From assembly GCF_015624505.1 (NCBI RefSeq), contig NZ_CP061379.1, positions 5,890,001 through 5,954,000 of the forward strand: a stretch of DNA of 64,000 nt, given 5' to 3'. Under the pieces are notes generated by a model. The model was given only the letters and a program-made list of their open reading frames with translations, was not told where the DNA came from and ran no database searches. Origin of the DNA: Bradyrhizobium commune. GTDB taxonomy: Bacteria > Pseudomonadota > Alphaproteobacteria > Rhizobiales > Xanthobacteraceae. Every line of letters begins with the position of its first letter. The stretch's first letter is position 1. A program made the position numbers and the translations under genes. Positions 1 to 64,000 of this stretch are shown one piece after another.

Positions 1-536
1 TCCGGCTTCTCGACGAAGCCTGCAACCGCGCGCACCTCGCCGGAGATCACCTCACTTAGGCTAATGTAGCCGTATTCGGTCGCCGGCCGTTCCGGCTTGA
101 CGCCGAAGGTGACGATGCGGCCGGTGCTCGCGGCCGCGAGGCCCTCGCGGCAGGCCGCGACGAAGGCGGCGTTGTCCTGCACCACATGGTCGGCGGCGAG
201 CGCGAGCACGATCGCCTCAGCGGCACGCGTCTGCGCGAACACCGCACCGGCTGCGATCGCTGGGCCGGAGTCGCGGCGCATCGGCTCGAGGATCACGTCG
301 GCCTCGATGCCAATCTCGGCGAGCTGCTCCAGCACCATGAAGCGGTAGGAGGCATTGGTGATCACGATCGGGCGGTCAAACAGTTCCGCATCGGAGACAC
401 GCAGCAGCGTGTCCTGGAAGGTCGAGCGCGGGCCGAACAGCGGCAAGAACTGTTTCGGGCGCACCTCGCGTGAAGCCGGCCAGAGGCGCGTCCCGGCACC
501 GCCGCACATGACTAACGGGATGATGGCTCGTTGCAC
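1..536 (-). CDS. manC: Mannose-1-phosphate guanylyltransferase (ManC/XanB type), C-terminus missing
   Basis: Makes GDP-mannose from mannose-1-phosphate and GTP in the cytoplasm, feeding EPS synthesis. About 178 residues are visible. They include the nucleotide-binding signature CGGAGTRLWPASR followed by the PKQFLPLFG stretch, an ADH motif (LALAADHVVQD) and the FVEKP motif at the window edge, all typical of the type II ManC/AlgA family. The start is taken as the GTG at 536, which gives VQRAIIPLVMCGGAG. The gene runs off the left edge, so any C-terminal phosphomannose isomerase/cupin domain cannot be seen. It supplies GDP-mannose, the substrate expected for the GDP-mannose-3,5-epimerase-like enzyme at 25958-26941. 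Confidence 0.88.
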   Translation of the reverse strand, partial: MQRAIIPLVMCGGAGTRLWPASREVRPKQFLPLFGPRSTFQDTLLRVSDAELFDRPIVITNASYRFMVLEQLAEIGIEADVILEPMRRDSGPAIAAGAVFAQTRAAEAIVLALAADHVVQDNAAFVAACREGLAAASTGRIVTFGVKPERPATEYGYISLSEVISGEVRAVAGFVEKP

Positions 537-882
537 TTTCAGCTCAAACAAAATTACTCGGCTACGTTTCTGTAACAGGTAATACTCGAAAGTCGATGAA
601 TTTCAAACGAAACTGGAAATAACGATAATGCAGTTTTGCCCCCCTGCACATTTCTGAAGCATCTACGCGTATTTCATGGGCTCAAGACGACCAGTTCCCC
701 GTCAACAACAACGAGTTCGCTGCGTCGCTACACACCTTCGTTGCGGCGATACGTTCATCGGACCAATCGCCATAAATCGACGCTTGTGAACAAGCCCTGA
801 AGGCTCGCAATTGACTGACATTAGAGAGCGAGCCATTTCGAGAAGAGCTTCTATTACAGTCGCCGCACGTCGCCCCTCGAGT
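537..882. other. Intergenic region, no gene recognised
   Basis: This stretch of about 350 bases lies upstream of the leftward guanylyltransferase gene and downstream of the leftward gene ending at 883. It presumably carries the promoter of the guanylyltransferase. Short open frames cross it on both strands, but none shows a recognisable product or convincing start. No terminator hairpin stands out. Confidence 0.4.
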
Positions 883-1614
883 TCAACGCTTGGGCCCGCT
901 GAGCTGATCAAAGATGCGATGCAGGCTGTCAGATTCTTCGATGCTTACAATCGACCGACGGGTTCGTTCGGCTTCGGCGGAGCCGATAGGTGTCACGGGC
1001 AACGTCGTGCCAGATTGGCCAAACTGAGTTGACGCCCTGGGTGATTGCGCTCTGGAAATTGGTTCCTCAGCAGCAAACAGCGAGCTATCAGCTTCCTTAT
1101 ATAACGGATCGTCGACGCCAAGACCTTCTCCAGGACCTTTGCAGCTTAGGCAACCAGAAGTCGACGCGTGCTCTTGAATTGCAGCCGCCTGTCGAACGGA
1201 CTCAATGATTAGATTTAGTATGAAGGGCAACAGAGCCTTGTTATTGAAAAAGACATAGATTTTTGCAAATTTATCCACGTAGCTTGAGCCGTACTGCGCA
1301 AGCGTCCGTTCAATTTGCGCAAGCTCGGGATCTCCAACGACGATCGATTTCCATCTAAGTCCCTCCACGGATTTTTGACTTCCACCAACAGGATCAACGG
1401 TCGGCGAAACACTTTTTCCCATAGGGACCACTACAGCGTGAAACGGCCCTGCCGTCTCTTCCTTCTCATGACTGCCAGCAGTCATTGGTCTTCTTATCGC
1501 GACCTGCGTGAAGATCAACCCGAGACCCATCACAATTAATCCAAGCGGCGCCCATGCGATGGTTACGCAGAGGGAAAGTCCCGCGACAAAAAGTATGATT
1601 CCGAGAAAAAACAT
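883..1614 (-). CDS. Hypothetical membrane protein, 243 aa
   Basis: I do not recognise this protein. The N-terminus forms two closely spaced hydrophobic segments (residues about 2-22 and 23-40, with WAPLGLIVMGLGLIF in the second). A long polar, probably disordered soluble tail follows, rich in Ser, Glu and Pro. A helical hydrophobic patch lies around residues 120-145 (YVFFNNKALLPFILNLIIES). A CLSC cysteine pair sits near residue 155. It lies in a leftward run with the secreted gene upstream (1771-2187). Placement beside an EPS locus is the only functional hint. Confidence 0.6.
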   Translation of the reverse strand: MFFLGIILFVAGLSLCVTIAWAPLGLIVMGLGLIFTQVAIRRPMTAGSHEKEETAGPFHAVVVPMGKSVSPTVDPVGGSQKSVEGLRWKSIVVGDPELAQIERTLAQYGSSYVDKFAKIYVFFNNKALLPFILNLIIESVRQAAAIQEHASTSGCLSCKGPGEGLGVDDPLYKEADSSLFAAEEPISRAQSPRASTQFGQSGTTLPVTPIGSAEAERTRRSIVSIEESDSLHRIFDQLSGPKR

Positions 1615-1770
1615 CCAAAATAAAAGCGACCCGTCGGTGAACTACTTTATTCATTCCGCTTGATGACCGCAAGCGAACTTCGAGCAATACTAGGCATCGA
1701 CTCTGCGCCCAATCTCGCAATTGGGCCACGCGGCGCAATGACCTTGTTGCGTGATGCGCGCAAGAGGGTC

Positions 1771-2187
1771 TCAATCGGGCTGGCTAACGACGCTTACCAT
1801 CAGCGGCGCAGTTGGTTTCGACACGGTGATTTGAACGGTGGATTTCCCTTCGTCATGGCGGTTCTTCCCGACGACAACCAAAGTGAATTTATCAGTGCCT
1901 GTGAAATCTGACCTAGCGAAATAACGAAACCCCGGCCCGACCATAAGGAGATCGCCGTTCTTCGGCTTCTCCACCACCGAAACACTGAAAATTTGCATCG
2001 TCGACCATCGTAAACCTTGGATACAATTTGCTCCGGGGGCAATCGTCATCGACCACTCAATTGTGTCGCCCGCGAGCCTGTAAGGCTTATTGTCACGAAG
2101 GCAGTTGGGCGTAGCCAAAGCCGAAGTCGCGGAAGAAAGCAACGTCAGCGCCGCGACGGTGGAAATGTTGATGGAGATTCGTGGCAT
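1771..2187 (-). CDS. Secreted cadherin-like small protein, 138 aa (paralogue of 5107-5478)
   Basis: The protein has an N-terminal signal peptide (ISTVAALTLLSSATSALA, cleavage after the ALA) and a single small beta-rich domain. Two cysteines are conserved with the paralogue: one just after the signal peptide (TPNCL) and one in IAPGANCIQGLRWST. The segment ending FTGTDKFTLVV resembles the end of bacterial cadherin-like repeats, so an extracellular adhesion or glycan-binding role is possible but unproven. The start at 2187 is chosen because it gives the cleanest signal peptide and has GGGA and GAAGAA purine runs just upstream. An in-frame ATG at 2202 is also possible. Its closest visible relative is the protein at 5107-5478. 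Confidence 0.65.
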   Translation of the reverse strand: MPRISINISTVAALTLLSSATSALATPNCLRDNKPYRLAGDTIEWSMTIAPGANCIQGLRWSTMQIFSVSVVEKPKNGDLLMVGPGFRYFARSDFTGTDKFTLVVVGKNRHDEGKSTVQITVSKPTAPLMVSVVSQPD

Positions 2188-2892
2188 TTTCTTCAGTCCC
2201 ATTTCGTGCGTTGCGCCCCATAATGAAGTACGCAACTAAACGATATTTAAGGGACCGAGAATCAAGTGGCTTGTTAGTAAATTCGCCATTAAGAGGGCCG
2301 GAAAAGGAGCTAGCTTAACATCCGTCTAATGACTAGACGATCTTGGACTGGCCGTGTCGACCAATTGGCGCGAACATCGAGAAATTGGTATTACACTCGA
2401 TGCTCCCATCCAGCTTTTCAAAGATAAGCCCCTTGAGTGTTCAAGAAAATCCTGCCGTATCCGACTACCAAGATCGTGCCTAGGTCCAGCCTTCCTAGAA
2501 TTTGCCTAACACTTTGAGGACTGCATTCGGTCGACATAGATATCGACGTACTTAACTTTCGCTGAAGCTACACCCCTCCTGATTTAGCGCTCGTGCTTTG
2601 CCCGTCTCGGCTTGCGGTTACCTTCGAACCGTTTATGTTTGGGCCTTGTTTGGTAGTGACGATCTTCATGGGCCTGGTAGCGGCATGAGTTGTCGCATCT
2701 CAGGATTTGGCCCAACATCACGACGGCGTTTGCTGACAAGCTCGTAGAACTCCCCCCACTTTGCTCCTTGCGATCAACTCTCCTAACGATGAAAAATCAC
2801 TGCGTTTTCATTATCGACCTCATCACACTGAACCGCTCGTTGCCGAGGCTCAAACGGCATCGTCTCAAGGTTGCAGTCAGCGGACTGAAAAA
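2188..2892. other. Divergent intergenic region, about 700 bp
   Basis: The region lies between two divergently transcribed secreted-protein genes (leftward at 1771-2187, rightward at 2893-3144), so it should contain both promoters. I see no convincing gene. One perfect dyad, CGTCTA-N5-TAGACG, is annotated separately at 2323-2339. Confidence 0.4.
2323..2339. promoter_or_regulatory. Perfect 6-bp dyad, possible operator
   Basis: CGTCTA and TAGACG form a perfect inverted repeat with a 5-base spacer, in the middle of a divergent intergenic region and about 135 bases upstream of the leftward secreted-protein gene. The size and symmetry fit a dimeric repressor site. No known regulator can be assigned, and a chance occurrence is possible. 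Confidence 0.25.
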
Positions 2893-3144
2893 ATGAGCTC
2901 TTACAAACTAACTTGGCTTCTTGGAGCAATAGCTTTCACTGGAATGCTTGACCCATGTTTTACCTCCGCGTTTGCTGGACCTCGCGCAGAGACCGCACGA
3001 AAGTGCATGCACTATTCCTATCTCGTCTATCCATACATGCGCCCGGGATCAACTCGTGGAAGCGGCGCCCGCCAAGCCTACTTTAGGGATTGCATCGACA
3101 AGGACGGCAACGTACCGGAGCCGCAGCCGCCGCGACAGGACTGA
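2893..3144 (+). CDS. Small secreted ARKC-motif protein, 83 aa
   Basis: The N-terminus (WLLGAIAFTGMLDPCFTSAFA) is a signal peptide ending at AFA. The mature part is about 55 residues with the pattern ETARKC ... GSGARQAYFRDCIDKDGNV, giving two cysteines that probably form a disulphide. The same pattern occurs in the convergent neighbour at 3192-3449. The function is unknown. I associate this kind of small periplasmic protein with Bradyrhizobium-like genomes. The start at 2893 gives the signal peptide directly; the frame stays open further upstream but without protein-like sequence. Confidence 0.6.
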   Translation: MSSYKLTWLLGAIAFTGMLDPCFTSAFAGPRAETARKCMHYSYLVYPYMRPGSTRGSGARQAYFRDCIDKDGNVPEPQPPRQD

Positions 3145-3191
3145 ACGCTTCCACCACACGGACAATGAGCACTCGGCAGTCGGGCAAACTG

Positions 3192-3449
3192 TTACTTCAC
3201 ATCGTTGCTGTCGATCTTACCGCCATTGGCGACACACTTATCGAAATAGGCTTGCTGATCGCGACCGCTTCCTTTCGCGCTCCCAGCAGCCGGGTTTCCG
3301 GGTTCGCGAGGCGGAAATTGCTTGGTCATGAGCGCGCCGCACTTTCTGGCCACCTCGGCGGTGACGGCCGATACTGGAACACCGGTCAAACCAACAATAA
3401 GGCACGCGAAGCCCGCAGCGACAATTTCTCGCTTCGGTTGAATAGTCAT
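3192..3449 (-). CDS. Small secreted ARKC-motif protein, 85 aa
   Basis: It is related to the convergent gene at 2893-3144. A signal peptide (AGFACLIVGLTGVPVSAVTA) is followed by EVARKC, a Pro/Gly/Ser linker and GRDQQAYFDKCVANGGKID, so both cysteines and the QAYF motif are conserved. The ATG at 3449 is preceded by AAGGAG at a suitable distance. In-frame starts at 3455 and 3476 fit less well. The function is unknown, and the location is predicted to be the periplasm. Confidence 0.6.
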   Translation of the reverse strand: MTIQPKREIVAAGFACLIVGLTGVPVSAVTAEVARKCGALMTKQFPPREPGNPAAGSAKGSGRDQQAYFDKCVANGGKIDSNDVK

Positions 3450-3592
3450 CACCATTCTCCTTTGCAGAACAGGCATGCATCAGGTCCGCGTTAGATGCCA
3501 CTTCTTAAGCCAGCCGCCAACCAACACGTTAGTTTCTTTTGGGAAATTTTGAACATTGAAATAAGATTGCGAGGCGTCATAAGAGTGCCTGG

Positions 3593-4708
3593 ATGAGCAT
3601 GAATTCGCGAGAACTGCGACATGGCGATGACGACGGCACCAATCAAACCTCCAACGAGGTCCAATTCGCGCTCGTGATCGCCCGCATGATCGAAACCGTG
3701 AAGACCGATCCCGAGCTTCTCCGCCAGACGGTTTATGACTTGGCGCGTCACAAGCTTCAGGAGCAGCTCGTCGATTCGGATCCGATCGCTTTCCGGCAGG
3801 CCGAGCGCGCGCTCGAAACGGCAATCCGGGGAGTTGAGGAATTCTCAAAACAGCCCGTTGGCATAGCTCTATCTTCGGTGCCGAGGCTCAGTTCGGCTTT
3901 GCCGTCTCAGTTGCAGGTACGGGAGACGGATTCCATTCAAACCGGTCCGGACGGATTGCCAGCGCGGCCAGTGATAGGAGCCCGTCGCCACCTATTGGGG
4001 GGCGTCATCAGGAGGACCGGTTTAGTTCTAGTGGTCGTCGGAGCAGCCTTGGCCATCGTGCAGCAACGTGAACGGCTGTTGACGTTAGGCCATTCGTTTC
4101 GACTTCAGGTATCCGAGACCCCTCCCGACAAAGTAGTGGCTCCGTCCGCCACAACGGCTACTGCGCCGAGAAATCCTCCGCTTCCCGCTTTCCCGCGGCC
4201 TGACGATTACGGCGTTTATGCCTTTAGGGACGACATCTTCACCGAACTGCAGCTGATACCCGGCAGGGCACCGGATGCTCGGGTCGCGATCTCCGCCGCA
4301 TTCAAATTGCCCGCCAAAGTGAATCTGCCGGACGGACACCCCGAATTCGTTGTCTATCGACGAGACGCCGCCAGCAACATCTCGGAGCGCGCCGAAGTGC
4401 GCGTGATCGCCCGGATTGCACGCGAATTCTCCAGCGAAGCGGCGGGCAAGCGTCTTGACGAAAGTGACGCTTGGGTCATCAGGAGCTTCTCCTACCCTTA
4501 TCGTGCCGCTCCAATTCCGGATAATCCGGAGATGTATCGGCTCCGCAGCGAGGACCCCGCATTGGAACTTCCCCCCGGCCACTATGCTCTTATCGTCAGG
4601 AATCAGTCTTATTACTTCAGTGTCAATGGCGACATCTTGGATCCCCGGCAGTGCATCGAGCGGGTGATCACAGCAAACGGCACCTTTTACGCAGCATGCA
4701 AGAGGTAA
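3593..4708 (+). CDS. Hypothetical single-span membrane protein, 371 aa
   Basis: I do not recognise a family. The first 130 residues look cytoplasmic and helical (MIETVKTDPELLRQTVYDLA and following). A transmembrane helix lies at about residues 143-162 (TGLVLVVVGAALAIVQQ). A Pro/Ala/Thr linker leads to a C-terminal domain of about 170 residues, presumably periplasmic, ending in a Cys pair (RQCIER and YAACKR). The gene stands alone with more than 100 bases on the left. The next gene rightwards (4798) encodes a small secreted protein, so the two could be co-transcribed. Confidence 0.6.
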   Translation: MSMNSRELRHGDDDGTNQTSNEVQFALVIARMIETVKTDPELLRQTVYDLARHKLQEQLVDSDPIAFRQAERALETAIRGVEEFSKQPVGIALSSVPRLSSALPSQLQVRETDSIQTGPDGLPARPVIGARRHLLGGVIRRTGLVLVVVGAALAIVQQRERLLTLGHSFRLQVSETPPDKVVAPSATTATAPRNPPLPAFPRPDDYGVYAFRDDIFTELQLIPGRAPDARVAISAAFKLPAKVNLPDGHPEFVVYRRDAASNISERAEVRVIARIAREFSSEAAGKRLDESDAWVIRSFSYPYRAAPIPDNPEMYRLRSEDPALELPPGHYALIVRNQSYYFSVNGDILDPRQCIERVITANGTFYAACKR

Positions 4709-4797
4709 TGATGTAGCTATGGCTTCTTGCCAAATTATCGACGAAACCCAATTCGTATGCTGTAGTTGGTTCGACAAGCTCCAGCGTGGAGGTTTCC

Positions 4798-5052
4798 ATG
4801 AATTCCTCGAAACTTCTTCTGGTTTCCGTTGCTCTTTCGAGTCTGGCTACCGAGGTGTCGGCCCAAGGCACGCAACAGAATGGCCGGCCGCAGCAGGGGT
4901 ATTCTAATCAAGGCTATGCGTCGGGCTCGAGAACGCCTGTCGCGACCCAACCAAGCAACAATCCATTTCGCAACCCGATTGGGCAAGGCGTACCTCCCGC
5001 AGCCTCTGCTAACTCAGGGCTCAATAGCAATCGGACCTTTGCTCCGCGCTAG
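4798..5052 (+). CDS. Small secreted Gln/Asn/Pro-rich protein, 84 aa
   Basis: A signal peptide (LLLVSVALSSLATEVSAQ, cleavage near VSA) precedes a low-complexity mature region of Gln, Asn, Gly, Ser and Pro without cysteines. The start at 4798 is supported by a GGAGG ribosome-binding site at 4788-4792. The GTG at 4786 overlaps that site and is unlikely. The function is unknown. It lies 89 bases after the membrane protein at 3593-4708 and may be co-transcribed with it. Confidence 0.55.
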   Translation: MNSSKLLLVSVALSSLATEVSAQGTQQNGRPQQGYSNQGYASGSRTPVATQPSNNPFRNPIGQGVPPAASANSGLNSNRTFAPR

Positions 5053-5106
5053 AGGCGTAGCTGCTCGTCAGGAAAGCTCAATGACGACGTCCGGCGGCAG
5101 AAAGGG

Positions 5107-5478
5107 CTATTTAGGAGTGACGTCAACCTCAATCGAGGACTTACCGCTGATGCGTGACGACGTTCCCTCAATCACAAGCTTGAAATGGTCGTCTCCTGAT
5201 CCCGCGGGCCCGGAAAAATAGCGGAACGAGGGGCCTTGCACGGCAACGCGGCCTGATTTCGGCGGATCGACGATGCTGACTGTGTCGATCATGATCGTCG
5301 ACCAACGTAATCCCTGGATACATTCAGCCCCGGGCGCGATCTTGATTGACCACTGTATCGTGTCGGATTGAAGCTTGAACGGCTGCGGATGGAGTATGCA
5401 TGTGCCTCCAGCGAATACTATCGCCGGATAGAAGACAAAACCCTGAGTGAAAACCGCGAGAGCCAAAAATCTTCTCAC
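5107..5478 (-). CDS. Secreted cadherin-like small protein, 123 aa (paralogue of 1771-2187)
   Basis: A signal peptide (FLALAVFTQGFVFYPAIVFA) is followed by a small beta-rich domain. It matches the protein at 1771-2187 across its length. Shared features are a Cys right after the signal peptide (GGTCIL), the DTIQWSIKIAPGAECIQG block with the second Cys, GPSFRYF, and DDHFKLVIEG near the end. The likely role is extracytoplasmic; the function is unknown. It sits downstream of the large glycosidase gene (5631-8801, same strand), 152 bases away, and could be read from the same transcript. Confidence 0.65.
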   Translation of the reverse strand: MRRFLALAVFTQGFVFYPAIVFAGGTCILHPQPFKLQSDTIQWSIKIAPGAECIQGLRWSTIMIDTVSIVDPPKSGRVAVQGPSFRYFSGPAGSGDDHFKLVIEGTSSRISGKSSIEVDVTPK

Positions 5479-5630
5479 AAGCTTCCGATCTCCAATGCGG
5501 CGGCCCTGCGCAAGCCGGTAGGTCAGCGCGATTGGCCAGCCCTCAGTCCGTACGCCCGACGCTCGTCGACTTGGGCGCGCGCAAGACGGAACAAGCTACC
5601 TTCACTATGATCCTAGGTAATTCTAACGCA

Positions 5631-8600
5631 TCAGACGTGCAGTAGAAAGCCGTCGTGCACAGCGGGGTGTGGGATCTCCGACGCCAACTGCACGTTATGA
5701 TCGAAATGGGTGTCTGTTGGGAGCGCGGCGGCAGGCTGGAAATGTGAGGCCAATGCATTGCTGAGACTTACCGGTACAGGCTGCGAGGACGCAACGGCGA
5801 AATTGAATCCGTCTGCCGGTGGATCGATGACGAGCGTGCCTCCCTTTCCATCACTCGAGAGATTGAACGTGGAATGGGTATAGTCGCCGACCAGCGTCAG
5901 CTTTGCGACATGGTTCTGCGCGTCCGAAACCGTCAGCACACCGCCCGATGTATTGCCCGCGTAGGAGACCTGCGTTCCCGTTCCGAACGAGATGTCCCGC
6001 AGATCAAGAATGTCCGAATGCGCAGAGCTGCCGTCACCAGTCAGACCGTAGATCTTTCCCGTAAACTGCGTCGCATGATCTAGCACCAACGTACCGGTCT
6101 CACTGGCGAACGTGATCGAGCCCGAAACCCCGCCCGTCAATTCGAGCGTCGCGCCTGCTTCGATTTTCACCGCCTGGCTCATGTTGGTGAGGTCGAGGAC
6201 AACTTTGCCGGAGATGTCCAACACACTCGATGCCGTGTTGATCACTCCGTCACCATTGAGGTCCTGATGCATCACGGTCTCGATCGCCTTCAAGGCGTCG
6301 CCCGTTCCAGAAACATTGCTGAGGAGATTGGAGGTGAAGTTGCCGTTGCTGTCGGTGGCCCACACCGTGTAGGCCCCAGTATAAATGTTCTTCCAGGCAA
6401 CGTCGTAGCCGCTGGAGGTCGCCTCCGCCCCGATCGCCGTCCACGTGCTGGTGGGCCCCATTGCATAGGCAGCGCCGCCGGATTTCAACACGACTTCGGT
6501 GCTGCCTGAAGACAGATGCAAATAATTGCCGGACTGTGTCAGGCTCGTTGTGCCGGCGCTCTCCAGCAAACCGGCCGTCGTCCCCGATGTTGTGCCGGAG
6601 GTATCAGCAGTGCCAGCGTTGACAGCTGCACCGGATATCCCGGACGACGTAGCGGAATGTGATCCGATCACACCGTCGCCATTAAGGTCCTGCTGAAATA
6701 GCGTCTCGATGGACTGCAACGATGCACTCGTTCCCGAGACATTGCTCAGCAAATTGGAGGTGAAGTTACCGTTACTGTCAGTGGTCCACACCGTGTAGGC
6801 GCCGGTGATAATGTTCTTCCAGGCAACGTCGAAGCCGCTCGAGGTGGCCTCCACCGCGATCGGCTTCCAGGTGCTGGTCGGCCCCATCAGATAGGCCGTA
6901 CCATTGGACTTCAGCAACACATCGGTGCCGCCCGATGATATCCAGAGGCGGTTGCTGGCCTGCGTTAGGCTAGCATTGCCGATGCCGTCGATTAGCGTCC
7001 CCACGATCGGATCGAGCGCGGCTGAAGGACCGCTCACATTTCCTGCGACATCCGTCGCAGTTGCTGTGAAGGCATGCGCTCCGTGGGTGAGCGCGCTTGT
7101 GGTGACGCTCCAAGCTCCGTTCGAGGCCGTCACCGCCGTACCCAACAGTGTGCTGCCCTCGTACAGCTTGATTGTGCTGCCTGCCTCGGCCGTTCCCGAG
7201 ACAACCACCTTGTTGCCGGCGGTGAGCGTATCCGAGATCAGCGCCGGCGCTTTCGGCGCGGTCGTATCGATAGTCACCTTCACAGAGCTAGACACCACGC
7301 TGACATTGCCAGCTGCGTCAACCGCCTGCCCGGTGAAACTATGGGCACCATCAGTCAAGATACCAGTCGTAAACGACCAATTGCCCTTGCTGTCGACCGT
7401 AGCGGTGCCGATCTGCGTCGCGCCGTCGAACACCAGCACCTTACTACCGGCCTCCGCGGTTCCCTGCAGCGTCTGCTGGTTGGCTTTGGTGATGCCGTCG
7501 CCCGCAACACCGGTGTCCGATGAGAACGACGCAATACTCGGCGCGGCAGGCGGAGTGATATCGGCGCCCGGGTCTCCCGAAGCATTCCCGGTACCGATCT
7601 GAATGACGAGCGGATGATCAGTCAGAGAAACGTGAATCTGCGAGACATTGGTATATGTCGCAATCGGGCTGCTGCCGACCAGAGGATCGTAGACATAGAC
7701 GACGGCATACGATTTTCCGAGATTGACCGTTACGTCGCTGGTCGGGGACGCGATCTCCTTCTGCTTGGTCGGATCCCAGATGACGTGCTCATCCCACAGC
7801 ACCAGGTCGAACGTACCATTGTGCTTCTCCAACAAGAGCTGCTGGGCACTCGTCGGCAGATTGTCGAGACTGTAGCCCAGAGTTCCGGGCGTGAAAGGCT
7901 GCGACGCGCTGGGATCATTCAGAATTGTCGTGAGATTGTGTATTGCAGTGGCCACCAGCTTCGGGCTGCCGTCGTTGTTGAACAAGCCGAAATGCGCTTC
8001 CTTGTCGGTGAACTTCGGATCGGCCGCTTCATCGAAGAGCTCATACAGGAAAGTTTGCGCGACGCCGCTCTTGAAGGCGTCCATCAAGGTATCGAGCGTA
8101 TACTTCGCCTGTACCGTCTGATCGACGCCGCTCATCGTATCGCTGGTCATCGTATCGTAGCCCGTCTCAGTGAAGATGACGGGCAAGCCGGCAGCATCCC
8201 ACTGCGCGATCTTGATGTCGTTCTGAATGACCTGGTTCGGCGTCGTGCCGCTCCATACATAGGCGTGGATATTGGCGTAGTCGGCAGAAGACGACAGATT
8301 TCCAACCTGGCTATAGTTGGCGCTGTTCGACTGAGACAGCGTGAGGTTATAGACCGGCACGTCTTTCAAGGCCGAATCGGCCTGAACGCCGGCGAACAAT
8401 GCGCGCTGGAATGCAGCCGCGCTCGATAACGACGAACTGCCATTGTAGGTGAAGGTCTGGATATCGACCTCGTTGGGGCCTTCGATACCGATCAACTGCC
8501 CCGGATGCGCTGCGACAAACGCATCGAGCTGTTTGAGGAATGTAGCTGGGTCAGTCCCCTGGGGCGTCAAGAAGTCGAACTTGATGCCGTCACTCGCCAA

Positions 8601-8801
8601 CTGGGAATAGGCCGCCTGAGCATGTGCCGTCGAGAACATGCTGCCGTCGCGAACGCTCGAGACTCCGAGATACGCAAGCGAGCTCTCAACTAGGCCGACA
8701 TTCTCGTACACCGTCCAGTTGCCCAGGTGAGTATTGACGCCAATCGACTGCACGAATTTGCTGGCGTCGATCGCGGTGACGTTTGATATGGCGGTTGTCA
8801 T
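5631..8801 (-). CDS. Large secreted clan GH-A glycosidase with Ig-like and W-rich repeat modules, 1056 aa
   Basis: Residues 1 to about 310 form a TIM-barrel glycosidase. GIEGPNEVD places a probable acid/base Glu at 111, and VIFTETGYD a probable nucleophile at Glu212, as in clan GH-A (GH5/GH39-like). Two bacterial Ig-like repeats (about 412-512 and 513-605) follow. Then come two modules of about 100 residues with conserved Trp and a calcium-loop-like end, QDLNGDGVI (about 606-712 and 745-854), a beta-rich domain, and a tail ending GFLLHV. There is no N-terminal signal peptide. Together with the C-terminal tail this suggests type I secretion through an exporter outside the window. It probably cleaves or remodels the EPS. 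The ATG at 8801 is chosen for an upstream AGGG; in-frame TTG 8870 and ATG 8861 are alternatives. The C-terminal half is almost identical in DNA to the gene at 19222-24132. Confidence 0.8.
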   Translation of the reverse strand: MTTAISNVTAIDASKFVQSIGVNTHLGNWTVYENVGLVESSLAYLGVSSVRDGSMFSTAHAQAAYSQLASDGIKFDFLTPQGTDPATFLKQLDAFVAAHPGQLIGIEGPNEVDIQTFTYNGSSSLSSAAAFQRALFAGVQADSALKDVPVYNLTLSQSNSANYSQVGNLSSSADYANIHAYVWSGTTPNQVIQNDIKIAQWDAAGLPVIFTETGYDTMTSDTMSGVDQTVQAKYTLDTLMDAFKSGVAQTFLYELFDEAADPKFTDKEAHFGLFNNDGSPKLVATAIHNLTTILNDPSASQPFTPGTLGYSLDNLPTSAQQLLLEKHNGTFDLVLWDEHVIWDPTKQKEIASPTSDVTVNLGKSYAVVYVYDPLVGSSPIATYTNVSQIHVSLTDHPLVIQIGTGNASGDPGADITPPAAPSIASFSSDTGVAGDGITKANQQTLQGTAEAGSKVLVFDGATQIGTATVDSKGNWSFTTGILTDGAHSFTGQAVDAAGNVSVVSSSVKVTIDTTAPKAPALISDTLTAGNKVVVSGTAEAGSTIKLYEGSTLLGTAVTASNGAWSVTTSALTHGAHAFTATATDVAGNVSGPSAALDPIVGTLIDGIGNASLTQASNRLWISSGGTDVLLKSNGTAYLMGPTSTWKPIAVEATSSGFDVAWKNIITGAYTVWTTDSNGNFTSNLLSNVSGTSASLQSIETLFQQDLNGDGVIGSHSATSSGISGAAVNAGTADTSGTTSGTTAGLLESAGTTSLTQSGNYLHLSSGSTEVVLKSGGAAYAMGPTSTWTAIGAEATSSGYDVAWKNIYTGAYTVWATDSNGNFTSNLLSNVSGTGDALKAIETVMHQDLNGDGVINTASSVLDISGKVVLDLTNMSQAVKIEAGATLELTGGVSGSITFASETGTLVLDHATQFTGKIYGLTGDGSSAHSDILDLRDISFGTGTQVSYAGNTSGGVLTVSDAQNHVAKLTLVGDYTHSTFNLSSDGKGGTLVIDPPADGFNFAVASSQPVPVSLSNALASHFQPAAALPTDTHFDHNVQLASEIPHPAVHDGFLLHV
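5799..6549. repeat. Long direct repeat copy A (about 751 bp)
   Basis: This segment of the glycosidase gene matches 19447-20197 base for base at a constant offset of 13,648, with only six mismatches found by reading the two copies side by side. It encodes the second W-rich/EF-hand-like module and most of the C-terminal beta-rich domain. A second, less perfect shared block follows at 6673-6965. Confidence 0.9.
6673..6965. repeat. Second direct-repeat block, copy A (about 293 bp)
   Basis: This block matches 20264-20556 with roughly ten mismatches and encodes most of the first W-rich module. The sequence between the two blocks differs in both length and sequence between the two genes, so the similarity is a patchwork. 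Confidence 0.8.
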
Positions 8802-9406
8802 CTTATGGCCCTGCAGCGACGACCAGGATGGTTGTCGCGTCGAGGGCAAGCTAGCGGACATGAATTTCAACCAACTAAACGCGCGGTTCCCATTTTTACC
8901 GACGAAGGGATGTCAAAGTCGATTAGTTATTTCAATCGATTTTTAAGAAACTCGAAAATGCTTGCAGAATCAGCCCAGATTCTTTGCTCTGTTGCCTCCG
9001 CGGAGCGAGGATAAGTGGGATTCCCGTGCAAATACGGTATCGATGTTCGGCGAATTGGCCGCCCCTAAGGGACCGCCCAACCAGGCCGCGCATCGCGGCG
9101 CCCGCCGCCTTGAGATGAATCACTCTCCTAGCGCTATTTCTGCGCGTTATTTGACGCCTGTGAACCAGTGCGCACATCGTCGGCACGACGCGGGCGACCA
9201 GGAAGGGCCTCGTAGTTTTTGAATATCAGAATTCACATCGAGAGGAAAATTTATCGCCCACTTTCGCAACGGGGGTGCTGGCAAGAGACGACGATTTCAC
9301 TCCGACGGCCCTGTTGCCGCTTCCATCGTCCGGCCGCATATTCTAATAATGTGCTTGGTAAAAAATCCGAGCAAGTTTGATCTAACTATCACGTCCGGTA
9401 GTAAGC
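8802..9406. other. Divergent intergenic region, about 600 bp
   Basis: It separates the leftward glycosidase gene from the rightward glycosyltransferase gene at 9407, so it should hold both promoters. An A/T-rich TTTTAAGAAA element lies at about 8940-8949. No protein-coding frame here is convincing. Confidence 0.4.
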
Positions 9407-10510
9407 ATGCGCGTCGTTCACATTATGGCTGACGGAAATCCCGGTGGAGGGCCAGCCGTCGTGGATACGCTGTGCGCCGGGATGGCTTCGAATGGCGTGG
9501 AAGCTACCGTCGTCACTCAGACTGGAAGTTACTTTTTCGAGCACGCCCGCGCCAAGGGATGGAAGGCGTTCGGGCTCGACTTCAGCAGCCGAAAAAGCAT
9601 CATCAAAATTTCTCGCGAGATTTTGAAGTTACTCGAGCGCGAGGCTCCGGACATCGTTCACGCCCATGGCGCGCGATCTGCGTTGCCGGTATCTCTAGTG
9701 CCACGGGCCAGGCGCCCAGCCTTTGCTTACACTATCCACGGCTTCCACTACGATCGGAAGGGCTTTGCTAGCCGACAGATTTTCAAGCTGGTGGAAAGAT
9801 TATGTATCGGATGCGCGGATCAAATCATTCTTGTCGGCAAGGCAGATGAGGCCTTTGCCCATAAGGAAGGCCTTATCAACGACAGGCAGCGTTGGAGTCA
9901 GGTCTATAACGGCGTGGAGTTGCCACCGGGCGGTGACGTGTTACGGCCCGCCGAATTCGACGTCGCGTTCGTTGGACGACTGCACCCTCAGAAGAACCCG
10001 CTCGCGCTACCCGCGATTCTCTCTGCGATGAACCGGCCCGATGTAAAGATGCTGATAGTTGGCGGCGGTGAGCTCGAAACCGCATTGCGCGATTCAATCG
10101 GGAGGCTCGGAATTGTGTCCCAGGTTACGATGACTGGCACCAAATCGCGGATCGAGGCACTTGATCTGATGTCCAGGGCCCGTGTTTTTGTTTTGCCATC
10201 GCTGTGGGAAGGTGTGCCTGTTTCGATAGTCGAGGCGATGAAGCTTAAAGTACCCGTCGTTGCGTCAAGAATCGCAGGTAATCAGGAAATCGTCCGCCAT
10301 GGACAAACCGGTCTTCTCGCGGATCCACACTCCCCGGAGGAATTCGCTAGACAAATCTCGTTGCTGTTGGACTCGCCCGAGCTTGTAAAGTCTCTCACGG
10401 AGCGAGCCGCTTCATTCGCGTCGACGACCTTCTCCGTCGAAAGCCAAATCGCAGCGCATTTTCGAATTTACGAAGACGCGATCCGGCGACACAACAGCGG
10501 TCGCACCTGA
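9407..10510 (+). CDS. Glycosyltransferase family 4 (GT-B fold), 367 aa
   Basis: It transfers a sugar from a nucleotide donor to the growing lipid-linked repeat unit at the inner membrane; donor and acceptor are unknown. The N-terminal glycine-rich loop ADGNPGGGPA, the central FVGRLHPQKNPL at the start of the donor domain, and the C-terminal EX7E motif in LWEGVPVSIVEAM with the following PVVASRIAGNQEIV are standard for GT4. Length is normal. The gene faces away from the glycosidase gene on its left and converges with the epimerase gene on its right, 13 bases away. Confidence 0.88.
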   Translation: MRVVHIMADGNPGGGPAVVDTLCAGMASNGVEATVVTQTGSYFFEHARAKGWKAFGLDFSSRKSIIKISREILKLLEREAPDIVHAHGARSALPVSLVPRARRPAFAYTIHGFHYDRKGFASRQIFKLVERLCIGCADQIILVGKADEAFAHKEGLINDRQRWSQVYNGVELPPGGDVLRPAEFDVAFVGRLHPQKNPLALPAILSAMNRPDVKMLIVGGGELETALRDSIGRLGIVSQVTMTGTKSRIEALDLMSRARVFVLPSLWEGVPVSIVEAMKLKVPVVASRIAGNQEIVRHGQTGLLADPHSPEEFARQISLLLDSPELVKSLTERAASFASTTFSVESQIAAHFRIYEDAIRRHNSGRT

Positions 10511-10523
10511 GTAACACCACGAA

Positions 10524-11489
10524 CTAAAGGCGGCCTCGCAACTGTTCTACCAGACCGGGCGCGAGGTCAGGATTTTTCCATAGATCTTGCAGCGCGGCTG
10601 CAATCTCAACCCTAGGCGACCAGCCGAATTCAACCTGAATCCTTGCGATATTTGCTTGCAAGAACGGCCGGTCAACCGATCGGGCCCGCGAAACATCATG
10701 TTCGACAGCGATCGGAAGTCCGGTGAGCAATCGCAGTTGGTCCAGAAGCATCGAGACCGAATACTGCTTTCCGGTACCGAGGTTGACGAGTTTCGTCTCC
10801 CCGGCAGGGATATCGCCGTACAGGGCTACTCGCTCGAAACCCTCCGCCGCATCCTCGACGTGGATGTAGTCACGTTGAGGCCAGACATTTCCAAGCTTGA
10901 TCGTAGTGGAGCCGGATTTCAGCTGATACACGATTTCAGGCAAAATGTGGGGGCTAGTCTCCCCCGGGCCAATTACGTTGAACAGCCGGACGATGGCACC
11001 ACAAAGCCCCCTCTGCCGGACGAAGTAACGGACATATTGCTCGGCTTGCAGCTTCGTGAGACCGTACACATCGGCCGGCGCCACTACCGAATTAAGTTCG
11101 TCGTGCGGTGAATTGTCGGGCTGATAGACGGCACCACTGCTGGCGAAAACAAAACGCGCGCCCTCTGGACAGGCGCGGAGAAGATTCATCGTTCCGAGAA
11201 CATTAACTTCCGCAGCGAGCGTGGGATCGCGTTCGCACTCGGGAATAAAATGGATCGCGGCAAGATGAATCACGATTTCGGGACGAAAGCTCTGTATGAG
11301 AGCGGCGACGGAGTGCCAATCCCGAATGTCAACCTTTGCCAAAGAAATACTGGCAATATCGCTCTCGTCGAAGCGGTTGCCAAACTTCAGCGAATCGAGC
11401 ACGCAAACGTCGTGACTATTCCGCAAATTCCGTACCAGCTGCCGCCCTACAAAACCGGCGCCGCCGGCGACCAAAATCCTCTGCTTCAT
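10524..11489 (-). CDS. NAD-dependent sugar epimerase/dehydratase (extended SDR), 321 aa
   Basis: The Rossmann nucleotide loop GGAGFVG is at residues 9-15, an SSG motif (FASSGAVY) sits in the catalytic region, and YGLTK supplies the YxxxK catalytic pair. This fits UDP-glucose 4-epimerase-like enzymes that make a nucleotide sugar for EPS assembly. The substrate cannot be read from sequence. The start overlaps the stop of the upstream glycosyltransferase (11486-12625) by four bases (ATGA), so the two are translationally coupled in a leftward operon. Confidence 0.88.
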   Translation of the reverse strand: MKQRILVAGGAGFVGRQLVRNLRNSHDVCVLDSLKFGNRFDESDIASISLAKVDIRDWHSVAALIQSFRPEIVIHLAAIHFIPECERDPTLAAEVNVLGTMNLLRACPEGARFVFASSGAVYQPDNSPHDELNSVVAPADVYGLTKLQAEQYVRYFVRQRGLCGAIVRLFNVIGPGETSPHILPEIVYQLKSGSTTIKLGNVWPQRDYIHVEDAAEGFERVALYGDIPAGETKLVNLGTGKQYSVSMLLDQLRLLTGLPIAVEHDVSRARSVDRPFLQANIARIQVEFGWSPRVEIAAALQDLWKNPDLAPGLVEQLRGRL

Positions 11490-12625
11490 GCGACCTTAGC
11501 TTCACTGAAACTGCGGGAGTGCGACGCAGAGCGATTGATGGGAGTCGACCCAACCATTTCCTCGAAGCTCTCCGCGATCAGAGCCCAAGAAAGCGTCTTT
11601 GCAGACAAATGGCCCGTCCTTGAAAAGTGATCCCAATGGGCCATCAAGTCACGCACCCCCTGCGCAAGACAATCGGGTGTCGGTTGCGTTACAAGTCCAC
11701 AATTGTAGGAACGAACGATGTCTTTCGTCCCGTTCATTTCGTAATCGCATGTCACGACCGGCAACCCGCTCGCCATCGCCTCCGCCACGACGCGCGGGAA
11801 TCCTTCTCTCAGGCTCGAAATCGCCAAAACTTCAGATCTCGACAGTAGATCGATCTTGTCGTTTTCGGAGATCAAACCAGGTAGAAAAATACTAGAAGCA
11901 TGGCGCGAAGCCATCGCGCGAGTCCTCACCTCCTCTAGCACAGGCCCATCTCCCGCGAGGGTAAGCGCTCCAGCGTACCCTTGGTCTTTCAACAGCTCGA
12001 AGGCGTCGATCAACAATGGAATATTCTTATGAGCCGTCATTCTCCCGATAAAACAGATGCCCGAGCGCCGGATGCGTGGAAGTGATTGGTAGTGCTCGAC
12101 ATCAAGCCCGCTCGGAAGAGAACGAACAGAACCGGAGCAAAAGCGTGCAATCGAACGACCCACGCTATCACTAACTGCCACGTTTCGCGCCACGATCCGT
12201 GGAAGCAGAGCCTGGATCACTCTGTAAAACAAACCAGTACGGATCTCGCACCAATGTATTACAGCTTTAGCGCGCTGAGATTGGGGAAGCGCAACTGCGT
12301 GCAGAAGAGGCCACTGATTCAAGAAGAGCACATCGTAGCTCGTCTCTTTCGCGACTCGGCGCACATGCAACGCGTATCTAAAGATCGTCGGCCACGCTCG
12401 CTTCATCGCTTTGAAGCGCGGGATCTTGTAATGAGCATCCATCGGATATCGAAAAACGACGATTCCGTCCATACTCTCCGAAGAAGGTAGGCCGGACTCA
12501 TGCCCAATGCAATGGACGTCGACGGTATGTCCATTCTTCACAAGTTGGCGCGCAAGCCCTTCGAAAAAAAGCTCCTGCCCGCCAACGCTGGGAGCAAACA
12601 ATTCAACGAATATCCCAATGCGCAC
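11486..12625 (-). CDS. Glycosyltransferase family 4, 379 aa
   Basis: GT-B glycosyltransferase with the N-terminal motif FAPSVGGQELFFEGLA, the mid-protein FIGRMTAHKNIPLLIDAF, and the EX7E motif in LREGFPRVVAEAMASGLPVV. It should act on the cytoplasmic face of the inner membrane in repeat-unit assembly; the sugar is unknown. It overlaps the downstream epimerase by four bases. About 210 bases separate it from the polymerase-like gene upstream. Confidence 0.88.
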   Translation of the reverse strand: MRIGIFVELFAPSVGGQELFFEGLARQLVKNGHTVDVHCIGHESGLPSSESMDGIVVFRYPMDAHYKIPRFKAMKRAWPTIFRYALHVRRVAKETSYDVLFLNQWPLLHAVALPQSQRAKAVIHWCEIRTGLFYRVIQALLPRIVARNVAVSDSVGRSIARFCSGSVRSLPSGLDVEHYQSLPRIRRSGICFIGRMTAHKNIPLLIDAFELLKDQGYAGALTLAGDGPVLEEVRTRAMASRHASSIFLPGLISENDKIDLLSRSEVLAISSLREGFPRVVAEAMASGLPVVTCDYEMNGTKDIVRSYNCGLVTQPTPDCLAQGVRDLMAHWDHFSRTGHLSAKTLSWALIAESFEEMVGSTPINRSASHSRSFSEAKVA

Positions 12626-12837
12626 GCCAACCGCCTTTCAATACACGCTACCGAAAAAGAGCAACATTCCTACGCCAACAGGAACCGCTGCTTGACCACA
12701 AACAATGCGCGAAACAGTCAAACTTGTGATTGTTTTATAACACATAATGGTCATCAAGTGAACGACAAAAATGTGGGCAGTTTTCATTCCAGACTGAGCA
12801 CTGCCGCCTACTTTTCCGCCCGCAGTTTTCGTGGCTC

Positions 12838-14145
12838 TCAAGTGATCAAAGGGATCGCATTGTCGGCCCTAAGTTCCAGCTGACGTATTCGCCCTCTCAG
12901 ATTGGCCGAGATGAACGCGAACACAAAAGTAACGACCGAAGTTGGGTCGAAAAACCGAATCTCGGCCACGTTCAAAATTAAGAAGAAGATTAAGAACCAT
13001 TCCGAGAAGATCTCGGCGCCCCCGACGTATGGACGGTGACCTTTTGACGACCTGAGCAACGGCCCCAGTACGGCGACAAGAGTTGTCAGAAATCCGACCA
13101 ACCCGATGTCGAGAAGGCACTGCAAATATCCATTGTGGGCGCTCAGTTCAAACTGCAAGGTCCTGTCCCAAAAGAGAGACCCGGGTGAGTTTGGCCCCAA
13201 CCAAAATACACCGTATCCGTATCCTAGGAATGGCTTCGCGGCCGCCATCTCTAGCGCAAATTCCCAGATATTGGTGCGTCCGGACAGAGTCACGTCTCGG
13301 CCAATGACAAGCGTAAAGACATCAGGCGCGGCGACAAGGAATAGAATTCCCCCCGTGCAGATCAACCCTGTGAGTACCACCAATTCGCGAGGCCGCAGTC
13401 CCAAGCGGAACCTGGCGTAAGCCCAGCCGGTCACAAAGCCGATTGCTATCAACGGTGTCGCGGAACTCGCAAGCAACAAGGACAGAACACAGAGCCCGGC
13501 TCCCCCAACCCACAACATTCTGCGTCGCACGCGCTTCTGCACGGCGAGAGAGAGGAACGCGAGATATCCTATGCCGGCAAATTGCCCGAGAATATTCTTA
13601 TGATTGAATAATCCGCGCAAGTGAGCGTTGGTATCCAACGCCTTGTCGGGCGCAATCAGCAACCACAAAAACGAGCCAACCAGGGCTATCGTAACCGCAA
13701 TCTGCGCAAGCTTGATCAAGCGAAACAGGCTAAGTCGGGTAGCAACATACGTGCCGACCGCAAATGTTCCAACCAATCCAAGCACCTTTCTCAGCGTTGC
13801 GCCGGGATCTGAGGACCAGAGTGCTGAGAACAAACAGATTAAGATGACAAGAGCGGCCGGCCACCCCAACTGTTGGAGGTGTTCCCGGCGCCGGGTGCGC
13901 ACCAGCAGATAAACTGCGCCGAAGAAAAACGGGGCGAGTAGGGCCTGCCGTATGATGTCCCCCGACTTATCGATGTTCATGACATCGAGGTAGCCAGGTT
14001 CATAGTCGGCCTGAAGACCGGTGATGCCCGGAACGATGTCGGCAGCGATCAGGAGATAGCAAATCAGTGTCGACGCAAGCAGCACATCGCTACGGCGAGC
14101 ATTCGCGATTGATGAGAATGGCCCTACCGCCTGCGCCTCAAGCAT
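12838..14145 (-). CDS. O-antigen ligase/polymerase (Wzy/WaaL-like), 435 aa
   Basis: A polytopic inner-membrane protein with about ten hydrophobic helices. The signatures of the O-antigen ligase superfamily are visible: SGRTNIWEFAL, a glycine-rich FLGYGYGVF, then the periplasmic-loop motif SAHNGYLQCLLDIGLVGF. It probably polymerises EPS repeat units in the periplasm. The start at 14145 overlaps the stop of the upstream glycosyltransferase (14138-15379) by eight bases, indicating coupling. An in-frame start further upstream at 14184 would lengthen the overlap and is less likely. Confidence 0.85.
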   Translation of the reverse strand: MLEAQAVGPFSSIANARRSDVLLASTLICYLLIAADIVPGITGLQADYEPGYLDVMNIDKSGDIIRQALLAPFFFGAVYLLVRTRRREHLQQLGWPAALVILICLFSALWSSDPGATLRKVLGLVGTFAVGTYVATRLSLFRLIKLAQIAVTIALVGSFLWLLIAPDKALDTNAHLRGLFNHKNILGQFAGIGYLAFLSLAVQKRVRRRMLWVGGAGLCVLSLLLASSATPLIAIGFVTGWAYARFRLGLRPRELVVLTGLICTGGILFLVAAPDVFTLVIGRDVTLSGRTNIWEFALEMAAAKPFLGYGYGVFWLGPNSPGSLFWDRTLQFELSAHNGYLQCLLDIGLVGFLTTLVAVLGPLLRSSKGHRPYVGGAEIFSEWFLIFFLILNVAEIRFFDPTSVVTFVFAFISANLRGRIRQLELRADNAIPLIT

Positions 14146-15379
14146 CAACGTCGAGTCCGCTATCCTGTCCGCCCGGCAATGCAAACTCTATCAGGAGCGC
14201 CTTCGCAAACTCTCTTGGGTCGTCGGTAATGGTTGCACTGGCGAGCAATTTGCGCGGCAATCCGCGCACTCCCACAGGTGTGCTGACAATCCTCTTTCTA
14301 AACGATAGCGCCTCTAACACCTTGATGCTCACGCCTGTACCGGCGCGAAGCGGAACGGCGGCAACACGAATTGCGCGGTAGAATTCCGAAACATCGTTCA
14401 GATGGTCCCAGACGGTAACGTTGTCGACTCCCTCAAGGAGCGGCTCGACCTTGCTCGATATCCCCCCCGCAACCAGCATCCGAAACCCCGGTGCCTCCTG
14501 ACGAATGATCGGTAGGATCACGTCACGTAGGTACAGGACGGCATCAAGGTTCATCACATCGTTTGATCCGATAAAACCGGCATCAAACGTCGGAGCTAGT
14601 TCCCCTTGGCTTGGCCGAGCCGCAGCAACGTAAGAGAACGGCTTGTGCGAGAGCTTTGCCGTTGATCGGTTGGTCTTGGCGTAGCCGGCAAACTCATCCG
14701 CAGATTCGACGCGCACCACATGACAAGCGTCAAAGATTTTAGCCTCTGCCCGTCGCGAACGCTCGATATCGATTCGCTCTAGATGATGCCTTATCCAGGC
14801 GTTTGCATGATTGCGCAGGATCTGCCTCAGGTTCAATTCGCCGAACAATCGCTGATACGTCCCTCTGTAAGCGACTGCACGACGGACAAAATCATCGTGG
14901 GCGCTCATCACCACTAGCGGCTTGCGCCCACGAAACAATCGCGGCAAAACCTGTCCAAGCAACTGGACCGATTGCGGCTTGGCCAAATATACAACGTCAG
15001 CTTGCCACTCATTCAATCGATTGGCAATTTCCCGCGCATTTTCAGAGTTGTTGGTAAACAATAACGGATGAGACGAGAGGACATTCCCGGTCAGTGCTCG
15101 CTCAACTTCTCTCCAGACCTGGCCGAAGATACCAAGCAATGTTCCACCTCGATTCCACCCGGGCAGTAAAAGAAAATCCGAAAACAGCTGGCCGTAAGCG
15201 GCATTCACCGAATTCAATCTCGCCAATTGCGGGTCTCGAAAGAACGAAACGCAATGGACCTTCCAACCTCTCTTTTTGTAAGTCTCAGCTATCGTATAGT
15301 AAATCCAGCCGGAGGCATTCTTCGACGGCAATGGCAGAAAAAGTTCGTCGGTTACGAAAATGATCGAGCGCTTCGGCAT
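14138..15379 (-). CDS. Glycosyltransferase (GT4-like), 413 aa
   Basis: The N-terminus MPKRSIIFVTDELFLPLPS and the C-terminal GTGVSIKVLEALSFRKRIVS followed by TPVGVRGLP match the GT4 group in which a Lys-Glu pattern replaces the classical EX7E. The central FIGSNDVMNLDAVLYL introduces the donor-binding half. It presumably adds a sugar to the EPS repeat unit. It heads the leftward operon that continues into the polymerase-like gene and faces away from the flippase gene at 15479, with only 99 bases between. Confidence 0.82.
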   Translation of the reverse strand: MPKRSIIFVTDELFLPLPSKNASGWIYYTIAETYKKRGWKVHCVSFFRDPQLARLNSVNAAYGQLFSDFLLLPGWNRGGTLLGIFGQVWREVERALTGNVLSSHPLLFTNNSENAREIANRLNEWQADVVYLAKPQSVQLLGQVLPRLFRGRKPLVVMSAHDDFVRRAVAYRGTYQRLFGELNLRQILRNHANAWIRHHLERIDIERSRRAEAKIFDACHVVRVESADEFAGYAKTNRSTAKLSHKPFSYVAAARPSQGELAPTFDAGFIGSNDVMNLDAVLYLRDVILPIIRQEAPGFRMLVAGGISSKVEPLLEGVDNVTVWDHLNDVSEFYRAIRVAAVPLRAGTGVSIKVLEALSFRKRIVSTPVGVRGLPRKLLASATITDDPREFAKALLIEFALPGGQDSGLDVDA

Positions 15380-15478
15380 GTACTAACCCTGTGACGGCAA
15401 TTCATCGTGGATCTGATTTCTGGATTTTGACAGCGAACTGCGTGCCGTCGAGAACCAAGGCACGAAAGGACGATCGGA

Positions 15479-16855
15479 ATGATCCGCAACGCATTTATCA
15501 AAAGAGCAGTGGCTGCGTTAACGCTGCTATTCTCCGGCACATTTGTTGCGGCTCTATTGAATTTCATTGCACAACTTACGCTAGCCCGGTCGCTAGAACT
15601 AGAGTCTCTTGGTGCCATTGCTGCCTTGTCCTCGATGATCAACTTTCTTGCACTTGTCGGCATGGGAGGAATGAACTGGTTTCTCCTACAGGTCGTGGGC
15701 ATGGAGAAGGACGCAGCTTGTCGCTGGTACTTTCCTGCCTCAAAATTGGTCGCATTGCTCACGGGGCTTAGCATCGCCGGCCTTGCGGCCTACACTCTCA
15801 CCATTGCAAGATTTCTTCCCTCAGAACGCATGCTGCTGCTCGCAGCTTCGGTTCCGATGCTGTTGGGCCAGTTGGCAGTCGAGCTCACATCCGTTCGCTA
15901 TCAAATCGAGCGAAGCGCTCACCAGGTCGCGTTCTGGCAAGTCGTCACCCCCCTTGGACGCGCCACGGTCGCGCTTGTCCTTAAGACATTTGCCCTTTCT
16001 AGCCTGCGTTCCGTACTCGTCGGATTTGGGCTAATGGGGCTGATCGCGCTCTTCTGGAGCTTAGCCATAGTGCCAGTGCGTTCATGGAACCGTCTATTGA
16101 GCAGCTATCGGCATTCCCATCCTTCTGTACTGGATACACTTCGTTCTGCAGGTCCATTTCTACTCTTTGGCGCTCTGTATCTCTTGTTCTTCCAAGGACC
16201 AATCGTAATATTGGAGTACTTTCGCGGCGGCGCGGAGACCGCGCAGTACAATATCGCCTTTCTGATCGTCTCCGCGACTCTGATGTTCCCTTCCGTGTTC
16301 TACTCAAAGTTTATCGCTGAAAGGACATTTCATTGGGGTCACCATGACCGACCAAAACTTGCCGCCGCTTTCTACTTGTCCGCGGCTCTGATGGCCGCGG
16401 TCGGCTTGTCCGCAATGTTGGCTCTTATGGTCAGTGCCAATTCACTGATCCCTTGGTTGTTCGGATCGAGATATGCTCCATCGATCAATCTGCTGCTTGT
16501 CATGAGTGTTGCGATCCCGGTAAGATTTCTACAAAGCGCATACAGCTCATTGCTCGTGACCGGGCCGCAGACGATCCCGCGAGTAATATATCTCGGCCTT
16601 GCAGCGCTCGCCTCGATCGCAGCGTCGTGCAGTTTCATTCCGGCTTTCGGTGCGATGGGTGCCGCTTATGCGACCGTCGTGGGTGAGTTTGTACTATTCT
16701 TGCTGTCCTGGCGTGGGCTGGTAATCCACGCACCGGAAATCCAGCCCTTTGGATGGATGAGCCCACATTTTATTCGCCAATCGGTATCGACTCTCAGTGA
16801 CAGCGACGAGCACCAAGAACCACAGCAACCCACCTACCCGGGGAAGAAGAGATAG
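15479..16855 (+). CDS. Polysaccharide flippase (Wzx/MATE-like), 458 aa
   Basis: A polytopic membrane protein with about 12-14 helices and no large soluble domain. The N-terminal LLFSGTFVAALLNFIAQLTL and the recurring pattern of paired helices are typical of the MOP superfamily flippases that move lipid-linked repeat units across the inner membrane. A polar tail of about 40 residues follows the last helix. It is transcribed away from the glycosyltransferase operon on its left. Its 3' end overlaps the convergent chain-length gene by 22 bases. Confidence 0.85.
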   Translation: MIRNAFIKRAVAALTLLFSGTFVAALLNFIAQLTLARSLELESLGAIAALSSMINFLALVGMGGMNWFLLQVVGMEKDAACRWYFPASKLVALLTGLSIAGLAAYTLTIARFLPSERMLLLAASVPMLLGQLAVELTSVRYQIERSAHQVAFWQVVTPLGRATVALVLKTFALSSLRSVLVGFGLMGLIALFWSLAIVPVRSWNRLLSSYRHSHPSVLDTLRSAGPFLLFGALYLLFFQGPIVILEYFRGGAETAQYNIAFLIVSATLMFPSVFYSKFIAERTFHWGHHDRPKLAAAFYLSAALMAAVGLSAMLALMVSANSLIPWLFGSRYAPSINLLLVMSVAIPVRFLQSAYSSLLVTGPQTIPRVIYLGLAALASIAASCSFIPAFGAMGAAYATVVGEFVLFLLSWRGLVIHAPEIQPFGWMSPHFIRQSVSTLSDSDEHQEPQQPTYPGKKR

Positions 16856-18258
16856 AAGCGCACCGTCCGCAGAAAGTTCGCAGCTATGTAGGTCGGTGGG
16901 TTTCGGTAGGTCGAAATTAACTGCAACAAGCAAGCCACCCCCACCGCCGTCACGGCCGACAGGAAGCCACCCACAGCGAGGAACAACCAAACACTGCGTC
17001 CCGCAGTTTCAAAAGGAATCGACGCCGGTTGCGCAATTTTGATGGCCGAAAGATTGTTTTCCGTCATTGCCGCCGCAATTCGCTTCTCTCCGGCGCGGGA
17101 GGTAATCTCTGCAAGTTCTTGTTCAGCCGACGTAAGCTGCCGCTTGAGGCGGTTGGTTTCGGCCTCGAGCCCGGCAAGGTTCACAAGGTCTTTCGCGACA
17201 TTGTCCAGTTCTGCTGTGTGCGCTGATTCGGCCGCGCGAAGACCAGCGATCGTCATCTTCAGGGTCAAAAACTGCTGCGTAGCTTCCTGATACAGCTTGA
17301 CCAGGAGCAAAGGCGGATCATCACCGAACAAGTTCTTGCTGTATGGAAGAGGAACAGCTGCTTCCGGCGCGGGTTTAGCAGGATCGCGAGCCTGCGAGGC
17401 CCGCGCAGCGTTAGGCTTCAGCTGATTGATCTGATCCTCGACAACCCGCAATTCCTCCTGCTTTTGCGCCAACTCTGTCCGCACTGTCGCCAGCGACTTT
17501 GCGAGGTCACTCTGGCGAGTGAGTAAGAGCTTTTTCTGTTCGTCAACCGCATATGTGCGATTTGCCGTCATGAAGGCCCCGAGTACTCCGGCCGCCGTTG
17601 CGACCCTGCGCTGAAGCTGATCCATCTCACCACGAAGAAAATCGGCAGCCGCAGCTTGCGTATAGAGTGCTCTGTACTTGCTAAGATAACTCTCCGTGAG
17701 CGCGTTCACAAAAGAGGCAGCAATGCGCGGATCTCCATGGCGAAAAGAAACTCGGATCATGCTGGTGCGTGGTTCGAGCTGCACCTTTAATGCCTGGGCC
17801 GCCAATTTGTAGGCGCGATCCTCGTTGTTCATCCTCTTTTGAGGTACGCCCAGATAGGCCAGCAGCTCAGAAAACTCGCTGTCGGGCCTCTTCGGGTAAA
17901 GCTTGTCGTCGCGGACGCTCTGAATAGCCGATCTAAGGACGAGCTCGCTGTTCAGTAACTCAATTTGCGAATTCACGAAAACGGAGTCGGACCCCAGATT
18001 ACTGTCGCTTTGCTTGCCGTTATCGATGAGGAGCGACGCCGTCGCCTCATATTTGGTATCAAGCAGGGCGTGCAGCGCAACTGCAGAAATAACACCGGAA
18101 AAGAAGACCGCAGCAGCGATCAGCCAATAGTGGCGAAGAGCGCGAAGGACAAATAGCTCTAGGCTGCCGGACTGATCGGCCTCCTTTTCAGGTGCGTGGT
18201 GATCCTCAACTTGTGGTCGAAGAATAACGCGATAGTCTTGCCGCTCGAGACTGGTCAT
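16834..18258 (-). CDS. Chain-length determinant / polysaccharide co-polymerase (Wzz/GumC-like) without kinase domain, 474 aa
   Basis: Architecture: a cytoplasmic N-terminus with an RVILRPQVEDHH stretch, a transmembrane helix at about 44-62 (YWLIAAAVFFSGVISAVALH), a Wzz-type domain, a long coiled-coil region (about 210-410), and a second transmembrane helix near 430-455. No Walker A motif or tyrosine cluster is present, unlike the protein at 49214-51616. It should sit in the inner membrane and set polymer length or link the polymerase to export. Its final codons overlap the convergent flippase gene. Confidence 0.85.
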   Translation of the reverse strand: MTSLERQDYRVILRPQVEDHHAPEKEADQSGSLELFVLRALRHYWLIAAAVFFSGVISAVALHALLDTKYEATASLLIDNGKQSDSNLGSDSVFVNSQIELLNSELVLRSAIQSVRDDKLYPKRPDSEFSELLAYLGVPQKRMNNEDRAYKLAAQALKVQLEPRTSMIRVSFRHGDPRIAASFVNALTESYLSKYRALYTQAAAADFLRGEMDQLQRRVATAAGVLGAFMTANRTYAVDEQKKLLLTRQSDLAKSLATVRTELAQKQEELRVVEDQINQLKPNAARASQARDPAKPAPEAAVPLPYSKNLFGDDPPLLLVKLYQEATQQFLTLKMTIAGLRAAESAHTAELDNVAKDLVNLAGLEAETNRLKRQLTSAEQELAEITSRAGEKRIAAAMTENNLSAIKIAQPASIPFETAGRSVWLFLAVGGFLSAVTAVGVACLLQLISTYRNPPTYIAANFLRTVRFYLFFPG

Positions 18259-18761
18259 AGCAACCTCTGTCCGCCAGTCTGTAGACTAAAGCCCGCAACC
18301 GGCCTGAACAACGTCGATTGATGTTCAACTTCCATTGTGGTGAACCGGCCTTCAGCGTAAGCCATCTTATTAACTAACCTACTGACTTTGCTCACAGAAA
18401 CACAAAGATTTTAGCCTCAAAACCAACCTTTTAAACCACCGGTCGAACTTGCACTGGCTAGATTCTCGGGATTATGCCTATTTCCCAAGCTGTGCCGCCA
18501 AGCCGATCCGTATCGAGAGTCACAGCCATGTCTCAGTGGCAACTTTCGTCGGCCCGCCTTCTGGCTTGGCGATGAGCCCTCCCAGTATTATTTGTCGTGG
18601 AAGTCCTTTTCATTCGGAGATCGCCGCCAAAATCGTCCGGCGAACACTACATCACTCCGTCAAGGCCAACTATTTCTTAACCATTATTTCTTAACCATGT
18701 CGAATTAAAACGCAAAGTGGGGATCTCGTAACGCGCACCACGCCAGCTTCGGTAAGCGGTT
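18259..18761. other. Divergent intergenic region, about 500 bp
   Basis: It lies between the leftward chain-length gene and the rightward lipoprotein gene, and should contain both promoters. A perfect 14-bp tandem repeat (18671-18698) is listed separately. The part near 18360-18440 is A/T-rich. No coding frame here is persuasive. Confidence 0.4.
18671..18698. repeat. Two perfect tandem copies of a 14-bp element
   Basis: TATTTCTTAACCAT occurs twice head-to-tail without interruption, ending 63 bases before the lipoprotein start at 18762. The spacing is slightly more than one helical turn, which could suit cooperative binding of a regulator. The regulator is unknown. Confidence 0.6.
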
Positions 18762-19145
18762 ATGAACACTCGCATATTGCTTTTGCTGCCGCTGTTGATT
18801 GCTTTAGTTGGATGCGCATCGCAGCAGCCCCCGTGGAGGTTGCCGAGCGCCACCGCCAAGCTTGACCCCAGCCCCGCCTATGCATGGGACGGACTGGGGT
18901 TAGACCCTAACCAACACCAGTCGCACAGGATCGCGACGCAGCCTCGCAGATCAGAACCAGAGTCCAACGTGGAACGCGAAGCGGCTCTGGCCGAATTGCG
19001 GCCCTATTCAGCTGCCTGGTGGGTGGTCCACGACGAAATCGAGACCGACCGGGAGGCGAGACTCGCCAAGCGGCTGGTCATCTGCCAAGGATGCATGACT
19101 CCCGACAATCAACTCGACGCGACAGCCTCCATTGGCAAACGCTAG
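18762..19145 (+). CDS. Small lipoprotein, 127 aa
   Basis: A lipoprotein signal peptide (LLLLPLLIALVGC, lipobox LVGC with Cys18) is followed by a polar mature domain with no recognised fold. It contains a CQGCM motif near the C-terminus. It is convergent with the RTX glycosidase gene (stop at 19222). The function is unknown. Location in the EPS locus suggests an envelope role. Confidence 0.6.
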   Translation: MNTRILLLLPLLIALVGCASQQPPWRLPSATAKLDPSPAYAWDGLGLDPNQHQSHRIATQPRRSEPESNVEREAALAELRPYSAAWWVVHDEIETDREARLAKRLVICQGCMTPDNQLDATASIGKR

Positions 19146-19221
19146 CACCTTATTGTCCCGACCCGCCGCGACTCGCCTTAGCAGAACGATCGACACAGGG
19201 GATATCGGCCGTGCGCAGTGC

Positions 19222-22200
19222 TCAGACATGCAAGATATATCCGCCCGTTGGGATTGCATGAAGCGAAGCCGAATGGACGTCCCCTACCGGGAGATCTGCG
19301 CCGATGCCAAAATTGAGGCCTTCATGGTGAGTCGTATCAGCCTGATTTCCGTGCGTGCCGTCTGACCAGACTTCTGCATAGCCACCGGCGTTTCCGGCCG
19401 GGACAGGAGTCGAAAGGACACTCGCTTGCGGCGTCGAGAGGCGCGTGAAATTGAATCCGTCTGCCGGTGGATCGATGACGAGCGTTCCTCCCTTTCCATC
19501 GCTCGAGAGATTGAACGTGGAATGGGTATAGTCGCCGACCAGCGACAGCTTTGCGACATGGTTCTGCGCGTCCGAGACCGTCAGCACACCGCCCGATGTA
19601 TTGCCCGCGTAGGAGACCTGCGTTCCCGTTCCGAACGAGATGTCCCGCAGATCAAGAATGTCCGAATGCGCAGAGCTGCCGTCACCAGTCAGACCGTAGA
19701 TCTTTCCCGTAAACTGCGTCGCATGATCTAGCACCAACGTACCGGTCTCACTGGCGAACGTGATCGAGCCCGAAACCCCGCCCGTCAATTCGAGCGTCGC
19801 GCCTGCTTCGATTTTCACCGCCTGGCTCATGTTGGTGAGGTCGAGGACAACTTTGCCGGAGATGTCCAACACACTCGATGCCGTGTTGATCACTCCGTCA
19901 CCATTGAGGTCCTGATGCATCACGGTCTCGATCGCCTTCAAGGCGTCGCCCGTTCCAGAAACATTGCTGAGGAGATTGGAGGTGAAGTTGCCGTTGCTGT
20001 CGGTGGCCCACACCGTGTAGGCCCCAGTATAAATGTTCTTCCAGGCAACGTCGTAGCCGCTGGAGGTCGCCTCCGCCCCGATCGCCGTCCACGTGCTGGT
20101 GGGCCCCATCGCATAGGCAGCGCCGCCGGATTTCAACACGACATCGGTGCTGCCTGAAGACAGATGCAAATAATTGCCGGACTGTGTCAGGCTCGTTATA
20201 CCAGCAGTCTCCAGCAGCGTCCCGCTCAGCGTCACGGGCGGTGCTACGTGTGGCCCGATCGCGCCGTCGCCATTAAGGTCCTGCTGAAATAGCGTCTCGA
20301 TGGACTGCAACGATGCACTCGTTCCCGAGACATTGCTCAGCAAATTGGAGGTGAAGTTACCGTTACTGTCAGTGGTCCACACCGTGTAGGTGCCAGTGTA
20401 GATGTTCTTCCAAGCGACGTCGAAGCCGCTCGAGGTGGCCTCCACCGCGATCGGCTTCCAGGTGCTGGTAGCCCCCATCAGATAGGCCGTACCATTGGAC
20501 TTCAGCAACACATCGGTGCCGCTCGATGATATCCAGAGGCGGTTGCTGGCCTGCGTCAGACCGGCATTTCCGACCGCGTCGATCGACGTTCCCAGGATTG
20601 GGTCAAGCACGGACGATAGCGCGCTCAGGTTTCCGGCGACATCGGTCGCAGTCGCCGTGAGGGCATGGGCTCCATCGGCGAGCGCTATGGTCGTGACGCT
20701 CCACGTCCCGTTCGATGCCGTCACGGCGGTGCCCAGCAGCGTGCTGCCCTCGTACAGATTGATCGTGCTGCCGGCCTCCGCCGTGCCCGTCACGACCATC
20801 CTGTTGCCTGAGGCAGGCACGTCCGAGATGAGCACCGGCGCTTCCGGCGCGGTCGCGTCGACCGTCATGTTCAAAGCGCTCGACGCGGCGCTGACGTTGC
20901 CCACCCCGTCGGTCGCAGTCGCCGTGAACACATGGCGCCCGTCCGTCAGACTCGCGGCGTCAAAACTCCAGCTGCCGTTGGCGCCAGCCGTGGTCACACC
21001 GATCTGAGTCGCCTGATCGAACACCTTGATCGTCACGCCGGCCTGTGCCGAGCCGGTCAAGATCGAGTGCGCCGTATTGGTCGCGCCGGCGCCGGCCAGC
21101 CCACCGGCATGTCCGGGCGTGCCGACCGAAATCGTCGGCACGGTCAAATCCGCCATCACCATGGATGCGCCGCTGGCCGAGACGAACGCGTAGTCAGACG
21201 ACGAAAGCTGAGTCACACCCGCGATCCGAAGCGTGTCGGTCCCGCCCGCATAGTGAATTGTCCACTGATCGCCGACATTCGTCAGATAGGCGCCGGCGTC
21301 GTAACCCTTCAGGATCAGCTTATCGTGCTCGGCGGTCGCGCTGGTCAGGACATGGAAGTCCGCGATCGTATCGGAACCGCCGCCCACGCCGTAGATGAAA
21401 GTATCGTTGCCGGCGTCGCCGAACAGCCAGTCGTTGCCGCCGCCGCCATCGAGCGTGTCCGCTCCGGTGGACCCGACCATTCGGTTCGCGAGGGCATTGC
21501 CGACTCCGGTGAGGCCGCCCTTCATCAAGGTCAGGTTTTCGACGTTGTCCGGCAGGACGTATGACGACCAGGCCTCGACGCTGTCGATGCCGCCGCCCGG
21601 GCTCTCGACGATCTTCTGGTTCGGATTGCCGATCACGTAGGTGTCGTCGCCCGTCCAGCCCGTCAAAACGTCGTCGTTGTTCACCGCCGTGATCTTGTCG
21701 TTCGCGGCCGTGCCGTAGACGGTATGGCTGCTGGTCGACCCGCTGATCCACGACGTGATGGTACCGCCCACGGGCAGACTTGCCGGGAGCTGGAAATTGT
21801 CGCTCACGAAAGACGAGAGCGTCGTGTTGCGGAACACCAACGTGTCGAGATTTGTCAGCGCGAGATAGACGTCGTTGCCGACCTGCGTCATCGCCGCCTT
21901 GACGTCGTCGAAGGACGTGAACGCAAATCCATTGAGCTGAACGACGTCGTGATCCACGGACGATCCGGCGGTGAAGTCGGTGATGATGTCGGAGCCATCG
22001 CCGGAGTTGACGACGAACGTGTCGGAGCCGCCGCCGCCTGTCAGGATGTCGTTGCCGAGTCCGCCGGTCAGGATATTCGCCGCGCCGTTGCCGACGATGA
22101 TGTTAGCCTCTGCATTGCCGGTGCCGTTGATCTTGTCGGATCCCGTCAGCGTCAGGTTCTCGACATAGTCGGACAGCGTGTAGCTGACCGAGGACATCAC

Positions 22201-24132
22201 CGTATCGACGCCGCCGCCGTAGGCTTCGACGACCGCGGCATTGGAGTCGGTGACGATATAGGTGTCGTCGCCGAGACCGCCAGTCATGGTGTCGGCGCCT
22301 CCGGCGCCGCCGAGAAGATCATTTCCGCTAGTCCCGGTCAGGCTGTCGGCCGCCGCGGTTCCGGCGAACGTGCTGGTCGAGGCGCCGCTGGTCAGAAGGG
22401 TGTAGTTGGCGAGCGTATAATCGGAGAGCTGGTACGCCTTGATGTAGTCGATGCTGATCTGCGCCGTCGTGCCGGCGGCCGCGTTGCCGGCCCAGCTGCC
22501 GCCCATGGCGAGATTCGCGATCATATACATGGCGGTATTCATGTCGGATGGTGTCGCGACCTGCCCGACCTCGACGCCGTCAACGAAATAGCTCAGCGTG
22601 TAAGGGGTCCATTCCACGCCAAACGTGTGATCGCCGGCTGCGAGGTCGGCGGTATTGGCCCAATAGCCCTGGTTCGCCGTTGTCGCGGACACGAACCCGA
22701 AATGCGATTGATCGGAATCCCGGCCAAGCGATTCGAGCGCGTCGAGTTCGGTGGCTTGGCCGTGGGTGTTGATCGGCAGCATCCAAAACGCAGGCCACGC
22801 GCCCTTGGTATCGGACAACGTGGCCTTCATCTCGAAATAGCCATAGGTCTGCACGAAGCTGTTTTCGGTCGTGATCACGCCCGACGTGAACTGATGATTG
22901 CCTACATAGGCGGCCGCGCTCGACGGGACCGGCGCCGCAGTGATCACGAGATGGCCGTCCTGGATCAAGAACGGATTCAGACCCAACGCGGTCGATGACT
23001 GCGCGCCCGGCAGCCCGGAGAAGCTCGGATCGACGTAGACCTGCTGCTCGCCGGTGAGCGAATAGCTCGCAGCCCCGCTCCAGGCGTAATTAGTCTTCCA
23101 GACCAGATGCGGATCTTGCCCGGCGGACAGAGTGTTGAAGTCATCGCTGAATGTCTGGATCAAACCGGTCGGCGCGGTAACGATATTGACGTTTGAGGCC
23201 GTCAGGCTCTGAACCTGGGTGTTCTCGAGCGTCAGCTTCTCGCCGTTGCCGAGCGACAACACGGCGTCAGTGCCGACCTGCTGCATCGCTGCGGCGACGT
23301 CGGCGAACGTCTTGAAGGACGTGCCATTGATCTGGAGAATGTCGCCGCCAGAACCGGCGGTGAAGTCCGTAATGATGTCATTTCCGTTTCCGGCGCGGAC
23401 GACAAAGGTATCGACACCACCGCCGCCGGTGAGAACATCATTCCCCTTCCCGCCGTCGATCACGTTGTTGGCGGCGTTGCCGATGATGATGTTGTCGAGA
23501 TCGTTGCCGGTCGCGGGTGAATTGTAGGTGCCCCCGAGCCGCAGGTTCTCCACGTTGGGAGCATTGACGAGGCTATAGCCGTCAATCATGCCCGTCACGA
23601 TCGTGTCGATGCCCTGGCCGGCGAGCTCGACCACCTTGGTTTCGTGATTGAGCATGTAGAAGGTATCGTCGCCGGCGCCACCGACCAGCGTGACGCCATC
23701 ACCCATCGCCTGGAGCGAGTCGTTGGTCGCACCACCGGTCAGCGTGCCTCCGGCTCCAACCGTGGTCCAGGCCGTGTTCGGTGCGGCGCTCGTCGGAAGC
23801 GGATTGTCGAGTGCGACATTCGCGGCCGTGAGGGACGAAAGCGCAACGTTCTGGATGGTGAGCGTCTCGCTCGACGACAGTTTGACGACAACGTCGGTTC
23901 CGACCTGGCTAGCGGCCGACGTGAAGTTTGCAAAAGTGGCGAAACCATAGTTCTGGACGCGCAGCATATCGCCGCCGGCGCCCGCCTGGAAGTCGCTGAT
24001 GGTGTCGGAACCATACCCCTTCGACACCACAAAGAGATCGGAGCCTGCGCCTCCGGTGAGAAGGTCGTTTCCCATTCCCCCGAACAGGACGTCGGCACCT
24101 GCTGTGCCGTTGATGATCTGCGAGTAACTCAT
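19222..24132 (-). CDS. Giant secreted RTX-type GH16 glycan hydrolase, 1636 aa
   Basis: Glycine-rich calcium-binding (RTX) nonapeptides occur at about residues 7-35, 140-160 and 215-245, for example GGKGNDVLTGGGG. A GH16 catalytic domain spans about 325-570, with the active-site motif ELDALE at 462-467 and Trp-rich flanks. More RTX blocks follow to about 980, then bacterial Ig-like repeats, two W-rich modules each ending QDLNGDG, a beta-rich domain and the tail GGYILHV. GH16 enzymes of this type cleave beta-glucans or beta-galactans, and ExsH-like rhizobial enzymes process EPS. There is no N-terminal signal peptide, so type I secretion by an unlinked exporter is inferred. ATG 24132 is chosen because the RTX region begins directly after it; an AGGAGG lies 12 bases upstream, a long spacing. 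Confidence 0.85.
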   Translation of the reverse strand: MSYSQIINGTAGADVLFGGMGNDLLTGGAGSDLFVVSKGYGSDTISDFQAGAGGDMLRVQNYGFATFANFTSAASQVGTDVVVKLSSSETLTIQNVALSSLTAANVALDNPLPTSAAPNTAWTTVGAGGTLTGGATNDSLQAMGDGVTLVGGAGDDTFYMLNHETKVVELAGQGIDTIVTGMIDGYSLVNAPNVENLRLGGTYNSPATGNDLDNIIIGNAANNVIDGGKGNDVLTGGGGVDTFVVRAGNGNDIITDFTAGSGGDILQINGTSFKTFADVAAAMQQVGTDAVLSLGNGEKLTLENTQVQSLTASNVNIVTAPTGLIQTFSDDFNTLSAGQDPHLVWKTNYAWSGAASYSLTGEQQVYVDPSFSGLPGAQSSTALGLNPFLIQDGHLVITAAPVPSSAAAYVGNHQFTSGVITTENSFVQTYGYFEMKATLSDTKGAWPAFWMLPINTHGQATELDALESLGRDSDQSHFGFVSATTANQGYWANTADLAAGDHTFGVEWTPYTLSYFVDGVEVGQVATPSDMNTAMYMIANLAMGGSWAGNAAAGTTAQISIDYIKAYQLSDYTLANYTLLTSGASTSTFAGTAAADSLTGTSGNDLLGGAGGADTMTGGLGDDTYIVTDSNAAVVEAYGGGVDTVMSSVSYTLSDYVENLTLTGSDKINGTGNAEANIIVGNGAANILTGGLGNDILTGGGGSDTFVVNSGDGSDIITDFTAGSSVDHDVVQLNGFAFTSFDDVKAAMTQVGNDVYLALTNLDTLVFRNTTLSSFVSDNFQLPASLPVGGTITSWISGSTSSHTVYGTAANDKITAVNNDDVLTGWTGDDTYVIGNPNQKIVESPGGGIDSVEAWSSYVLPDNVENLTLMKGGLTGVGNALANRMVGSTGADTLDGGGGNDWLFGDAGNDTFIYGVGGGSDTIADFHVLTSATAEHDKLILKGYDAGAYLTNVGDQWTIHYAGGTDTLRIAGVTQLSSSDYAFVSASGASMVMADLTVPTISVGTPGHAGGLAGAGATNTAHSILTGSAQAGVTIKVFDQATQIGVTTAGANGSWSFDAASLTDGRHVFTATATDGVGNVSAASSALNMTVDATAPEAPVLISDVPASGNRMVVTGTAEAGSTINLYEGSTLLGTAVTASNGTWSVTTIALADGAHALTATATDVAGNLSALSSVLDPILGTSIDAVGNAGLTQASNRLWISSSGTDVLLKSNGTAYLMGATSTWKPIAVEATSSGFDVAWKNIYTGTYTVWTTDSNGNFTSNLLSNVSGTSASLQSIETLFQQDLNGDGAIGPHVAPPVTLSGTLLETAGITSLTQSGNYLHLSSGSTDVVLKSGGAAYAMGPTSTWTAIGAEATSSGYDVAWKNIYTGAYTVWATDSNGNFTSNLLSNVSGTGDALKAIETVMHQDLNGDGVINTASSVLDISGKVVLDLTNMSQAVKIEAGATLELTGGVSGSITFASETGTLVLDHATQFTGKIYGLTGDGSSAHSDILDLRDISFGTGTQVSYAGNTSGGVLTVSDAQNHVAKLSLVGDYTHSTFNLSSDGKGGTLVIDPPADGFNFTRLSTPQASVLSTPVPAGNAGGYAEVWSDGTHGNQADTTHHEGLNFGIGADLPVGDVHSASLHAIPTGGYILHV
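19447..20197. repeat. Long direct repeat copy B (about 751 bp)
   Basis: Partner of 5799-6549 with six mismatches in about 751 bases. Both copies have the same orientation and encode the same module and C-terminal domain. Similarity stops sharply at both ends: the two coding sequences diverge completely in the last 40-70 codons. Confidence 0.9.
20264..20556. repeat. Second direct-repeat block, copy B (about 293 bp)
   Basis: Partner of 6673-6965 with about ten mismatches. It encodes the upstream W-rich module of the RTX glycosidase. Confidence 0.8.
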
Positions 24133-24743
24133 AGTGGCTCGTGCCCTCCTGGCGCAGGCCACCATCCTGGACGTCGCTCAACGACGACTTACTGAGTTGC
24201 GGAGGATTTGAAATACCGGAAAATTCGTCGGCAGTTCACTTAAAGATGGCCTAAAATGGTGTCTTAACGACCAGTTCACCTACGGCAGATCGTGGGCATT
24301 AAATTTTAACGCTGCCGTAGCACGCACGATCCCGACGACACGATCGTACCCAGTTACGAAACTACGAAGTCATGTTTTACGAACGCTGCGCCAGCCCCAA
24401 TTGTCGCTCCTGGGCTGTCACCCTGCACGTTCGATCCTGTGTGACCAAAGGTCCGGCACAAGACGCGAAGACTGGGTCGGGCCTCCGAAGCAAGCTTTCC
24501 GGAGGAGGAACCCCGCTTCCTAGGATGAGGCCGCCGGCGCGAATGCTGAACGATCGCTGATGACCAAGTCGCCGCCGGTTGCTTCGGAATGGCCCACACA
24601 ATTTCGCACAGCGGTCGCGGATTGTCAGAATTTCTGCCGCTATTAAGGGTTAAGGGAGTCTCAAGTAGACAAGCACCGGGCGTTGGGGCATCAGTCTTCG
24701 ACCAAGTATCAGCGATTTAAATGATGTATCTCGCAGGAACGCT
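24133..24743. other. Divergent intergenic region, about 610 bp
   Basis: It separates the leftward RTX glycosidase gene from the rightward glycosyltransferase operon starting at 24744. Both promoters should be here. Short open frames exist near 24354-24601 but encode Arg/Ser/Gly-rich sequence with no family resemblance, so I call none of them. No other structure was recognised. Confidence 0.4.
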
Positions 24744-25961
24744 TTGAACATTCTAATCCACGATTACGCCGGACATCCCTTCCAAGTAGATCTCAGCAGA
24801 GAACTCGCTTCAAGAGGGCATAGGGTTGTACATGCCTATTTTCATGGCGACCACGGCCCCAAGGGTCGGCTGGAGCGGTCGGAAGGCGACCCTGCCGGAC
24901 TGTCGTTCAAGGGTGTCACGCTGCCTCGCGCGTACGACAAGACATCGTTCGTTCGGAGAAGATTCGACGACGTCGCGTACGGCAAAGCCGTCGCAGATTT
25001 GATCCTCTCGATGAAACCGGACCTAGTCATATCGGGAAACACTCCGACCGAAGCACAGGACTCGATCGTCAAGGCGGCCCGCAAGAGTAATGCCGCCTTC
25101 GTTTTTTGGGTGCAGGACTTCTACAGCATCGCAGTTTCGAAACTTCTCAAAAAAAAGCTAGGCGGATTAGGTGCCGCCGTCGGCGCCTATTACACGCTGC
25201 TCGAGCGCAGGCAGTTTGCCAATTCGGACGCCATAGTCGTGATAACGGAGTCCTTCACCGAAGTCGCGAATCGATGGGTGGATGCCAAGGAGAAGATATT
25301 CACGATCGAGAACTGGGGTACGTTGACCGAGATCGCCCCGCTGCAGAAGGATAATGGATGGTCGCGGCGCTACGGTCTCGCCAATAGCTTCAACTTTCTC
25401 TATTCTGGAACACTCGCGCTCAAGCACAACCCTCAGCTTTTGGTAGATCTGGCTCGGGAGGTGAATGGACGTGCGAACGTCGTGGTTGTGAGCCAGGGTG
25501 TTGGCGTCGCCGACCTCGAACGCGCGAAAAAAGAGCAGTCGATCGACAATCTGGTCCTGTTGCCGCTGCAGCCATTCTCCGACCTGCCCAGCGTGCTTGC
25601 TACGTCCGACGTAGCGGTCGCTACGATCGAGCCGGACGCGGGCATGTTCTCCGTTCCATCCAAGGTCCAATCATATTTCTGTGCCCAGCGGCCGGTATTG
25701 CTGGCTGCGCCCGCCGAAAATCTCGCGTCCGAAGTCGTCCGCAAGAATGGAGCGGGTCTCGTGGTCGATCCAGCCGATCGGGCCGGCTTTCTGCGGTCGG
25801 CGGTTCAGTTGATGGAAGACGATCTTTTGCGCGTGGGGGCAGCCGAAAGTGGTAGGAATTTTGCTTTGAGCAATTACGACATCGCCCGGGTCACGGACCG
25901 TTTTGAAACAGTATTCCAGTATGCTATGCGTGCCCGACATGCGAGAAAGGGAACTTCATGA
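24744..25961 (+). CDS. Glycosyltransferase family 4 (WbuB-like), 405 aa
   Basis: It starts at TTG (MNILIHDYAGHPFQVDLS), with AGGA a few bases upstream. The protein has the two GT-B halves, with FLYSGTLALKHNP at the start of the donor domain and FSVPSKVQSYFCAQRPVL near the end. The latter is the WbuB-type sequence in place of a canonical EX7E. It should add a sugar (WbuB acts in fucosamine/aminosugar transfer) to the lipid-linked unit; the donor is unknown here. Its stop overlaps the next gene by four bases (ATGA). Confidence 0.85.
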   Translation: MNILIHDYAGHPFQVDLSRELASRGHRVVHAYFHGDHGPKGRLERSEGDPAGLSFKGVTLPRAYDKTSFVRRRFDDVAYGKAVADLILSMKPDLVISGNTPTEAQDSIVKAARKSNAAFVFWVQDFYSIAVSKLLKKKLGGLGAAVGAYYTLLERRQFANSDAIVVITESFTEVANRWVDAKEKIFTIENWGTLTEIAPLQKDNGWSRRYGLANSFNFLYSGTLALKHNPQLLVDLAREVNGRANVVVVSQGVGVADLERAKKEQSIDNLVLLPLQPFSDLPSVLATSDVAVATIEPDAGMFSVPSKVQSYFCAQRPVLLAAPAENLASEVVRKNGAGLVVDPADRAGFLRSAVQLMEDDLLRVGAAESGRNFALSNYDIARVTDRFETVFQYAMRARHARKGTS

Positions 25962-26941
25962 CTAAGACTGCCCTGGTTTGCGGAGCCGGTGGGTTTATCG
26001 GCAGCCACCTTGTCAAGCGCTTGAAACGTGAGGGTTTCTGGGTCCGCGGAGTTGACCTCAAATTCCCGCCCTTCGCGGAGACCGAAGCCGATGATTTCGC
26101 GATCGGCGATCTGCGGGATCAGTATTTTTGCCGGCAGGTCGCCGACCGAAAGTTCGACGAAGTTTACCAGCTTGCCGCTGACATGGGGGGGGCGGGTTAC
26201 ATTTTCACGGGCGAGCATGACGCCGACGTGATGCACAATTCGGCAACGATCAATCTTAACATGCTCGATGCCTGCCAAAAGCGAAATGTGCGCGGCATGT
26301 TCTACTCGTCGTCAGCGTGCATGTATCCCGAGCACAATCAGCTCGATCCGAACAACCCAAATTGTGCCGAAGACTCGGCTTATCCGGCGAACCCGGACAG
26401 CGAGTATGGCTGGGAGAAGCTGTTCTCGGAGCGGCTCTACCTCGCATACAACCGCAACTACGGCATGCGCAATCGCGTGGCGCGCTATCACAACATCTTC
26501 GGGCCCGAGGGAACCTGGGAAGGCGGAAAAGAGAAGGCGCCAGCCGCGGTCTGCCGAAAGGTTGCCATGGCGACCAATGGCGGCGACGTCGAGATCTGGG
26601 GCGACGGCACGCAAACACGCTCCTTCCTGTACATTGAAGAATGCCTTGAAGGAACCATTCGCCTAACTCGCTCGGACTTCGAGGGTCCGGTCAATGTCGG
26701 CTCGGAAGAGATGGTCACCATCAACCAGCTCGTCGACATCGTAGCCGAGATAGCCGGCAAGAAGGTCCACAAGCGGCATATCCCCGGTCCGCTGGGCGTG
26801 CGTGGCCGCAATTCTGACAACAGATTGATCGGACAGAAGCTCGGCTGGAAGCCGTCGGCCTCGCTGCGTTCCGGGCTTGAGAAGACCTACGAGTGGATCG
26901 AGCGGCAGGTGCACCGAAACACGAAGAAAGCGGCGGCTTAG
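25958..26941 (+). CDS. GDP-mannose 3,5-epimerase-like NAD-dependent epimerase, 327 aa
   Basis: The protein has an extended SDR fold with CGAGGFIGSHL at the N-terminus, LAADMGGAGYIF, YSSSACMYPE, and the catalytic YGWEK. The AADMGG and SSACMYPE blocks are characteristic of GDP-mannose 3,5-epimerase, which converts GDP-D-mannose to GDP-L-galactose or L-gulose. That fits the guanylyltransferase at the left edge. It is translationally coupled to the upstream glycosyltransferase. The exact product in this organism is not proven. Confidence 0.82.
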   Translation: MTKTALVCGAGGFIGSHLVKRLKREGFWVRGVDLKFPPFAETEADDFAIGDLRDQYFCRQVADRKFDEVYQLAADMGGAGYIFTGEHDADVMHNSATINLNMLDACQKRNVRGMFYSSSACMYPEHNQLDPNNPNCAEDSAYPANPDSEYGWEKLFSERLYLAYNRNYGMRNRVARYHNIFGPEGTWEGGKEKAPAAVCRKVAMATNGGDVEIWGDGTQTRSFLYIEECLEGTIRLTRSDFEGPVNVGSEEMVTINQLVDIVAEIAGKKVHKRHIPGPLGVRGRNSDNRLIGQKLGWKPSASLRSGLEKTYEWIERQVHRNTKKAAA

Positions 26942-26992
26942 CTCAGCCGGCACCGGCAAGACGAGGTTTTGCGCTCTCTCTGCGAAGCGAGA

Positions 26993-27023
26993 GGTCCGGC
27001 TTGCCGAACTGGGCAACCGGACC
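26993..27023. terminator. Hairpin between convergent genes
   Basis: GGTCCGG (26993-26999) pairs with CCGGACC (27017-27023), and the inner TTGCC pairs with GGCAA, giving about 12 paired bases with one bulge and a small loop. It lies between the convergent epimerase and GT2 genes, and its right arm touches the GT2 stop codon. No long T-run follows, so a bidirectional terminator is likely but not certain. Confidence 0.5.
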
Positions 27024-28105
27024 TAAGATGCAGTTGCTCGCGTGAGCTTGGCCTTTTGAACGGCTCTGTATTGTGAGTCGAACCTCACACGCATCAGCCA
27101 CTCCGACAGTGACCGGGGCGAACACAGTACTGCGCAAATCCAAACGAATACCGTAAGCTTTGCGGCCACGCCAATGCCTTGCGGGCGGCACACGGCAGCA
27201 AACGCGTCCCTGACAATATTCAGGCTGCTGTCGCCGCGGAGAGGGTGCTCCTCCGGAGCGATCCGATACGAAGCTGTACGATACATTAAATAGTGCAGAC
27301 TCAGCTGCGGTCCCGGAGCGCTGACTTTCAAGCCTGCAACACCGGCTATCCGGGTCATATAATCGAAGCGCTGTTGGGCCCTTACGATTTGACGATGCAG
27401 CCGTCGCGGTTGCAGATCTGCCATCGCACCGAGGTTGTTGCCGTGCACTCGGTAGGAGGCGAGCACGTCAACGATGGTGACCACGTCGCCGAGAAGCGGA
27501 GCGGCGGTGACGCAGCAGGAATCGGTAGCGTCCCCGCATGAATGATCCAATGGGAAAATGCGCTCCAGAAACCAACGAGCATATAGGTTTCCTGAACCCG
27601 GCGGGGTTGGATAACTCGAAGTAGTCAAAATCCATGTTCGGCATTCGTCGGCCGTCGGAGCCGACTGATACCGCGGAAAGTCTGAGTTTAGGTTACGCCC
27701 ATCTGCGTCGATAGTTCCCATTTGGACTTGGACCTTGCTGACGCCGTCGCCCCACACGGCCATTGCCCGCCGCATAATCTGGGGATCAAGCAAATCGTCG
27801 CTATCCAAGAACGAGACGATACCACCTTTGGAAATTGCAAAGCCGTGATTGCGGACATCCAGTTGGGTCGACTTCGGCAGAAGCTCGCCGCGGATCTTGT
27901 CACCATATGACTTGATGATAGCGTGGGAGCCATCCGTCGAGCCGTCATCGACCACGATGACCTCAATGTTCGGCCAATCGAGGGCAAGCGCCGAGTCTAT
28001 CGCTTGCCGAAGGAAGTGTGCGTAATTGTGGTTCGCTATGATCACCGACAGCATCAACTCCGATCCGGTCGAAGACATCGGCGGTTGTCTAGTTTGCTGC
28101 CTCAT
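27023..28105 (-). CDS. Glycosyltransferase family 2, 360 aa
   Basis: A GT-A fold enzyme: LSVIIANHNYAHFLRQAIDS, VIVVDDGSTDGS and FLDSDDLL (nucleotide-sugar/metal motif) are all present in the first 140 residues. The C-terminal half contains a small amphipathic region rather than clear transmembrane helices. It should extend the EPS repeat unit; the donor is unknown. The start at 28105 is preceded by AGGA. In-frame ATGs at 28078 and 28228 are alternatives. It is divergent from the secreted GH16 gene and shares a promoter region with it. Confidence 0.85.
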   Translation of the reverse strand: MRQQTRQPPMSSTGSELMLSVIIANHNYAHFLRQAIDSALALDWPNIEVIVVDDGSTDGSHAIIKSYGDKIRGELLPKSTQLDVRNHGFAISKGGIVSFLDSDDLLDPQIMRRAMAVWGDGVSKVQVQMGTIDADGRNLNSDFPRYQSAPTADECRTWILTTSSYPTPPGSGNLYARWFLERIFPLDHSCGDATDSCCVTAAPLLGDVVTIVDVLASYRVHGNNLGAMADLQPRRLHRQIVRAQQRFDYMTRIAGVAGLKVSAPGPQLSLHYLMYRTASYRIAPEEHPLRGDSSLNIVRDAFAAVCRPQGIGVAAKLTVFVWICAVLCSPRSLSEWLMRVRFDSQYRAVQKAKLTRATAS

Positions 28106-28216
28106 AATTCCTGTTCCAACCTCTGCCCGCACACTACCAATTAGCGGGACAAATCCTACCATTGTCCGGTTACCCGGATTATAATGGAAATACGCATAGC
28201 ACCAAGGGTTTATGGT

Positions 28217-29575
28217 ATGCCTAAGCACGCAGTATTGTCGCGTTTATTCGTCCTTCTCACGATACCAGTGCTGGCGGTTGCCTTGCCGATCTTGCCGAGC
28301 CGCGCCGGTGGGTGGGAAATGGTGTTTTCAGATGAGTTTAACGGCGACGCTCTGGATCGAAACAAGTGGGCAACCCGATATCTCTATCAGAACGAAACCA
28401 TGGATCATTTCACTGACGAGAGTCAGCGATACCGCGACAGCCAAGTCACGGTCGCCGGGGGCGTCCTCAACCTTCGCGCCGAGAAGAAGCCGGGCGCAGA
28501 TCTTTTCGAGTCCGGCCTGATCCGGAGCCATCGAACATTTTATTATGGCTACTACGAAGCCCGGGTGTTTTTGCCTTCCGGCAAAGGGGTCTTTCCGGCG
28601 TTTTGGCTCGAGGCGGACTACGATCAGGATGGAAAATTCTGGCATCCCCCGGAGATCGATATTTTTGAATATGTCATCAACGGCACGACCGACAAACCGA
28701 ACATGCTGCACTCCTCGTCCACCCCGCCGGGACTCCCGCAGCCGTTCACATTTGTCGACCCCTCTTTCCGCACTGATTTCAGAATCATGGTCGGTAAGGA
28801 CGATCTCAATCGCGATTGGCACGTCGCGGGCTTCGTATGGACTCCCGACACAATCTCCCTGTTCTGGGACGGACGTCGAATCTACACACGCAAATACGAG
28901 TGGCAGCGAAAGGACGGGCAGTTGGGCCCGCCGGCCCACATCGATTTGAATTTTGCCGTTGGCGGAACGAAATGGGCGGGAAAGAACGGCGTCGACGACG
29001 CGGCATTTCCGCAAGATTTCAAAGTGGACTATGTTCGTGTCTGCCAATTTACGGAATCCAGCCGGGGAAGCCGCCAATGTGGAGACAGCAAGTTTACGCC
29101 CGATCCTGCTGAATTTGGCTACGCCGCCGCGATTAACGACATGCCAAAGCCCTCCTTTACAAAGAACACATTGATCAATGGACGGCGGCCGGAGGTTGGT
29201 GAGATCACAGCGGCCGATCTCTCCACCGGTATTGAGGTCTCAATCGCTCTGAAACTGCCCGAAGGATATCCGACCGACAAAACTCTGCTTGTTGCCGCCG
29301 TAGACAAGAACACAGGAACGACCGCCGCTTCTGCAAGTCGCAAGCTCGACGAACGTGCTTTCACAGTTAGACCCGACGGGTCTAGTTCTGTCGGCGTCTC
29401 GCTGCCGGCCATTCGACGTCCGGGGAGCTATCGTTTGGAAGCGAGGCTGACAGCGGACGTTTCCGATGAGAAAGGCAAAAGATATAGCTCGGCGGCACCT
29501 TTGGAATGCGACACGCCGATCGCTCAGCCCCTGAAATCGCGATCTTGCCAGCTGGCAACCTTCGAGGTGCGATAA
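28217..29575 (+). CDS. Secreted GH16 family glycoside hydrolase, 452 aa
   Basis: The signal peptide (FVLLTIPVLAVALPILPSRA, cleavage near residue 30) precedes a GH16 domain. FSDEFNGDALD at about 37-47 is the usual start, and EIDIFE at 146-151 contains the catalytic nucleophile and acid/base glutamates. The C-terminal ~150 residues form a separate beta-rich domain. Unlike the RTX GH16 protein, this one goes through the Sec pathway. A plausible role is endo-cleavage of EPS or a related beta-glucan during release or length control. The start at 28217 is chosen for the signal peptide; ATG 28184 is an upstream alternative. Confidence 0.85.
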   Translation: MPKHAVLSRLFVLLTIPVLAVALPILPSRAGGWEMVFSDEFNGDALDRNKWATRYLYQNETMDHFTDESQRYRDSQVTVAGGVLNLRAEKKPGADLFESGLIRSHRTFYYGYYEARVFLPSGKGVFPAFWLEADYDQDGKFWHPPEIDIFEYVINGTTDKPNMLHSSSTPPGLPQPFTFVDPSFRTDFRIMVGKDDLNRDWHVAGFVWTPDTISLFWDGRRIYTRKYEWQRKDGQLGPPAHIDLNFAVGGTKWAGKNGVDDAAFPQDFKVDYVRVCQFTESSRGSRQCGDSKFTPDPAEFGYAAAINDMPKPSFTKNTLINGRRPEVGEITAADLSTGIEVSIALKLPEGYPTDKTLLVAAVDKNTGTTAASASRKLDERAFTVRPDGSSSVGVSLPAIRRPGSYRLEARLTADVSDEKGKRYSSAAPLECDTPIAQPLKSRSCQLATFEVR

Positions 29576-29663
29576 TCTACGCGCGCGCGTTGCCCGGTCG
29601 GTAACGGTCTTGCCAATCTCGGCAACAGCCAACAATAGTTTGCAGAAGATAGGAAGTCCGGAC

Positions 29664-30830
29664 GTGAAGATACTTTGGATCTGCGGAAGATTGCCCGCGC
29701 CGCTATTCAGCGGCGACGCTCTCTACACTGCGGGCCTGCTTAAGGCTCTTGTCAAATCGGACGATGTCAGCCTGACAGTCCTTGGCGTTCGCAGGACGGA
29801 TCAGGACTCCGCGGGGCCATTGCTTGGGCCTGCAGGCATTCGGCTCGTGGAAGTTCCAGCGCCGAAATCGTCGGGCCTCTGGAGTCTTGCATCTTCGTTG
29901 CCCAAGGATGCCTACACTCTCTGTACTCCCGAGTTCCAGCAGGAGCTTGGCCGGCTCCTGCGTAGGGACTGGGACTGGATCGTCGTCGATCACGCCTACT
30001 CTGCTGGAGCGCTGTCGACAATTCTACGAGGCCGCGGTGGCGCGTCCCTCTGCTACATCGCGCACAACGCGGAGGGGCTCATTCGTCCCAAAATTGCGAG
30101 CGGCGTGCAAAATCCGATTCGCGGCGCGGCGACGCGTCTAGACGCCGAAAAATATCGACGACTCGAGCACGGGCTTCTTGATGCAGCCGATGCGGTCGTA
30201 TGTATCACGAGCAACGATGCCGCCTATTTTCAGAAATTCGCGAAGCGTGTGTATGTGATCCCTCCGGTTTTCCTGGGCACGCCAAGTCCGAGGCGGACGA
30301 TCAGTGCTGATTGCCCAAGGTCCTTGCTTCTCCTCGGAGAATTCAAATGGATCGCTAAGCAGCGGAATCTTGAAATCATTATTGACGCGCTTTTGCCACC
30401 CCTCCAGCGCAGCCAGGTCTCCCTGAACGTCGTGGGCGTCGTTCCGCAGCACATCCAGAACCGGCATGCGAGCCTGCGGCCATATCTCAAATTCCACGGG
30501 CGACTCGCCGATCCCTCCCCTCTTTTCCTTTCAAGCCGTGGCGGATTGGTGCCGGAACTGTTTGGCGGCGGTTTCAAGCTAAAAGTGATGGACTATGCTT
30601 TTGCAAGACTACCAATCTTCGGATTGACTGAGGCAATGGCTGGCACAACGGCAGAGGAACAGTCAGCGATGTTCCTCGCGAATAACATCGCCGGGCTAGC
30701 GGACGCAATCGTCGAAAACGTCGACAACCTTGATCGACTCAATGAATGTCAAGAAACGCTTTTGCACCTGTTCTCAAACCGCTTCTCGCTCGATACAGTC
30801 AGCACTCGTCTTGGCAAAGTCTTCCGCTAA
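29664..30830 (+). CDS. Glycosyltransferase (GT4-like), 388 aa
   Basis: The N-terminus VKILWICGRLPAPLFSGDA and the donor-domain start LLLLGEFKWIAKQRNLEII indicate a GT-B glycosyltransferase. Near the C-terminus FGGGFKLKVMDYAFARLPIF takes the place of the EX7E motif. The start is the GTG at 29664, with AGGAAG seven bases upstream. It follows the secreted GH16 gene by 88 bases, so the two may be co-transcribed with the polymerase-like gene at 30928. Confidence 0.8.
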   Translation: MKILWICGRLPAPLFSGDALYTAGLLKALVKSDDVSLTVLGVRRTDQDSAGPLLGPAGIRLVEVPAPKSSGLWSLASSLPKDAYTLCTPEFQQELGRLLRRDWDWIVVDHAYSAGALSTILRGRGGASLCYIAHNAEGLIRPKIASGVQNPIRGAATRLDAEKYRRLEHGLLDAADAVVCITSNDAAYFQKFAKRVYVIPPVFLGTPSPRRTISADCPRSLLLLGEFKWIAKQRNLEIIIDALLPPLQRSQVSLNVVGVVPQHIQNRHASLRPYLKFHGRLADPSPLFLSSRGGLVPELFGGGFKLKVMDYAFARLPIFGLTEAMAGTTAEEQSAMFLANNIAGLADAIVENVDNLDRLNECQETLLHLFSNRFSLDTVSTRLGKVFR

Positions 30831-30927
30831 GTTCAGCGCCCCGGCCTCCATGTTCGGACACACCAATCAACCGCTAAAGATCTCTCTCCGCTTCCCGCGC
30901 TTACGCGCCGCATCGGGACAAGCTTGA

Positions 30928-32211
30928 ATGACTGCGCTGGCGGAATCAGGCCCATCGCTTTCGGCTACGTCCGAGAAAGAGCTTTCGAGCGTGGGCAGGC
31001 TGGCGATCCGGGCGGCAGTGACCTCTACTCTTTTCTTGACCCAGATCGCCTACAATATCGGCGATTTCCCGGTCACAATGGAGTTCGTCAGCTACGCGGC
31101 GCTGGTGGTCTATATGCTGATATCGGGTCACGCTACCGTCAGTGTCCCCACTATCTTTCTCTACATCGCCACGGTCACCTGCGCGCTCGCCGCCATGAAG
31201 CTGACCGTCCTGCCCGCCTCCTCAAGTTCGTTGCTTCTGCTGTTTGCGCTCTATGCCCCTTTTTCCTTTCGCTTGCGCGCGGGCCCGGACCTGAAGGCCG
31301 TCCACGAAGCTATCCAAGGGACCTTCGTCTCCGCAACAACCGTGATTGCGATCATCGCCATTGCGCAGTTCGCCATAGTGAACGCGTTGAAGGTCAATGC
31401 GCTCACCAACATCTATTTTATCCTGCCCGAGGCCATTCGTGGAGGCGGCACTTACACGTTTCTCCGCGAGGGCGGCTCCCTGGTGAAGGCAAACGGATTC
31501 TTCCTTCGCGAGTCGGCGGACCTTTCGCTCATGACCGCGCTGGCTTTGCTGATTGAAATCTCGACGCGGGCCAGATTTGTCATCATCGGCGCCCTTGCGG
31601 CAGCACTCCTATGCTCATTTTCCGGTTCCGGCATGCTCGCCCTGATGCTGGGCCTCGTGCTGCCGCGAACGGTTGGGCGGTTGCCGCTGTTCGTGGCTTC
31701 CGCCACCACGCTGATACTGGTCATGCTGATGCTCTACTACGCCGACATTCCCGGTATCAACAATCTGTTCTTCGATCGGCTTGCGGAGATCAACCAGCCG
31801 GGCACGAGCGGTTATGCTCGTTACGTTGCGCCGAAAGCCATGGTTGATTTGAACCTGCACAATGGTGGCATTGGCATGTGGCTGGGAAACGGCGGGGGAA
31901 GTTACCTCCGAAGCACAATGCTGCTGCGAGTAAAGTACGAAATTGCCGATCCGACGTGGGCGAAGCTGACGTTCGAATACGGCCTGTTGGGTCTCGCGCT
32001 GCTCGGATCAATCTTTGCCATCCGTGTATATTCAAGCGCGCTGGACGTCAGGATCTGTAACTATATCCTGTTCGTTTGGGTTGTGAACTCGGCCGTCCTC
32101 AAGATTCAATATGTTCTTGTGTTCTGGCTGCTGACACTCGTGCCCAAAATTCCCGCCCGCCGCAACGGCTTTGGCTCGAGCGCTCCGCCCTCGACTCGGA
32201 ATTCACAGTGA
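30928..32211 (+). CDS. Polymerase-like polytopic membrane protein (O-antigen ligase/Wzy family), 427 aa
   Basis: About ten hydrophobic helices; a periplasmic loop with LREGGSLVKANGFFLRES and a second loop with GMWLGNGGGSYLRS, followed by FEYGLLGLALLG. The overall layout matches Wzy-type polymerases, although sequence signatures are weaker than in the proteins at 12838-14145 and 46863-48341. It is likely to act in the periplasm on lipid-linked repeats. It converges with the MaoC-SDR gene, with 24 bases between stops. Confidence 0.7.
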   Translation: MTALAESGPSLSATSEKELSSVGRLAIRAAVTSTLFLTQIAYNIGDFPVTMEFVSYAALVVYMLISGHATVSVPTIFLYIATVTCALAAMKLTVLPASSSSLLLLFALYAPFSFRLRAGPDLKAVHEAIQGTFVSATTVIAIIAIAQFAIVNALKVNALTNIYFILPEAIRGGGTYTFLREGGSLVKANGFFLRESADLSLMTALALLIEISTRARFVIIGALAAALLCSFSGSGMLALMLGLVLPRTVGRLPLFVASATTLILVMLMLYYADIPGINNLFFDRLAEINQPGTSGYARYVAPKAMVDLNLHNGGIGMWLGNGGGSYLRSTMLLRVKYEIADPTWAKLTFEYGLLGLALLGSIFAIRVYSSALDVRICNYILFVWVVNSAVLKIQYVLVFWLLTLVPKIPARRNGFGSSAPPSTRNSQ

Positions 32212-32235
32212 CCCCGCCAATGATCTTTCGGAAGG

Positions 32236-33681
32236 TTATCGCGCCTTCCAGCCGCGCTGAACGTCGCGAACTAGCGGGATCAACGTCTCTAAAGCGTCTG
32301 CAGACTCGACATCGGAAATCGACGCCGTCTGATCGGTGAGGATCCGAGGAAGGCGAGCCGTCAAAATGCGCAGATTCTTCATGCGCCTGTCCAGATCCTG
32401 GCATAGAATTTCACCTGCGGCCTTCGACATTGCATATTCCGTCATGTTGTCCGGCCTCTGATCCAGCGCCGACGATGACGGATAGAACACGGACAGTTGA
32501 TCTTTGGGCTCACGGTCGCGCATCATCTGTTCGATCAGCGCGTAAAACCCCGCGACATAGAACACATTGAATTGTTGAAAAACGGCTGGCGAATAGGCCG
32601 CCGTCTTGCGGCGGAAGATCGACGGCGTTGCGAAATAATAGATATGAGAGGGCGCCGCGGGCAGCGACTTCAGCTGGCTTTCGGGATCGCCGGAGACGTC
32701 GTACGGAACGACGTGGCAGTCTCCGCCTCCCTCGACGATGTCCTGCGCCACGCGCTCGGCGTCGGCCTTTCCCGCAACATAGGTCAGAACGACCTTGCCG
32801 CCGCCAGCCGCGACGATCTTTCCGACCAGTTCTCCCAGCCCGCGCGACCCGCCGACGACAAGGGCGATTGAGCCTTCAAACTCCGCTGCGGCGACCTTCG
32901 ACCTGATCAGCGCGACCGAGGGCTGCGCAATCGGTTCTGGCCGGTTGAAGGCTTCGACGTGGCCGAGCATGCCGCCGCCGGAAATCTCCACACGGACGTA
33001 TCTGAGCTCGGGCTGCACGGTGCTGACTTGGTAGTCGATCGCGCTGCGCGAATCCTCGTCGGTCGTGAAGCCGACTTCCAGCCCGCCGAAAATCGAATGC
33101 AGGCCCGGAACGACCATTCCGACCAGACGGGTGCTGCAGCCGAGCCCGGCTACCCGGCGCGGACCAATCATGCGCGCAGCCATCGGAAACATGCGAGCGA
33201 TCTCGTCAGCGTCGCTGGCGAAGGCCAACCGCCCGCGTTGTGTCGCCATGGCCTCCAGCGTCGTCTCCAGAGGCGCGCTCGGATTGAGCACCTCGCCGGC
33301 AGCCGCGCCGCCGCCGACGTCGGCCGATCGCGGCCGGGCGGCCCCGAAGCCGACGATCAACTGCATGATATCGACGGAACCGACCGAGACCTTCGCCCGC
33401 AATTGCTTGCCGTCCTGCTTCAGGACCGTGGCCTGGGCGAGTTCACCGAGATACAGCATCTTGCCGAAATTGACCCTGAACCTGGCGATCTCCGGCAGAT
33501 CTGGCATCTGGCTGCCTATGCTCTCGAGCAACCACAACAACGTATGGATGCCGTGCACGATCGGAGAGCCCGCCATGGTCCGGCGGGCGGCTACCTCATC
33601 GACGTGAATCGGATTCCAGTCGCCAGTCACCCGCGCGAAGTGGCGCTGATCGTCCAGATCGAACGTGCGTTGAGCAAGCAA
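32236..33681 (-). CDS. MaoC-type hydratase and SDR ketoreductase fusion, 481 aa
   Basis: Two enzyme parts in one chain. Residues 1-130 carry a hot-dog domain with the MaoC/R-hydratase motif FARVTGDWNPIHVDEVAA (Asp21 and His26 probably catalytic). A second hot-dog-like segment (PGLHSIFGGLEVGF) lies around 185-260. Residues about 270-450 form an SDR domain with GGSRGLG (277-283), a PSSSAL serine and YAMSK (Tyr416, Lys420). Such proteins interconvert beta-keto, beta-hydroxy and enoyl acyl thioesters, here probably on the ACP encoded next door. The start is taken as TTG 33681 because GGAGG lies just upstream; longer in-frame extensions would overlap the ACP gene. It is the last gene of a five-gene leftward operon. 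Confidence 0.82.
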   Translation of the reverse strand: MLAQRTFDLDDQRHFARVTGDWNPIHVDEVAARRTMAGSPIVHGIHTLLWLLESIGSQMPDLPEIARFRVNFGKMLYLGELAQATVLKQDGKQLRAKVSVGSVDIMQLIVGFGAARPRSADVGGGAAAGEVLNPSAPLETTLEAMATQRGRLAFASDADEIARMFPMAARMIGPRRVAGLGCSTRLVGMVVPGLHSIFGGLEVGFTTDEDSRSAIDYQVSTVQPELRYVRVEISGGGMLGHVEAFNRPEPIAQPSVALIRSKVAAAEFEGSIALVVGGSRGLGELVGKIVAAGGGKVVLTYVAGKADAERVAQDIVEGGGDCHVVPYDVSGDPESQLKSLPAAPSHIYYFATPSIFRRKTAAYSPAVFQQFNVFYVAGFYALIEQMMRDREPKDQLSVFYPSSSALDQRPDNMTEYAMSKAAGEILCQDLDRRMKNLRILTARLPRILTDQTASISDVESADALETLIPLVRDVQRGWKAR

Positions 33682-33724
33682 CGGAAACCTCCGGCGGATG
33701 CGATCGGCAGGACGGGCTGCGAAG

Positions 33725-33982
33725 CTAGGCCTTCGCCTGCAGCTTCTTCTCGATGAGTTCGGCGAATTCCCCAACGTTCTTGAGGCTGCCGATCTCGGAC
33801 GCGGTGAAGTTGACGCCGAACGCCTTGGAAACCTCCAGAACCAGGCGGATGTGGGTCAGGCTGTCCCAGCCGTCCACGTCGTCGGCCGTCGTCTCCGGCG
33901 AGATCGAAAGGTCGTCTTCGAAAAAGACATCGCGAAAAATTCCGGTGAGCTTTTCGTAGATCTGCGGTGATGTCATCATCAT
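33725..33982 (-). CDS. Acyl carrier protein, 85 aa
   Basis: Four-helix carrier protein with the phosphopantetheine attachment site GWDSLTHIRLV (Ser41), acidic helix I/II surroundings (FFEDDLSISPE) and normal length. It is distinct in context from a housekeeping AcpP, which normally sits with fabD/fabF. Here it lies between an SGNH/MBOAT pair and a MaoC-SDR gene. It should be the thioester carrier for the acyl unit handled by this operon. Three consecutive ATGs begin the gene (33982, 33979, 33976). Confidence 0.92.
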   Translation of the reverse strand: MMMTSPQIYEKLTGIFRDVFFEDDLSISPETTADDVDGWDSLTHIRLVLEVSKAFGVNFTASEIGSLKNVGEFAELIEKKLQAKA

Positions 33983-34012
33983 TCCATCGTTGAAGAAAAA
34001 ACGCGCCTTCGG

Positions 34013-35113
34013 CTATCTAAGCGACGATCCGGAGGACGCAATCGGAGAACGCTCACCGTTGCATACCAGCGGATTGAGGACCTTGGCCAGCCGTGCCGAC
34101 CACACCTTCGCCAGATGCGGCTTGGCATGGACCTCGTCCGAATAGTCCTCGTTGCCGTCGAGGTCGCTCATCTGCATGAACGCAAAACCGGGCTGACCGC
34201 CGAACTGCCGGACGACGGCCTGCAATGCGGATTGATATGACGCATAATACGGGCTGGCGTCGCGATGCCACGCCGGAATGGGAAGGTCGGCGAGCACGAC
34301 CCGCTCGCCGCCGTTCAGCAGCCGGTCGATGGTCGCGATCAGCAGCGCGACCTGCTGCTGCGAGATCTGGTCCTTGCTGCCCATGCCCTGACGCCAGTAC
34401 GCCAGCGCGTCCTGCTTCTGCTTGTCGGTCATGACGGCGGCCTCGCGCTCGGCATCCGTGCGGTCACGCGACCGGCCGGCCGCGCGCTCCGCGATGGATC
34501 TTACCTCGCGCGTGGCCTTCTCAAGGAGCAGGATCGGGCGGATCGCCGCAACGCCGGCGTCGAGCCAGGCGGGCGGCACGACATTCACCGGTCCGCTGGC
34601 GGTCCGCCGCGCAAATCCGTAACGGTACCGCTCGATATCGATGTCCGTGTCGCCGCGATGCCGGTCCGCATCATTGTACCGGACGTCGGATTCCACGAAC
34701 AGGCCGTACCATACGCCGATGACGAACGTATTCAGCTTCTGGACCTGCGGGTCCTGAACTTCATGGACCAGATCGATGATCTGCTCGACCTGAGAGACGT
34801 TCGTCCCGCCGACGCCGAGGTTGCTCACCTTCGAGCACTGCATCAGCGGCTGGACCATCGCGGCCCTGAATCCGTTCCCGATGTTCGACGCGCCGACCAT
34901 GATGACCCGCTTGTCGGCAGTCGTCAGCACCTGACGACCAAGAAAAACATATTTCGGCGGCGTCATATACAGCGTGTTGCCGGCGGCCTGGGCATCGAGC
35001 ACGCCGTTTTGCGCCGGAGGCGGCAGGACGACGAACGACACGCCGAGAACGATCAAATACAAGGCCGCCAGGAACACGAAGGTGAGCGCGGCCTGTTTGA
35101 GAATGAACTTCAA
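34013..35113 (-). CDS. Membrane-anchored SGNH-like protein (AlgJ/DltD-like partner of MBOAT), 366 aa
   Basis: An N-terminal signal anchor (AALTFVFLAALYLIVLGVSF) is followed by a periplasmic SGNH-like domain. VGASNIGNGF (Ser76) matches the GxSN block I, and DLDGNEDYSDEVHAKP near residues 315-331 supplies a candidate Asp and His. AlgJ/AlgX and DltD proteins of this type work with MBOAT proteins to pass an acyl group to a cell-surface polymer. The TTG start follows the MBOAT stop by one base. An alternative start inside the anchor is less likely because it would remove part of the helix. Confidence 0.75.
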   Translation of the reverse strand: MKFILKQAALTFVFLAALYLIVLGVSFVVLPPPAQNGVLDAQAAGNTLYMTPPKYVFLGRQVLTTADKRVIMVGASNIGNGFRAAMVQPLMQCSKVSNLGVGGTNVSQVEQIIDLVHEVQDPQVQKLNTFVIGVWYGLFVESDVRYNDADRHRGDTDIDIERYRYGFARRTASGPVNVVPPAWLDAGVAAIRPILLLEKATREVRSIAERAAGRSRDRTDAEREAAVMTDKQKQDALAYWRQGMGSKDQISQQQVALLIATIDRLLNGGERVVLADLPIPAWHRDASPYYASYQSALQAVVRQFGGQPGFAFMQMSDLDGNEDYSDEVHAKPHLAKVWSARLAKVLNPLVCNGERSPIASSGSSLR

Positions 35114-35114
35114 T

Positions 35115-36545
35115 TCAGAATGCCTTGTACACGAAGTCGGGCGCCTTGTGGAAGAGGCTCGCGATTGCGACGATGGACATCAATTTGCCGGCCAGCACCG
35201 CGTTGCGGACGAAAAGGCCTTCGCCGAGGCCCGCGACAGATAGGCCGCCGATCCGCTTGACGACGCCATCCGTTACCAGAGCGCCGATCGCGAACAGCAA
35301 TGCGATCATCGCGAACCCTCCGCCCAGGCCAACGACGCCCAGCCTCTGCACCAGTGACAACAGCTGCGGAAGCCCTGGAATCCACAGGCAGGTGAAGGCC
35401 AGCACGAAGAATGCGATCGTCACGCCACGCGCGCCGTAGATGTACCAGACCTTCTCGGTGAGCGCGCGGTAGCCTTTCTTGCCGAGCTTGCTGGTACAGC
35501 CGATCTGCCAGATCTTGTTGACGCTCGCGCCCACCCCCATCAGGAGACCGTACACGACGAACACGGCCGTGGTGCCGTGCCATACGCCCATGACCATGAA
35601 TGTCACGAAGAACGCGACGACGCCGAGATAGGCCGTCAGCGCGGGAGCCGGAAACAGCGACATCAACGCCATCAGCAGCGGGTTGAACAGATAGAACTTG
35701 AACCACTGCGACAGCGTCATGTGCCAGCGCTGCCAGAACTCCAGGAAGCTGCGGGACAGAAACGGCTTGTCGAAATTTTCAGGAAGCGCCTGCCCGAGCA
35801 GATGCCCGGCACCGATGACGATGTCCATGTAGCCGGCGAAATTGAAATAGAGATGGATCATGTAGGTCGACGAAGCCGCGGCGTAGAGCACGACGAGCTT
35901 CGATGGCCCCGCCGCGTGATCCAGTTGCTGGCTGAAATAGGTGAAGGCGTATTCCGCGGTGGCGGCGATGATCACGAACTTCACATAGCCGGTCGCCATC
36001 CTGGAAAAGGCGGCATAGACCCGGTTCGCGTCGAGCGGCGCCTGCTCCACGCCGTCGGAAGCCGAAAACTCCTGATACCGCTGGATCGGCCCGGAAACGA
36101 ACGTCAGGAAGTTGCAGGTGTACCGGAAGAACGCCAGGGGACCGACCGGCTGCTCGAGATCGCCGGACCGGACGTCGATTATGAGGTGCAGGATGCGGAA
36201 GAGAATGTACGAGAGGCCGATCAGCAGGTAGGGGAATGGAAGACTTCCGAGCGGCTCGAAAAACGAAAAGCGCTTCAGAAAAATGAACGAGACCAGGACC
36301 GCCGCTATGCCGAGCCCGAGTACGCGGCCCGACCGTCTCGCATGCACGAGCATGACGGCGATATAGCCCAGCAGCAGAAACGCAAGCAGCGGCAGCACTT
36401 CCGTGACGTTGCTGAGATAGCTTCCGATGAATACGGCGTTGGCCGCCCCCAGCACAAGGCGCCGGTATGACACGGACGCGCTCAGGTGATACGCGACGAT
36501 CGTCGCCGCAAGAAAGGCAAAGAAGGTCGGTGACGTCAGACTCAT
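35115..36545 (-). CDS. MBOAT family O-acyltransferase, 476 aa
   Basis: A polytopic inner-membrane protein of about ten helices with the MBOAT signatures FWQRWHMTLSQW (around 262-273) and GVWHGTT, whose His is near residue 323 and is probably catalytic. AlgI and DltB are the best studied relatives and move acyl groups across the membrane onto alginate or teichoic acid. Its neighbours, an SGNH protein directly downstream and an ACP gene two genes on, parallel DltB-DltD-DltC. It starts 27 bases after the FkbH-like gene and should be co-transcribed with it. Confidence 0.9.
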   Translation of the reverse strand: MSLTSPTFFAFLAATIVAYHLSASVSYRRLVLGAANAVFIGSYLSNVTEVLPLLAFLLLGYIAVMLVHARRSGRVLGLGIAAVLVSFIFLKRFSFFEPLGSLPFPYLLIGLSYILFRILHLIIDVRSGDLEQPVGPLAFFRYTCNFLTFVSGPIQRYQEFSASDGVEQAPLDANRVYAAFSRMATGYVKFVIIAATAEYAFTYFSQQLDHAAGPSKLVVLYAAASSTYMIHLYFNFAGYMDIVIGAGHLLGQALPENFDKPFLSRSFLEFWQRWHMTLSQWFKFYLFNPLLMALMSLFPAPALTAYLGVVAFFVTFMVMGVWHGTTAVFVVYGLLMGVGASVNKIWQIGCTSKLGKKGYRALTEKVWYIYGARGVTIAFFVLAFTCLWIPGLPQLLSLVQRLGVVGLGGGFAMIALLFAIGALVTDGVVKRIGGLSVAGLGEGLFVRNAVLAGKLMSIVAIASLFHKAPDFVYKAF

Positions 36546-36572
36546 CGAAATACCGTCCAGCTCGGTGACACG

Positions 36573-38492
36573 TCAGACCAGCGCGTCCTGCGCCCGGTCG
36601 TATTCCACCGTCATCGGGGCATCGTCGAGCTTCACACCCGTCGAAAGCTCCCATCGGCTGGCGCCGTCGGCGGTCCGCGAGACTCCCGTAAAGCCGAGCC
36701 GCTGATAGTGTTCGGCGACCATGCCGTTCTTGTCCGTCGGACGGTACTCTCCGATCACGGTGGCAATGCCGCTCGCGCGTGCCTGTTTCACAATCTCTGC
36801 CAGAACCGCCTGTTCGACCCGCCGGCCGAGCACCCGACAGCTCATCAGCCAGGTGTCGATCGTCCAGATGCCGGGCGCGGTGGTCCGGCAGATGATGACG
36901 CAGATGATGCCGTTGTCGCCGAATTTGTCGATCAGCCGCGCATGCAGTGTCATCACGTCCGGCGACCGCTCGAGCTGCTCGACCTGCGGCTCGGAATAAC
37001 GCTGCGTGGTGAGGTTGAACTGGTTGCTCTTGTTGATGAGCTGGGTCACGCGCGCACGCGATCGCGAATCGACGGCGCCGTACACGATCCGCATGTCCAG
37101 CGAACGCAGATAGGATTCGATGTCCGTTGTCTGCCCCATCAGGCTGAGACGACGCGCGTTGCCCTGGTACATCTCCGCGCGCGTCCTGTCCTCGTCGGAA
37201 AACCCGATGGCCTCGAAATATCCCGCCGCCGCCAGCGTTCTCGCATAGTTCGCCGGATCCTCTTCGAGTTCCGGCACGCCCACTTGCGGCAGCTCGCGCC
37301 GGATCAGGGCCCGCTCGACCGGGTTGTCGTCGAGGAAGACCAGCGACTCCAGGCCGAGCGCGAGCTCCTTCGCGATCGCGCGGATATTGCTCGCCTTGTC
37401 TTCCCAGTTCGCCTGAAACACGGCGATGTGGTCTTCCCGCAGGAGCATGTCGGGATGCTCCTTGAAGGGCCGCCTCGCGACACTGTCGGTGTTCTTGGAG
37501 CTGACGGCCAGAACCACGCCCCGCTCACGCAAAGCGAGCGCGAGCTGCTGCACGCTGAGATGCGCCTCTCCGGTCGCATCGCCCTGCGCGATCTTGATGC
37601 CGTCCATTCCGTCGTCACCGATGATGCCGCCCCAAACGGTGTTGTCGAGATCGAGCACCAGGCACCGGCGGCTCTTGCCCCGCATCGCGCCGATGATCCG
37701 GACGACGTGATCGGCGTAGAGGGGAACGAACGAGTTCGCGAACGGAAGCTTCGCCAGATTCCACAACGGAGGCGAATGCCAGTCGGCGAGCCCCACGGTC
37801 TCTGCGACACCGGCGACATCGAACAGCAGATCGCTGGAGCCGGCGATCGACTCGGCGAGCCTGCGGTTGAAGTCGTCGATCAGATGCCTGGCGGTGCCCG
37901 GAAGCGCGCGGTCGAACGAGCCGAACAAGCCCTCCGGAGGTGCCGCTAAAGTCTGCACGATGCAGGGCGCGCCGCTGTTGCGGCCGATCGCGTGGCGGAT
38001 CGTGCCCAGAAGCTTGATCGCGTCTTCGACGGCGTCGTCCGCAGCCTGCCGGTTGCCCGGTGTCGGCTGCAGCGACAGCCCGCGGTGGTCCAGCGCCACC
38101 AGCACAGCATCGACGCCGGCCTTGTTCAAGGCGGACTCGGGGTCCAGCGCGTCCTGCAGATACTGGTCGTATGCGCCCGTGACGCATTCGAGCGAAAACC
38201 CATGGCGCGCCGCCGTCGCGACCAGCACGGGTATGATCAGGTCGAGCGTCCCGTTTCCGATCAGGCCCAGGCGGAACGGTGCGAGCGGTGCCATAGATCG
38301 ACCCTTCGACCGGACCGTCTGGATCACTCTTCCCAACCTGGAAAGCTGCTCCTCATTCAGCGAATGGCTCGCCAAGGACCTGATCTGTGTCCCGAGGCCT
38401 GTCTCCGCTTGCAGCAAGGCCTTGCAATTCGACGCGAAGTCGACCGGAGCCGCGGGCAGCCACAACAAGTTCCGATATAGATTAACCGACAC
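36573..38492 (-). CDS. FkbH-like HAD-IIIC family protein, 639 aa
   Basis: Three regions are visible. About 70-270 is the N-terminal domain found in long FkbH proteins (LGLIGNGTLDLIIPVL at its start). About 275-430 is a HAD domain with VLDLDNTVWGG (Asp281, Asp283), SSKN and FLDDNPVERA. About 480-630 is a GNAT-like C-terminal domain. Characterised FkbH homologues dephosphorylate 1,3-bisphosphoglycerate and load a D-glyceryl group onto an ACP for tetronate and methoxymalonyl-ACP synthesis. The ACP in the same operon makes a similar loading reaction plausible; the actual acyl group is unknown. The start is GTG 38492 with GAGG eight bases upstream. It is the first gene of the five-gene operon. Confidence 0.87.
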   Translation of the reverse strand: MSVNLYRNLLWLPAAPVDFASNCKALLQAETGLGTQIRSLASHSLNEEQLSRLGRVIQTVRSKGRSMAPLAPFRLGLIGNGTLDLIIPVLVATAARHGFSLECVTGAYDQYLQDALDPESALNKAGVDAVLVALDHRGLSLQPTPGNRQAADDAVEDAIKLLGTIRHAIGRNSGAPCIVQTLAAPPEGLFGSFDRALPGTARHLIDDFNRRLAESIAGSSDLLFDVAGVAETVGLADWHSPPLWNLAKLPFANSFVPLYADHVVRIIGAMRGKSRRCLVLDLDNTVWGGIIGDDGMDGIKIAQGDATGEAHLSVQQLALALRERGVVLAVSSKNTDSVARRPFKEHPDMLLREDHIAVFQANWEDKASNIRAIAKELALGLESLVFLDDNPVERALIRRELPQVGVPELEEDPANYARTLAAAGYFEAIGFSDEDRTRAEMYQGNARRLSLMGQTTDIESYLRSLDMRIVYGAVDSRSRARVTQLINKSNQFNLTTQRYSEPQVEQLERSPDVMTLHARLIDKFGDNGIICVIICRTTAPGIWTIDTWLMSCRVLGRRVEQAVLAEIVKQARASGIATVIGEYRPTDKNGMVAEHYQRLGFTGVSRTADGASRWELSTGVKLDDAPMTVEYDRAQDALV

Positions 38493-38854
38493 GGATCATA
38501 CCTCGAATTGCCACGGCAATATTCGCCGATTTCATCGCTGAAAACCAGACACGATCTCTGAGAAAAGATTCCGCCATTTCTTAGCCTTAAGAACGCAAGC
38601 CCTGCCTATATTGAGCGCGGCAGATGCCGCAATTGGGGGCAAAATCGATTTGCGGCGCGCCGATTTCGTCGGCTCGTCACATTGCCCATTTATAGCCGAT
38701 CGGTGCGTGCGTCCGTTAACCCCGGACCGAGCCTGGATCGCGCTTTAACGAGGCCGCATCGCGAATAAGCTAGTCGGCTGCAGCCCGATCCGTACAGTCT
38801 GGAATGGCAGAAAACGCGCCCCACGCGATTGGAAAGCCGTCGAGGCGAATATGG
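38493..38854. other. Upstream region of the FkbH operon, about 360 bp
   Basis: It lies between the start of the FkbH-like gene and the stop of the FkbM methyltransferase gene, both leftward, so it should contain the operon promoter. A perfect dyad TTCTTA-N4-TAAGAA is listed at 38578-38593. No coding frame is convincing. Confidence 0.4.
38578..38593. promoter_or_regulatory. Perfect dyad upstream of the FkbH operon
   Basis: TTCTTA and TAAGAA form a perfect inverted repeat with a four-base spacer, about 86 bases upstream of the GTG start at 38492. The half-site TTCTTA is shared with the 14-bp tandem repeat at 18671-18698, so one regulator could bind both. This is only a pattern match. Confidence 0.3.
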
Positions 38855-39688
38855 TCAACCAACAGGTCGCGCGGCTGCAGGGCTCAAGAGGAATTGAGCC
38901 TTCCATCCCGAATTGGCGCTTTCGCTGGGCTCGAATATAAAATTGTTGACGTAGTCCAGAGAACGGGGGCCGTCGATGGACTTCACGTTGTCATGACTTT
39001 GCAGGCCGGCGACATCGAATTCCGAGAAGGGCCTCAGCGCCCCTCGATGAATGAAATACCCGACATATCCGAGCTCGTCGAAAAACGCCGACAAGCTTTC
39101 AATCCCCCCGGCATTGTGCCGCTCCTCGCATTCGACGATCACCGCGGGCCTGAACTTTCTCAGCGTCTCCCGCGCGCCGCGCAAGACCGACAGTTCGTGC
39201 CCTTCGACATCGATCTTTATGACGCGAAGCCGATCGAATTGAAGGCTGTCGATGCGCTTGAGGTCCACCATCACCTCTCGGGTCAAAAATCCCGGATTGG
39301 CACCAGCCTCGAGACTTGATCGCGATACGACGTCATTGCCGGCCCGATAGGGAATGCTGAGGGTCGATTTGCCGTCGACATCCGACGCCGCAATCGGGAG
39401 CACTTCAACCTGTCCGCGCAATCCGTCCATGAGCTTTCGTGCAGCTTCCGGATGGGGCTCAAGGGCGATCACCTTGCCGAAGAAGCGGGTGCCGTAGAGC
39501 GCGTAGGAGCCCACATTCGCCCCCACGTCGAGAAATTCGCCGCGAGAATCAGCAAGCAGGGGCAGAAGATGGATCTCCGGCTCGCCGCTTTTCAACTCCC
39601 TGTCGAGATGGCGCCGAAGGACAAAGCGGCGTCCAACGACGCGCACGACGATTTTTTTTACGCTGTCAATGAATTCAGGCTTTGCCAT
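38855..39688 (-). CDS. FkbM family SAM-dependent methyltransferase, 277 aa
   Basis: The SAM-binding motif FLDVGANVGSYAL, ALEPHPEA and the FkbM signature IKIDVEGHELSVLRGA are all present. FkbM-family enzymes O-methylate sugars or small carrier-bound substrates. The start at 39688 has GGAT-rich sequence upstream and avoids an unlikely N-terminal extension. It lies 362 bases upstream of the FkbH operon on the same strand. Because FkbH and FkbM-type enzymes appear together in methoxymalonyl pathways, methylation of an ACP-bound or glycan-bound unit is possible but not shown. Confidence 0.85.
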   Translation of the reverse strand: MAKPEFIDSVKKIVVRVVGRRFVLRRHLDRELKSGEPEIHLLPLLADSRGEFLDVGANVGSYALYGTRFFGKVIALEPHPEAARKLMDGLRGQVEVLPIAASDVDGKSTLSIPYRAGNDVVSRSSLEAGANPGFLTREVMVDLKRIDSLQFDRLRVIKIDVEGHELSVLRGARETLRKFRPAVIVECEERHNAGGIESLSAFFDELGYVGYFIHRGALRPFSEFDVAGLQSHDNVKSIDGPRSLDYVNNFIFEPSESANSGWKAQFLLSPAAARPVG

Positions 39689-40012
39689 ATCCAAATCCGT
39701 TGATTGGGGTACACGCAAATTCCGTCGACTGCTTGATGCACGGTATCAAATCGCCTTCCAGATCACGGACCTGCCAGACGGCCGTTCGTAGCACGAAAAT
39801 GCGACACGTTAAGCAAAGTCTAGCAATATGGCTGTTTTCCGGCCAAAGTCACCCAGCCCGCGAGAGGCTCGAGTGGCCGGTGCGACGAAATGCGCGGCAA
39901 TGGCGGATGAACACCTCATCGGAGTGAGGCGGCTTCATTCGCCAAAGGAAGATGTGCTATGGAGTTTCGGCTCTGGACGACGACCCGGCGAGCGAAGTGT
40001 GAGGCAGAAACA
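39689..40012. other. Divergent intergenic region, about 320 bp
   Basis: It lies between the leftward FkbM gene and the rightward methyltransferase gene and should contain both promoters. Nothing else is recognised. If the longer start of the rightward gene (39959) is real, this region shrinks accordingly. Confidence 0.35.
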
Positions 40013-40843
40013 ATGGTGGCATCGATTGACGCGTTGCGCAGATACGTCGCCGGGGATCTACGCAAGGTCGACGGGTGGCTCTCGCGAATCGACGCCGAGA
40101 TCTTGCAAACGGTGCTTACGGCGCAGAGCGCCAGCCAAATTTCGGGCTCGGTCGCCGAAATCGGAGTTCATCACGGCAAAGCATTCATATTGCTCTGCCT
40201 CGGCAGGAACAACGAAGAGGCCGCCTACTGCATCGACATCTTTGAGGACCAGCACCTCAATCAGGATGCATCCGGTCACGGAAACCGGGCGATCTTCGAG
40301 CAGAACCTGAAGAACTTCGGAATTTCCAACGACCGGCTCGTCATCGACGCGCGGTCCTCAGAGATCGTTTGTGCAGATGATCTGCTCTCCCGCGTCGGCC
40401 AGGTCAGGTTGTTCAGCGTGGATGGCGGACACTGGTCCTCGATCGTCATCAACGACCTGGCCCTCGCCGAGGCCACGCTCGCTCCCCGCGGCGTTATCGC
40501 GCTGGACGATTTTCACCGATCGGAGTGGCCCAATGTATCCGACGGTTATTTCAAGTGGTTTGCCGGTCGCAAAAGTCCGATTGTTCCTTTCGCTATAGGT
40601 TCGAACAAGCTGTATCTTTGTCCGGCAGACGATGTTCGCTTCTATCAGGGGGCCCTGTCCGCGGTCCCGCTTTTGGAGGATATCAAGTCCAAGATGATCG
40701 AATTTCAGGAGGTGCAGGTTCCCGTCTATCAGAGTTTCATCCAGACCGAGACCAAGCGGATCGAGCGAGTTAAGGGCTACCTCAAGGCTTTCCATCCAGG
40801 CTTTTTTTCCCGCTTGAAGAGGCTCAGGAAGCGGATGCGGTAA
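40013..40843 (+). CDS. Class I SAM-dependent methyltransferase (Methyltransf_24-like), 276 aa
   Basis: GSVAEIGVHHGKAFILL is motif I, YCIDIFEDQHLN motif II, and FSVDGGHWSSIVINDL matches the conserved acidic loop of the Methyltransf_24 group, which often modifies sugars or glycan precursors. The C-terminal end is basic and helical (FFSRLKRLRKRMR). The start at 40013 has GAGG eight bases upstream; the ATG at 39959 with AAGGA upstream is a real alternative that adds 18 residues. It converges with the flippase gene at 40899. Confidence 0.78.
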   Translation: MVASIDALRRYVAGDLRKVDGWLSRIDAEILQTVLTAQSASQISGSVAEIGVHHGKAFILLCLGRNNEEAAYCIDIFEDQHLNQDASGHGNRAIFEQNLKNFGISNDRLVIDARSSEIVCADDLLSRVGQVRLFSVDGGHWSSIVINDLALAEATLAPRGVIALDDFHRSEWPNVSDGYFKWFAGRKSPIVPFAIGSNKLYLCPADDVRFYQGALSAVPLLEDIKSKMIEFQEVQVPVYQSFIQTETKRIERVKGYLKAFHPGFFSRLKRLRKRMR

Positions 40844-40898
40844 CGGACGTCATGGGCGGGACCCCGTGTTTTCAGCATCGCAGGCATGACATCAATAT

Positions 40899-42398
40899 TC
40901 ACGTCGAAAGGATCTTGAAGTAAAGACTCCGAAGCGTCTGCCGAATCATTTTACGAGTTATGGAGTCACTTACGGCAAGCACGCTAACCGTCAACACAAG
41001 CATCGCACCAACTAGTACGATTTTCGCCGCCAGCGCACCGGCAATCGGGTCGGTGACCAACTTGAGCGCAGCCAGGCACCCCAACGAAAGAGCAAACGAC
41101 AACAGCGCGCGCGTGAACATCGCGAATGCGGGAAAATTGGGAAAGATGCGCCCTGTCGCGTAGACGAATGTCAGAAAATAGATGCTCATATACACTAGGC
41201 TCCCGGCCGCAACGCCGACCGCACCGTATCGGTACGCGACAGCAAACACTGCCGGAAAATAAAGTACGGCGCTGACGGCGTTGAAGACACCGGCGATTTC
41301 GTTGCGCCCAGCTGCTAGTTGGAAATAGTTGGTTACTCGCACGAGAGCACCAATATAACCGTAAAGGCTGAGACATCGTACGATGACGTCGAAGCTCGGA
41401 GGGACGATCGCATCCCGGCCGAAGAAGAACTCTCGTACGAACACCGGGTCAATGAACAAGAACGCACACGCCGGCGCGCACAGCACCAGAGAAACCCTCA
41501 TTTGGCCTTCCCAGACCGCTGCGGGAGCTTCGCCGATACCCTTCACAGCACGGACCAGAGTCGGAAAATAGGATTGTCCCACTGCGCCTATGATCCCAGC
41601 CGCGAACATCACGGCCCCGTTGAGAACAACGTATTTCCCGTAGAACTCGACCCCCGACGACCAGAACACCGCGATCCGGTCTACCCAGACGAGAAGAAAC
41701 GCGAGGATATTGCTACTTGCCGAGAACAACATCTGATAGACGATCTTCCGACGGTAACCCGGAGCGGACGATGGATCGCCATTGTCTCCAACGCTGATAT
41801 ATTTTGCGGCGATGGAATTGCTCGTAACAATCTCGATCATTGAGACGAAGCAGCGGGTATAGAGAAAGATCTCGAACCCTCCCTTGAACAACATGCACAT
41901 AAAAAACGGCACGAGGGTGCCGAGCAGCGAGAAACTCACGTACAGGATGTTCAGCAGCGCGTGGCGATCCCCTGCCCTCAAGGTCGCGAAGGCGAACATC
42001 CGTGCGCGCTCAATCATCGCCAGGGCCAGGATGGCGAATATAACGACAATGTTATGATTGATGCGCTCGTGAACCGACGTCTTGAACACGATCAGGAAGA
42101 AGAACATCGTTCCGCCGATCGCGGCAGTGAGGCCGGCGATGATCGCCACATACAGCCTTAAATCGCGAGCGGGAATTACGAGCCTCTCTTTAACGCCGAC
42201 GCCGGCCAGCCGCTGACTCAGAACGGAAGAGATGCCGTAGTCCATCATCGTGGTGAGCGCCAGCAACCCGTTGACAGTCGCAATTAACCCGAAATCCGTC
42301 GGCCCAAAGTAACGGAAGTAGATCGGCGATAGCAAAACCGGAATAATGCTGCTGGCGGCAAACCCCGCCATATTGATCAGGATATACTTCTGAATCAT
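40899..42398 (-). CDS. Polysaccharide flippase (Wzx/MATE-like), 499 aa
   Basis: The second flippase of the locus. About 14 hydrophobic helices with an N-terminal YILINMAGFAASSIIPVLLS and GPTDFGLIATVNGLLA, typical of the MOP superfamily repeat-unit exporters. It shares fold but little obvious sequence with the flippase at 15479-16855. It is followed leftward by the convergent methyltransferase gene and preceded by a glycosyltransferase gene on the same strand, 193 bases away. Confidence 0.88.
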   Translation of the reverse strand: MIQKYILINMAGFAASSIIPVLLSPIYFRYFGPTDFGLIATVNGLLALTTMMDYGISSVLSQRLAGVGVKERLVIPARDLRLYVAIIAGLTAAIGGTMFFFLIVFKTSVHERINHNIVVIFAILALAMIERARMFAFATLRAGDRHALLNILYVSFSLLGTLVPFFMCMLFKGGFEIFLYTRCFVSMIEIVTSNSIAAKYISVGDNGDPSSAPGYRRKIVYQMLFSASSNILAFLLVWVDRIAVFWSSGVEFYGKYVVLNGAVMFAAGIIGAVGQSYFPTLVRAVKGIGEAPAAVWEGQMRVSLVLCAPACAFLFIDPVFVREFFFGRDAIVPPSFDVIVRCLSLYGYIGALVRVTNYFQLAAGRNEIAGVFNAVSAVLYFPAVFAVAYRYGAVGVAAGSLVYMSIYFLTFVYATGRIFPNFPAFAMFTRALLSFALSLGCLAALKLVTDPIAGALAAKIVLVGAMLVLTVSVLAVSDSITRKMIRQTLRSLYFKILST

Positions 42399-42591
42399 CG
42401 ATGTCCGTTTTCAGCCCTTGGCAAGGCGATTGCGGTGCGGCCAGCTTTGTCTTCGGACTAGTCTAAGACGATCAATGCATACGCTCGGCTCTTGTATATC
42501 TCGTGCTCGGTGAAAATCAGGTCAGGATCCCGATCAACCATAGTCCGCAGATCCAGGCCTCAGGGCGGCGATGTTGCGATGCCCAGACACG

Positions 42592-43830
42592 CTAGCTCCG
42601 GCCCGGAACGCGTTGCGCAATCAGGTCTCTGATCTTCCTCTTCGCATGCACTACGTCGTAGGTCGCCATTGCCTTTTCGCGCGCAGCCGAACCCAAGCGA
42701 GCGCACAACTCCGCATCATCGATCAGTTGCGAGCACGCGTCGGCGATTCCGTCATCGGAATCGCGGATCAAGATCTCCACGTTGTCGGTCATTCCCAGCC
42801 CCTCGGCGCCGATCGCCGTCGAGACCATCGGCTTGGCGTACCCCGCAGCCTCGACGAGTTTGACCCGCGTCCCACCGGCGATGGATATCGGGCAACAGAT
42901 CACGCGGGATCGCTGATAGAGCCGGCCGAGATCGTCGACCACGCCGGTATATTCCACCCCCGCAACCTGTCGATGATAAGCGGGAATGAGATCAGGACGA
43001 TTTCCGGCAATCGTGAGGCAGGCTGTCGGCCGAGCGTTGATAATCCTCGGCCAGATGTTCGAGATCAACCGCTCGGCTGCCATCGCGTTGGGCGGGTATT
43101 CGTAGTTACCGAGAAACAGAACGACCGGAGCGGTCGGCGGCTGGCTCGCAACGTTCTGTGGGATCGGCAGCGCGTTCGGGATCGACTGCACCTTCTCGCG
43201 CCAACCCAGTCGATCGAGATAACGCCGATCGAGTTCGGAGCACACGAATGTCAGCTCCGCGATGCTCGCGGCCTTCCTCTCTCCAAAATAGATCCCCGGC
43301 ACCTGGATCAAATTGAAAAGCTTCGATAGCATTGTCCCGGACGCAAGTGAGGAGCGAATTTTCACCTTGTGCTCGACGTCGTCCAGGTCAAAGAAAACGG
43401 GCACGTCATTGTGCTTAATGCGGAAGAGCGGCGCAATAGCCGTGATCCGATGAGCGAGGACGAGGTCCGGCCGCTCTTCCAGCTCCGACACGATCGCAGC
43501 GACCTGATCGTCGCCGACATAGGGAAAGAATCGCGGCCGGCTCAGGATCGAGAAGGGAGAACGCAAGTGCTGCCACCACGGGATGGGTTGCTTACGCTTT
43601 ACCACCAATTTGACCCGGACGCTGGTTCCCCAGTAGTCGGATTGGGCGTGATCGAGCTGGCGTGAATCCTGCTCCAGCTCAGGAGCGCCAGGCTCGACGA
43701 AATGGAGCATGGTGACGCAATCAGACATTTCGCTGAGCGTATGAACGAACATTCGCAACCGCTTGTATATGGCATGCACATCCCGCCCCTCCATCGGAGG
43801 ATAGGTTGGAGTAATGATCAGCGATTTCAT
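42592..43830 (-). CDS. Glycosyltransferase family 4, 412 aa
   Basis: A GT-B enzyme: the N-terminal MKSLIITPTYPPMEGRDVHA, the donor-domain start VVLFLGNYEYPPNAMAAERL, and AGGTRVKLVEAAGYAKPMVS, the Lys-Glu variant of EX7E, are visible. It probably adds one sugar of the repeat unit exported by the flippase encoded next on the same strand. The start is at 43830. The upstream region (43831-44256) is shared with a divergent small-protein gene. Confidence 0.85.
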   Translation of the reverse strand: MKSLIITPTYPPMEGRDVHAIYKRLRMFVHTLSEMSDCVTMLHFVEPGAPELEQDSRQLDHAQSDYWGTSVRVKLVVKRKQPIPWWQHLRSPFSILSRPRFFPYVGDDQVAAIVSELEERPDLVLAHRITAIAPLFRIKHNDVPVFFDLDDVEHKVKIRSSLASGTMLSKLFNLIQVPGIYFGERKAASIAELTFVCSELDRRYLDRLGWREKVQSIPNALPIPQNVASQPPTAPVVLFLGNYEYPPNAMAAERLISNIWPRIINARPTACLTIAGNRPDLIPAYHRQVAGVEYTGVVDDLGRLYQRSRVICCPISIAGGTRVKLVEAAGYAKPMVSTAIGAEGLGMTDNVEILIRDSDDGIADACSQLIDDAELCARLGSAAREKAMATYDVVHAKRKIRDLIAQRVPGRS

Positions 43831-44256
43831 GAAGCCCGTTGCTTTTTCAGATTGACGGAAGAGTGCTTGGAAGGGGTTATCGTGCGAAAATCCAGATTCC
43901 TTGCGCTACCATACCGATCCCAAGCCGGTGCGATGTTTGACGCAGCAAAGAATGTACCAACCTTTGCCTTGGCTTGCCGCATCGACAATGCCTCCTCCGG
44001 CAACTCAACATAGCCGTGGACCTATAGTCCAAAATCCTCACGGCGTTCAATGCATCTCAGATATTCGTTAACTTGATCGCCGGCGTGACCTCGTCGCAGT
44101 GTTTCCGGCAGGATGCAAGACAACAATCTGTACTCAAGCATCAAGGAATGCGAATAATTGAAGTTGCGATCTCGGCCCGCGCGTGCATCAAATCTTGCTG
44201 TATGTCCCTTAGGTTACCTACGCTCAAGCACACATTCGCCGAAGAGGCGGCTACCG
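43831..44256. other. Divergent intergenic region, about 425 bp
   Basis: It lies between the leftward glycosyltransferase gene and the rightward small-lipoprotein gene. Promoters are expected on both strands. I see no convincing coding frame or strong dyad. Confidence 0.35.
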
Positions 44257-44712
44257 ATGAACGCGTCAGACAAAACCATTTTCCGCAATTTCATGCTGAC
44301 GGTCCTGGTCGCCTGCTCCGCGTCATGCTCGACGAATGCCGTATTGGCCGAGGTGTCGGCCTTCAGGAAGGCAACAGCCCCAATCTCCGGTGGCATCGGC
44401 ATGGCACCCCGGCCAGCGGACCGGACCGAGGGAATGACGGGGAGTTTTGCGCCGCCCCACAAGACGCCGGATGGCCGTGCCTGCATATCAGTCAGTCCTT
44501 TGGTCCGCCCTCAGATCATTAATCCAAAAATCATCGATCAGATCGTCATCGTGGGAAATAACTGCGGCCAGACGATCAAGGTCGAAATTTGCTATGCTGG
44601 CAGCACGGATTGCATTACTGTTCCACTTAACGCCTACCAGCGCGTGCAAAGGATACTTGGAATATCGCCGGGCTCCACCACTTTTAGATATGAGTACCGC
44701 GAGCTGTATTGA
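44257..44712 (+). CDS. Small exported protein, possible lipoprotein, 151 aa
   Basis: The N-terminus (FRNFMLTVLVACSAS) is a signal peptide with a possible lipobox LVAC (Cys20). The mature part has four further cysteines arranged as GRACISV, NNCGQTI and KVEICYAG...TDCITV, which suggests disulphides. I recognise no family. The ATG at 44257 is used because upstream sequence in frame looks non-coding. It is followed 91 bases later by the substrate-binding-like protein gene, and the pair may be co-transcribed with the downstream epimerase and polymerase genes. Confidence 0.6.
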   Translation: MNASDKTIFRNFMLTVLVACSASCSTNAVLAEVSAFRKATAPISGGIGMAPRPADRTEGMTGSFAPPHKTPDGRACISVSPLVRPQIINPKIIDQIVIVGNNCGQTIKVEICYAGSTDCITVPLNAYQRVQRILGISPGSTTFRYEYRELY

Positions 44713-44803
44713 ACCTGTCCGGGTTTTATGTGCTCATCGATCCAAATCCCGCGGCACGTTGCTGCATATCAGTTGGCATTGTTCGACGAGCACATTTCCA
44801 GCA

Positions 44804-45880
44804 ATGAGGCGATCTCAACAAAGGCCCCGCCAACTTCGATTCAGAGGACAGGTGTCTGCCGGTTTCGCGCTTGCTGGTGTGCTGTTTGCGCTCTTATTTG
44901 CTTGGCAGAAGCCAAGTCGGAGCCTAACTTTCGTCAGCAAAGCCGAACAGGCCGAGTATCGTTTAAAATTGAGCGGTCCGATTTCGCTGGCAGCAGCCGG
45001 CACGATCGTGGCGATTGCAAACGGCCTGTTTGATGATAGGGGTCTGCGCGTTCATCTTGTTGGCGGATCAAGCGATGATGATAGCCTGTCAGTCGTTGGT
45101 GCCGACGAAAACACTATTGCTATCGCGTCGGCCGCTGGATTTCTGAAAGCGCGTGCCAACGGGATGCCGATCATCGCTTTCGCGGCTGCCTACACCGTCA
45201 GTCCTGTCCAATTCTTTACCCTCCCTAGTACAACTTTGTTCGAGCCAGCTGATCTGGAGGGAAAGCAGATCGGTTTCATTCCGGATCCCGATGTCTCCAA
45301 CATCCTATCCGAGTTTATCAGCAGGAATTCTCTGGCTCAGGGCAAACTTCGCTTGGTCGAGGTTGACACGCCATGGCGGGCCCTTCGTGACCGCAAGGCC
45401 GATGTTATTTTGGGCCGCTTCGATGTCGATGGGCAGGAATTGGACCGCCGGAACATCGAATACAAGGTCCTCAGTCCCGACTCCTACGGCGTCCACGCCC
45501 CAGGTCCCGTCTATGTTGCTAACGAAAAGGCCTTTGCTAGGCGTCGCGAGCTCGAAAAATTCTTGATTGCAACAGCAGAGGGCTGGAACGCGGTATATAC
45601 CGATTATAACAAGACAATACCGGTTATCGCCAAGTCCATCGACATCACCTTTTCGCCTCAGTTCATTTCCCGATTCCTGGACATACAACGCCGCTTTTTG
45701 CGTCCTACCGGCACAAGATTTGGAGAGCTAGATATTAGACGCATACGAGTTCTACAAGAGCAACTCTTACAGCGACGAGTTATCCAGAATCCCGTCGATT
45801 TAACGCGTGCCGTTAAGGACGATGTGGTTAAAGAGGCCTACCGCAACCAAACCAATGTCCTCAACCGCATCGAGCCCTGA
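44804..45880 (+). CDS. Membrane-anchored NMT1/THI5-like substrate-binding protein, 358 aa
   Basis: A single N-terminal transmembrane helix (about residues 17-34, GFALAGVLFALLFAW) replaces a cleavable signal. The rest resembles periplasmic binding proteins of the NMT1/SsuA group: ANGLFDDRGLRVHLV, the glycine-rich linker after IAFAAAYTVSPVQF, and LEGKQIGFIPDPDVSNI. These proteins normally bind small organic ligands for ABC importers, but no permease or ATPase gene is adjacent. It is five bases upstream of an epimerase gene in an EPS operon, so a sensing or scaffold role is possible. The start at 44804 has a weak ribosome-binding site. The frame stays open upstream over the preceding gene, which I judge non-coding. 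Confidence 0.7.
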   Translation: MRRSQQRPRQLRFRGQVSAGFALAGVLFALLFAWQKPSRSLTFVSKAEQAEYRLKLSGPISLAAAGTIVAIANGLFDDRGLRVHLVGGSSDDDSLSVVGADENTIAIASAAGFLKARANGMPIIAFAAAYTVSPVQFFTLPSTTLFEPADLEGKQIGFIPDPDVSNILSEFISRNSLAQGKLRLVEVDTPWRALRDRKADVILGRFDVDGQELDRRNIEYKVLSPDSYGVHAPGPVYVANEKAFARRRELEKFLIATAEGWNAVYTDYNKTIPVIAKSIDITFSPQFISRFLDIQRRFLRPTGTRFGELDIRRIRVLQEQLLQRRVIQNPVDLTRAVKDDVVKEAYRNQTNVLNRIEP

Positions 45881-45885
45881 CTAGA

Positions 45886-46863
45886 ATGTCCCCTCAAGCA
45901 ATAATTTTTGGCGGCGCAGGTTTCATCGGCACACATCTCGCGGCGCGCTTGGTCGCTTCCCAGAGCTACAGCCGGATCGTCTCGGTCGACGTCGGCCAAC
46001 CCAGGGCCACAGTACCGGGGGTCGAGTATGTGAACCACGATGTGCGGGAAGTTATCGATCCGAGCATCGCGAACGGCCAACCCGCCGACATCTTCAATCT
46101 CGCCGCAATTCACGTCACGCCAGGACATCCGGAAGGCGATTACTATTACACGAATGTCTTGGGCGCCGTGAACGTGTGCAAGTTCGCGAACGCCACCAAT
46201 TCCACGAATTTGGTTTTCACCAGTTCGATTTCGATATATGGGCCAAACGAGGCCGCGCTCGACGAGGGTGCCACTCCGGCACCGGTCAGCGCCTACGGAC
46301 GCTCGAAGCTTTCGGCGGAGAAGATAAAGCTGCTCTGGCAATCTGAGGGAGCGGCCCGAAAGCTAACCATAGTTCGTCCGGCGGTAATCTATGGTCTTTA
46401 CGAGCGAGGAAACTTCACGCGCCTTGCTAGAATCATGGCAAGGAAGGCCTTTATCTATCCGGGTCGCACCGATACGATCAAGTCTTGCGGCTATGTCAAA
46501 GATCTCGTTTCATCGATGCTTTACATGTCGTCCCGCAATGAAGCCGTATCGATCTACAATTTTTGCCATGAACACCGATATACGATCAGCGATATCTGCA
46601 CTACATTTTCACGTATTGCCGGTTATCAACAACCACGGTTGACTATTCCGATCTGGTTCATGGATTTTGCGGTATTACCTTTCGAGGTCTTGCATACGGC
46701 TGGCATCAAAACAGGCATCAACCGCGATCGAGTGAAAAAGCTGTGGTTCTCCACCAACATTTTGCCGAAACGCCTAGTGGAAAGCGGCTTCAAGTTTTCG
46801 TATGATTTGGAAAGCTCACTCATGGAATGGAAACGGGAATCGAGTCTAAAGGACTTCGATTGA
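45886..46863 (+). CDS. NAD-dependent sugar epimerase/dehydratase (extended SDR), 325 aa
   Basis: GGAGFIGTHLA is the Rossmann loop, TSSISIYGPNEAA the catalytic serine region, and YGRSK the YxxxK pair. It resembles UDP-glucose 4-epimerase and related nucleotide-sugar enzymes. It follows the substrate-binding-like gene by five bases and overlaps the polymerase-like gene downstream by one base (TGATG), so all three are probably translated from one transcript. Product sugar unknown. Confidence 0.88.
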   Translation: MSPQAIIFGGAGFIGTHLAARLVASQSYSRIVSVDVGQPRATVPGVEYVNHDVREVIDPSIANGQPADIFNLAAIHVTPGHPEGDYYYTNVLGAVNVCKFANATNSTNLVFTSSISIYGPNEAALDEGATPAPVSAYGRSKLSAEKIKLLWQSEGAARKLTIVRPAVIYGLYERGNFTRLARIMARKAFIYPGRTDTIKSCGYVKDLVSSMLYMSSRNEAVSIYNFCHEHRYTISDICTTFSRIAGYQQPRLTIPIWFMDFAVLPFEVLHTAGIKTGINRDRVKKLWFSTNILPKRLVESGFKFSYDLESSLMEWKRESSLKDFD

Positions 46864-48341
46864 TGTCTCTCCCGGATCGCTTACGATCTCATGCTACTAG
46901 CGGAAGAACCGATCCACAGTACAGTGCAAACGGCAGCTTCTTCGCAGGAACGCTAGCTCGCTACGCCGACGCTTCAGCAACGTGCGGCCTCTGTGCGATA
47001 ATCGCCCTCGCGCCACTTCCATTCGGCTCCATGGACGTGCGAATCATCGGGTTCTGGGTGCTGTTGCTGTCCGGAGTGCTCTTGCTGGCGAGCATACCCG
47101 GGACGAACTTGCGAGATCTAGTTTTCTTGTCTGGTTTTGCAGTGGTCTCTTTGGCCTGGGTGATCGTCATCAGTCAACAGTTGGGTACGGCCCACCCCTT
47201 GTCGAGCCGGCTCACAACGGCGATCTGGGATCAGGCTTCGGTCCTGCTTGGAGAGCCCCTAACTGATTCTGGTTCGACAGCGCGAAATCAGCCCTACTTC
47301 TCGGCCGGATCACAAATCGCATGTCTCGTGTCGATGTTATCCGGGTATCTGATTGGTCGAAACCGCCGCAACGCGCGCTTTCTGTTGATGTCCTTTTTGG
47401 GATCCGCGCTGATCTACGCGATCGAGGGCCTCGTCGAGTTCGCGTTATTGCCAAACTTGGTGCAATGGCAACAGAAATACAACTATCTGAGTTCCGTCAC
47501 AGCGACCTTCGTCAACCCGAACGTGGCCGCAACCTACTTTGGCGCGGCAACCATCGGATGGTTTCTGGTTGCCATGAACTTAAGGCAACACCGCCCCAGC
47601 GAGCCGTTGCTGCCATGGCGCGAATTGATCCTGTCCTTCCTGCACGCCACCTCACCGCGGAAAGTGCTCTATCCGCTGGCGTGCTTTGTGGTACTAGCGG
47701 CGACAATGCTAACAGGATCGCGCGCAGGATCCGTACTGTCGCTAACCGCACTCTCCGGTGCTATTGCAACCTGCTTTCGCCAGGAACTGCGCAGACGCCG
47801 GCTGCTTTGGATCGTCCCGATCGCAGCAGGGCCGCTGGTCGTAACAACAATCTCCCTTCTGGCCCCCCGGGCCAGCGAGCGATTTGGCGTGCAGGGCTTT
47901 TTCGACTTGGGACGTTGGTACACTTATGGATCAACTCTCCGTATCATCGAAGACTTCCCGTGGCTAGGTTCCGGTCTTGGAACCTTCAGGTGGGTTTTCC
48001 CAGCCTATCGGAGCGGAGAGATTCCATCTTACGGAATTTGGGAGCAGGCTCATAATACCACCCTGGAGATAGCTGCCGAGATGGGCATTCCCTTCGCAGC
48101 TGTCCTCGTGACGACTTGGGGGGCAATTCTTCTGGTACTGGCCCGAGGTATGCTTTCTCGCAACCGTGACGCAACATTGCCGACTGCAGCGTTCTGGATT
48201 GGTTTGTTGGCGGTTGCGCACTCGCAGCTTGACTTTCCTTTGCAGATTCCCGGCTTTTCTCTCGCGATTTGTCCCATTCTGGGCATGGGGATGTCGCAAT
48301 CTTTCTCTAACAAATCTAAGCAGTTAACCTATTCCTATTGA
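46863..48341 (+). CDS. O-antigen ligase/polymerase (Wzy/WaaL-like), 492 aa
   Basis: Polytopic membrane protein with the Wzy_C-type sequence GRWYTYGSTLRIIEDFPWLG followed by SGLGTFRWVFPAY and EQAHNTTLEIAAEMGI. This is the clearest polymerase/ligase signature of the four in the window. The ATG at 46863 overlaps the epimerase stop (TGATG). A start at 46827 inside the epimerase gene is unlikely. It should polymerise or ligate EPS repeats in the periplasm. Confidence 0.87.
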   Translation: MSLPDRLRSHATSGRTDPQYSANGSFFAGTLARYADASATCGLCAIIALAPLPFGSMDVRIIGFWVLLLSGVLLLASIPGTNLRDLVFLSGFAVVSLAWVIVISQQLGTAHPLSSRLTTAIWDQASVLLGEPLTDSGSTARNQPYFSAGSQIACLVSMLSGYLIGRNRRNARFLLMSFLGSALIYAIEGLVEFALLPNLVQWQQKYNYLSSVTATFVNPNVAATYFGAATIGWFLVAMNLRQHRPSEPLLPWRELILSFLHATSPRKVLYPLACFVVLAATMLTGSRAGSVLSLTALSGAIATCFRQELRRRRLLWIVPIAAGPLVVTTISLLAPRASERFGVQGFFDLGRWYTYGSTLRIIEDFPWLGSGLGTFRWVFPAYRSGEIPSYGIWEQAHNTTLEIAAEMGIPFAAVLVTTWGAILLVLARGMLSRNRDATLPTAAFWIGLLAVAHSQLDFPLQIPGFSLAICPILGMGMSQSFSNKSKQLTYSY

Positions 48342-48420
48342 AGCTTCCGGCTCACTGTACAATCGCCTAATTTTCGTTTAAAAACACGCAATTAGCACGG
48401 GTCAGATACAGGCGAGAACT

Positions 48421-49098
48421 ATGAAAACTTTAGGATGCTCATTGCGCTTCAGGTTGATCTATTCGGCTGTTTGTGCGCTCGCATTCGGTGCGCCGGCAAC
48501 CGCCTTCGCCGCGTGCGTCAACGATCCTGACGCAGCACAAAAAGCTGCTAGTTTTACCACTAATCCCTCCTCCCTGCTTCAGGGACCAAGCGGCCCCCGT
48601 ACTGCTGACGAAGTCACTGCCGACGTGCAAACCTTTGTCGCCTCGTATCCTCAGGCGTTGCCAGCCGTGCTTGGAGTCTTGAAGGACCTTGCCGGCAAGG
48701 GAGCCTCGACGGCCGCCCTCCAGAGCGCGATTGGGAGCGGGCTTGGTAAAGCAGCTAACGTATGCAAGACGACGGACTTGACTTTCTCACTCGAAATCCA
48801 AGGCGATCTCGGCGCGACCGGATCGACAGACGCGAACACGCAATATGCTGCGATTACCGGCAACGATCCGACTCGAAGCGTCGCGTTGTCTGGTGCGGCA
48901 TCAGGGTCATCTGGCGGCTCCGGTGGCCAGACGACTCCGACAAGCATATCGGGGTTCAGCTCGCCTGCGCAGACCTTTGTAGCGAACAGCGTTTCCAACA
49001 ATCCGACGAGCTATTTTTCCTCAAGCGTCAGCGGCGCGAGCTCGGCTAGTGGAGGAACAACGACTACGTTCGTCTGTACAGTCTCGGGGACCTGCTAA
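48421..49098 (+). CDS. Secreted Ser/Gly/Thr-rich protein, 225 aa
   Basis: The signal peptide (LIYSAVCALAFGAPATAFAA) precedes a mature protein whose first half is helical (a DPDAAQ region and VQTFVASYPQALPAVLGVLK) and whose second half is a long Ser/Gly/Thr-rich low-complexity stretch ending in a Cys pair (FVCTVSGTC). No family recognised. It lies between a polymerase-like gene and the Wzc-type kinase gene, all rightward, so it may be part of the EPS export operon. Confidence 0.6.
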   Translation: MKTLGCSLRFRLIYSAVCALAFGAPATAFAACVNDPDAAQKAASFTTNPSSLLQGPSGPRTADEVTADVQTFVASYPQALPAVLGVLKDLAGKGASTAALQSAIGSGLGKAANVCKTTDLTFSLEIQGDLGATGSTDANTQYAAITGNDPTRSVALSGAASGSSGGSGGQTTPTSISGFSSPAQTFVANSVSNNPTSYFSSSVSGASSASGGTTTTFVCTVSGTC

Positions 49099-49213
49099 GG
49101 ACAGATGTCTCTTGATCAGGCTTAGACTCCAAGTCCGGCACCTCGATTTTTGCTTCCGAACGCCGGTTGATTTGAGAAGCCGCGGCTTCGATTTACTCAA
49201 GTAGGCGCGCCGA

Positions 49214-51616
49214 ATGCTTCAAGCACGAATATCATCTCCCCCCGAGGCATCGACCCACGGGGTAGAGTCTACGCTTGACCAGAGTTTGTCCTCGGCGATT
49301 GGCTTGATCGGCAGGCAATATCCAGTAATGATCATTACCCTGCTGGTGTGCTTCGGCCTGATCGGCACCTATCTGTTGGTAGCGCCAAAGCGATACACTG
49401 GTACCGCGGTGCTAATGATCGACAGCCGAAAAATGCAGGGGCTGCAAACCCAATCGCAGCCTGGGACGGACAATCCGATCGATTCCGCAATGGTTGACAG
49501 TCAAGTCGAGGTCCTGAAATCAGAGACCATCGCTTCTGCAGTGATCCGAGATCTTCGTCTACTTGATTCGCCCGAATTCATGAGCGCTGGGGGAGGGGTG
49601 CTGGCCGGACTGTCACAGCTTTTCGCGGACCTGTTTCCGGAACAGAAGCCATCAGACCTTGAACTAATGCGGAACGCAATCTGGCAGATTCAAAATGGGC
49701 TCACGATCAAGCGTGTGGGCCTCAGCTATGTGATCGAGATTGCCTACCAATCTACGTCGCCGGACCTTGCGGCACGAATCGCAAACGCCATTGCCGAGAA
49801 CTACATCACCGACTCTCTCGAATCAAAGTACCAGGCATCGCGGCGCGCTGCTGTCTGGCTTCAAGATCGATTGAAAGAACTTCGCGCACAAGCGTCGGCT
49901 GCCGAGCGTTCAGTTGCCGATTACAAGGCGAAGAACAATATCGTAGACGCGGGCGGCCGTTTGCTAACCGAGCAGCAGCTCGCCGAGATCAACAGCGGAT
50001 TGACTGAAGCTCGCTCCAAGCGTGCGGAGGCTGAGGCCAAGCTACAGCGCATTACCGCTATTCTAAATGCCGATGAGAGCGATTCTAAGGTTATTCTAAA
50101 CGATCTCGCTACCGTCAATGACTCGATGGCGAATCCCGTTATCAACAAACTGCGTCAGACTTATCTTGACTATGCGGCGCGAGCGGCGGACTGGGCCAAT
50201 CGCTACGGACAGACGCATCTTGCCGTTGTCAATTTACGCAATCAGATGCGGGAAATCCGACATTCCATTCTCGATGAGCTGCGTCGCACAGCCGAGGCAT
50301 ACAAAAGCGACCTCGAGATTGCTAAGACGCGTGAGGAAGCAGGTCAGAAGAGCCTGAACGACACGATTGCAGTATCAAACGACACGAGTCAGGCTCAAAT
50401 CGTTCTGCGAGATCTTGAAAGTAACGCGCAGAGCGCTCGTGCGCTCTCCGACAACTTCCTCCAACTCTACATGGTGTCCGTACAACAGCAATCTTTTCCG
50501 ATTACTGAAGCGAGGGTCATTACCCAGGCATCGGAGCTGTCCTCGCCCAAGACCTCGCCGAAGACAATTCTAGTTCTCCTCGCAGGAATCGTCGGCGGCG
50601 GTATGATAGCCAGCTTGGTCGCGATCTCGTTGGAGATGTTGGATCGCGTTTTTCGGACGGTCCAACAGGTTGAACGACTCCTCCAGACAAATTGCCTAGC
50701 TTCAATCCCGGCAATCGAGCTGCCGGCCGAGGCCCGACCGAAAGGGTCGTTGCGGTTCGTCACGAGATGGAGGCTCTCTTCCAAGAAGGAAGGGCGAGGC
50801 GGTTCGCCGATGCAGCGTTTCGACCTACCGGTGGAACCGAAATTGCCCGGTACTGGCGAAATAGAACCGAAGTCACCTGAGGAACGCTCCCTCAAATCGA
50901 ATGACAGTGTTGGACGCTACTCAATCAACGCGCCGTTCTCCCGCTTTGCCGAATCCCTTCGCTCGATCAAACTGGCCACAGATCTGAGCAACTTTGGGAC
51001 ACCACGCAAGGTCGTCGGGATCACGTCCGCTCTCCCCAATGAGGGGAAATCAACGGTCAGTGAAGCCTTGGCGCAAACCACTGCGCAAAGCGGTTTGCGT
51101 ACCCTCCTCGTTGATGGCGACCTCCGCAATCCGAGCCTGACCCATCGCTTAGCAGGGTCAGCAAACGCCGGCCTGATCGAGGTTGTCTTCGGCAAAGCTG
51201 ATTTGAAGGATGTACTTTGGATCGATCCGCAAACAAATCTTCATTTTCTTCCCTGCGTGGCGACATCGCGCTTCTCAAATTCAAGCGACCTATTGGCTTC
51301 GCCCCAGATGGAGAAATTTTTCCAACACCTTCGGGAGCAGTATGATCGCGTAATACTCGACCTAAGCCCATTGGCCCCAGTAATTGATGTTCGCGCGACC
51401 GGCAGCCTCGCCGACTCCTACATTCTGGTCATAGAATGGGCTAACTCGAAAATCGATGTTATAGAGCGGGTGCTCAAGGAGACCCCCCTTGTGAGCGAGC
51501 GCATGCTGGGAGCCACTCTGAACAAGGTTAACTTGGCGGCGATGAGTCGTTATGACTCCAATAGCGGCGGCTATTACCGCAACCAATACTATAAGCGCTA
51601 TGGTTACGTCGACTAA
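49214..51616 (+). CDS. Wzc/ExoP-type polysaccharide co-polymerase and tyrosine autokinase, 800 aa
   Basis: N-terminal transmembrane helix (VMIITLLVCFGLIGTYLLVA), a Wzz domain, a coiled-coil region (about 210-430), a second helix near 450-475 (TILVLLAGIVGGGMIASLVA), then a cytoplasmic BY-kinase domain with Walker A ALPNEGKST at about 605-613, Walker A' LLVDGDLRNPSL near 630, and VILDLSPLAPV near 712. The C-terminus is a tyrosine cluster (GYYRNQYYKRYGYVD), the usual autophosphorylation tail. It controls EPS chain length and export with the Wza-type protein at 52474-53655. Length is normal for a fused Wzc/ExoP protein. Confidence 0.93.
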   Translation: MLQARISSPPEASTHGVESTLDQSLSSAIGLIGRQYPVMIITLLVCFGLIGTYLLVAPKRYTGTAVLMIDSRKMQGLQTQSQPGTDNPIDSAMVDSQVEVLKSETIASAVIRDLRLLDSPEFMSAGGGVLAGLSQLFADLFPEQKPSDLELMRNAIWQIQNGLTIKRVGLSYVIEIAYQSTSPDLAARIANAIAENYITDSLESKYQASRRAAVWLQDRLKELRAQASAAERSVADYKAKNNIVDAGGRLLTEQQLAEINSGLTEARSKRAEAEAKLQRITAILNADESDSKVILNDLATVNDSMANPVINKLRQTYLDYAARAADWANRYGQTHLAVVNLRNQMREIRHSILDELRRTAEAYKSDLEIAKTREEAGQKSLNDTIAVSNDTSQAQIVLRDLESNAQSARALSDNFLQLYMVSVQQQSFPITEARVITQASELSSPKTSPKTILVLLAGIVGGGMIASLVAISLEMLDRVFRTVQQVERLLQTNCLASIPAIELPAEARPKGSLRFVTRWRLSSKKEGRGGSPMQRFDLPVEPKLPGTGEIEPKSPEERSLKSNDSVGRYSINAPFSRFAESLRSIKLATDLSNFGTPRKVVGITSALPNEGKSTVSEALAQTTAQSGLRTLLVDGDLRNPSLTHRLAGSANAGLIEVVFGKADLKDVLWIDPQTNLHFLPCVATSRFSNSSDLLASPQMEKFFQHLREQYDRVILDLSPLAPVIDVRATGSLADSYILVIEWANSKIDVIERVLKETPLVSERMLGATLNKVNLAAMSRYDSNSGGYYRNQYYKRYGYVD

Positions 51617-52382
51617 GCGACTGCACCGCCGGTCATTGCTTGGAAATGCCGCCTGCAAGCTGATAGCCGCCTCCGTAGCTCTCTGCTCCGCCGCATGGGC
51701 AGTTTCTTTATTTGCCAACAACACGCAGGAGGTGCAGCTAAGTCAGATCGCCAATTCAGTGCTTTCTGGTGCACCTTTTCAGCACAATCCTGTCTCAGAA
51801 GCGGTGCTGTCGACTGTCGAGAATCGTGAGTTTTGTAATCCACGGGAAATCCGAGCGGCAGCAATCATACGTCTGCGCCTCTATGAGGTGGCAGTCGCGT
51901 CACTCGATACTCGCCTTGCGAATGAGCGGTTAAGATCCCTTCGCTCAGCTGTCAAAAAAGCGCTTGGATGCGTCCCAACGGACGGCCTTCTCTGGTTTAT
52001 CGATTACTGGAGTGCCCTTAATGAGGGCGCTCGGATCGGCGATCATTCCGAAGAGCTACGAATGTCCTATAGATTTGCACCATACGAAGGCTGGATCGCA
52101 CTACGAAGCCCCTACGTGCTCGCCATATACGATATCCTTCCTCCGGACTTACAGGAGTCCGCACGCAAAGAATTTGTCGCAATCGTGCGGACGGGCCTGA
52201 TCCGTGACGCCGCCAAAATCCTTAAGGGAGCCGGCTGGAGGCACCGCGATCTGCTGATCGAGGGATTGGAGGCGGTACCTCTTGAATTTCGTATCCAATT
52301 GGATCGCACCTTGCGCGCCCAGGACATAACAGTCGATATTCCAGGCATCTCACGCCCGGAATTCAGGCCTTGGCGAAACTGA
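51600..52382 (+). CDS. Membrane-associated helical-repeat protein, 260 aa
   Basis: An N-terminal hydrophobic stretch (LIAASVALCSAAWAVSLFA) may be a signal peptide or anchor, followed by helical repeats resembling a TPR-like solenoid (DGLLWFIDYWSALNEGA and following). Similar layout and spacing are seen in the protein at 59546-60199. It starts inside the end of the kinase gene (overlap about 17 bases), which suggests coupling to EPS export. Function unknown. The start at 51600 is chosen because it lies just before a basic-hydrophobic signal-like stretch. Confidence 0.6.
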   Translation: MVTSTKRLHRRSLLGNAACKLIAASVALCSAAWAVSLFANNTQEVQLSQIANSVLSGAPFQHNPVSEAVLSTVENREFCNPREIRAAAIIRLRLYEVAVASLDTRLANERLRSLRSAVKKALGCVPTDGLLWFIDYWSALNEGARIGDHSEELRMSYRFAPYEGWIALRSPYVLAIYDILPPDLQESARKEFVAIVRTGLIRDAAKILKGAGWRHRDLLIEGLEAVPLEFRIQLDRTLRAQDITVDIPGISRPEFRPWRN

Positions 52383-52428
52383 CTTAACCCAGCCCCAAAT
52401 CCCGCAGCAGGCTGTCGCTCATAAGCCA

Positions 52429-52448
52429 TCCTGAGGAGAAGCTCAGGA
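52429..52448. terminator. Hairpin between convergent genes
   Basis: TCCTGAG (52429-52435) pairs with CTCAGGA (52442-52448) over a six-base loop. It lies between the convergent genes ending at 52382 and 52474. No T-run is present, so it may act as a weak terminator or be a short palindromic repeat remnant. Confidence 0.4.
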
Positions 52449-52473
52449 CGCACAAACTCCAATTGCTCCGACG

Positions 52474-53655
52474 TTACTGCCGGAGGTTAATCTTCAGAAT
52501 TTGCGCATTATTTGCCGTAACGACGGTGTCGTTAGCGGTCGCAATCACGACGCGAACAAACTGCAGGAACTTCGCCGTGTCGACAGTCGCTGCGTTGGCC
52601 GCGAATAATACGTCCTTGTCTCGCATGTCGAACTTCGTTGCCAGGAAATATGCAGCAGGGTCACGAAAGTCTGCGTTGTAGACGATCGGCACAGTCGGCC
52701 CCACATATTTGGAGCAATCGACACCTAGCCGCTCTGCGAGCTCGCGCGGCTCGCGACGATAAACATATACGCCGCTGGGCTCAGCCTGAGCGTCGAGCAG
52801 GCCACCAGCCTTTGCCATGGCTTGGGCCATCGAGATCTTCCACATGTCGAACGGGAACTGGCCCTGCGCGCCCGATGCTCCAAATGCCAGAAATATCTGG
52901 GGCTCGCGATATACATAGATCGTGTCGCCAGGGTGCACCCAAATATTGTTGGCCGGCTGGTAAACCAGCGCACCGAAAGGAACCGTTGCTCGCTTCCCCG
53001 CACGCTCAAGCGTTACCCAAGTCTCCCACCCCTGTCCCTTGGGGCCGCCGGCGCGGGAAATGACATCAAGGATGCGCTCTCCGGCCGCATTTGCCGTTAG
53101 GCGCGTGGGCGCGTTCACCTCACCCAAGACGCTGATAAGAGATGTATTCTGTGTGATAAGCGAGACGACGACTTGTGGCTCAATCGCTCGATTGCCGATC
53201 GCTTTGACAATATCTTGCTGAATTTCACTCGGCGTCCGGCCCGCTGCCTTGATGGCACCGGCGTAGGGAACCGTGATGAACCCAGCCGAATCAACATTTT
53301 GATTTGGCAGTGCAACAAAATTACCTGGGCGCACACCGGCTTCTGCAGGAATGAAGAGACCACCAGCGGCCGCTTCGAAGATCGACACGGCGACAACGTC
53401 GCCGACGCCAAACTTGATTGACGGCGGCGGGCGATTGTCCGGGAACGAGCCTGCGATGGCCCCGGGGCCGTATTCCTTGAGGATATCGACGATCGTCGGC
53501 GTGAGCTTAACTAGCCCGTATTCGGGGCCGGCCCTAGTAATCTCGCTCTTGATAACGTGGTCCTCGGGACCCGACATCGGCATAATTGAGCATCCTGCCG
53601 AAGCAAGCAGGACAGCCGAAAGCAAACCGACCAGGACGAAGCCCCGTTTCAACAC
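52474..53655 (-). CDS. Wza-type outer-membrane polysaccharide export lipoprotein, 393 aa
   Basis: Lipoprotein signal peptide with lipobox ASAGC (Cys22). The polysaccharide-export (Poly_export) domain starts near residue 75 (IKFGVGDVVAVSIFEAA), followed by SLBB-type repeats: VPYAGAIKAAGRTPSEIQ, SVLGEVNAPTRL and HPGDTIYVY. It forms the outer-membrane channel through which EPS leaves the cell, partnering the Wzc-type kinase encoded divergently on the other side of 51616-52474. Start GTG at 53655, followed directly by a TTG. It is transcribed in the same direction as the priming transferase upstream, 154 bases away. Confidence 0.92.
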   Translation of the reverse strand: MLKRGFVLVGLLSAVLLASAGCSIMPMSGPEDHVIKSEITRAGPEYGLVKLTPTIVDILKEYGPGAIAGSFPDNRPPPSIKFGVGDVVAVSIFEAAAGGLFIPAEAGVRPGNFVALPNQNVDSAGFITVPYAGAIKAAGRTPSEIQQDIVKAIGNRAIEPQVVVSLITQNTSLISVLGEVNAPTRLTANAAGERILDVISRAGGPKGQGWETWVTLERAGKRATVPFGALVYQPANNIWVHPGDTIYVYREPQIFLAFGASGAQGQFPFDMWKISMAQAMAKAGGLLDAQAEPSGVYVYRREPRELAERLGVDCSKYVGPTVPIVYNADFRDPAAYFLATKFDMRDKDVLFAANAATVDTAKFLQFVRVVIATANDTVVTANNAQILKINLRQ

Positions 53656-53809
53656 ACCAGAGTCCCCAATTAATCAGCCCCGAAAATCGGCGAATTCCCA
53701 AGGTGAGTCAATGAAACCAAGGCCCAAACCATCGCCACAACGACAATAACCTAGAAGTTGTTGCATCGTGGTTACAGCGTACCTTGTCTCTCACCCAGGC
53801 AGGGACTCA

Positions 53810-55342
53810 TCAATAGGCACTCCGGCGGTTCGTGATCTCCAAGCAGGTAAGCAGGAGGATCTTAAGGTCTAGCGTCAGGCTCCAGTTGTTGATGTACCAG
53901 AGGTCGCAATCGACCCGCCCTTTCATCTGCTCTACCTGTGCGGTCTCTCCCCTGAAACCTCTGACTTGGGCCCAGCCCGTAATGCCCGGCTTAACATGGT
54001 GCCGGAACGCGTAGTCCGACAGCAATTTGCCGTAGTGGCCATCGTGGGCGAGAGCATGCGGCCTCGGTCCCACCAGCGACATTTCCCCTAAGAGAACGTT
54101 AATGAGTTGAGGAACCTCATCAATGCTACTTCGGCGCAAGAGCCGCCCGACTCGAGTAACGCGCGGATCCGACCGCTTCGCTTGGACCACTGTCGCACCG
54201 TCCTCCATCACGGACATCGTTCGGAACTTGAAGATAGGAAACTGCTTGGCATTGAAGCCATTACGTCTCTGCCGAAAGAAGACTGGACCAGGCGAATCCA
54301 GCTTGATCGCGATTGCGCTAAGGGTCATCAAAGGTGCGAGCAGAACGAGCCCTACTAAAGCTCCGCAGACGTCGAGGAGGCGCTTGGCAAGTTGTTCCGC
54401 GCGGGACAACGGTCCTCGCTGGATCTCCACAGAAAGCGAGTTCCGCAGCCTAAACGATGGATTTCCGGCCAACGAGCGAATCCGGCGATCTGGCAACAAT
54501 TGGACCGGAAGCGGGGAGATCCTAAGCCCGTCACGGACGAGTTCAATCTTGCGAGTGTCGTTCCACGGAAACGCCAAGATGATGTCTTCGGCCGCATGAA
54601 AGCGCGCTACGACAATAGCGCGCTCAAGCGCCGCGGCCTCGCCAACACTCATCGCAAACCCGCTACCTCGTGCGGAGGGAAACACCACTCGTTCGATCTC
54701 AGTAAGACCGAATTTTTCGAGCAACTCTTCAACGCCGAGCGAGGCCAATTCTTCGTTTGTGCCTAGCAAAATCGCTCGTCGCCCTCTAACCTGCCCATCA
54801 GCCACTACATCCGACACAAGTCGCCTCGCCAACCGGCGACATCCCACTAGTAGGACCGGGGCAAGGAGACCAAAGCAGACTACTGAACCGCGAGAGTAAA
54901 CAGCACCACTCTTCATAAGGAAGGCCAGCAATGTCATCAGAAGGCTGACCAGCGACCACTGAGCAAAGATACGGCCCAGGTCCCTTCGATTCTTTGCAAG
55001 AGCTGCGCGAAGATTGTACAGCCCCGTCGAGGAACCTATCAAAACATAAAGCAGCGCAGCGACAGGACCGACACCGAGAAAAGGCTCAAGGTGACTGAGA
55101 TCTCCATTGGCGACAATCTGGTATAAACCTGTCCCAACGACGCTCGCAAACATGATCGCCGCGGCATCGAACGAAGCCATAAGGTGTCCCAGAGCCGAAT
55201 ACGGGACTTTGACGCCAATCCGGCGACTTGGTGGCTCTCGGATACAGGATGGTGAATTGTCTCCACTCGTGTCCGGCAATATGGGCTGGCTCTCCTCCAA
55301 ATTAGCTTTCGAATCCGTCGAGATTGAAGTCTGAGGGATCAA
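53810..55342 (-). CDS. Undecaprenyl-phosphate sugar phosphotransferase (priming transferase), 510 aa
   Basis: N-terminal helices form the membrane region found in WbaP/CpsE-type enzymes. The C-terminal catalytic domain has LDSPGPVFFRQRRNGFNAK, FKFRTM, SSIDEVPQLINVL and LVGPRPHA, followed by KPGITGWAQVRGF. It transfers a sugar-1-phosphate (glucose or galactose in characterised relatives) to undecaprenyl phosphate to start each repeat unit. The TTG start at 55342 is supported by AGGAGG five bases upstream. Confidence 0.92.
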   Translation of the reverse strand: MIPQTSISTDSKANLEESQPILPDTSGDNSPSCIREPPSRRIGVKVPYSALGHLMASFDAAAIMFASVVGTGLYQIVANGDLSHLEPFLGVGPVAALLYVLIGSSTGLYNLRAALAKNRRDLGRIFAQWSLVSLLMTLLAFLMKSGAVYSRGSVVCFGLLAPVLLVGCRRLARRLVSDVVADGQVRGRRAILLGTNEELASLGVEELLEKFGLTEIERVVFPSARGSGFAMSVGEAAALERAIVVARFHAAEDIILAFPWNDTRKIELVRDGLRISPLPVQLLPDRRIRSLAGNPSFRLRNSLSVEIQRGPLSRAEQLAKRLLDVCGALVGLVLLAPLMTLSAIAIKLDSPGPVFFRQRRNGFNAKQFPIFKFRTMSVMEDGATVVQAKRSDPRVTRVGRLLRRSSIDEVPQLINVLLGEMSLVGPRPHALAHDGHYGKLLSDYAFRHHVKPGITGWAQVRGFRGETAQVEQMKGRVDCDLWYINNWSLTLDLKILLLTCLEITNRRSAY

Positions 55343-55536
55343 AATCGCCTCCTAACTATACCGACATCGAAATTTAACTGTCTTTTACTCAACAGATCAC
55401 TAGTGATACCGCAATGCAATAAAATAACGCAGCGCACTAGATCAAATTTGAATGACCGCAACTGCTAATGCCAAAATGTTAAGCACGGAGTCAAGTTACG
55501 GTTTTTGCAACTGCGCAGCCATCAGCCAGAGGCGAC

Positions 55537-56142
55537 ATGAGAGGCATCCGTTACTTGGGCATAACCTTAGCGCTGCTGTTCATAACTGCGGCGCGGTCCG
55601 AGGAAAACTCACCTACGCTCCAGGGGTGTGTTGCTGGCGTAGGCAGAGATCGGCAGCGAGAATGCGACAGGCAAGTTTTCAACCAAATTGGTTCAACTAG
55701 CAGTGTCACGACGCTTGACGGCGGATGGCAACTAGTGAGGACCAAGAGCCCTTCAGGGGGACCGGATGCTGTTTCTGTCATGCACGTAGCGGATTGGAAG
55801 AAGTCTGATATCGGACTTGCAGGCCTTAGCCTCCAGTGCAGCCAACAAGGGATCGAGGTCATTCTGATAACTCTGGAGCGCATGTCACGGACCGATCGGC
55901 CTCAAGTCACTCTACGGCCTGGAACTGGCCAGACTGTAGAATTTGAGGCATCTGCCGTTCAGGCCGGCGATGCTCTTTTGCTGCCGCGATACGCTTCTGA
56001 ACTTGCACTCGGTGGCTGGACGTCCGCAACCGAGCTCTCCGTCGACATCAATGGGAAGCCCACACCGATCCGTGGAATAATTCCGATTGGGGGACTTGGC
56101 GCCGCGGTCCGCGTCCTAGTTGGCAATTGTCCCGCGCGGTAA
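55537..56142 (+). CDS. Secreted protein of unknown function, 201 aa
   Basis: Signal peptide (YLGITLALLFITAARSEE). The mature region has several Cys residues (LQGCVAG, RECDRQ, SLQCSQQG, VGNCPA) and a beta-rich sequence. The central pattern, with W then S/T-rich strands and SLQCSQQGIEVILI, faintly recalls periplasmic proteins such as TagO/VasI, but I would not assign it there. It is divergent from the priming transferase gene and upstream of two membrane-protein genes. Confidence 0.55.
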   Translation: MRGIRYLGITLALLFITAARSEENSPTLQGCVAGVGRDRQRECDRQVFNQIGSTSSVTTLDGGWQLVRTKSPSGGPDAVSVMHVADWKKSDIGLAGLSLQCSQQGIEVILITLERMSRTDRPQVTLRPGTGQTVEFEASAVQAGDALLLPRYASELALGGWTSATELSVDINGKPTPIRGIIPIGGLGAAVRVLVGNCPAR

Positions 56143-56223
56143 AAGATCGCCCCTACCCGGAGAGGACCGCGATTGACGGTTCCTTAGGAAACTGGGTGGG
56201 ATGATGGCGCCGGAGAGAGAAGA

Positions 56224-56532
56224 ATGATCCCGGCTGCCATATTTCTATTTCTCACGGGCGCTGTCTTGGCGTGGCGCTTTCGCGTTTGGATTCTTGTACC
56301 CCTTAGCTTGATCGCAATCGCCATCACCGTTTCCATCCAACTCGCGCTTGGCGTCTGGCTGTCGACCGCCTGCGGATATGGGGTCGTGCTTGGCCTCATG
56401 CCACAACTTGGCTACGTTTTCGGCGTATTGGCGCAAAGCTTGTTGCTAACGCGCTCGGTGGCGCAATCGCCCTCTCGAAAGGCCTCTGTGGCCATGCTTT
56501 ACAAGCAAGCATCGGTTGACCACCCCCGTTAG
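56224..56532 (+). CDS. Small integral membrane protein, 102 aa
   Basis: Three hydrophobic segments (AAIFLFLTGAVLAWRF, VPLSLIAIAITVSIQLALGV, YGVVLGLMPQLGYVFGVLAQ) are followed by a short polar tail. Similar small proteins occur beside EPS genes in rhizobia, but no function is assigned. It is followed by the polymerase-like gene at 56623, 90 bases away. Confidence 0.6.
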   Translation: MIPAAIFLFLTGAVLAWRFRVWILVPLSLIAIAITVSIQLALGVWLSTACGYGVVLGLMPQLGYVFGVLAQSLLLTRSVAQSPSRKASVAMLYKQASVDHPR

Positions 56533-56622
56533 ATATCGAGAAGCGCGTCCGCACATCCCACTGGGAATGACTGACTAAACGGCGTTTGGTTCGATCGGAT
56601 CCACATGCCATAGTATCTAACG

Positions 56623-57984
56623 TTGACTGAATCCGCCCAAGTTAGTCCAATCCCATCGTCATTCTCAAAGTTTCCTAATTTGTTCATCGCCTTTGCTCTC
56701 CTAATCATACAATTTACTGCCGTCATGGTCGCGCTGATCGCAGGGGGCGTCTTCGTCGAGCATGCGGCATATTTGCTGGCTAGCTTGACGTTGGGATGCG
56801 CAGCGGCAGCTTCGTCCGCGGCTAGTGTTGTCGCAGTGGTATCAAGACTTCGGCGCTTTGTCCCGGCTATGGTCTTTCCGATCATCTGGATGTTAATGCA
56901 GATTGTGCCCATTTCAACTGGTTCAGTAGCAAATCCAATCTGGTCCGCAACGGCACTGGCGCTAAACGAGCCATCACTCCGTGGTCATATCAGTATAGAT
57001 GCAGGCAGCACCTTAGGTAGTCTGATATGGTATCTGACCATCCTGTCAACGATCGTTTCGACGGTCGTTCTCACCATGGATCGGGCTAGAGCTGAGACGA
57101 CGCTTTTCGCCCTGACAGCTGTTGCGACATTAATTGTGCTCACAAGATTGGCGTGTCAGACTAGCGTCGTCGCGAACTTGGGACTCGACATAAGGGCAGC
57201 GCGCGCGTTGCCGACGGTGGGCCCAATTGCCGCGCTTGGAGGCGTGGCAATGATTGCCATGGCGGTGGAGCGAAACGCAAACCGCGCCGGCTCTGACACT
57301 AGCTTCATCGTTTCATTGCTGCCTCAACTGCTTTTAAGCATTGCGGGCATCGTCTCCGCCTTGATGCTGATGACGGACCTTAACGAGAGCAACTTGCTTG
57401 CACTGACCGTACTCGGATTTGCTGTGATAGCACTTGTTGCAATTGTCCGGCGGTTGAGGGTTCCTGCTTGGTCATCGGCAATCTTAGCTGGAATTCTTGT
57501 GAGCGCCGTTGCAGCGGCAATGGTCTCGTTGGCACAAACTAAACCGACACTCGACCTGCTAAGCGCAGTTGAAAAAACCACCGGGCAGGGCTCTCTGGCA
57601 ATTATGCGTCGCATCTTGACCGATTCATCCTGGCTTGGAGGAGGTGTCGGGACGTTTGACCAGATTTCGAGAGTCTACCTGGATTATGGAGCTCACGGCG
57701 CCCCTCCTCTTCCCTCAACGGCAGCTTTGGTCGTCGTCGAGTGGGGGCGCCTGGCACTTCCAATTCTCATCGCATTTTCGCTGCAGCTCTTCTTTTACAC
57801 TGTGAACGGAGCTGTAAGCCGCGGAAGGGATTCTTTTTTCGCGTCCGCGACGGCGGCGGTCGTCATTGTCGCTATGGGCGAAGCCTTTGTCGATCCAGGG
57901 ATGCTCAATCCGCCAATCCAACTCCTGCTAGCGGGGATGGTCGGTCTTGGCATTTCGCAAAGTATGGGCAAAACCAAAGTCTAG
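56623..57984 (+). CDS. Polytopic membrane protein resembling O-antigen ligase, 453 aa
   Basis: About ten helices starting near residue 18 (FIAFALLIIQFTAVMVALIA). Near the C-terminus a loop reads LTDSSWLGGGVGTFDQ, matching in position the SGLGTF loop of the protein at 46863-48341, but the AHN motif of that family is absent. It may be a divergent polymerase, or a protein that has lost polymerase activity. The TTG start at 56623 is inferred; the first hydrophobic helix begins soon after. It converges with the BTLCP gene. Confidence 0.6.
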   Translation: MTESAQVSPIPSSFSKFPNLFIAFALLIIQFTAVMVALIAGGVFVEHAAYLLASLTLGCAAAASSAASVVAVVSRLRRFVPAMVFPIIWMLMQIVPISTGSVANPIWSATALALNEPSLRGHISIDAGSTLGSLIWYLTILSTIVSTVVLTMDRARAETTLFALTAVATLIVLTRLACQTSVVANLGLDIRAARALPTVGPIAALGGVAMIAMAVERNANRAGSDTSFIVSLLPQLLLSIAGIVSALMLMTDLNESNLLALTVLGFAVIALVAIVRRLRVPAWSSAILAGILVSAVAAAMVSLAQTKPTLDLLSAVEKTTGQGSLAIMRRILTDSSWLGGGVGTFDQISRVYLDYGAHGAPPLPSTAALVVVEWGRLALPILIAFSLQLFFYTVNGAVSRGRDSFFASATAAVVIVAMGEAFVDPGMLNPPIQLLLAGMVGLGISQSMGKTKV

Positions 57985-57996
57985 CGAGTCGAAAGC

Positions 57997-58605
57997 TCAA
58001 ACTCTCGCACTGGCTATTGTTGTCCAGAGCTTCGAGTTGGGCATCTGCATTCGCACCCAGCGGTAGGGAACGCGAGACCAAGGCTTTATCTGTGATGTCA
58101 TATTATCAAGCACCAAATCTCCACTCTTGGTTCGCACAACTAGAATGAGGTGATGCTCGCCGGAATTGACGACGACTTCGCTTAGCAGCAACACACGTGC
58201 CGGCCAGCCGCGCGCAAGTAGTTCATGCCGCTTACTAACCGCATAGTCATTGCAATCGCCGCGCGCCGGGTTAATTAGCCACTGCTCGCCAGAAAGACCA
58301 AGGTCATTGCGCTCAGGAGCAATCTCATGATTAACCTTGTTGTTAACCTCTTTGAGATCTCCCAACCGTTCCTCGGTCAGTCTCAACGGTCCGCCCCGAA
58401 ATATCGGTTTCGTACGGCAGTCGTCTCGGTAACGTAGGCAGAATTGCGTATACGCCATCGGTGGAAGCGTTGGCGTCTCCATCCTGATGCGCTGGATCGC
58501 GGACTGCAGCCCCACAGGCATTCCAATAAGCCCGGCTTGGACCGGCTGCTTGGAGAAGAGCACCGCTCCGACGGCCAGTGCTACCAAGATCGAAAGTTTG
58601 CGCAT
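57997..58605 (-). CDS. Transglutaminase-like cysteine peptidase (BTLCP family), 202 aa
   Basis: Signal peptide (SILVALAVGAVLFSKQPVQA) and the catalytic triad of bacterial transglutaminase-like cysteine proteinases: GDCNDYAV (Cys118), GEHHLILV (His151/152) and DLVLDN (Asp167). BTLCPs are periplasmic, and LapG-type members cleave surface adhesins to control biofilm release. Here the link with EPS genes is only positional. It is divergent from the PPP-type phosphatase gene at 58773. Confidence 0.85.
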   Translation of the reverse strand: MRKLSILVALAVGAVLFSKQPVQAGLIGMPVGLQSAIQRIRMETPTLPPMAYTQFCLRYRDDCRTKPIFRGGPLRLTEERLGDLKEVNNKVNHEIAPERNDLGLSGEQWLINPARGDCNDYAVSKRHELLARGWPARVLLLSEVVVNSGEHHLILVVRTKSGDLVLDNMTSQIKPWSRVPYRWVRMQMPNSKLWTTIASARV

Positions 58606-58772
58606 AGCTTGATCCCCATCGCGTTAACGGGGAAACTAGCGCTAACAATTTGATATTCTGCGCGATTTCGTCCATCAAATTGAAGCGAAATGAGGGTATG
58701 ATGTCAGCGAGATATTTACCAAACCAGCGCTCTGCGCGTGGCCAGCGCAACATCCTCATAAAAGTTCGGTAA

Positions 58773-59513
58773 ATGCTACGATTTTCGAAATCCTACCGTC
58801 GGGCGCGAAAGCCAAGGCTACCGAACGGGCTTCGCATTTATGCAATTAGCGATATTCACGGCTGCGCTGATCTGCTTCAGCAGATGTTCACCGTTATCGA
58901 CCGCGATCTCGGCACCATTGGTTCAAGGCGCGCGATCCATGTTTTTCTCGGCGACTATATTGACCGTGGCCCTGAATCGCATCGGACAATCGAATTGTTG
59001 ATAAGGCGTAGCATGAAGCACGAATCGGTTTTCCTGAAAGGAAATCACGAAGCCTTTCTTCTAGACACGCTAAACGCGCCTTCCCAGCTCCAAGATTGGA
59101 AACAATTCGGCGGGCTCCAGACGCTGACGTCGTATGGACTTAAACCTTCGCTCAACCCTGATCCCGCAGAACAAGCTCAATTGATTCAACAATTGGCATC
59201 GGCAATTCCACCCCATCAGCATAAATTCTTTAACAGCTTACGTTTGCGTTTCGTGTGTGGAGATTTCTTCTTCGTACATGCTGGCGTGAGGCCGGGTGTC
59301 GCCCTGGCACGACAACAAGAGCAGGATATGCTATGGATACGCGAGGAGTTTCTGCAGAGTGAAAGGAATTTTGGAAAATACATCATCCACGGCCATACCC
59401 CGGTTCAGCGACCGGATGTAAGACCTAACAGAACCAATATCGACACGGGCGCTTATGCGACGGGCAATCTGTCGTTGTTGGTGCTTCAGGACGACAGTCT
59501 GCTCGCACTCTGA
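58773..59513 (+). CDS. PPP-type serine/threonine protein phosphatase (calcineurin-like), 246 aa
   Basis: Canonical metallophosphoesterase motifs: AISDIHGCADLL, FLGDYIDRGPES, FLKGNHEAF, FVHAGVRPG and IIHGHTPVQRP, which bind a dinuclear metal centre. Small bacterial PPPs of this kind dephosphorylate proteins; a tyrosine-phosphorylated Wzc-type kinase is the obvious candidate partner nearby, but this is inference. No signal peptide is present, so it should be cytoplasmic. The exported protein at 59546 follows by 32 bases. Confidence 0.88.
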   Translation: MLRFSKSYRRARKPRLPNGLRIYAISDIHGCADLLQQMFTVIDRDLGTIGSRRAIHVFLGDYIDRGPESHRTIELLIRRSMKHESVFLKGNHEAFLLDTLNAPSQLQDWKQFGGLQTLTSYGLKPSLNPDPAEQAQLIQQLASAIPPHQHKFFNSLRLRFVCGDFFFVHAGVRPGVALARQQEQDMLWIREEFLQSERNFGKYIIHGHTPVQRPDVRPNRTNIDTGAYATGNLSLLVLQDDSLLAL

Positions 59514-59545
59514 TCCAACCCACCAATCCTGCTTTTAGAAGAGCG

Positions 59546-60199
59546 ATGAATTCAGTTTCTAATTTTCGCATCTTGCTTTTCGCGCTCGCCTCAACGGTTT
59601 TTTGTTATGGGGTTATCTCCGGGGCGGCGGAAATTGTGGTCGTTGCGCGACCTGATTTTACAACGAATTCGACCAGCTCCTCCCCTTTACGGACAACGGC
59701 TGCGGTTAAGTGGCTCGAAGCAGTTGCACCACTACGCTCCGACTTAGCAAGCAACCAGATTTTGGCGGTGGCGTTGCAACGGATTCAAGAAAAGGACGCG
59801 AACCCTCAGGGTGAGGATAGTGGCGTCAACCTGCTTATAAAGAGCACGCTAGCCGTAAAGCCATACGACGCGGACCTGTGGCTCGCACGCGCAATCCTCG
59901 AGTCCCGACAAGATGCCAACGGACCGGATGCGGCAGAAGCGCTGAAGATGGCTTACTTAACCGCACCAGCCGACGCCCAGCTGATGCCTTTTAGACTTGA
60001 CACAGCAACTCGATCTGATGCCCTCGCCGACCCCGATCTGCGTGAGTTTGCGCGGAGCGACGTGCGCCTTATGGTAACTCGACAACCAGATCAAAAGGGA
60101 GCCATCGTTTCGATATATCGACGAGCCTCACGCCGAGGCAAAGGATTTTTGGAGGATGCGATGCAGAACGTCGATCCAACATTTTTGCTAGGTCATTAG
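59546..60199 (+). CDS. Exported helical-repeat protein, 217 aa
   Basis: Signal peptide or anchor (LLFALASTVFCYGVISGAAE), then helices with TPR-like features such as LWLARAILESRQDANGPDAA and ALKMAYLTAPADAQLM. The arrangement is similar to the protein at 51600-52382 (LWFIDYW..., then two further helix pairs), suggesting a paralogous EPS-associated family. Function unknown. It probably shares an operon with the phosphatase gene directly upstream. Confidence 0.55.
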   Translation: MNSVSNFRILLFALASTVFCYGVISGAAEIVVVARPDFTTNSTSSSPLRTTAAVKWLEAVAPLRSDLASNQILAVALQRIQEKDANPQGEDSGVNLLIKSTLAVKPYDADLWLARAILESRQDANGPDAAEALKMAYLTAPADAQLMPFRLDTATRSDALADPDLREFARSDVRLMVTRQPDQKGAIVSIYRRASRRGKGFLEDAMQNVDPTFLLGH

Positions 60200-60317
60200 C
60201 CAGACTGCTGAGAGCCAAAATCTCGCGAGATCGCGTCAAAGGGTGAACGGCGGCCGCGGGTGTGTATTGCCCACCGTTCGGGAAGAGGCTAAGATTCCGC
60301 CAAACGGGGAAACTGCT

Positions 60318-60644
60318 ATGCGCTTACTCTTCGGACTACCCCTTCTTATCTTAGGGTTATCAGCATCTTGCACGCCTGTTTTCGCGGCAGACTATGCAAT
60401 TCCTCAAGTCCAAGCGCGTCGCGTATCGAGTATTCCCTATATTGACCGCGGACCTAACCCATATTGCGGTCCTCGCTGCGGTTGCCCAATCGTGGTGCAT
60501 GTCCGCCACAAGAGCCTCCACCAGGCCTATTCGTACGGCTTCGACCCCCGCACTAGAGACGAGCCCAACTACTACTATGGCGGAGTCCGAACTTATGCCC
60601 GTTACGCGAACCCGGCTTATCCGGAGGGCGTTCTGCAGTACTAG
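60318..60644 (+). CDS. Small secreted Tyr/Pro-rich protein, 108 aa
   Basis: Signal peptide (LLFGLPLLILGLSASCTPVFA). The mature protein is rich in Tyr, Arg and Pro and contains PYCGPRCGCP. ATG 60318 has GGGGAA shortly upstream; the longer in-frame start at 60243 would put a charged extension before the signal and is rejected. No family recognised. Converges with the gene at 60681. Confidence 0.55.
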   Translation: MRLLFGLPLLILGLSASCTPVFAADYAIPQVQARRVSSIPYIDRGPNPYCGPRCGCPIVVHVRHKSLHQAYSYGFDPRTRDEPNYYYGGVRTYARYANPAYPEGVLQY

Positions 60645-60680
60645 ACAGATGTCTATAATCGCTATGCTCCGTGGGAACGT

Positions 60681-61097
60681 CTATTCCTCTGTCACTCGCC
60701 TGAACTCCGGAAACCGGCTCAGCATCGCTGCCTTTAGAAACTTGAAGTGAGCAATCAAGGAGCCGAGTTCCTTTATCCGGCGCTGGCCGTTGAGTATCTC
60801 CTTGTCGAACAGATCCTGGTGATGATTGTCCAAGGCCTCACGCTCGAGATATTCGTCGTCCCCGTTGCCGAAGGTCACGGCAGCCCGCGCTAGCACGTCC
60901 TCGACCCGGCGGTTGAGGCCTGATTGCTCGCGCTCGGCCGCGTGAAGGGCCTCCTCGATCGCGATCCTGATGGTTTCGATGCGCGACTGATCCGTCTCGG
61001 CATCACGCTCGGGTGAGCGCGCGCGAAACTCCTGCTCGGCCCGGCTGTGGCCTCTCAGGAAGTTGTGGGTGCGGGCCCGCAGGAACAGCTGGAACAT
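60681..61097 (-). CDS. Hypothetical helical protein, 138 aa
   Basis: Highly charged, helical sequence with an R/E-rich centre (SRIETIRIAIEEALHAAERE) and no signal peptide or transmembrane helix. A C-terminal helix (LGSLIAHFKFLKAAML) is hydrophobic on one face. No family recognised. It is followed upstream by a second small cytoplasmic gene at 61148. Confidence 0.5.
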   Translation of the reverse strand: MFQLFLRARTHNFLRGHSRAEQEFRARSPERDAETDQSRIETIRIAIEEALHAAEREQSGLNRRVEDVLARAAVTFGNGDDEYLEREALDNHHQDLFDKEILNGQRRIKELGSLIAHFKFLKAAMLSRFPEFRRVTEE

Positions 61098-61147
61098 GCG
61101 TGCATTTTCCGGTTGAAGCGCCAGACCAGAAAATGGGTCCGGGATGG

Positions 61148-61432
61148 TTAATAAAGGCTGAAGCTTCCGGACTGCACGTTGCGGTTTTGCGCCATCCAGG
61201 CCTTCCAGGCGCCTTCATGCTTGGCGTACAGCTCCTGCCATCGCCGCTCACCCGCGGCCGACCACAGCACGCCGCTGTTGCGCACGGCATGGCCGGCCGC
61301 CAAGCCCAGGACCGGCTGGCTATCGAGCCGTTCGAATTCGAACGTCTCTTCGAAGGTCAGTCCGATCAGGACCCGCCGCCCGCCCGCATCAACGAAATAT
61401 CGCCGCGGCGCGTTGTTCCTGAGCTCAGTCAT
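61148..61432 (-). CDS. Hypothetical small protein, 94 aa
   Basis: Short soluble protein with conserved-looking Trp-rich C-terminus (RRWQELYAKHEGAWKAWMA). No signal peptide. It overlaps the small membrane-protein gene at 61425-61550 by eight bases (ATGACTGA), which supports both starts. Function unknown. Confidence 0.5.
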   Translation of the reverse strand: MTELRNNAPRRYFVDAGGRRVLIGLTFEETFEFERLDSQPVLGLAAGHAVRNSGVLWSAAGERRWQELYAKHEGAWKAWMAQNRNVQSGSFSLY

Positions 61433-61550
61433 AGCGCGCCGCCCCCCTCGATATCCATGGGCCGCTTAACGAATCGAGACGTCGGCCATAGGCCCAAACG
61501 AATAACGGTGCACCGACAATCGGTACGACCAAAGCAACGAGCCGAATCAT
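61425..61550 (-). CDS. Small single-span membrane protein, 41 aa
   Basis: The ATG at 61550 gives MIRLVALVVPIVGAPLFVW, one clear transmembrane helix, followed by a basic tail. Its stop overlaps the start of the downstream gene by eight bases, suggesting coupling. Upstream in-frame sequence is not signal-like, so the shorter start is used. Function unknown. Confidence 0.45.
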   Translation of the reverse strand: MIRLVALVVPIVGAPLFVWAYGRRLDSLSGPWISRGAARYD

Positions 61551-61754
61551 CAACACCGATCCCCAACTCGACAGCGCGCGAGAACAATCAGTCGATTTCA
61601 AATGCGAGCGCAACCTAGGCCACTACCGGTCCGGCAGACAACGGCAGCCGCGGTTTAACCTAACCGGACATGGTTACTCCGCCCCCGTGCATTTACCCTC
61701 GTTTCAGTTCACTTGAAGAACACGAAAATCGTATCGCCCTCTGGTTGTGCATCC

Positions 61755-61913
61755 TTAGAATGCTCTCCGAGGAACTGGTCGAGACGTGGAAGAACGGTAG
61801 GGTGCGTACAGCTGATGCATATGCTTTCGCTTGCGCGACTTCGACGCGCGCGTGATGTAGCCAACACAGAAGCCCGTAAAAAAGATCATGGTCACGATCA
61901 CGATTGGCATCAT
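61755..61913 (-). CDS. Small single-span membrane protein, 52 aa
   Basis: Reading the reverse strand, ATGATG at 61913 gives MPIVIVTMIFFTGFCVGYIT after the first Met, a transmembrane helix, followed by a basic tail. A GGAAAG lies 8-11 bases upstream. The composition and layout look like a genuine small membrane protein rather than chance; function unknown. Confidence 0.5.
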   Translation of the reverse strand: MMPIVIVTMIFFTGFCVGYITRASKSRKRKHMHQLYAPYRSSTSRPVPRRAF

Positions 61914-62071
61914 TGGGAGATCTTTCCATTAGCGGAACGTTTTCCTCCTCCCGGTTGCAGCATTCTCATCATTCAGTTGTGTCGACACAATGATGATCGC
62001 CGCCAATTTCGTCATCAAGAGCGAGAAATATTGGGCATCAACCTGCTTGAGGATTAGTCGTCCGCTCGCGA

Positions 62072-62227
62072 TCAGCCGATGAACCACATGATCGATCTCA
62101 CCAACAACAGCGTGATGAAATAGACCCAGCCGGCCATCGCGATCAGCACAACGCTGAAGAACGCGCCTTCGAATGCACGTTCTCTGATCTTTGCGAGAGG
62201 CAGTGCCGCCCAGGCTTTTTGAAGCAT
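62072..62227 (-). CDS. Small single-span membrane protein, 51 aa
   Basis: The reverse-strand frame from ATG 62227 reads MLQKAWAALPLAKIRERAFE, then a transmembrane helix GAFFSVVLIAMAGWVYFITL and a short C-terminus WFIG. The charged pre-helix and coherent helix support a real gene. The ribosome-binding site is weak. Function unknown. Confidence 0.5.
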   Translation of the reverse strand: MLQKAWAALPLAKIRERAFEGAFFSVVLIAMAGWVYFITLLLVRSIMWFIG

Positions 62228-62484
62228 ATCTGCGCATCCGCTTGATCGTTTGCGCGATCATAGGCGCACGAATTCGACGATCTCATGACGCGTCGTCGCG
62301 AGAAAGGCAGCAATGCATCGTCGAGAGACAATTCGCTAGCACCATGCATGCACGCATCATGATTGAATGAATTATGAACCGGCGTTGTTACGACGGTCAC
62401 GATTGCGCGTACGATATTTCGATTCGCATCGAGCGAAGGGAACGAGGCGTGAGCGCGCAACAAAATAAGTGTCGCGCAAACCAG

Positions 62485-62892
62485 CTAGCGCGGAGGCAAC
62501 GGCACCAAATCTGCAGTCTGCCCATCAGCGCCGGAGCGGCCTCGAAACAGGAATAGGCCCTTGTCTGTCGAGACGATGTCCCCCGGCTGCAGCGTATCGT
62601 CGCTCAATACGCGCCGGGTGGCTATCTTCTCCGGCGGTTCCGGCTCGAAGGTCCGGAGTGGCGCATTGAGCTGCCAATCCCGTCGTGCCTGCACAGCGCG
62701 CTTGCGTGCATCGTCAATTCGGCGCTTCCAGTCCTCGCGAGAAACAAGACTATCCGGGGAATGAGCAAGATCGCTGGCCTGATCTTCGGCGGCCGGAGGC
62801 TCCGTCGATACGTCGTCACCCGCATGCCCCTGTTCGCTCCAAAGCTGAAGCGCCACAACCATCACCATTGCAGCGACGAAATCTATTCTCAT
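62485..62892 (-). CDS. Secreted protein of unknown function, 135 aa
   Basis: ATG 62892 begins MRIDFVAAMVMVVALQLW, a signal peptide ending near GHAG. The mature part is polar with an Asp/Glu/Pro-rich segment and a C-terminal FLFRGRSGADGQT stretch. Longer in-frame starts reach 63042 but add Ser/Arg-rich sequence before the signal and are rejected. Function unknown. Confidence 0.5.
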   Translation of the reverse strand: MRIDFVAAMVMVVALQLWSEQGHAGDDVSTEPPAAEDQASDLAHSPDSLVSREDWKRRIDDARKRAVQARRDWQLNAPLRTFEPEPPEKIATRRVLSDDTLQPGDIVSTDKGLFLFRGRSGADGQTADLVPLPPR

Positions 62893-63149
62893 GCGACTTG
62901 CCGCGCTCAACCAGCCATTCTGAGCGAATAGTAGTCCATTGCAATCCGATGTCTGCCGACTGCCGGATCGAAGACGGAGAGAGCCGCTTCGGCTTCCGCT
63001 GAAAAACCCGTGGTTGTACGGAGCATCGGACACCAATTTCATCCCGGTAAGGTTGAGCAGTTAGCTTAACCCGCGGCTTTTGTTGCGAAGTCTCGCCGAT
63101 CGCATATCCATCTCCGCACCGGGCTCCCCCAAGCCCGGCCCCACCCAAG

Positions 63150-63189
63150 CAAAGCCGCTGAGCGAACATGGGTCCGCTTGGCGGCTTTG
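63150..63189. promoter_or_regulatory. Long dyad upstream of a small DNA-binding protein gene
   Basis: CAAAGCCGC (63150-63158) and GCGGCTTTG (63181-63189) are perfectly complementary, with an inner AGCG/CGCT pair. The hairpin ends 34 bases before the ATG at 63224. It could be an autoregulatory operator, a leader hairpin or an attenuator; the distance to the start leaves room for the ribosome-binding site (GAGGAA). Confidence 0.45.
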
Positions 63190-63223
63190 TCGTTGTGTCG
63201 ATGCGAAGAGGAATTTTTCGGTT

Positions 63224-63397
63224 ATGGCGCGCAAGCCCTGGTCATTCAAGGAAGACCGCCGGCTGATGGAATTGGCCAAGTCTTCGATTTCGCTGGAAGA
63301 GGCAGCGAAGCAGCTCGGGCGTTCGCCTGATGCCATCAAGCGCATGTCTTTGCGCTTGGGTCTTTCCCTAAAATCAAAGAATGGCAAAAAGACTTGA
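63224..63397 (+). CDS. Small SANT/Myb-like DNA-binding protein, 57 aa
   Basis: The sequence WSFKEDRRLMELAKSSISLE and AAKQLGRSPDAIKRMSLRLG resembles a Myb/SANT-like three-helix fold with basic C-terminus (KSKNGKK). It is probably a small regulator. GAGGAA upstream supports the start at 63224. A longer in-frame upstream extension through the hairpin is not protein-like. Confidence 0.6.
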   Translation: MARKPWSFKEDRRLMELAKSSISLEEAAKQLGRSPDAIKRMSLRLGLSLKSKNGKKT

Positions 63398-63452
63398 ACC
63401 TGAACAAGAGCAAGTTGCTGCTCACTTCGCAGTCACGTAGAGCGGCCGAAAA

Positions 63453-64000
63453 CTAGAGCTCGATCAGGCCTCTGGCGACGGCCAAGCCTATTACACCGAT
63501 GTGTCCTTGCTCGGCAAAGGCCCCGGAAAGTACGAGCGCACTCAACTCTGAAAGCGATATTGAGCTGACAGAAACGCCGGGTTCCTCAATAAAATTTGGT
63601 ATCCGCTCGCCAGTTTGGATAAAGAACGAATAGGTCGTGTTACTGATACGACTCGAGCAGGTTGACCCTTTTCCGATCAACTCGATCGTCTGTGCCGGGT
63701 AGCCAGTCTCTTCGAGGAGCTCACGCGCCACAGCTGTATCCGGGTCTTCGTTTGGATCGAGCATCCCAGCAGGTAGCTCAAGGGAGAATTGCTCGATCGC
63801 CGGGCGATACTGGCGAACCAATAACAGGCGCGCGTCAGGCGTAATCGCAAGAGCAATGACATAGTCAGGTTGCGCGACGGCATAGTAGGTTTCGGCGGAG
63901 GAACCCTTACGGAATTGAACGTCCCGCGAGATAACTTCGAGCCATGGTGACACAGGGATTCGAACGGTCGCTAAGATTTTTGGGAAAAAGGCGTCGCCCA
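63453..64000 (-). CDS. Nudix hydrolase, N-terminus running off the right edge
   Basis: The Nudix box is complete: GMLDPNEDPDTAVARELLEE followed by TGY matches G-x5-E-x7-REUXEEXGU, the metal-binding loop that cleaves nucleoside diphosphate derivatives. The context (QYRPAIEQFSLELPAG just before it) suggests an ADP-ribose- or ADP-sugar-pyrophosphatase-like enzyme. A GTG at 63953 could start a 166-residue protein, but the same frame stays open to the window edge and reads PKILATVRIPVSPWLE, which looks like genuine Nudix N-terminal sequence, so the start is probably outside the window. Confidence 0.85.
   Translation of the reverse strand, partial: GDAFFPKILATVRIPVSPWLEVISRDVQFRKGSSAETYYAVAQPDYVIALAITPDARLLLVRQYRPAIEQFSLELPAGMLDPNEDPDTAVARELLEETGYPAQTIELIGKGSTCSSRISNTTYSFFIQTGERIPNFIEEPGVSVSSISLSELSALVLSGAFAEQGHIGVIGLAVARGLIEL

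Follow-up and report, generated by a model that had tools for sequence, protein, structure and literature searches.

Which acyl group does a carrier protein supply to an MBOAT acyltransferase, and which polymer receives it? The question is raised by a five-gene operon in an exopolysaccharide (EPS) locus of Bradyrhizobium commune. It lies in the window, the whole stretch of 64,000 nucleotides that was analysed (contig NZ_CP061379.1, positions 5,890,001 to 5,954,000). The operon runs leftward on the minus strand and encodes, in this order, an FkbH-type loader, an MBOAT protein, an SGNH protein, a carrier protein (ACP) and a MaoC-SDR fusion, with 27, 1, 30 and 43 bases between successive genes. 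The original prediction had described these five genes, and their order, strand and spacing were all reproduced from the window sequence. Judging from gene content and conserved motifs, carrier-dependent acylation of a surface polysaccharide is very probable. We also lean, with less assurance, towards the complete explanation, in which a three-carbon hydroxyacyl group, delivered by the carrier protein, would be esterified to the EPS made by the surrounding locus.

The loader, an HAD-IIIC protein of 639 aa (36573..38492, minus strand, start codon GTG), scored 293.5 bits against the NCBIfam profile TIGR01686 (cut-off 146.65), while its match to Pfam FkbH_N fell slightly under the cut-off (25.8 vs 27). 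The residues D281, D283, T285, K366, D388, D389, S551, C552 and R553 were kept in all 109 aligned relatives; the C-terminal SCR motif contains a Cys that we take to be catalytic. FkbH was the sole operon gene for which a phylogeny was built, a quick tree with long branches. The ACP (85 aa, 33725..33982, minus strand) matched PF00550 with 30.6 bits (cut-off 20.8) and reached 16.3 bits against the DltC-specific model, where the cut-off is 68. Its phosphopantetheine serine, S41 in a DSL motif, was kept in 105/105 aligned relatives. The FkbH HAD residues and the ACP serine, whose intactness the original prediction had singled out for checking, are thus all present in the aligned relatives, and since the motifs of both proteins are intact, a broken loader or carrier was rejected. 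With respect to the cargo, loading of glycerate from 1,3-bisphosphoglycerate by FkbH has been proposed for suomilide, according to the part of the source that was available (PMC13122637), and a route from FkbH to D-lactate-ACP appears as a single line, a table entry, in PMC7901079. A literature search for a bryostatin and lactate precedent yielded nothing useful. A paper on celluxanthene deals with indole-3-pyruvyl and was of no help.

The MBOAT protein (476 aa, 35115..36545, minus strand) matched PF03062 with 52.2 bits (cut-off 27) and scored 181.9 bits against LTA_dltB, under the cut-off of 375. Its catalytic H323 was kept in 47/47 aligned relatives. At its C-terminus it carries FVYKAF (35118..35135, minus strand), with Y473 as the proposed acyl carrier; the sequence fits the acyl-shuttle motif FXYXXF known from PatA and DltX (PMC12148441). 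A terminal [FI]xYxxF was found in 42 of 50 MBOAT ORFs from the fetched loci and the window; of the remaining eight, six, which are genus relatives, have a DltX-like microprotein instead.

The putative partner of the MBOAT, a 366 aa protein with an N-terminal membrane helix (34013..35113, minus strand, start codon TTG), gave no match in Pfam or NCBIfam. Its assignment as a DltD-like SGNH protein comes from an AlphaFold model (pLDDT 85.8), for which the first five PDB matches were all DltD, with E values of 1.7e-5 to 4.5e-4 and a weak superposition (TM about 0.4, rmsd 11-13 A). The residues S76, D326 and H329 were invariant in 31 relatives. Relatives of this protein are rare: it was found in only 13 of 195 genus genomes, and searches that sampled few genus members returned the own genome plus one weak match among 119 family genomes and the own genome plus two weak matches among 347 order genomes. 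Outside the genus the neighbours of the MBOAT were mostly not recognised as SGNH proteins; a loose motif pair was present in 7/27 neighbours without a profile match, compared with 14/1098 control ORFs. When ten SGNH-like partners from outside the genus were scanned with Pfam, two gave weak GDSL/ALGX matches and one (L005) proved to be a methyltransferase.

Do these genes belong together? The FkbH-MBOAT-SGNH-ACP core was found in the same order and on the same strand in 12/12 other genus loci with a related SGNH gene, which shows that the operon is more than a product of chance. The idea that unrelated genes came together by chance, or are decaying, without a joint function could draw on the variability of the fifth gene and on the rarity of the SGNH protein in the genus, but given the twelve conserved cores, the tight spacing and the intact motifs it is hardly credible, and chance adjacency was ruled out on the conservation of the core. 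The setting of the operon is equally consistent: it is surrounded by genes for Wzy-like, Wzc/Wzz-like, glycosyltransferase and epimerase proteins, and relatives of the epimerase, GT2, GT4, Wzc/Wzz-like and Wzy-like genes of the window are likewise present in each of the 12 genus loci. This company speaks against the notion that the acceptor is a lipid, peptidoglycan or a small molecule and the EPS-locus position incidental. MBOAT/SGNH pairs are known to modify several polymers (PMC12148441), and other kinds of transferase can lie close to FkbH+ACP loci that lack an MBOAT, GNAT being one case (PF13302 was matched by 7 of the 81 neighbours from 11 such loci), yet we consider another acceptor very unlikely for this operon. 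The expectation that all five genes are conserved together and track EPS loci held for the four-gene core, which was in a polysaccharide locus in every case, and failed for MaoC-SDR, which is replaced there by a gene for a VOC (glyoxalase/epimerase-like) protein.

The MaoC-SDR fusion (481 aa, 32236..33681, minus strand) starts with TTG, with GGAGG a short way before it, and matched PF01575 (MaoC) with 58 bits against a cut-off of 27 and PF00106 (SDR) with 31 bits against 26.6. The catalytic D21 and H26 are present in the MaoC half, and the SDR domain is a Rossmann fold with GGSRGLG and YxxxK. D21, N23, P24, H26, Y416 and K420 were invariant in 34 relatives. The structural model (pLDDT 90.1) matched solved SDRs over its SDR half; the 50 matches listed in the fold search were all SDR-type entries, so that the candidate second hot-dog unit is proposed from the order of strands and helices in the model. 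Among the 42 loci of MaoC-SDR relatives flanked on either side by 6 kb or more, FkbH lay no more than 5 kb away in 34 and an ACP gene in 32; in 20 of 80 MaoC-SDR loci the examined DNA contained no FkbH. The association with FkbH and ACP extends over many phyla, and in one genus locus, L126, MaoC and SDR occur as two genes in the company of ACP, FkbH and MBOAT.

The VOC protein is the fifth gene in all 12 genus loci. In 48 fetched FkbH+ACP loci VOC was found in 24 and MaoC or MaoC-SDR in 13, and the two never occurred together. The replacement of MaoC-SDR by VOC in the nearest relatives makes the fifth gene look like an interchangeable editor of the acyl-ACP; VOC would be another such editor, perhaps an epimerase that gives L-glyceryl. 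The same substitution, on the other hand, could indicate that glyceryl, unchanged or methylated, is what is transferred, and that MaoC-SDR has a proofreading or recycling role or acts in another step. Glyceryl-ester polysaccharides exist, as illustrated by the L-glyceryl of gellan; our literature search found no paper on the gellan glyceryl acyltransferase genes. Described pathways use FkbH to load glycerate, as far as the available parts of the sources go, and the equally partial sources on C. jejuni place the fkbH-domain gene cj1302 within a flagellar glycosylation locus (PMC7099621) and report a minor di-O-methylglyceric form of PseAc in the same strain (PMC3958885). However, both active sites of MaoC-SDR were kept in 34/34 aligned relatives, and this, together with its proximity to FkbH and ACP in many phyla, makes a direct role on the acyl-ACP likely. 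A glyceryl substituent is rather unlikely here.

What, then, would MaoC-SDR do to the loaded group? We propose that FkbH, as expected for its family, transfers D-glyceryl from 1,3-bisphosphoglycerate to the ACP. On chemical grounds, the MaoC half might then remove the C3 hydroxyl of glyceryl-ACP to give 2-hydroxyacryloyl/pyruvyl-ACP, which the SDR domain could reduce to lactyl-ACP. The operon encodes no ketosynthase able to make another beta-hydroxyacyl substrate; family profiles found no such gene among the five or among the flanking genes scanned. Lactyl as the transferred group is put forward tentatively. In the literature searched, MaoC was not documented to act on a 2,3-dihydroxyacyl group. 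The usual substrates of MaoC and SDR, beta-hydroxy and beta-keto acyl groups, would fit a fatty-acid-type substrate such as 3-hydroxybutyryl, with a hydroxyacyl group of C4 or longer being transferred and FkbH having another role. In genus loci L121 and L124 MaoC and SDR are encoded separately, alongside FkbH, ACP and MBOAT, and a KAS III-like gene is present at L121 as well. Its product and the four MaoC-only loci (L107-L109 and L112) show that relatives may make different acyl products. In the present operon a longer group is unlikely, given that no ketosynthase was found among its genes and the flanking genes scanned, and that FkbH is its only loader, with all catalytic residues kept.

Lactyl-ACP, if formed, would be used by the MBOAT, which is predicted to move the acyl group from the ACP across the membrane to the tyrosine of FVYKAF on the outer face, from where the serine of the DltD-like SGNH protein would accept it and pass it to the polysaccharide. 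These last two steps are modelled on the PatAB and Dlt mechanism (PMC12148441) by motif and fold. It is tempting to speculate, with still more reserve than for lactyl, that FkbH and ACP constitute a general kit together with an exchangeable editor, which may be MaoC-SDR, VOC or MaoC alone. From 1,3-bisphosphoglycerate such a kit would supply surface glycans with lactyl, L-glyceryl or similar C3 groups, and in this operon it would feed an MBOAT/SGNH exporter with a fused shuttle to yield O-lactylated EPS. If true, an EPS substituent derived from a glycolytic intermediate is predicted, and the editor gene beside FkbH and ACP would predict the acyl group.

How does the operon compare with known systems? 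Tetronate and suomilide FkbH proteins are likewise glycerate loaders with an adjacent carrier protein; in the available parts of those sources the glyceryl unit goes to a polyketide or peptide, whereas here an MBOAT/SGNH exporter follows. C. jejuni cj1302 shares the surface-glycan setting, and the available part of PMC7099621 gives it no MBOAT/SGNH link. The PatA/PatB pair of peptidoglycan O-acetylation and the alginate and cellulose pairs resemble the operon in having an MBOAT with a C-terminal FXYXXF and an SGNH partner; unlike it, they use an acyl-CoA donor and no carrier protein. According to a 2025 paper, outside Dlt the MBOAT/SGNH pathways have no carrier protein (PMC12148441), a rule to which the operon looks like an exception, as loader and ACP are encoded here and in 12/12 genus relatives. 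The literature searched describes no MBOAT-SGNH pathway that combines dependence on a carrier with a fused shuttle motif. The Dlt system (DltA, B, C, D, X) has in common with the operon a carrier protein as acyl donor, an MBOAT, a DltD-like SGNH protein and an FXYXXF shuttle. It differs in its adenylating loader DltA, in place of which the operon has FkbH (Pfam and NCBIfam scans of the five proteins found no adenylating enzyme), and in its separate DltX; the operon, moreover, resides in an EPS locus of a Gram-negative and has an extra acyl-editing enzyme. Plain Dlt membership was rejected, as there is neither a DltA-type loader nor a DltB equivalog with a separate DltX. The view of the operon as Dlt-like with FkbH for DltA thus survives as regards a dedicated FkbH-ACP-MBOAT-SGNH set in polysaccharide loci, and gives way where the MBOAT is PatA-like. 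With its shuttle motif fused to the MBOAT as in PatA, and with the carrier and the DltD-like partner as Dlt-like parts, the machine appears to be a hybrid, which, if true, joins two separately described systems: the carrier-protein loading of Dlt and the fused acyl-shuttle MBOAT of PatA.

The five genes lie on the minus strand of the window (32236-38492) in the order FkbH, MBOAT, SGNH, ACP and MaoC-SDR, and the predicted gaps of 27, 1, 30 and 43 bases were re-found in the sequence. In a family profile scan, the FkbH, MBOAT, ACP, MaoC and SDR domains exceeded curated cut-offs, and the third protein, SGNH, gave no match. The first five PDB hits for an AlphaFold model of SGNH (pLDDT 85.8, built with 31 relatives) were all DltD structures, at E 1.7e-5 to 4.5e-4, with a loose superposition (TM ~0.4, rmsd 11-13 Å). 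The SGNH serine (GASN), aspartate and histidine (SDEVH) were invariant across the 31 relatives. The MaoC-SDR model was confident (pLDDT 90.1); the C-terminal half matched solved SDRs in a fold search, and the strand and helix order in the model suggests that two hot-dog units precede it.

The source genome, a single contig of 7.62 Mb in which the window spans positions 5,890,001-5,954,000, contains one FkbH and three MBOAT genes. The neighbours of the operon are glycosyltransferases, epimerases, two Wzy_C, one Wzz, one Poly_export and one GH16 protein, and its surroundings are therefore an exopolysaccharide (EPS) locus. Adjoining this locus is a gene (5631-8870, minus strand) for a protein of 1079 aa that has bacterial Ig-like and tryptophan-rich C-terminal domains. 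FkbH shares its strand with an FkbM-family methyltransferase gene (38855-39718, minus strand) lying 362 bases upstream; no relative of this methyltransferase was found in the 12 core loci described below.

Within the genus, FkbH was matched in 58 of 195 genomes (above the cut-off in 54) and the window-type SGNH in 13, the source genome included. For comparison we took all 12 non-own SGNH loci (L085-L096) and 40 further FkbH places, covering 52 of the 64 non-own FkbH places, as well as 8 of 11 non-own places from another search. The order FkbH-MBOAT-SGNH-ACP on a single strand was present in all 12 SGNH loci. One of them, L088, has its MBOAT gene split over two overlapping frames (8675-10173) in an otherwise intact core, either a sequencing error or a real break. 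Locus by locus (E <=1e-8), all 12 contained relatives of the window epimerase (45886-46860), GT2, GT4 (29610-30827) and Wzc/Wzz-like proteins, and of the Wzy-like protein bordering the operon (30928-32208); GH16 and Poly_export relatives were found in 8 and 7 of them, respectively. Neighbour families were counted over 110 neighbours. The set thus tracks an EPS locus, which the original prediction had proposed as a check. SGNH similarity searches among 119 genomes of the family and 347 of the order returned the source genome and weak matches only. Homologues of all five genes form one run in L081, a Magnetococcales MAG locus. In the protein database, five SGNH/MaoC-SDR pairs lie on equal-sized contigs (24,101; 62,167; 5,524; 6,722; 41,134 bases), which hints at further five-gene sets, short of proof.

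The gene directly after ACP in all 12 core relatives encodes a VOC protein (149-161 aa, stop to stop), identified by phmmer in 12/12 and as Glyoxalase_4 in 4/4 scanned; the closest PDB entries carry the name glyoxalase or lactoylglutathione lyase. FkbH and ACP co-occurred in 48 of 60 loci (L085-L144), accompanied by VOC in 24, MaoC or MaoC-SDR in 13, neither in 11 and both in none, against 6.5 with both expected under independence, related loci not being independent. No VOC match was found in 80 MaoC-SDR loci. A quick FkbH tree (99 rows) placed the window protein as sister to the 12 VOC-type proteins (support 100), followed by three Acidobacteria loci with MaoC-SDR and MBOAT, L011, L015 and L060 (support 86, not starred). 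Across the tree, 19 changes of the editor label are required, versus a shuffled mean of 41.5. From this placement and these changes, the same FkbH loader seems to have been combined with different editors. MaoC and SDR are two separate genes beside ACP, FkbH and MBOAT in L126. The run in L121 (8361-15322) comprises MBOAT, DltX-like, GDSL-like, KAS III-like, ACP, MaoC, SDR and FkbH genes, which suggests a longer or different acyl product. FkbH, ACP and VOC also occur without MBOAT (L111, L113-L116, L118, L120, L122, L125, L134, L135); of the 81 neighbours there, 7 match a GNAT acetyltransferase family and 9 a LuxR-type regulator, and these loci may represent an N-acylation variant of the kit.

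A single scan across named genomes retained 80 MaoC-SDR loci, from Proteobacteria, Acidobacteria, Verrucomicrobia, Nitrospirae, Planctomycetota and other groups. FkbH was within 5 kb in 59 of them, ACP in 53, MBOAT in 21 and the three together in 15; the counts were 34, 32, 11 and 8 among the 42 loci that had 6 kb or more on each side. FkbH was not found in the locus DNA examined for 20 of the 80. Where FkbH occurred without MBOAT (120 of 160 selected neighbours scanned, 20 of 26 loci), the neighbours were mixed, hexapeptide and methyltransferase families being commonest with 6 members each, so that the acyl group probably serves other ends there.

Passages of two papers (PMC13122637, PMC4979870) describe FkbH proteins as loading glycerate. 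Glyceryl-ACP could lose water across C2-C3, leaving pyruvyl-ACP in its enol form, and an SDR of the ketoreductase type could reduce this to lactyl-ACP. Such a glyceryl-to-lactyl step has reportedly been proposed for the bryostatin loading module; published text for it was sought and not found. The nearest precedent is a table line assigning FkbH to D-lactate-ACP (PMC7901079). Inversion of C2 to yield L-glyceryl would be possible for a VOC protein of the epimerase/glyoxalase type. L-glyceryl is the glyceryl form in gellan.

We found no description of the FkbH-MBOAT-SGNH-ACP-editor set in the accessible text of the open-licence PMC literature (patents and most subscription papers lie outside this scope), including that on FkbH with polysaccharide, on FkbH/MBOAT/ACP/EPS and on Dlt-based systems; there, the text pairing FkbH with MBOAT concerns cyanobacterial peptides. 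According to passages of PMC12148441, PatA acetylates the tyrosine of its own C-terminal FXYXXF motif, DltX carries the same motif, and a comparable carrier protein is absent from the non-Dlt MBOAT/SGNH pathways. The window MBOAT ends in FVYKAF, and [FI]xYxxF closes 42 of 50 MBOAT ORFs from the fetched loci and the window (F in 32, I in 10). Two motif-less ORFs are a gene cut by the contig end (L083) and the first fragment of the split L088 gene. The others, in L107, L108, L109, L112, L121 and L124, are shorter, DltB-sized, and followed by a microprotein ending in FVYQNF or FAYQNF; these DltX-like microproteins occur in loci of Gram-negative bacteria that also encode FkbH and ACP. Judged by these motifs, both known shuttle layouts, fused and separate, each occur with FkbH and ACP. 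The window MBOAT resembles PatA in carrying the putative shuttle itself, whereas those six loci, like Dlt with its DltX, place it on a separate microprotein.
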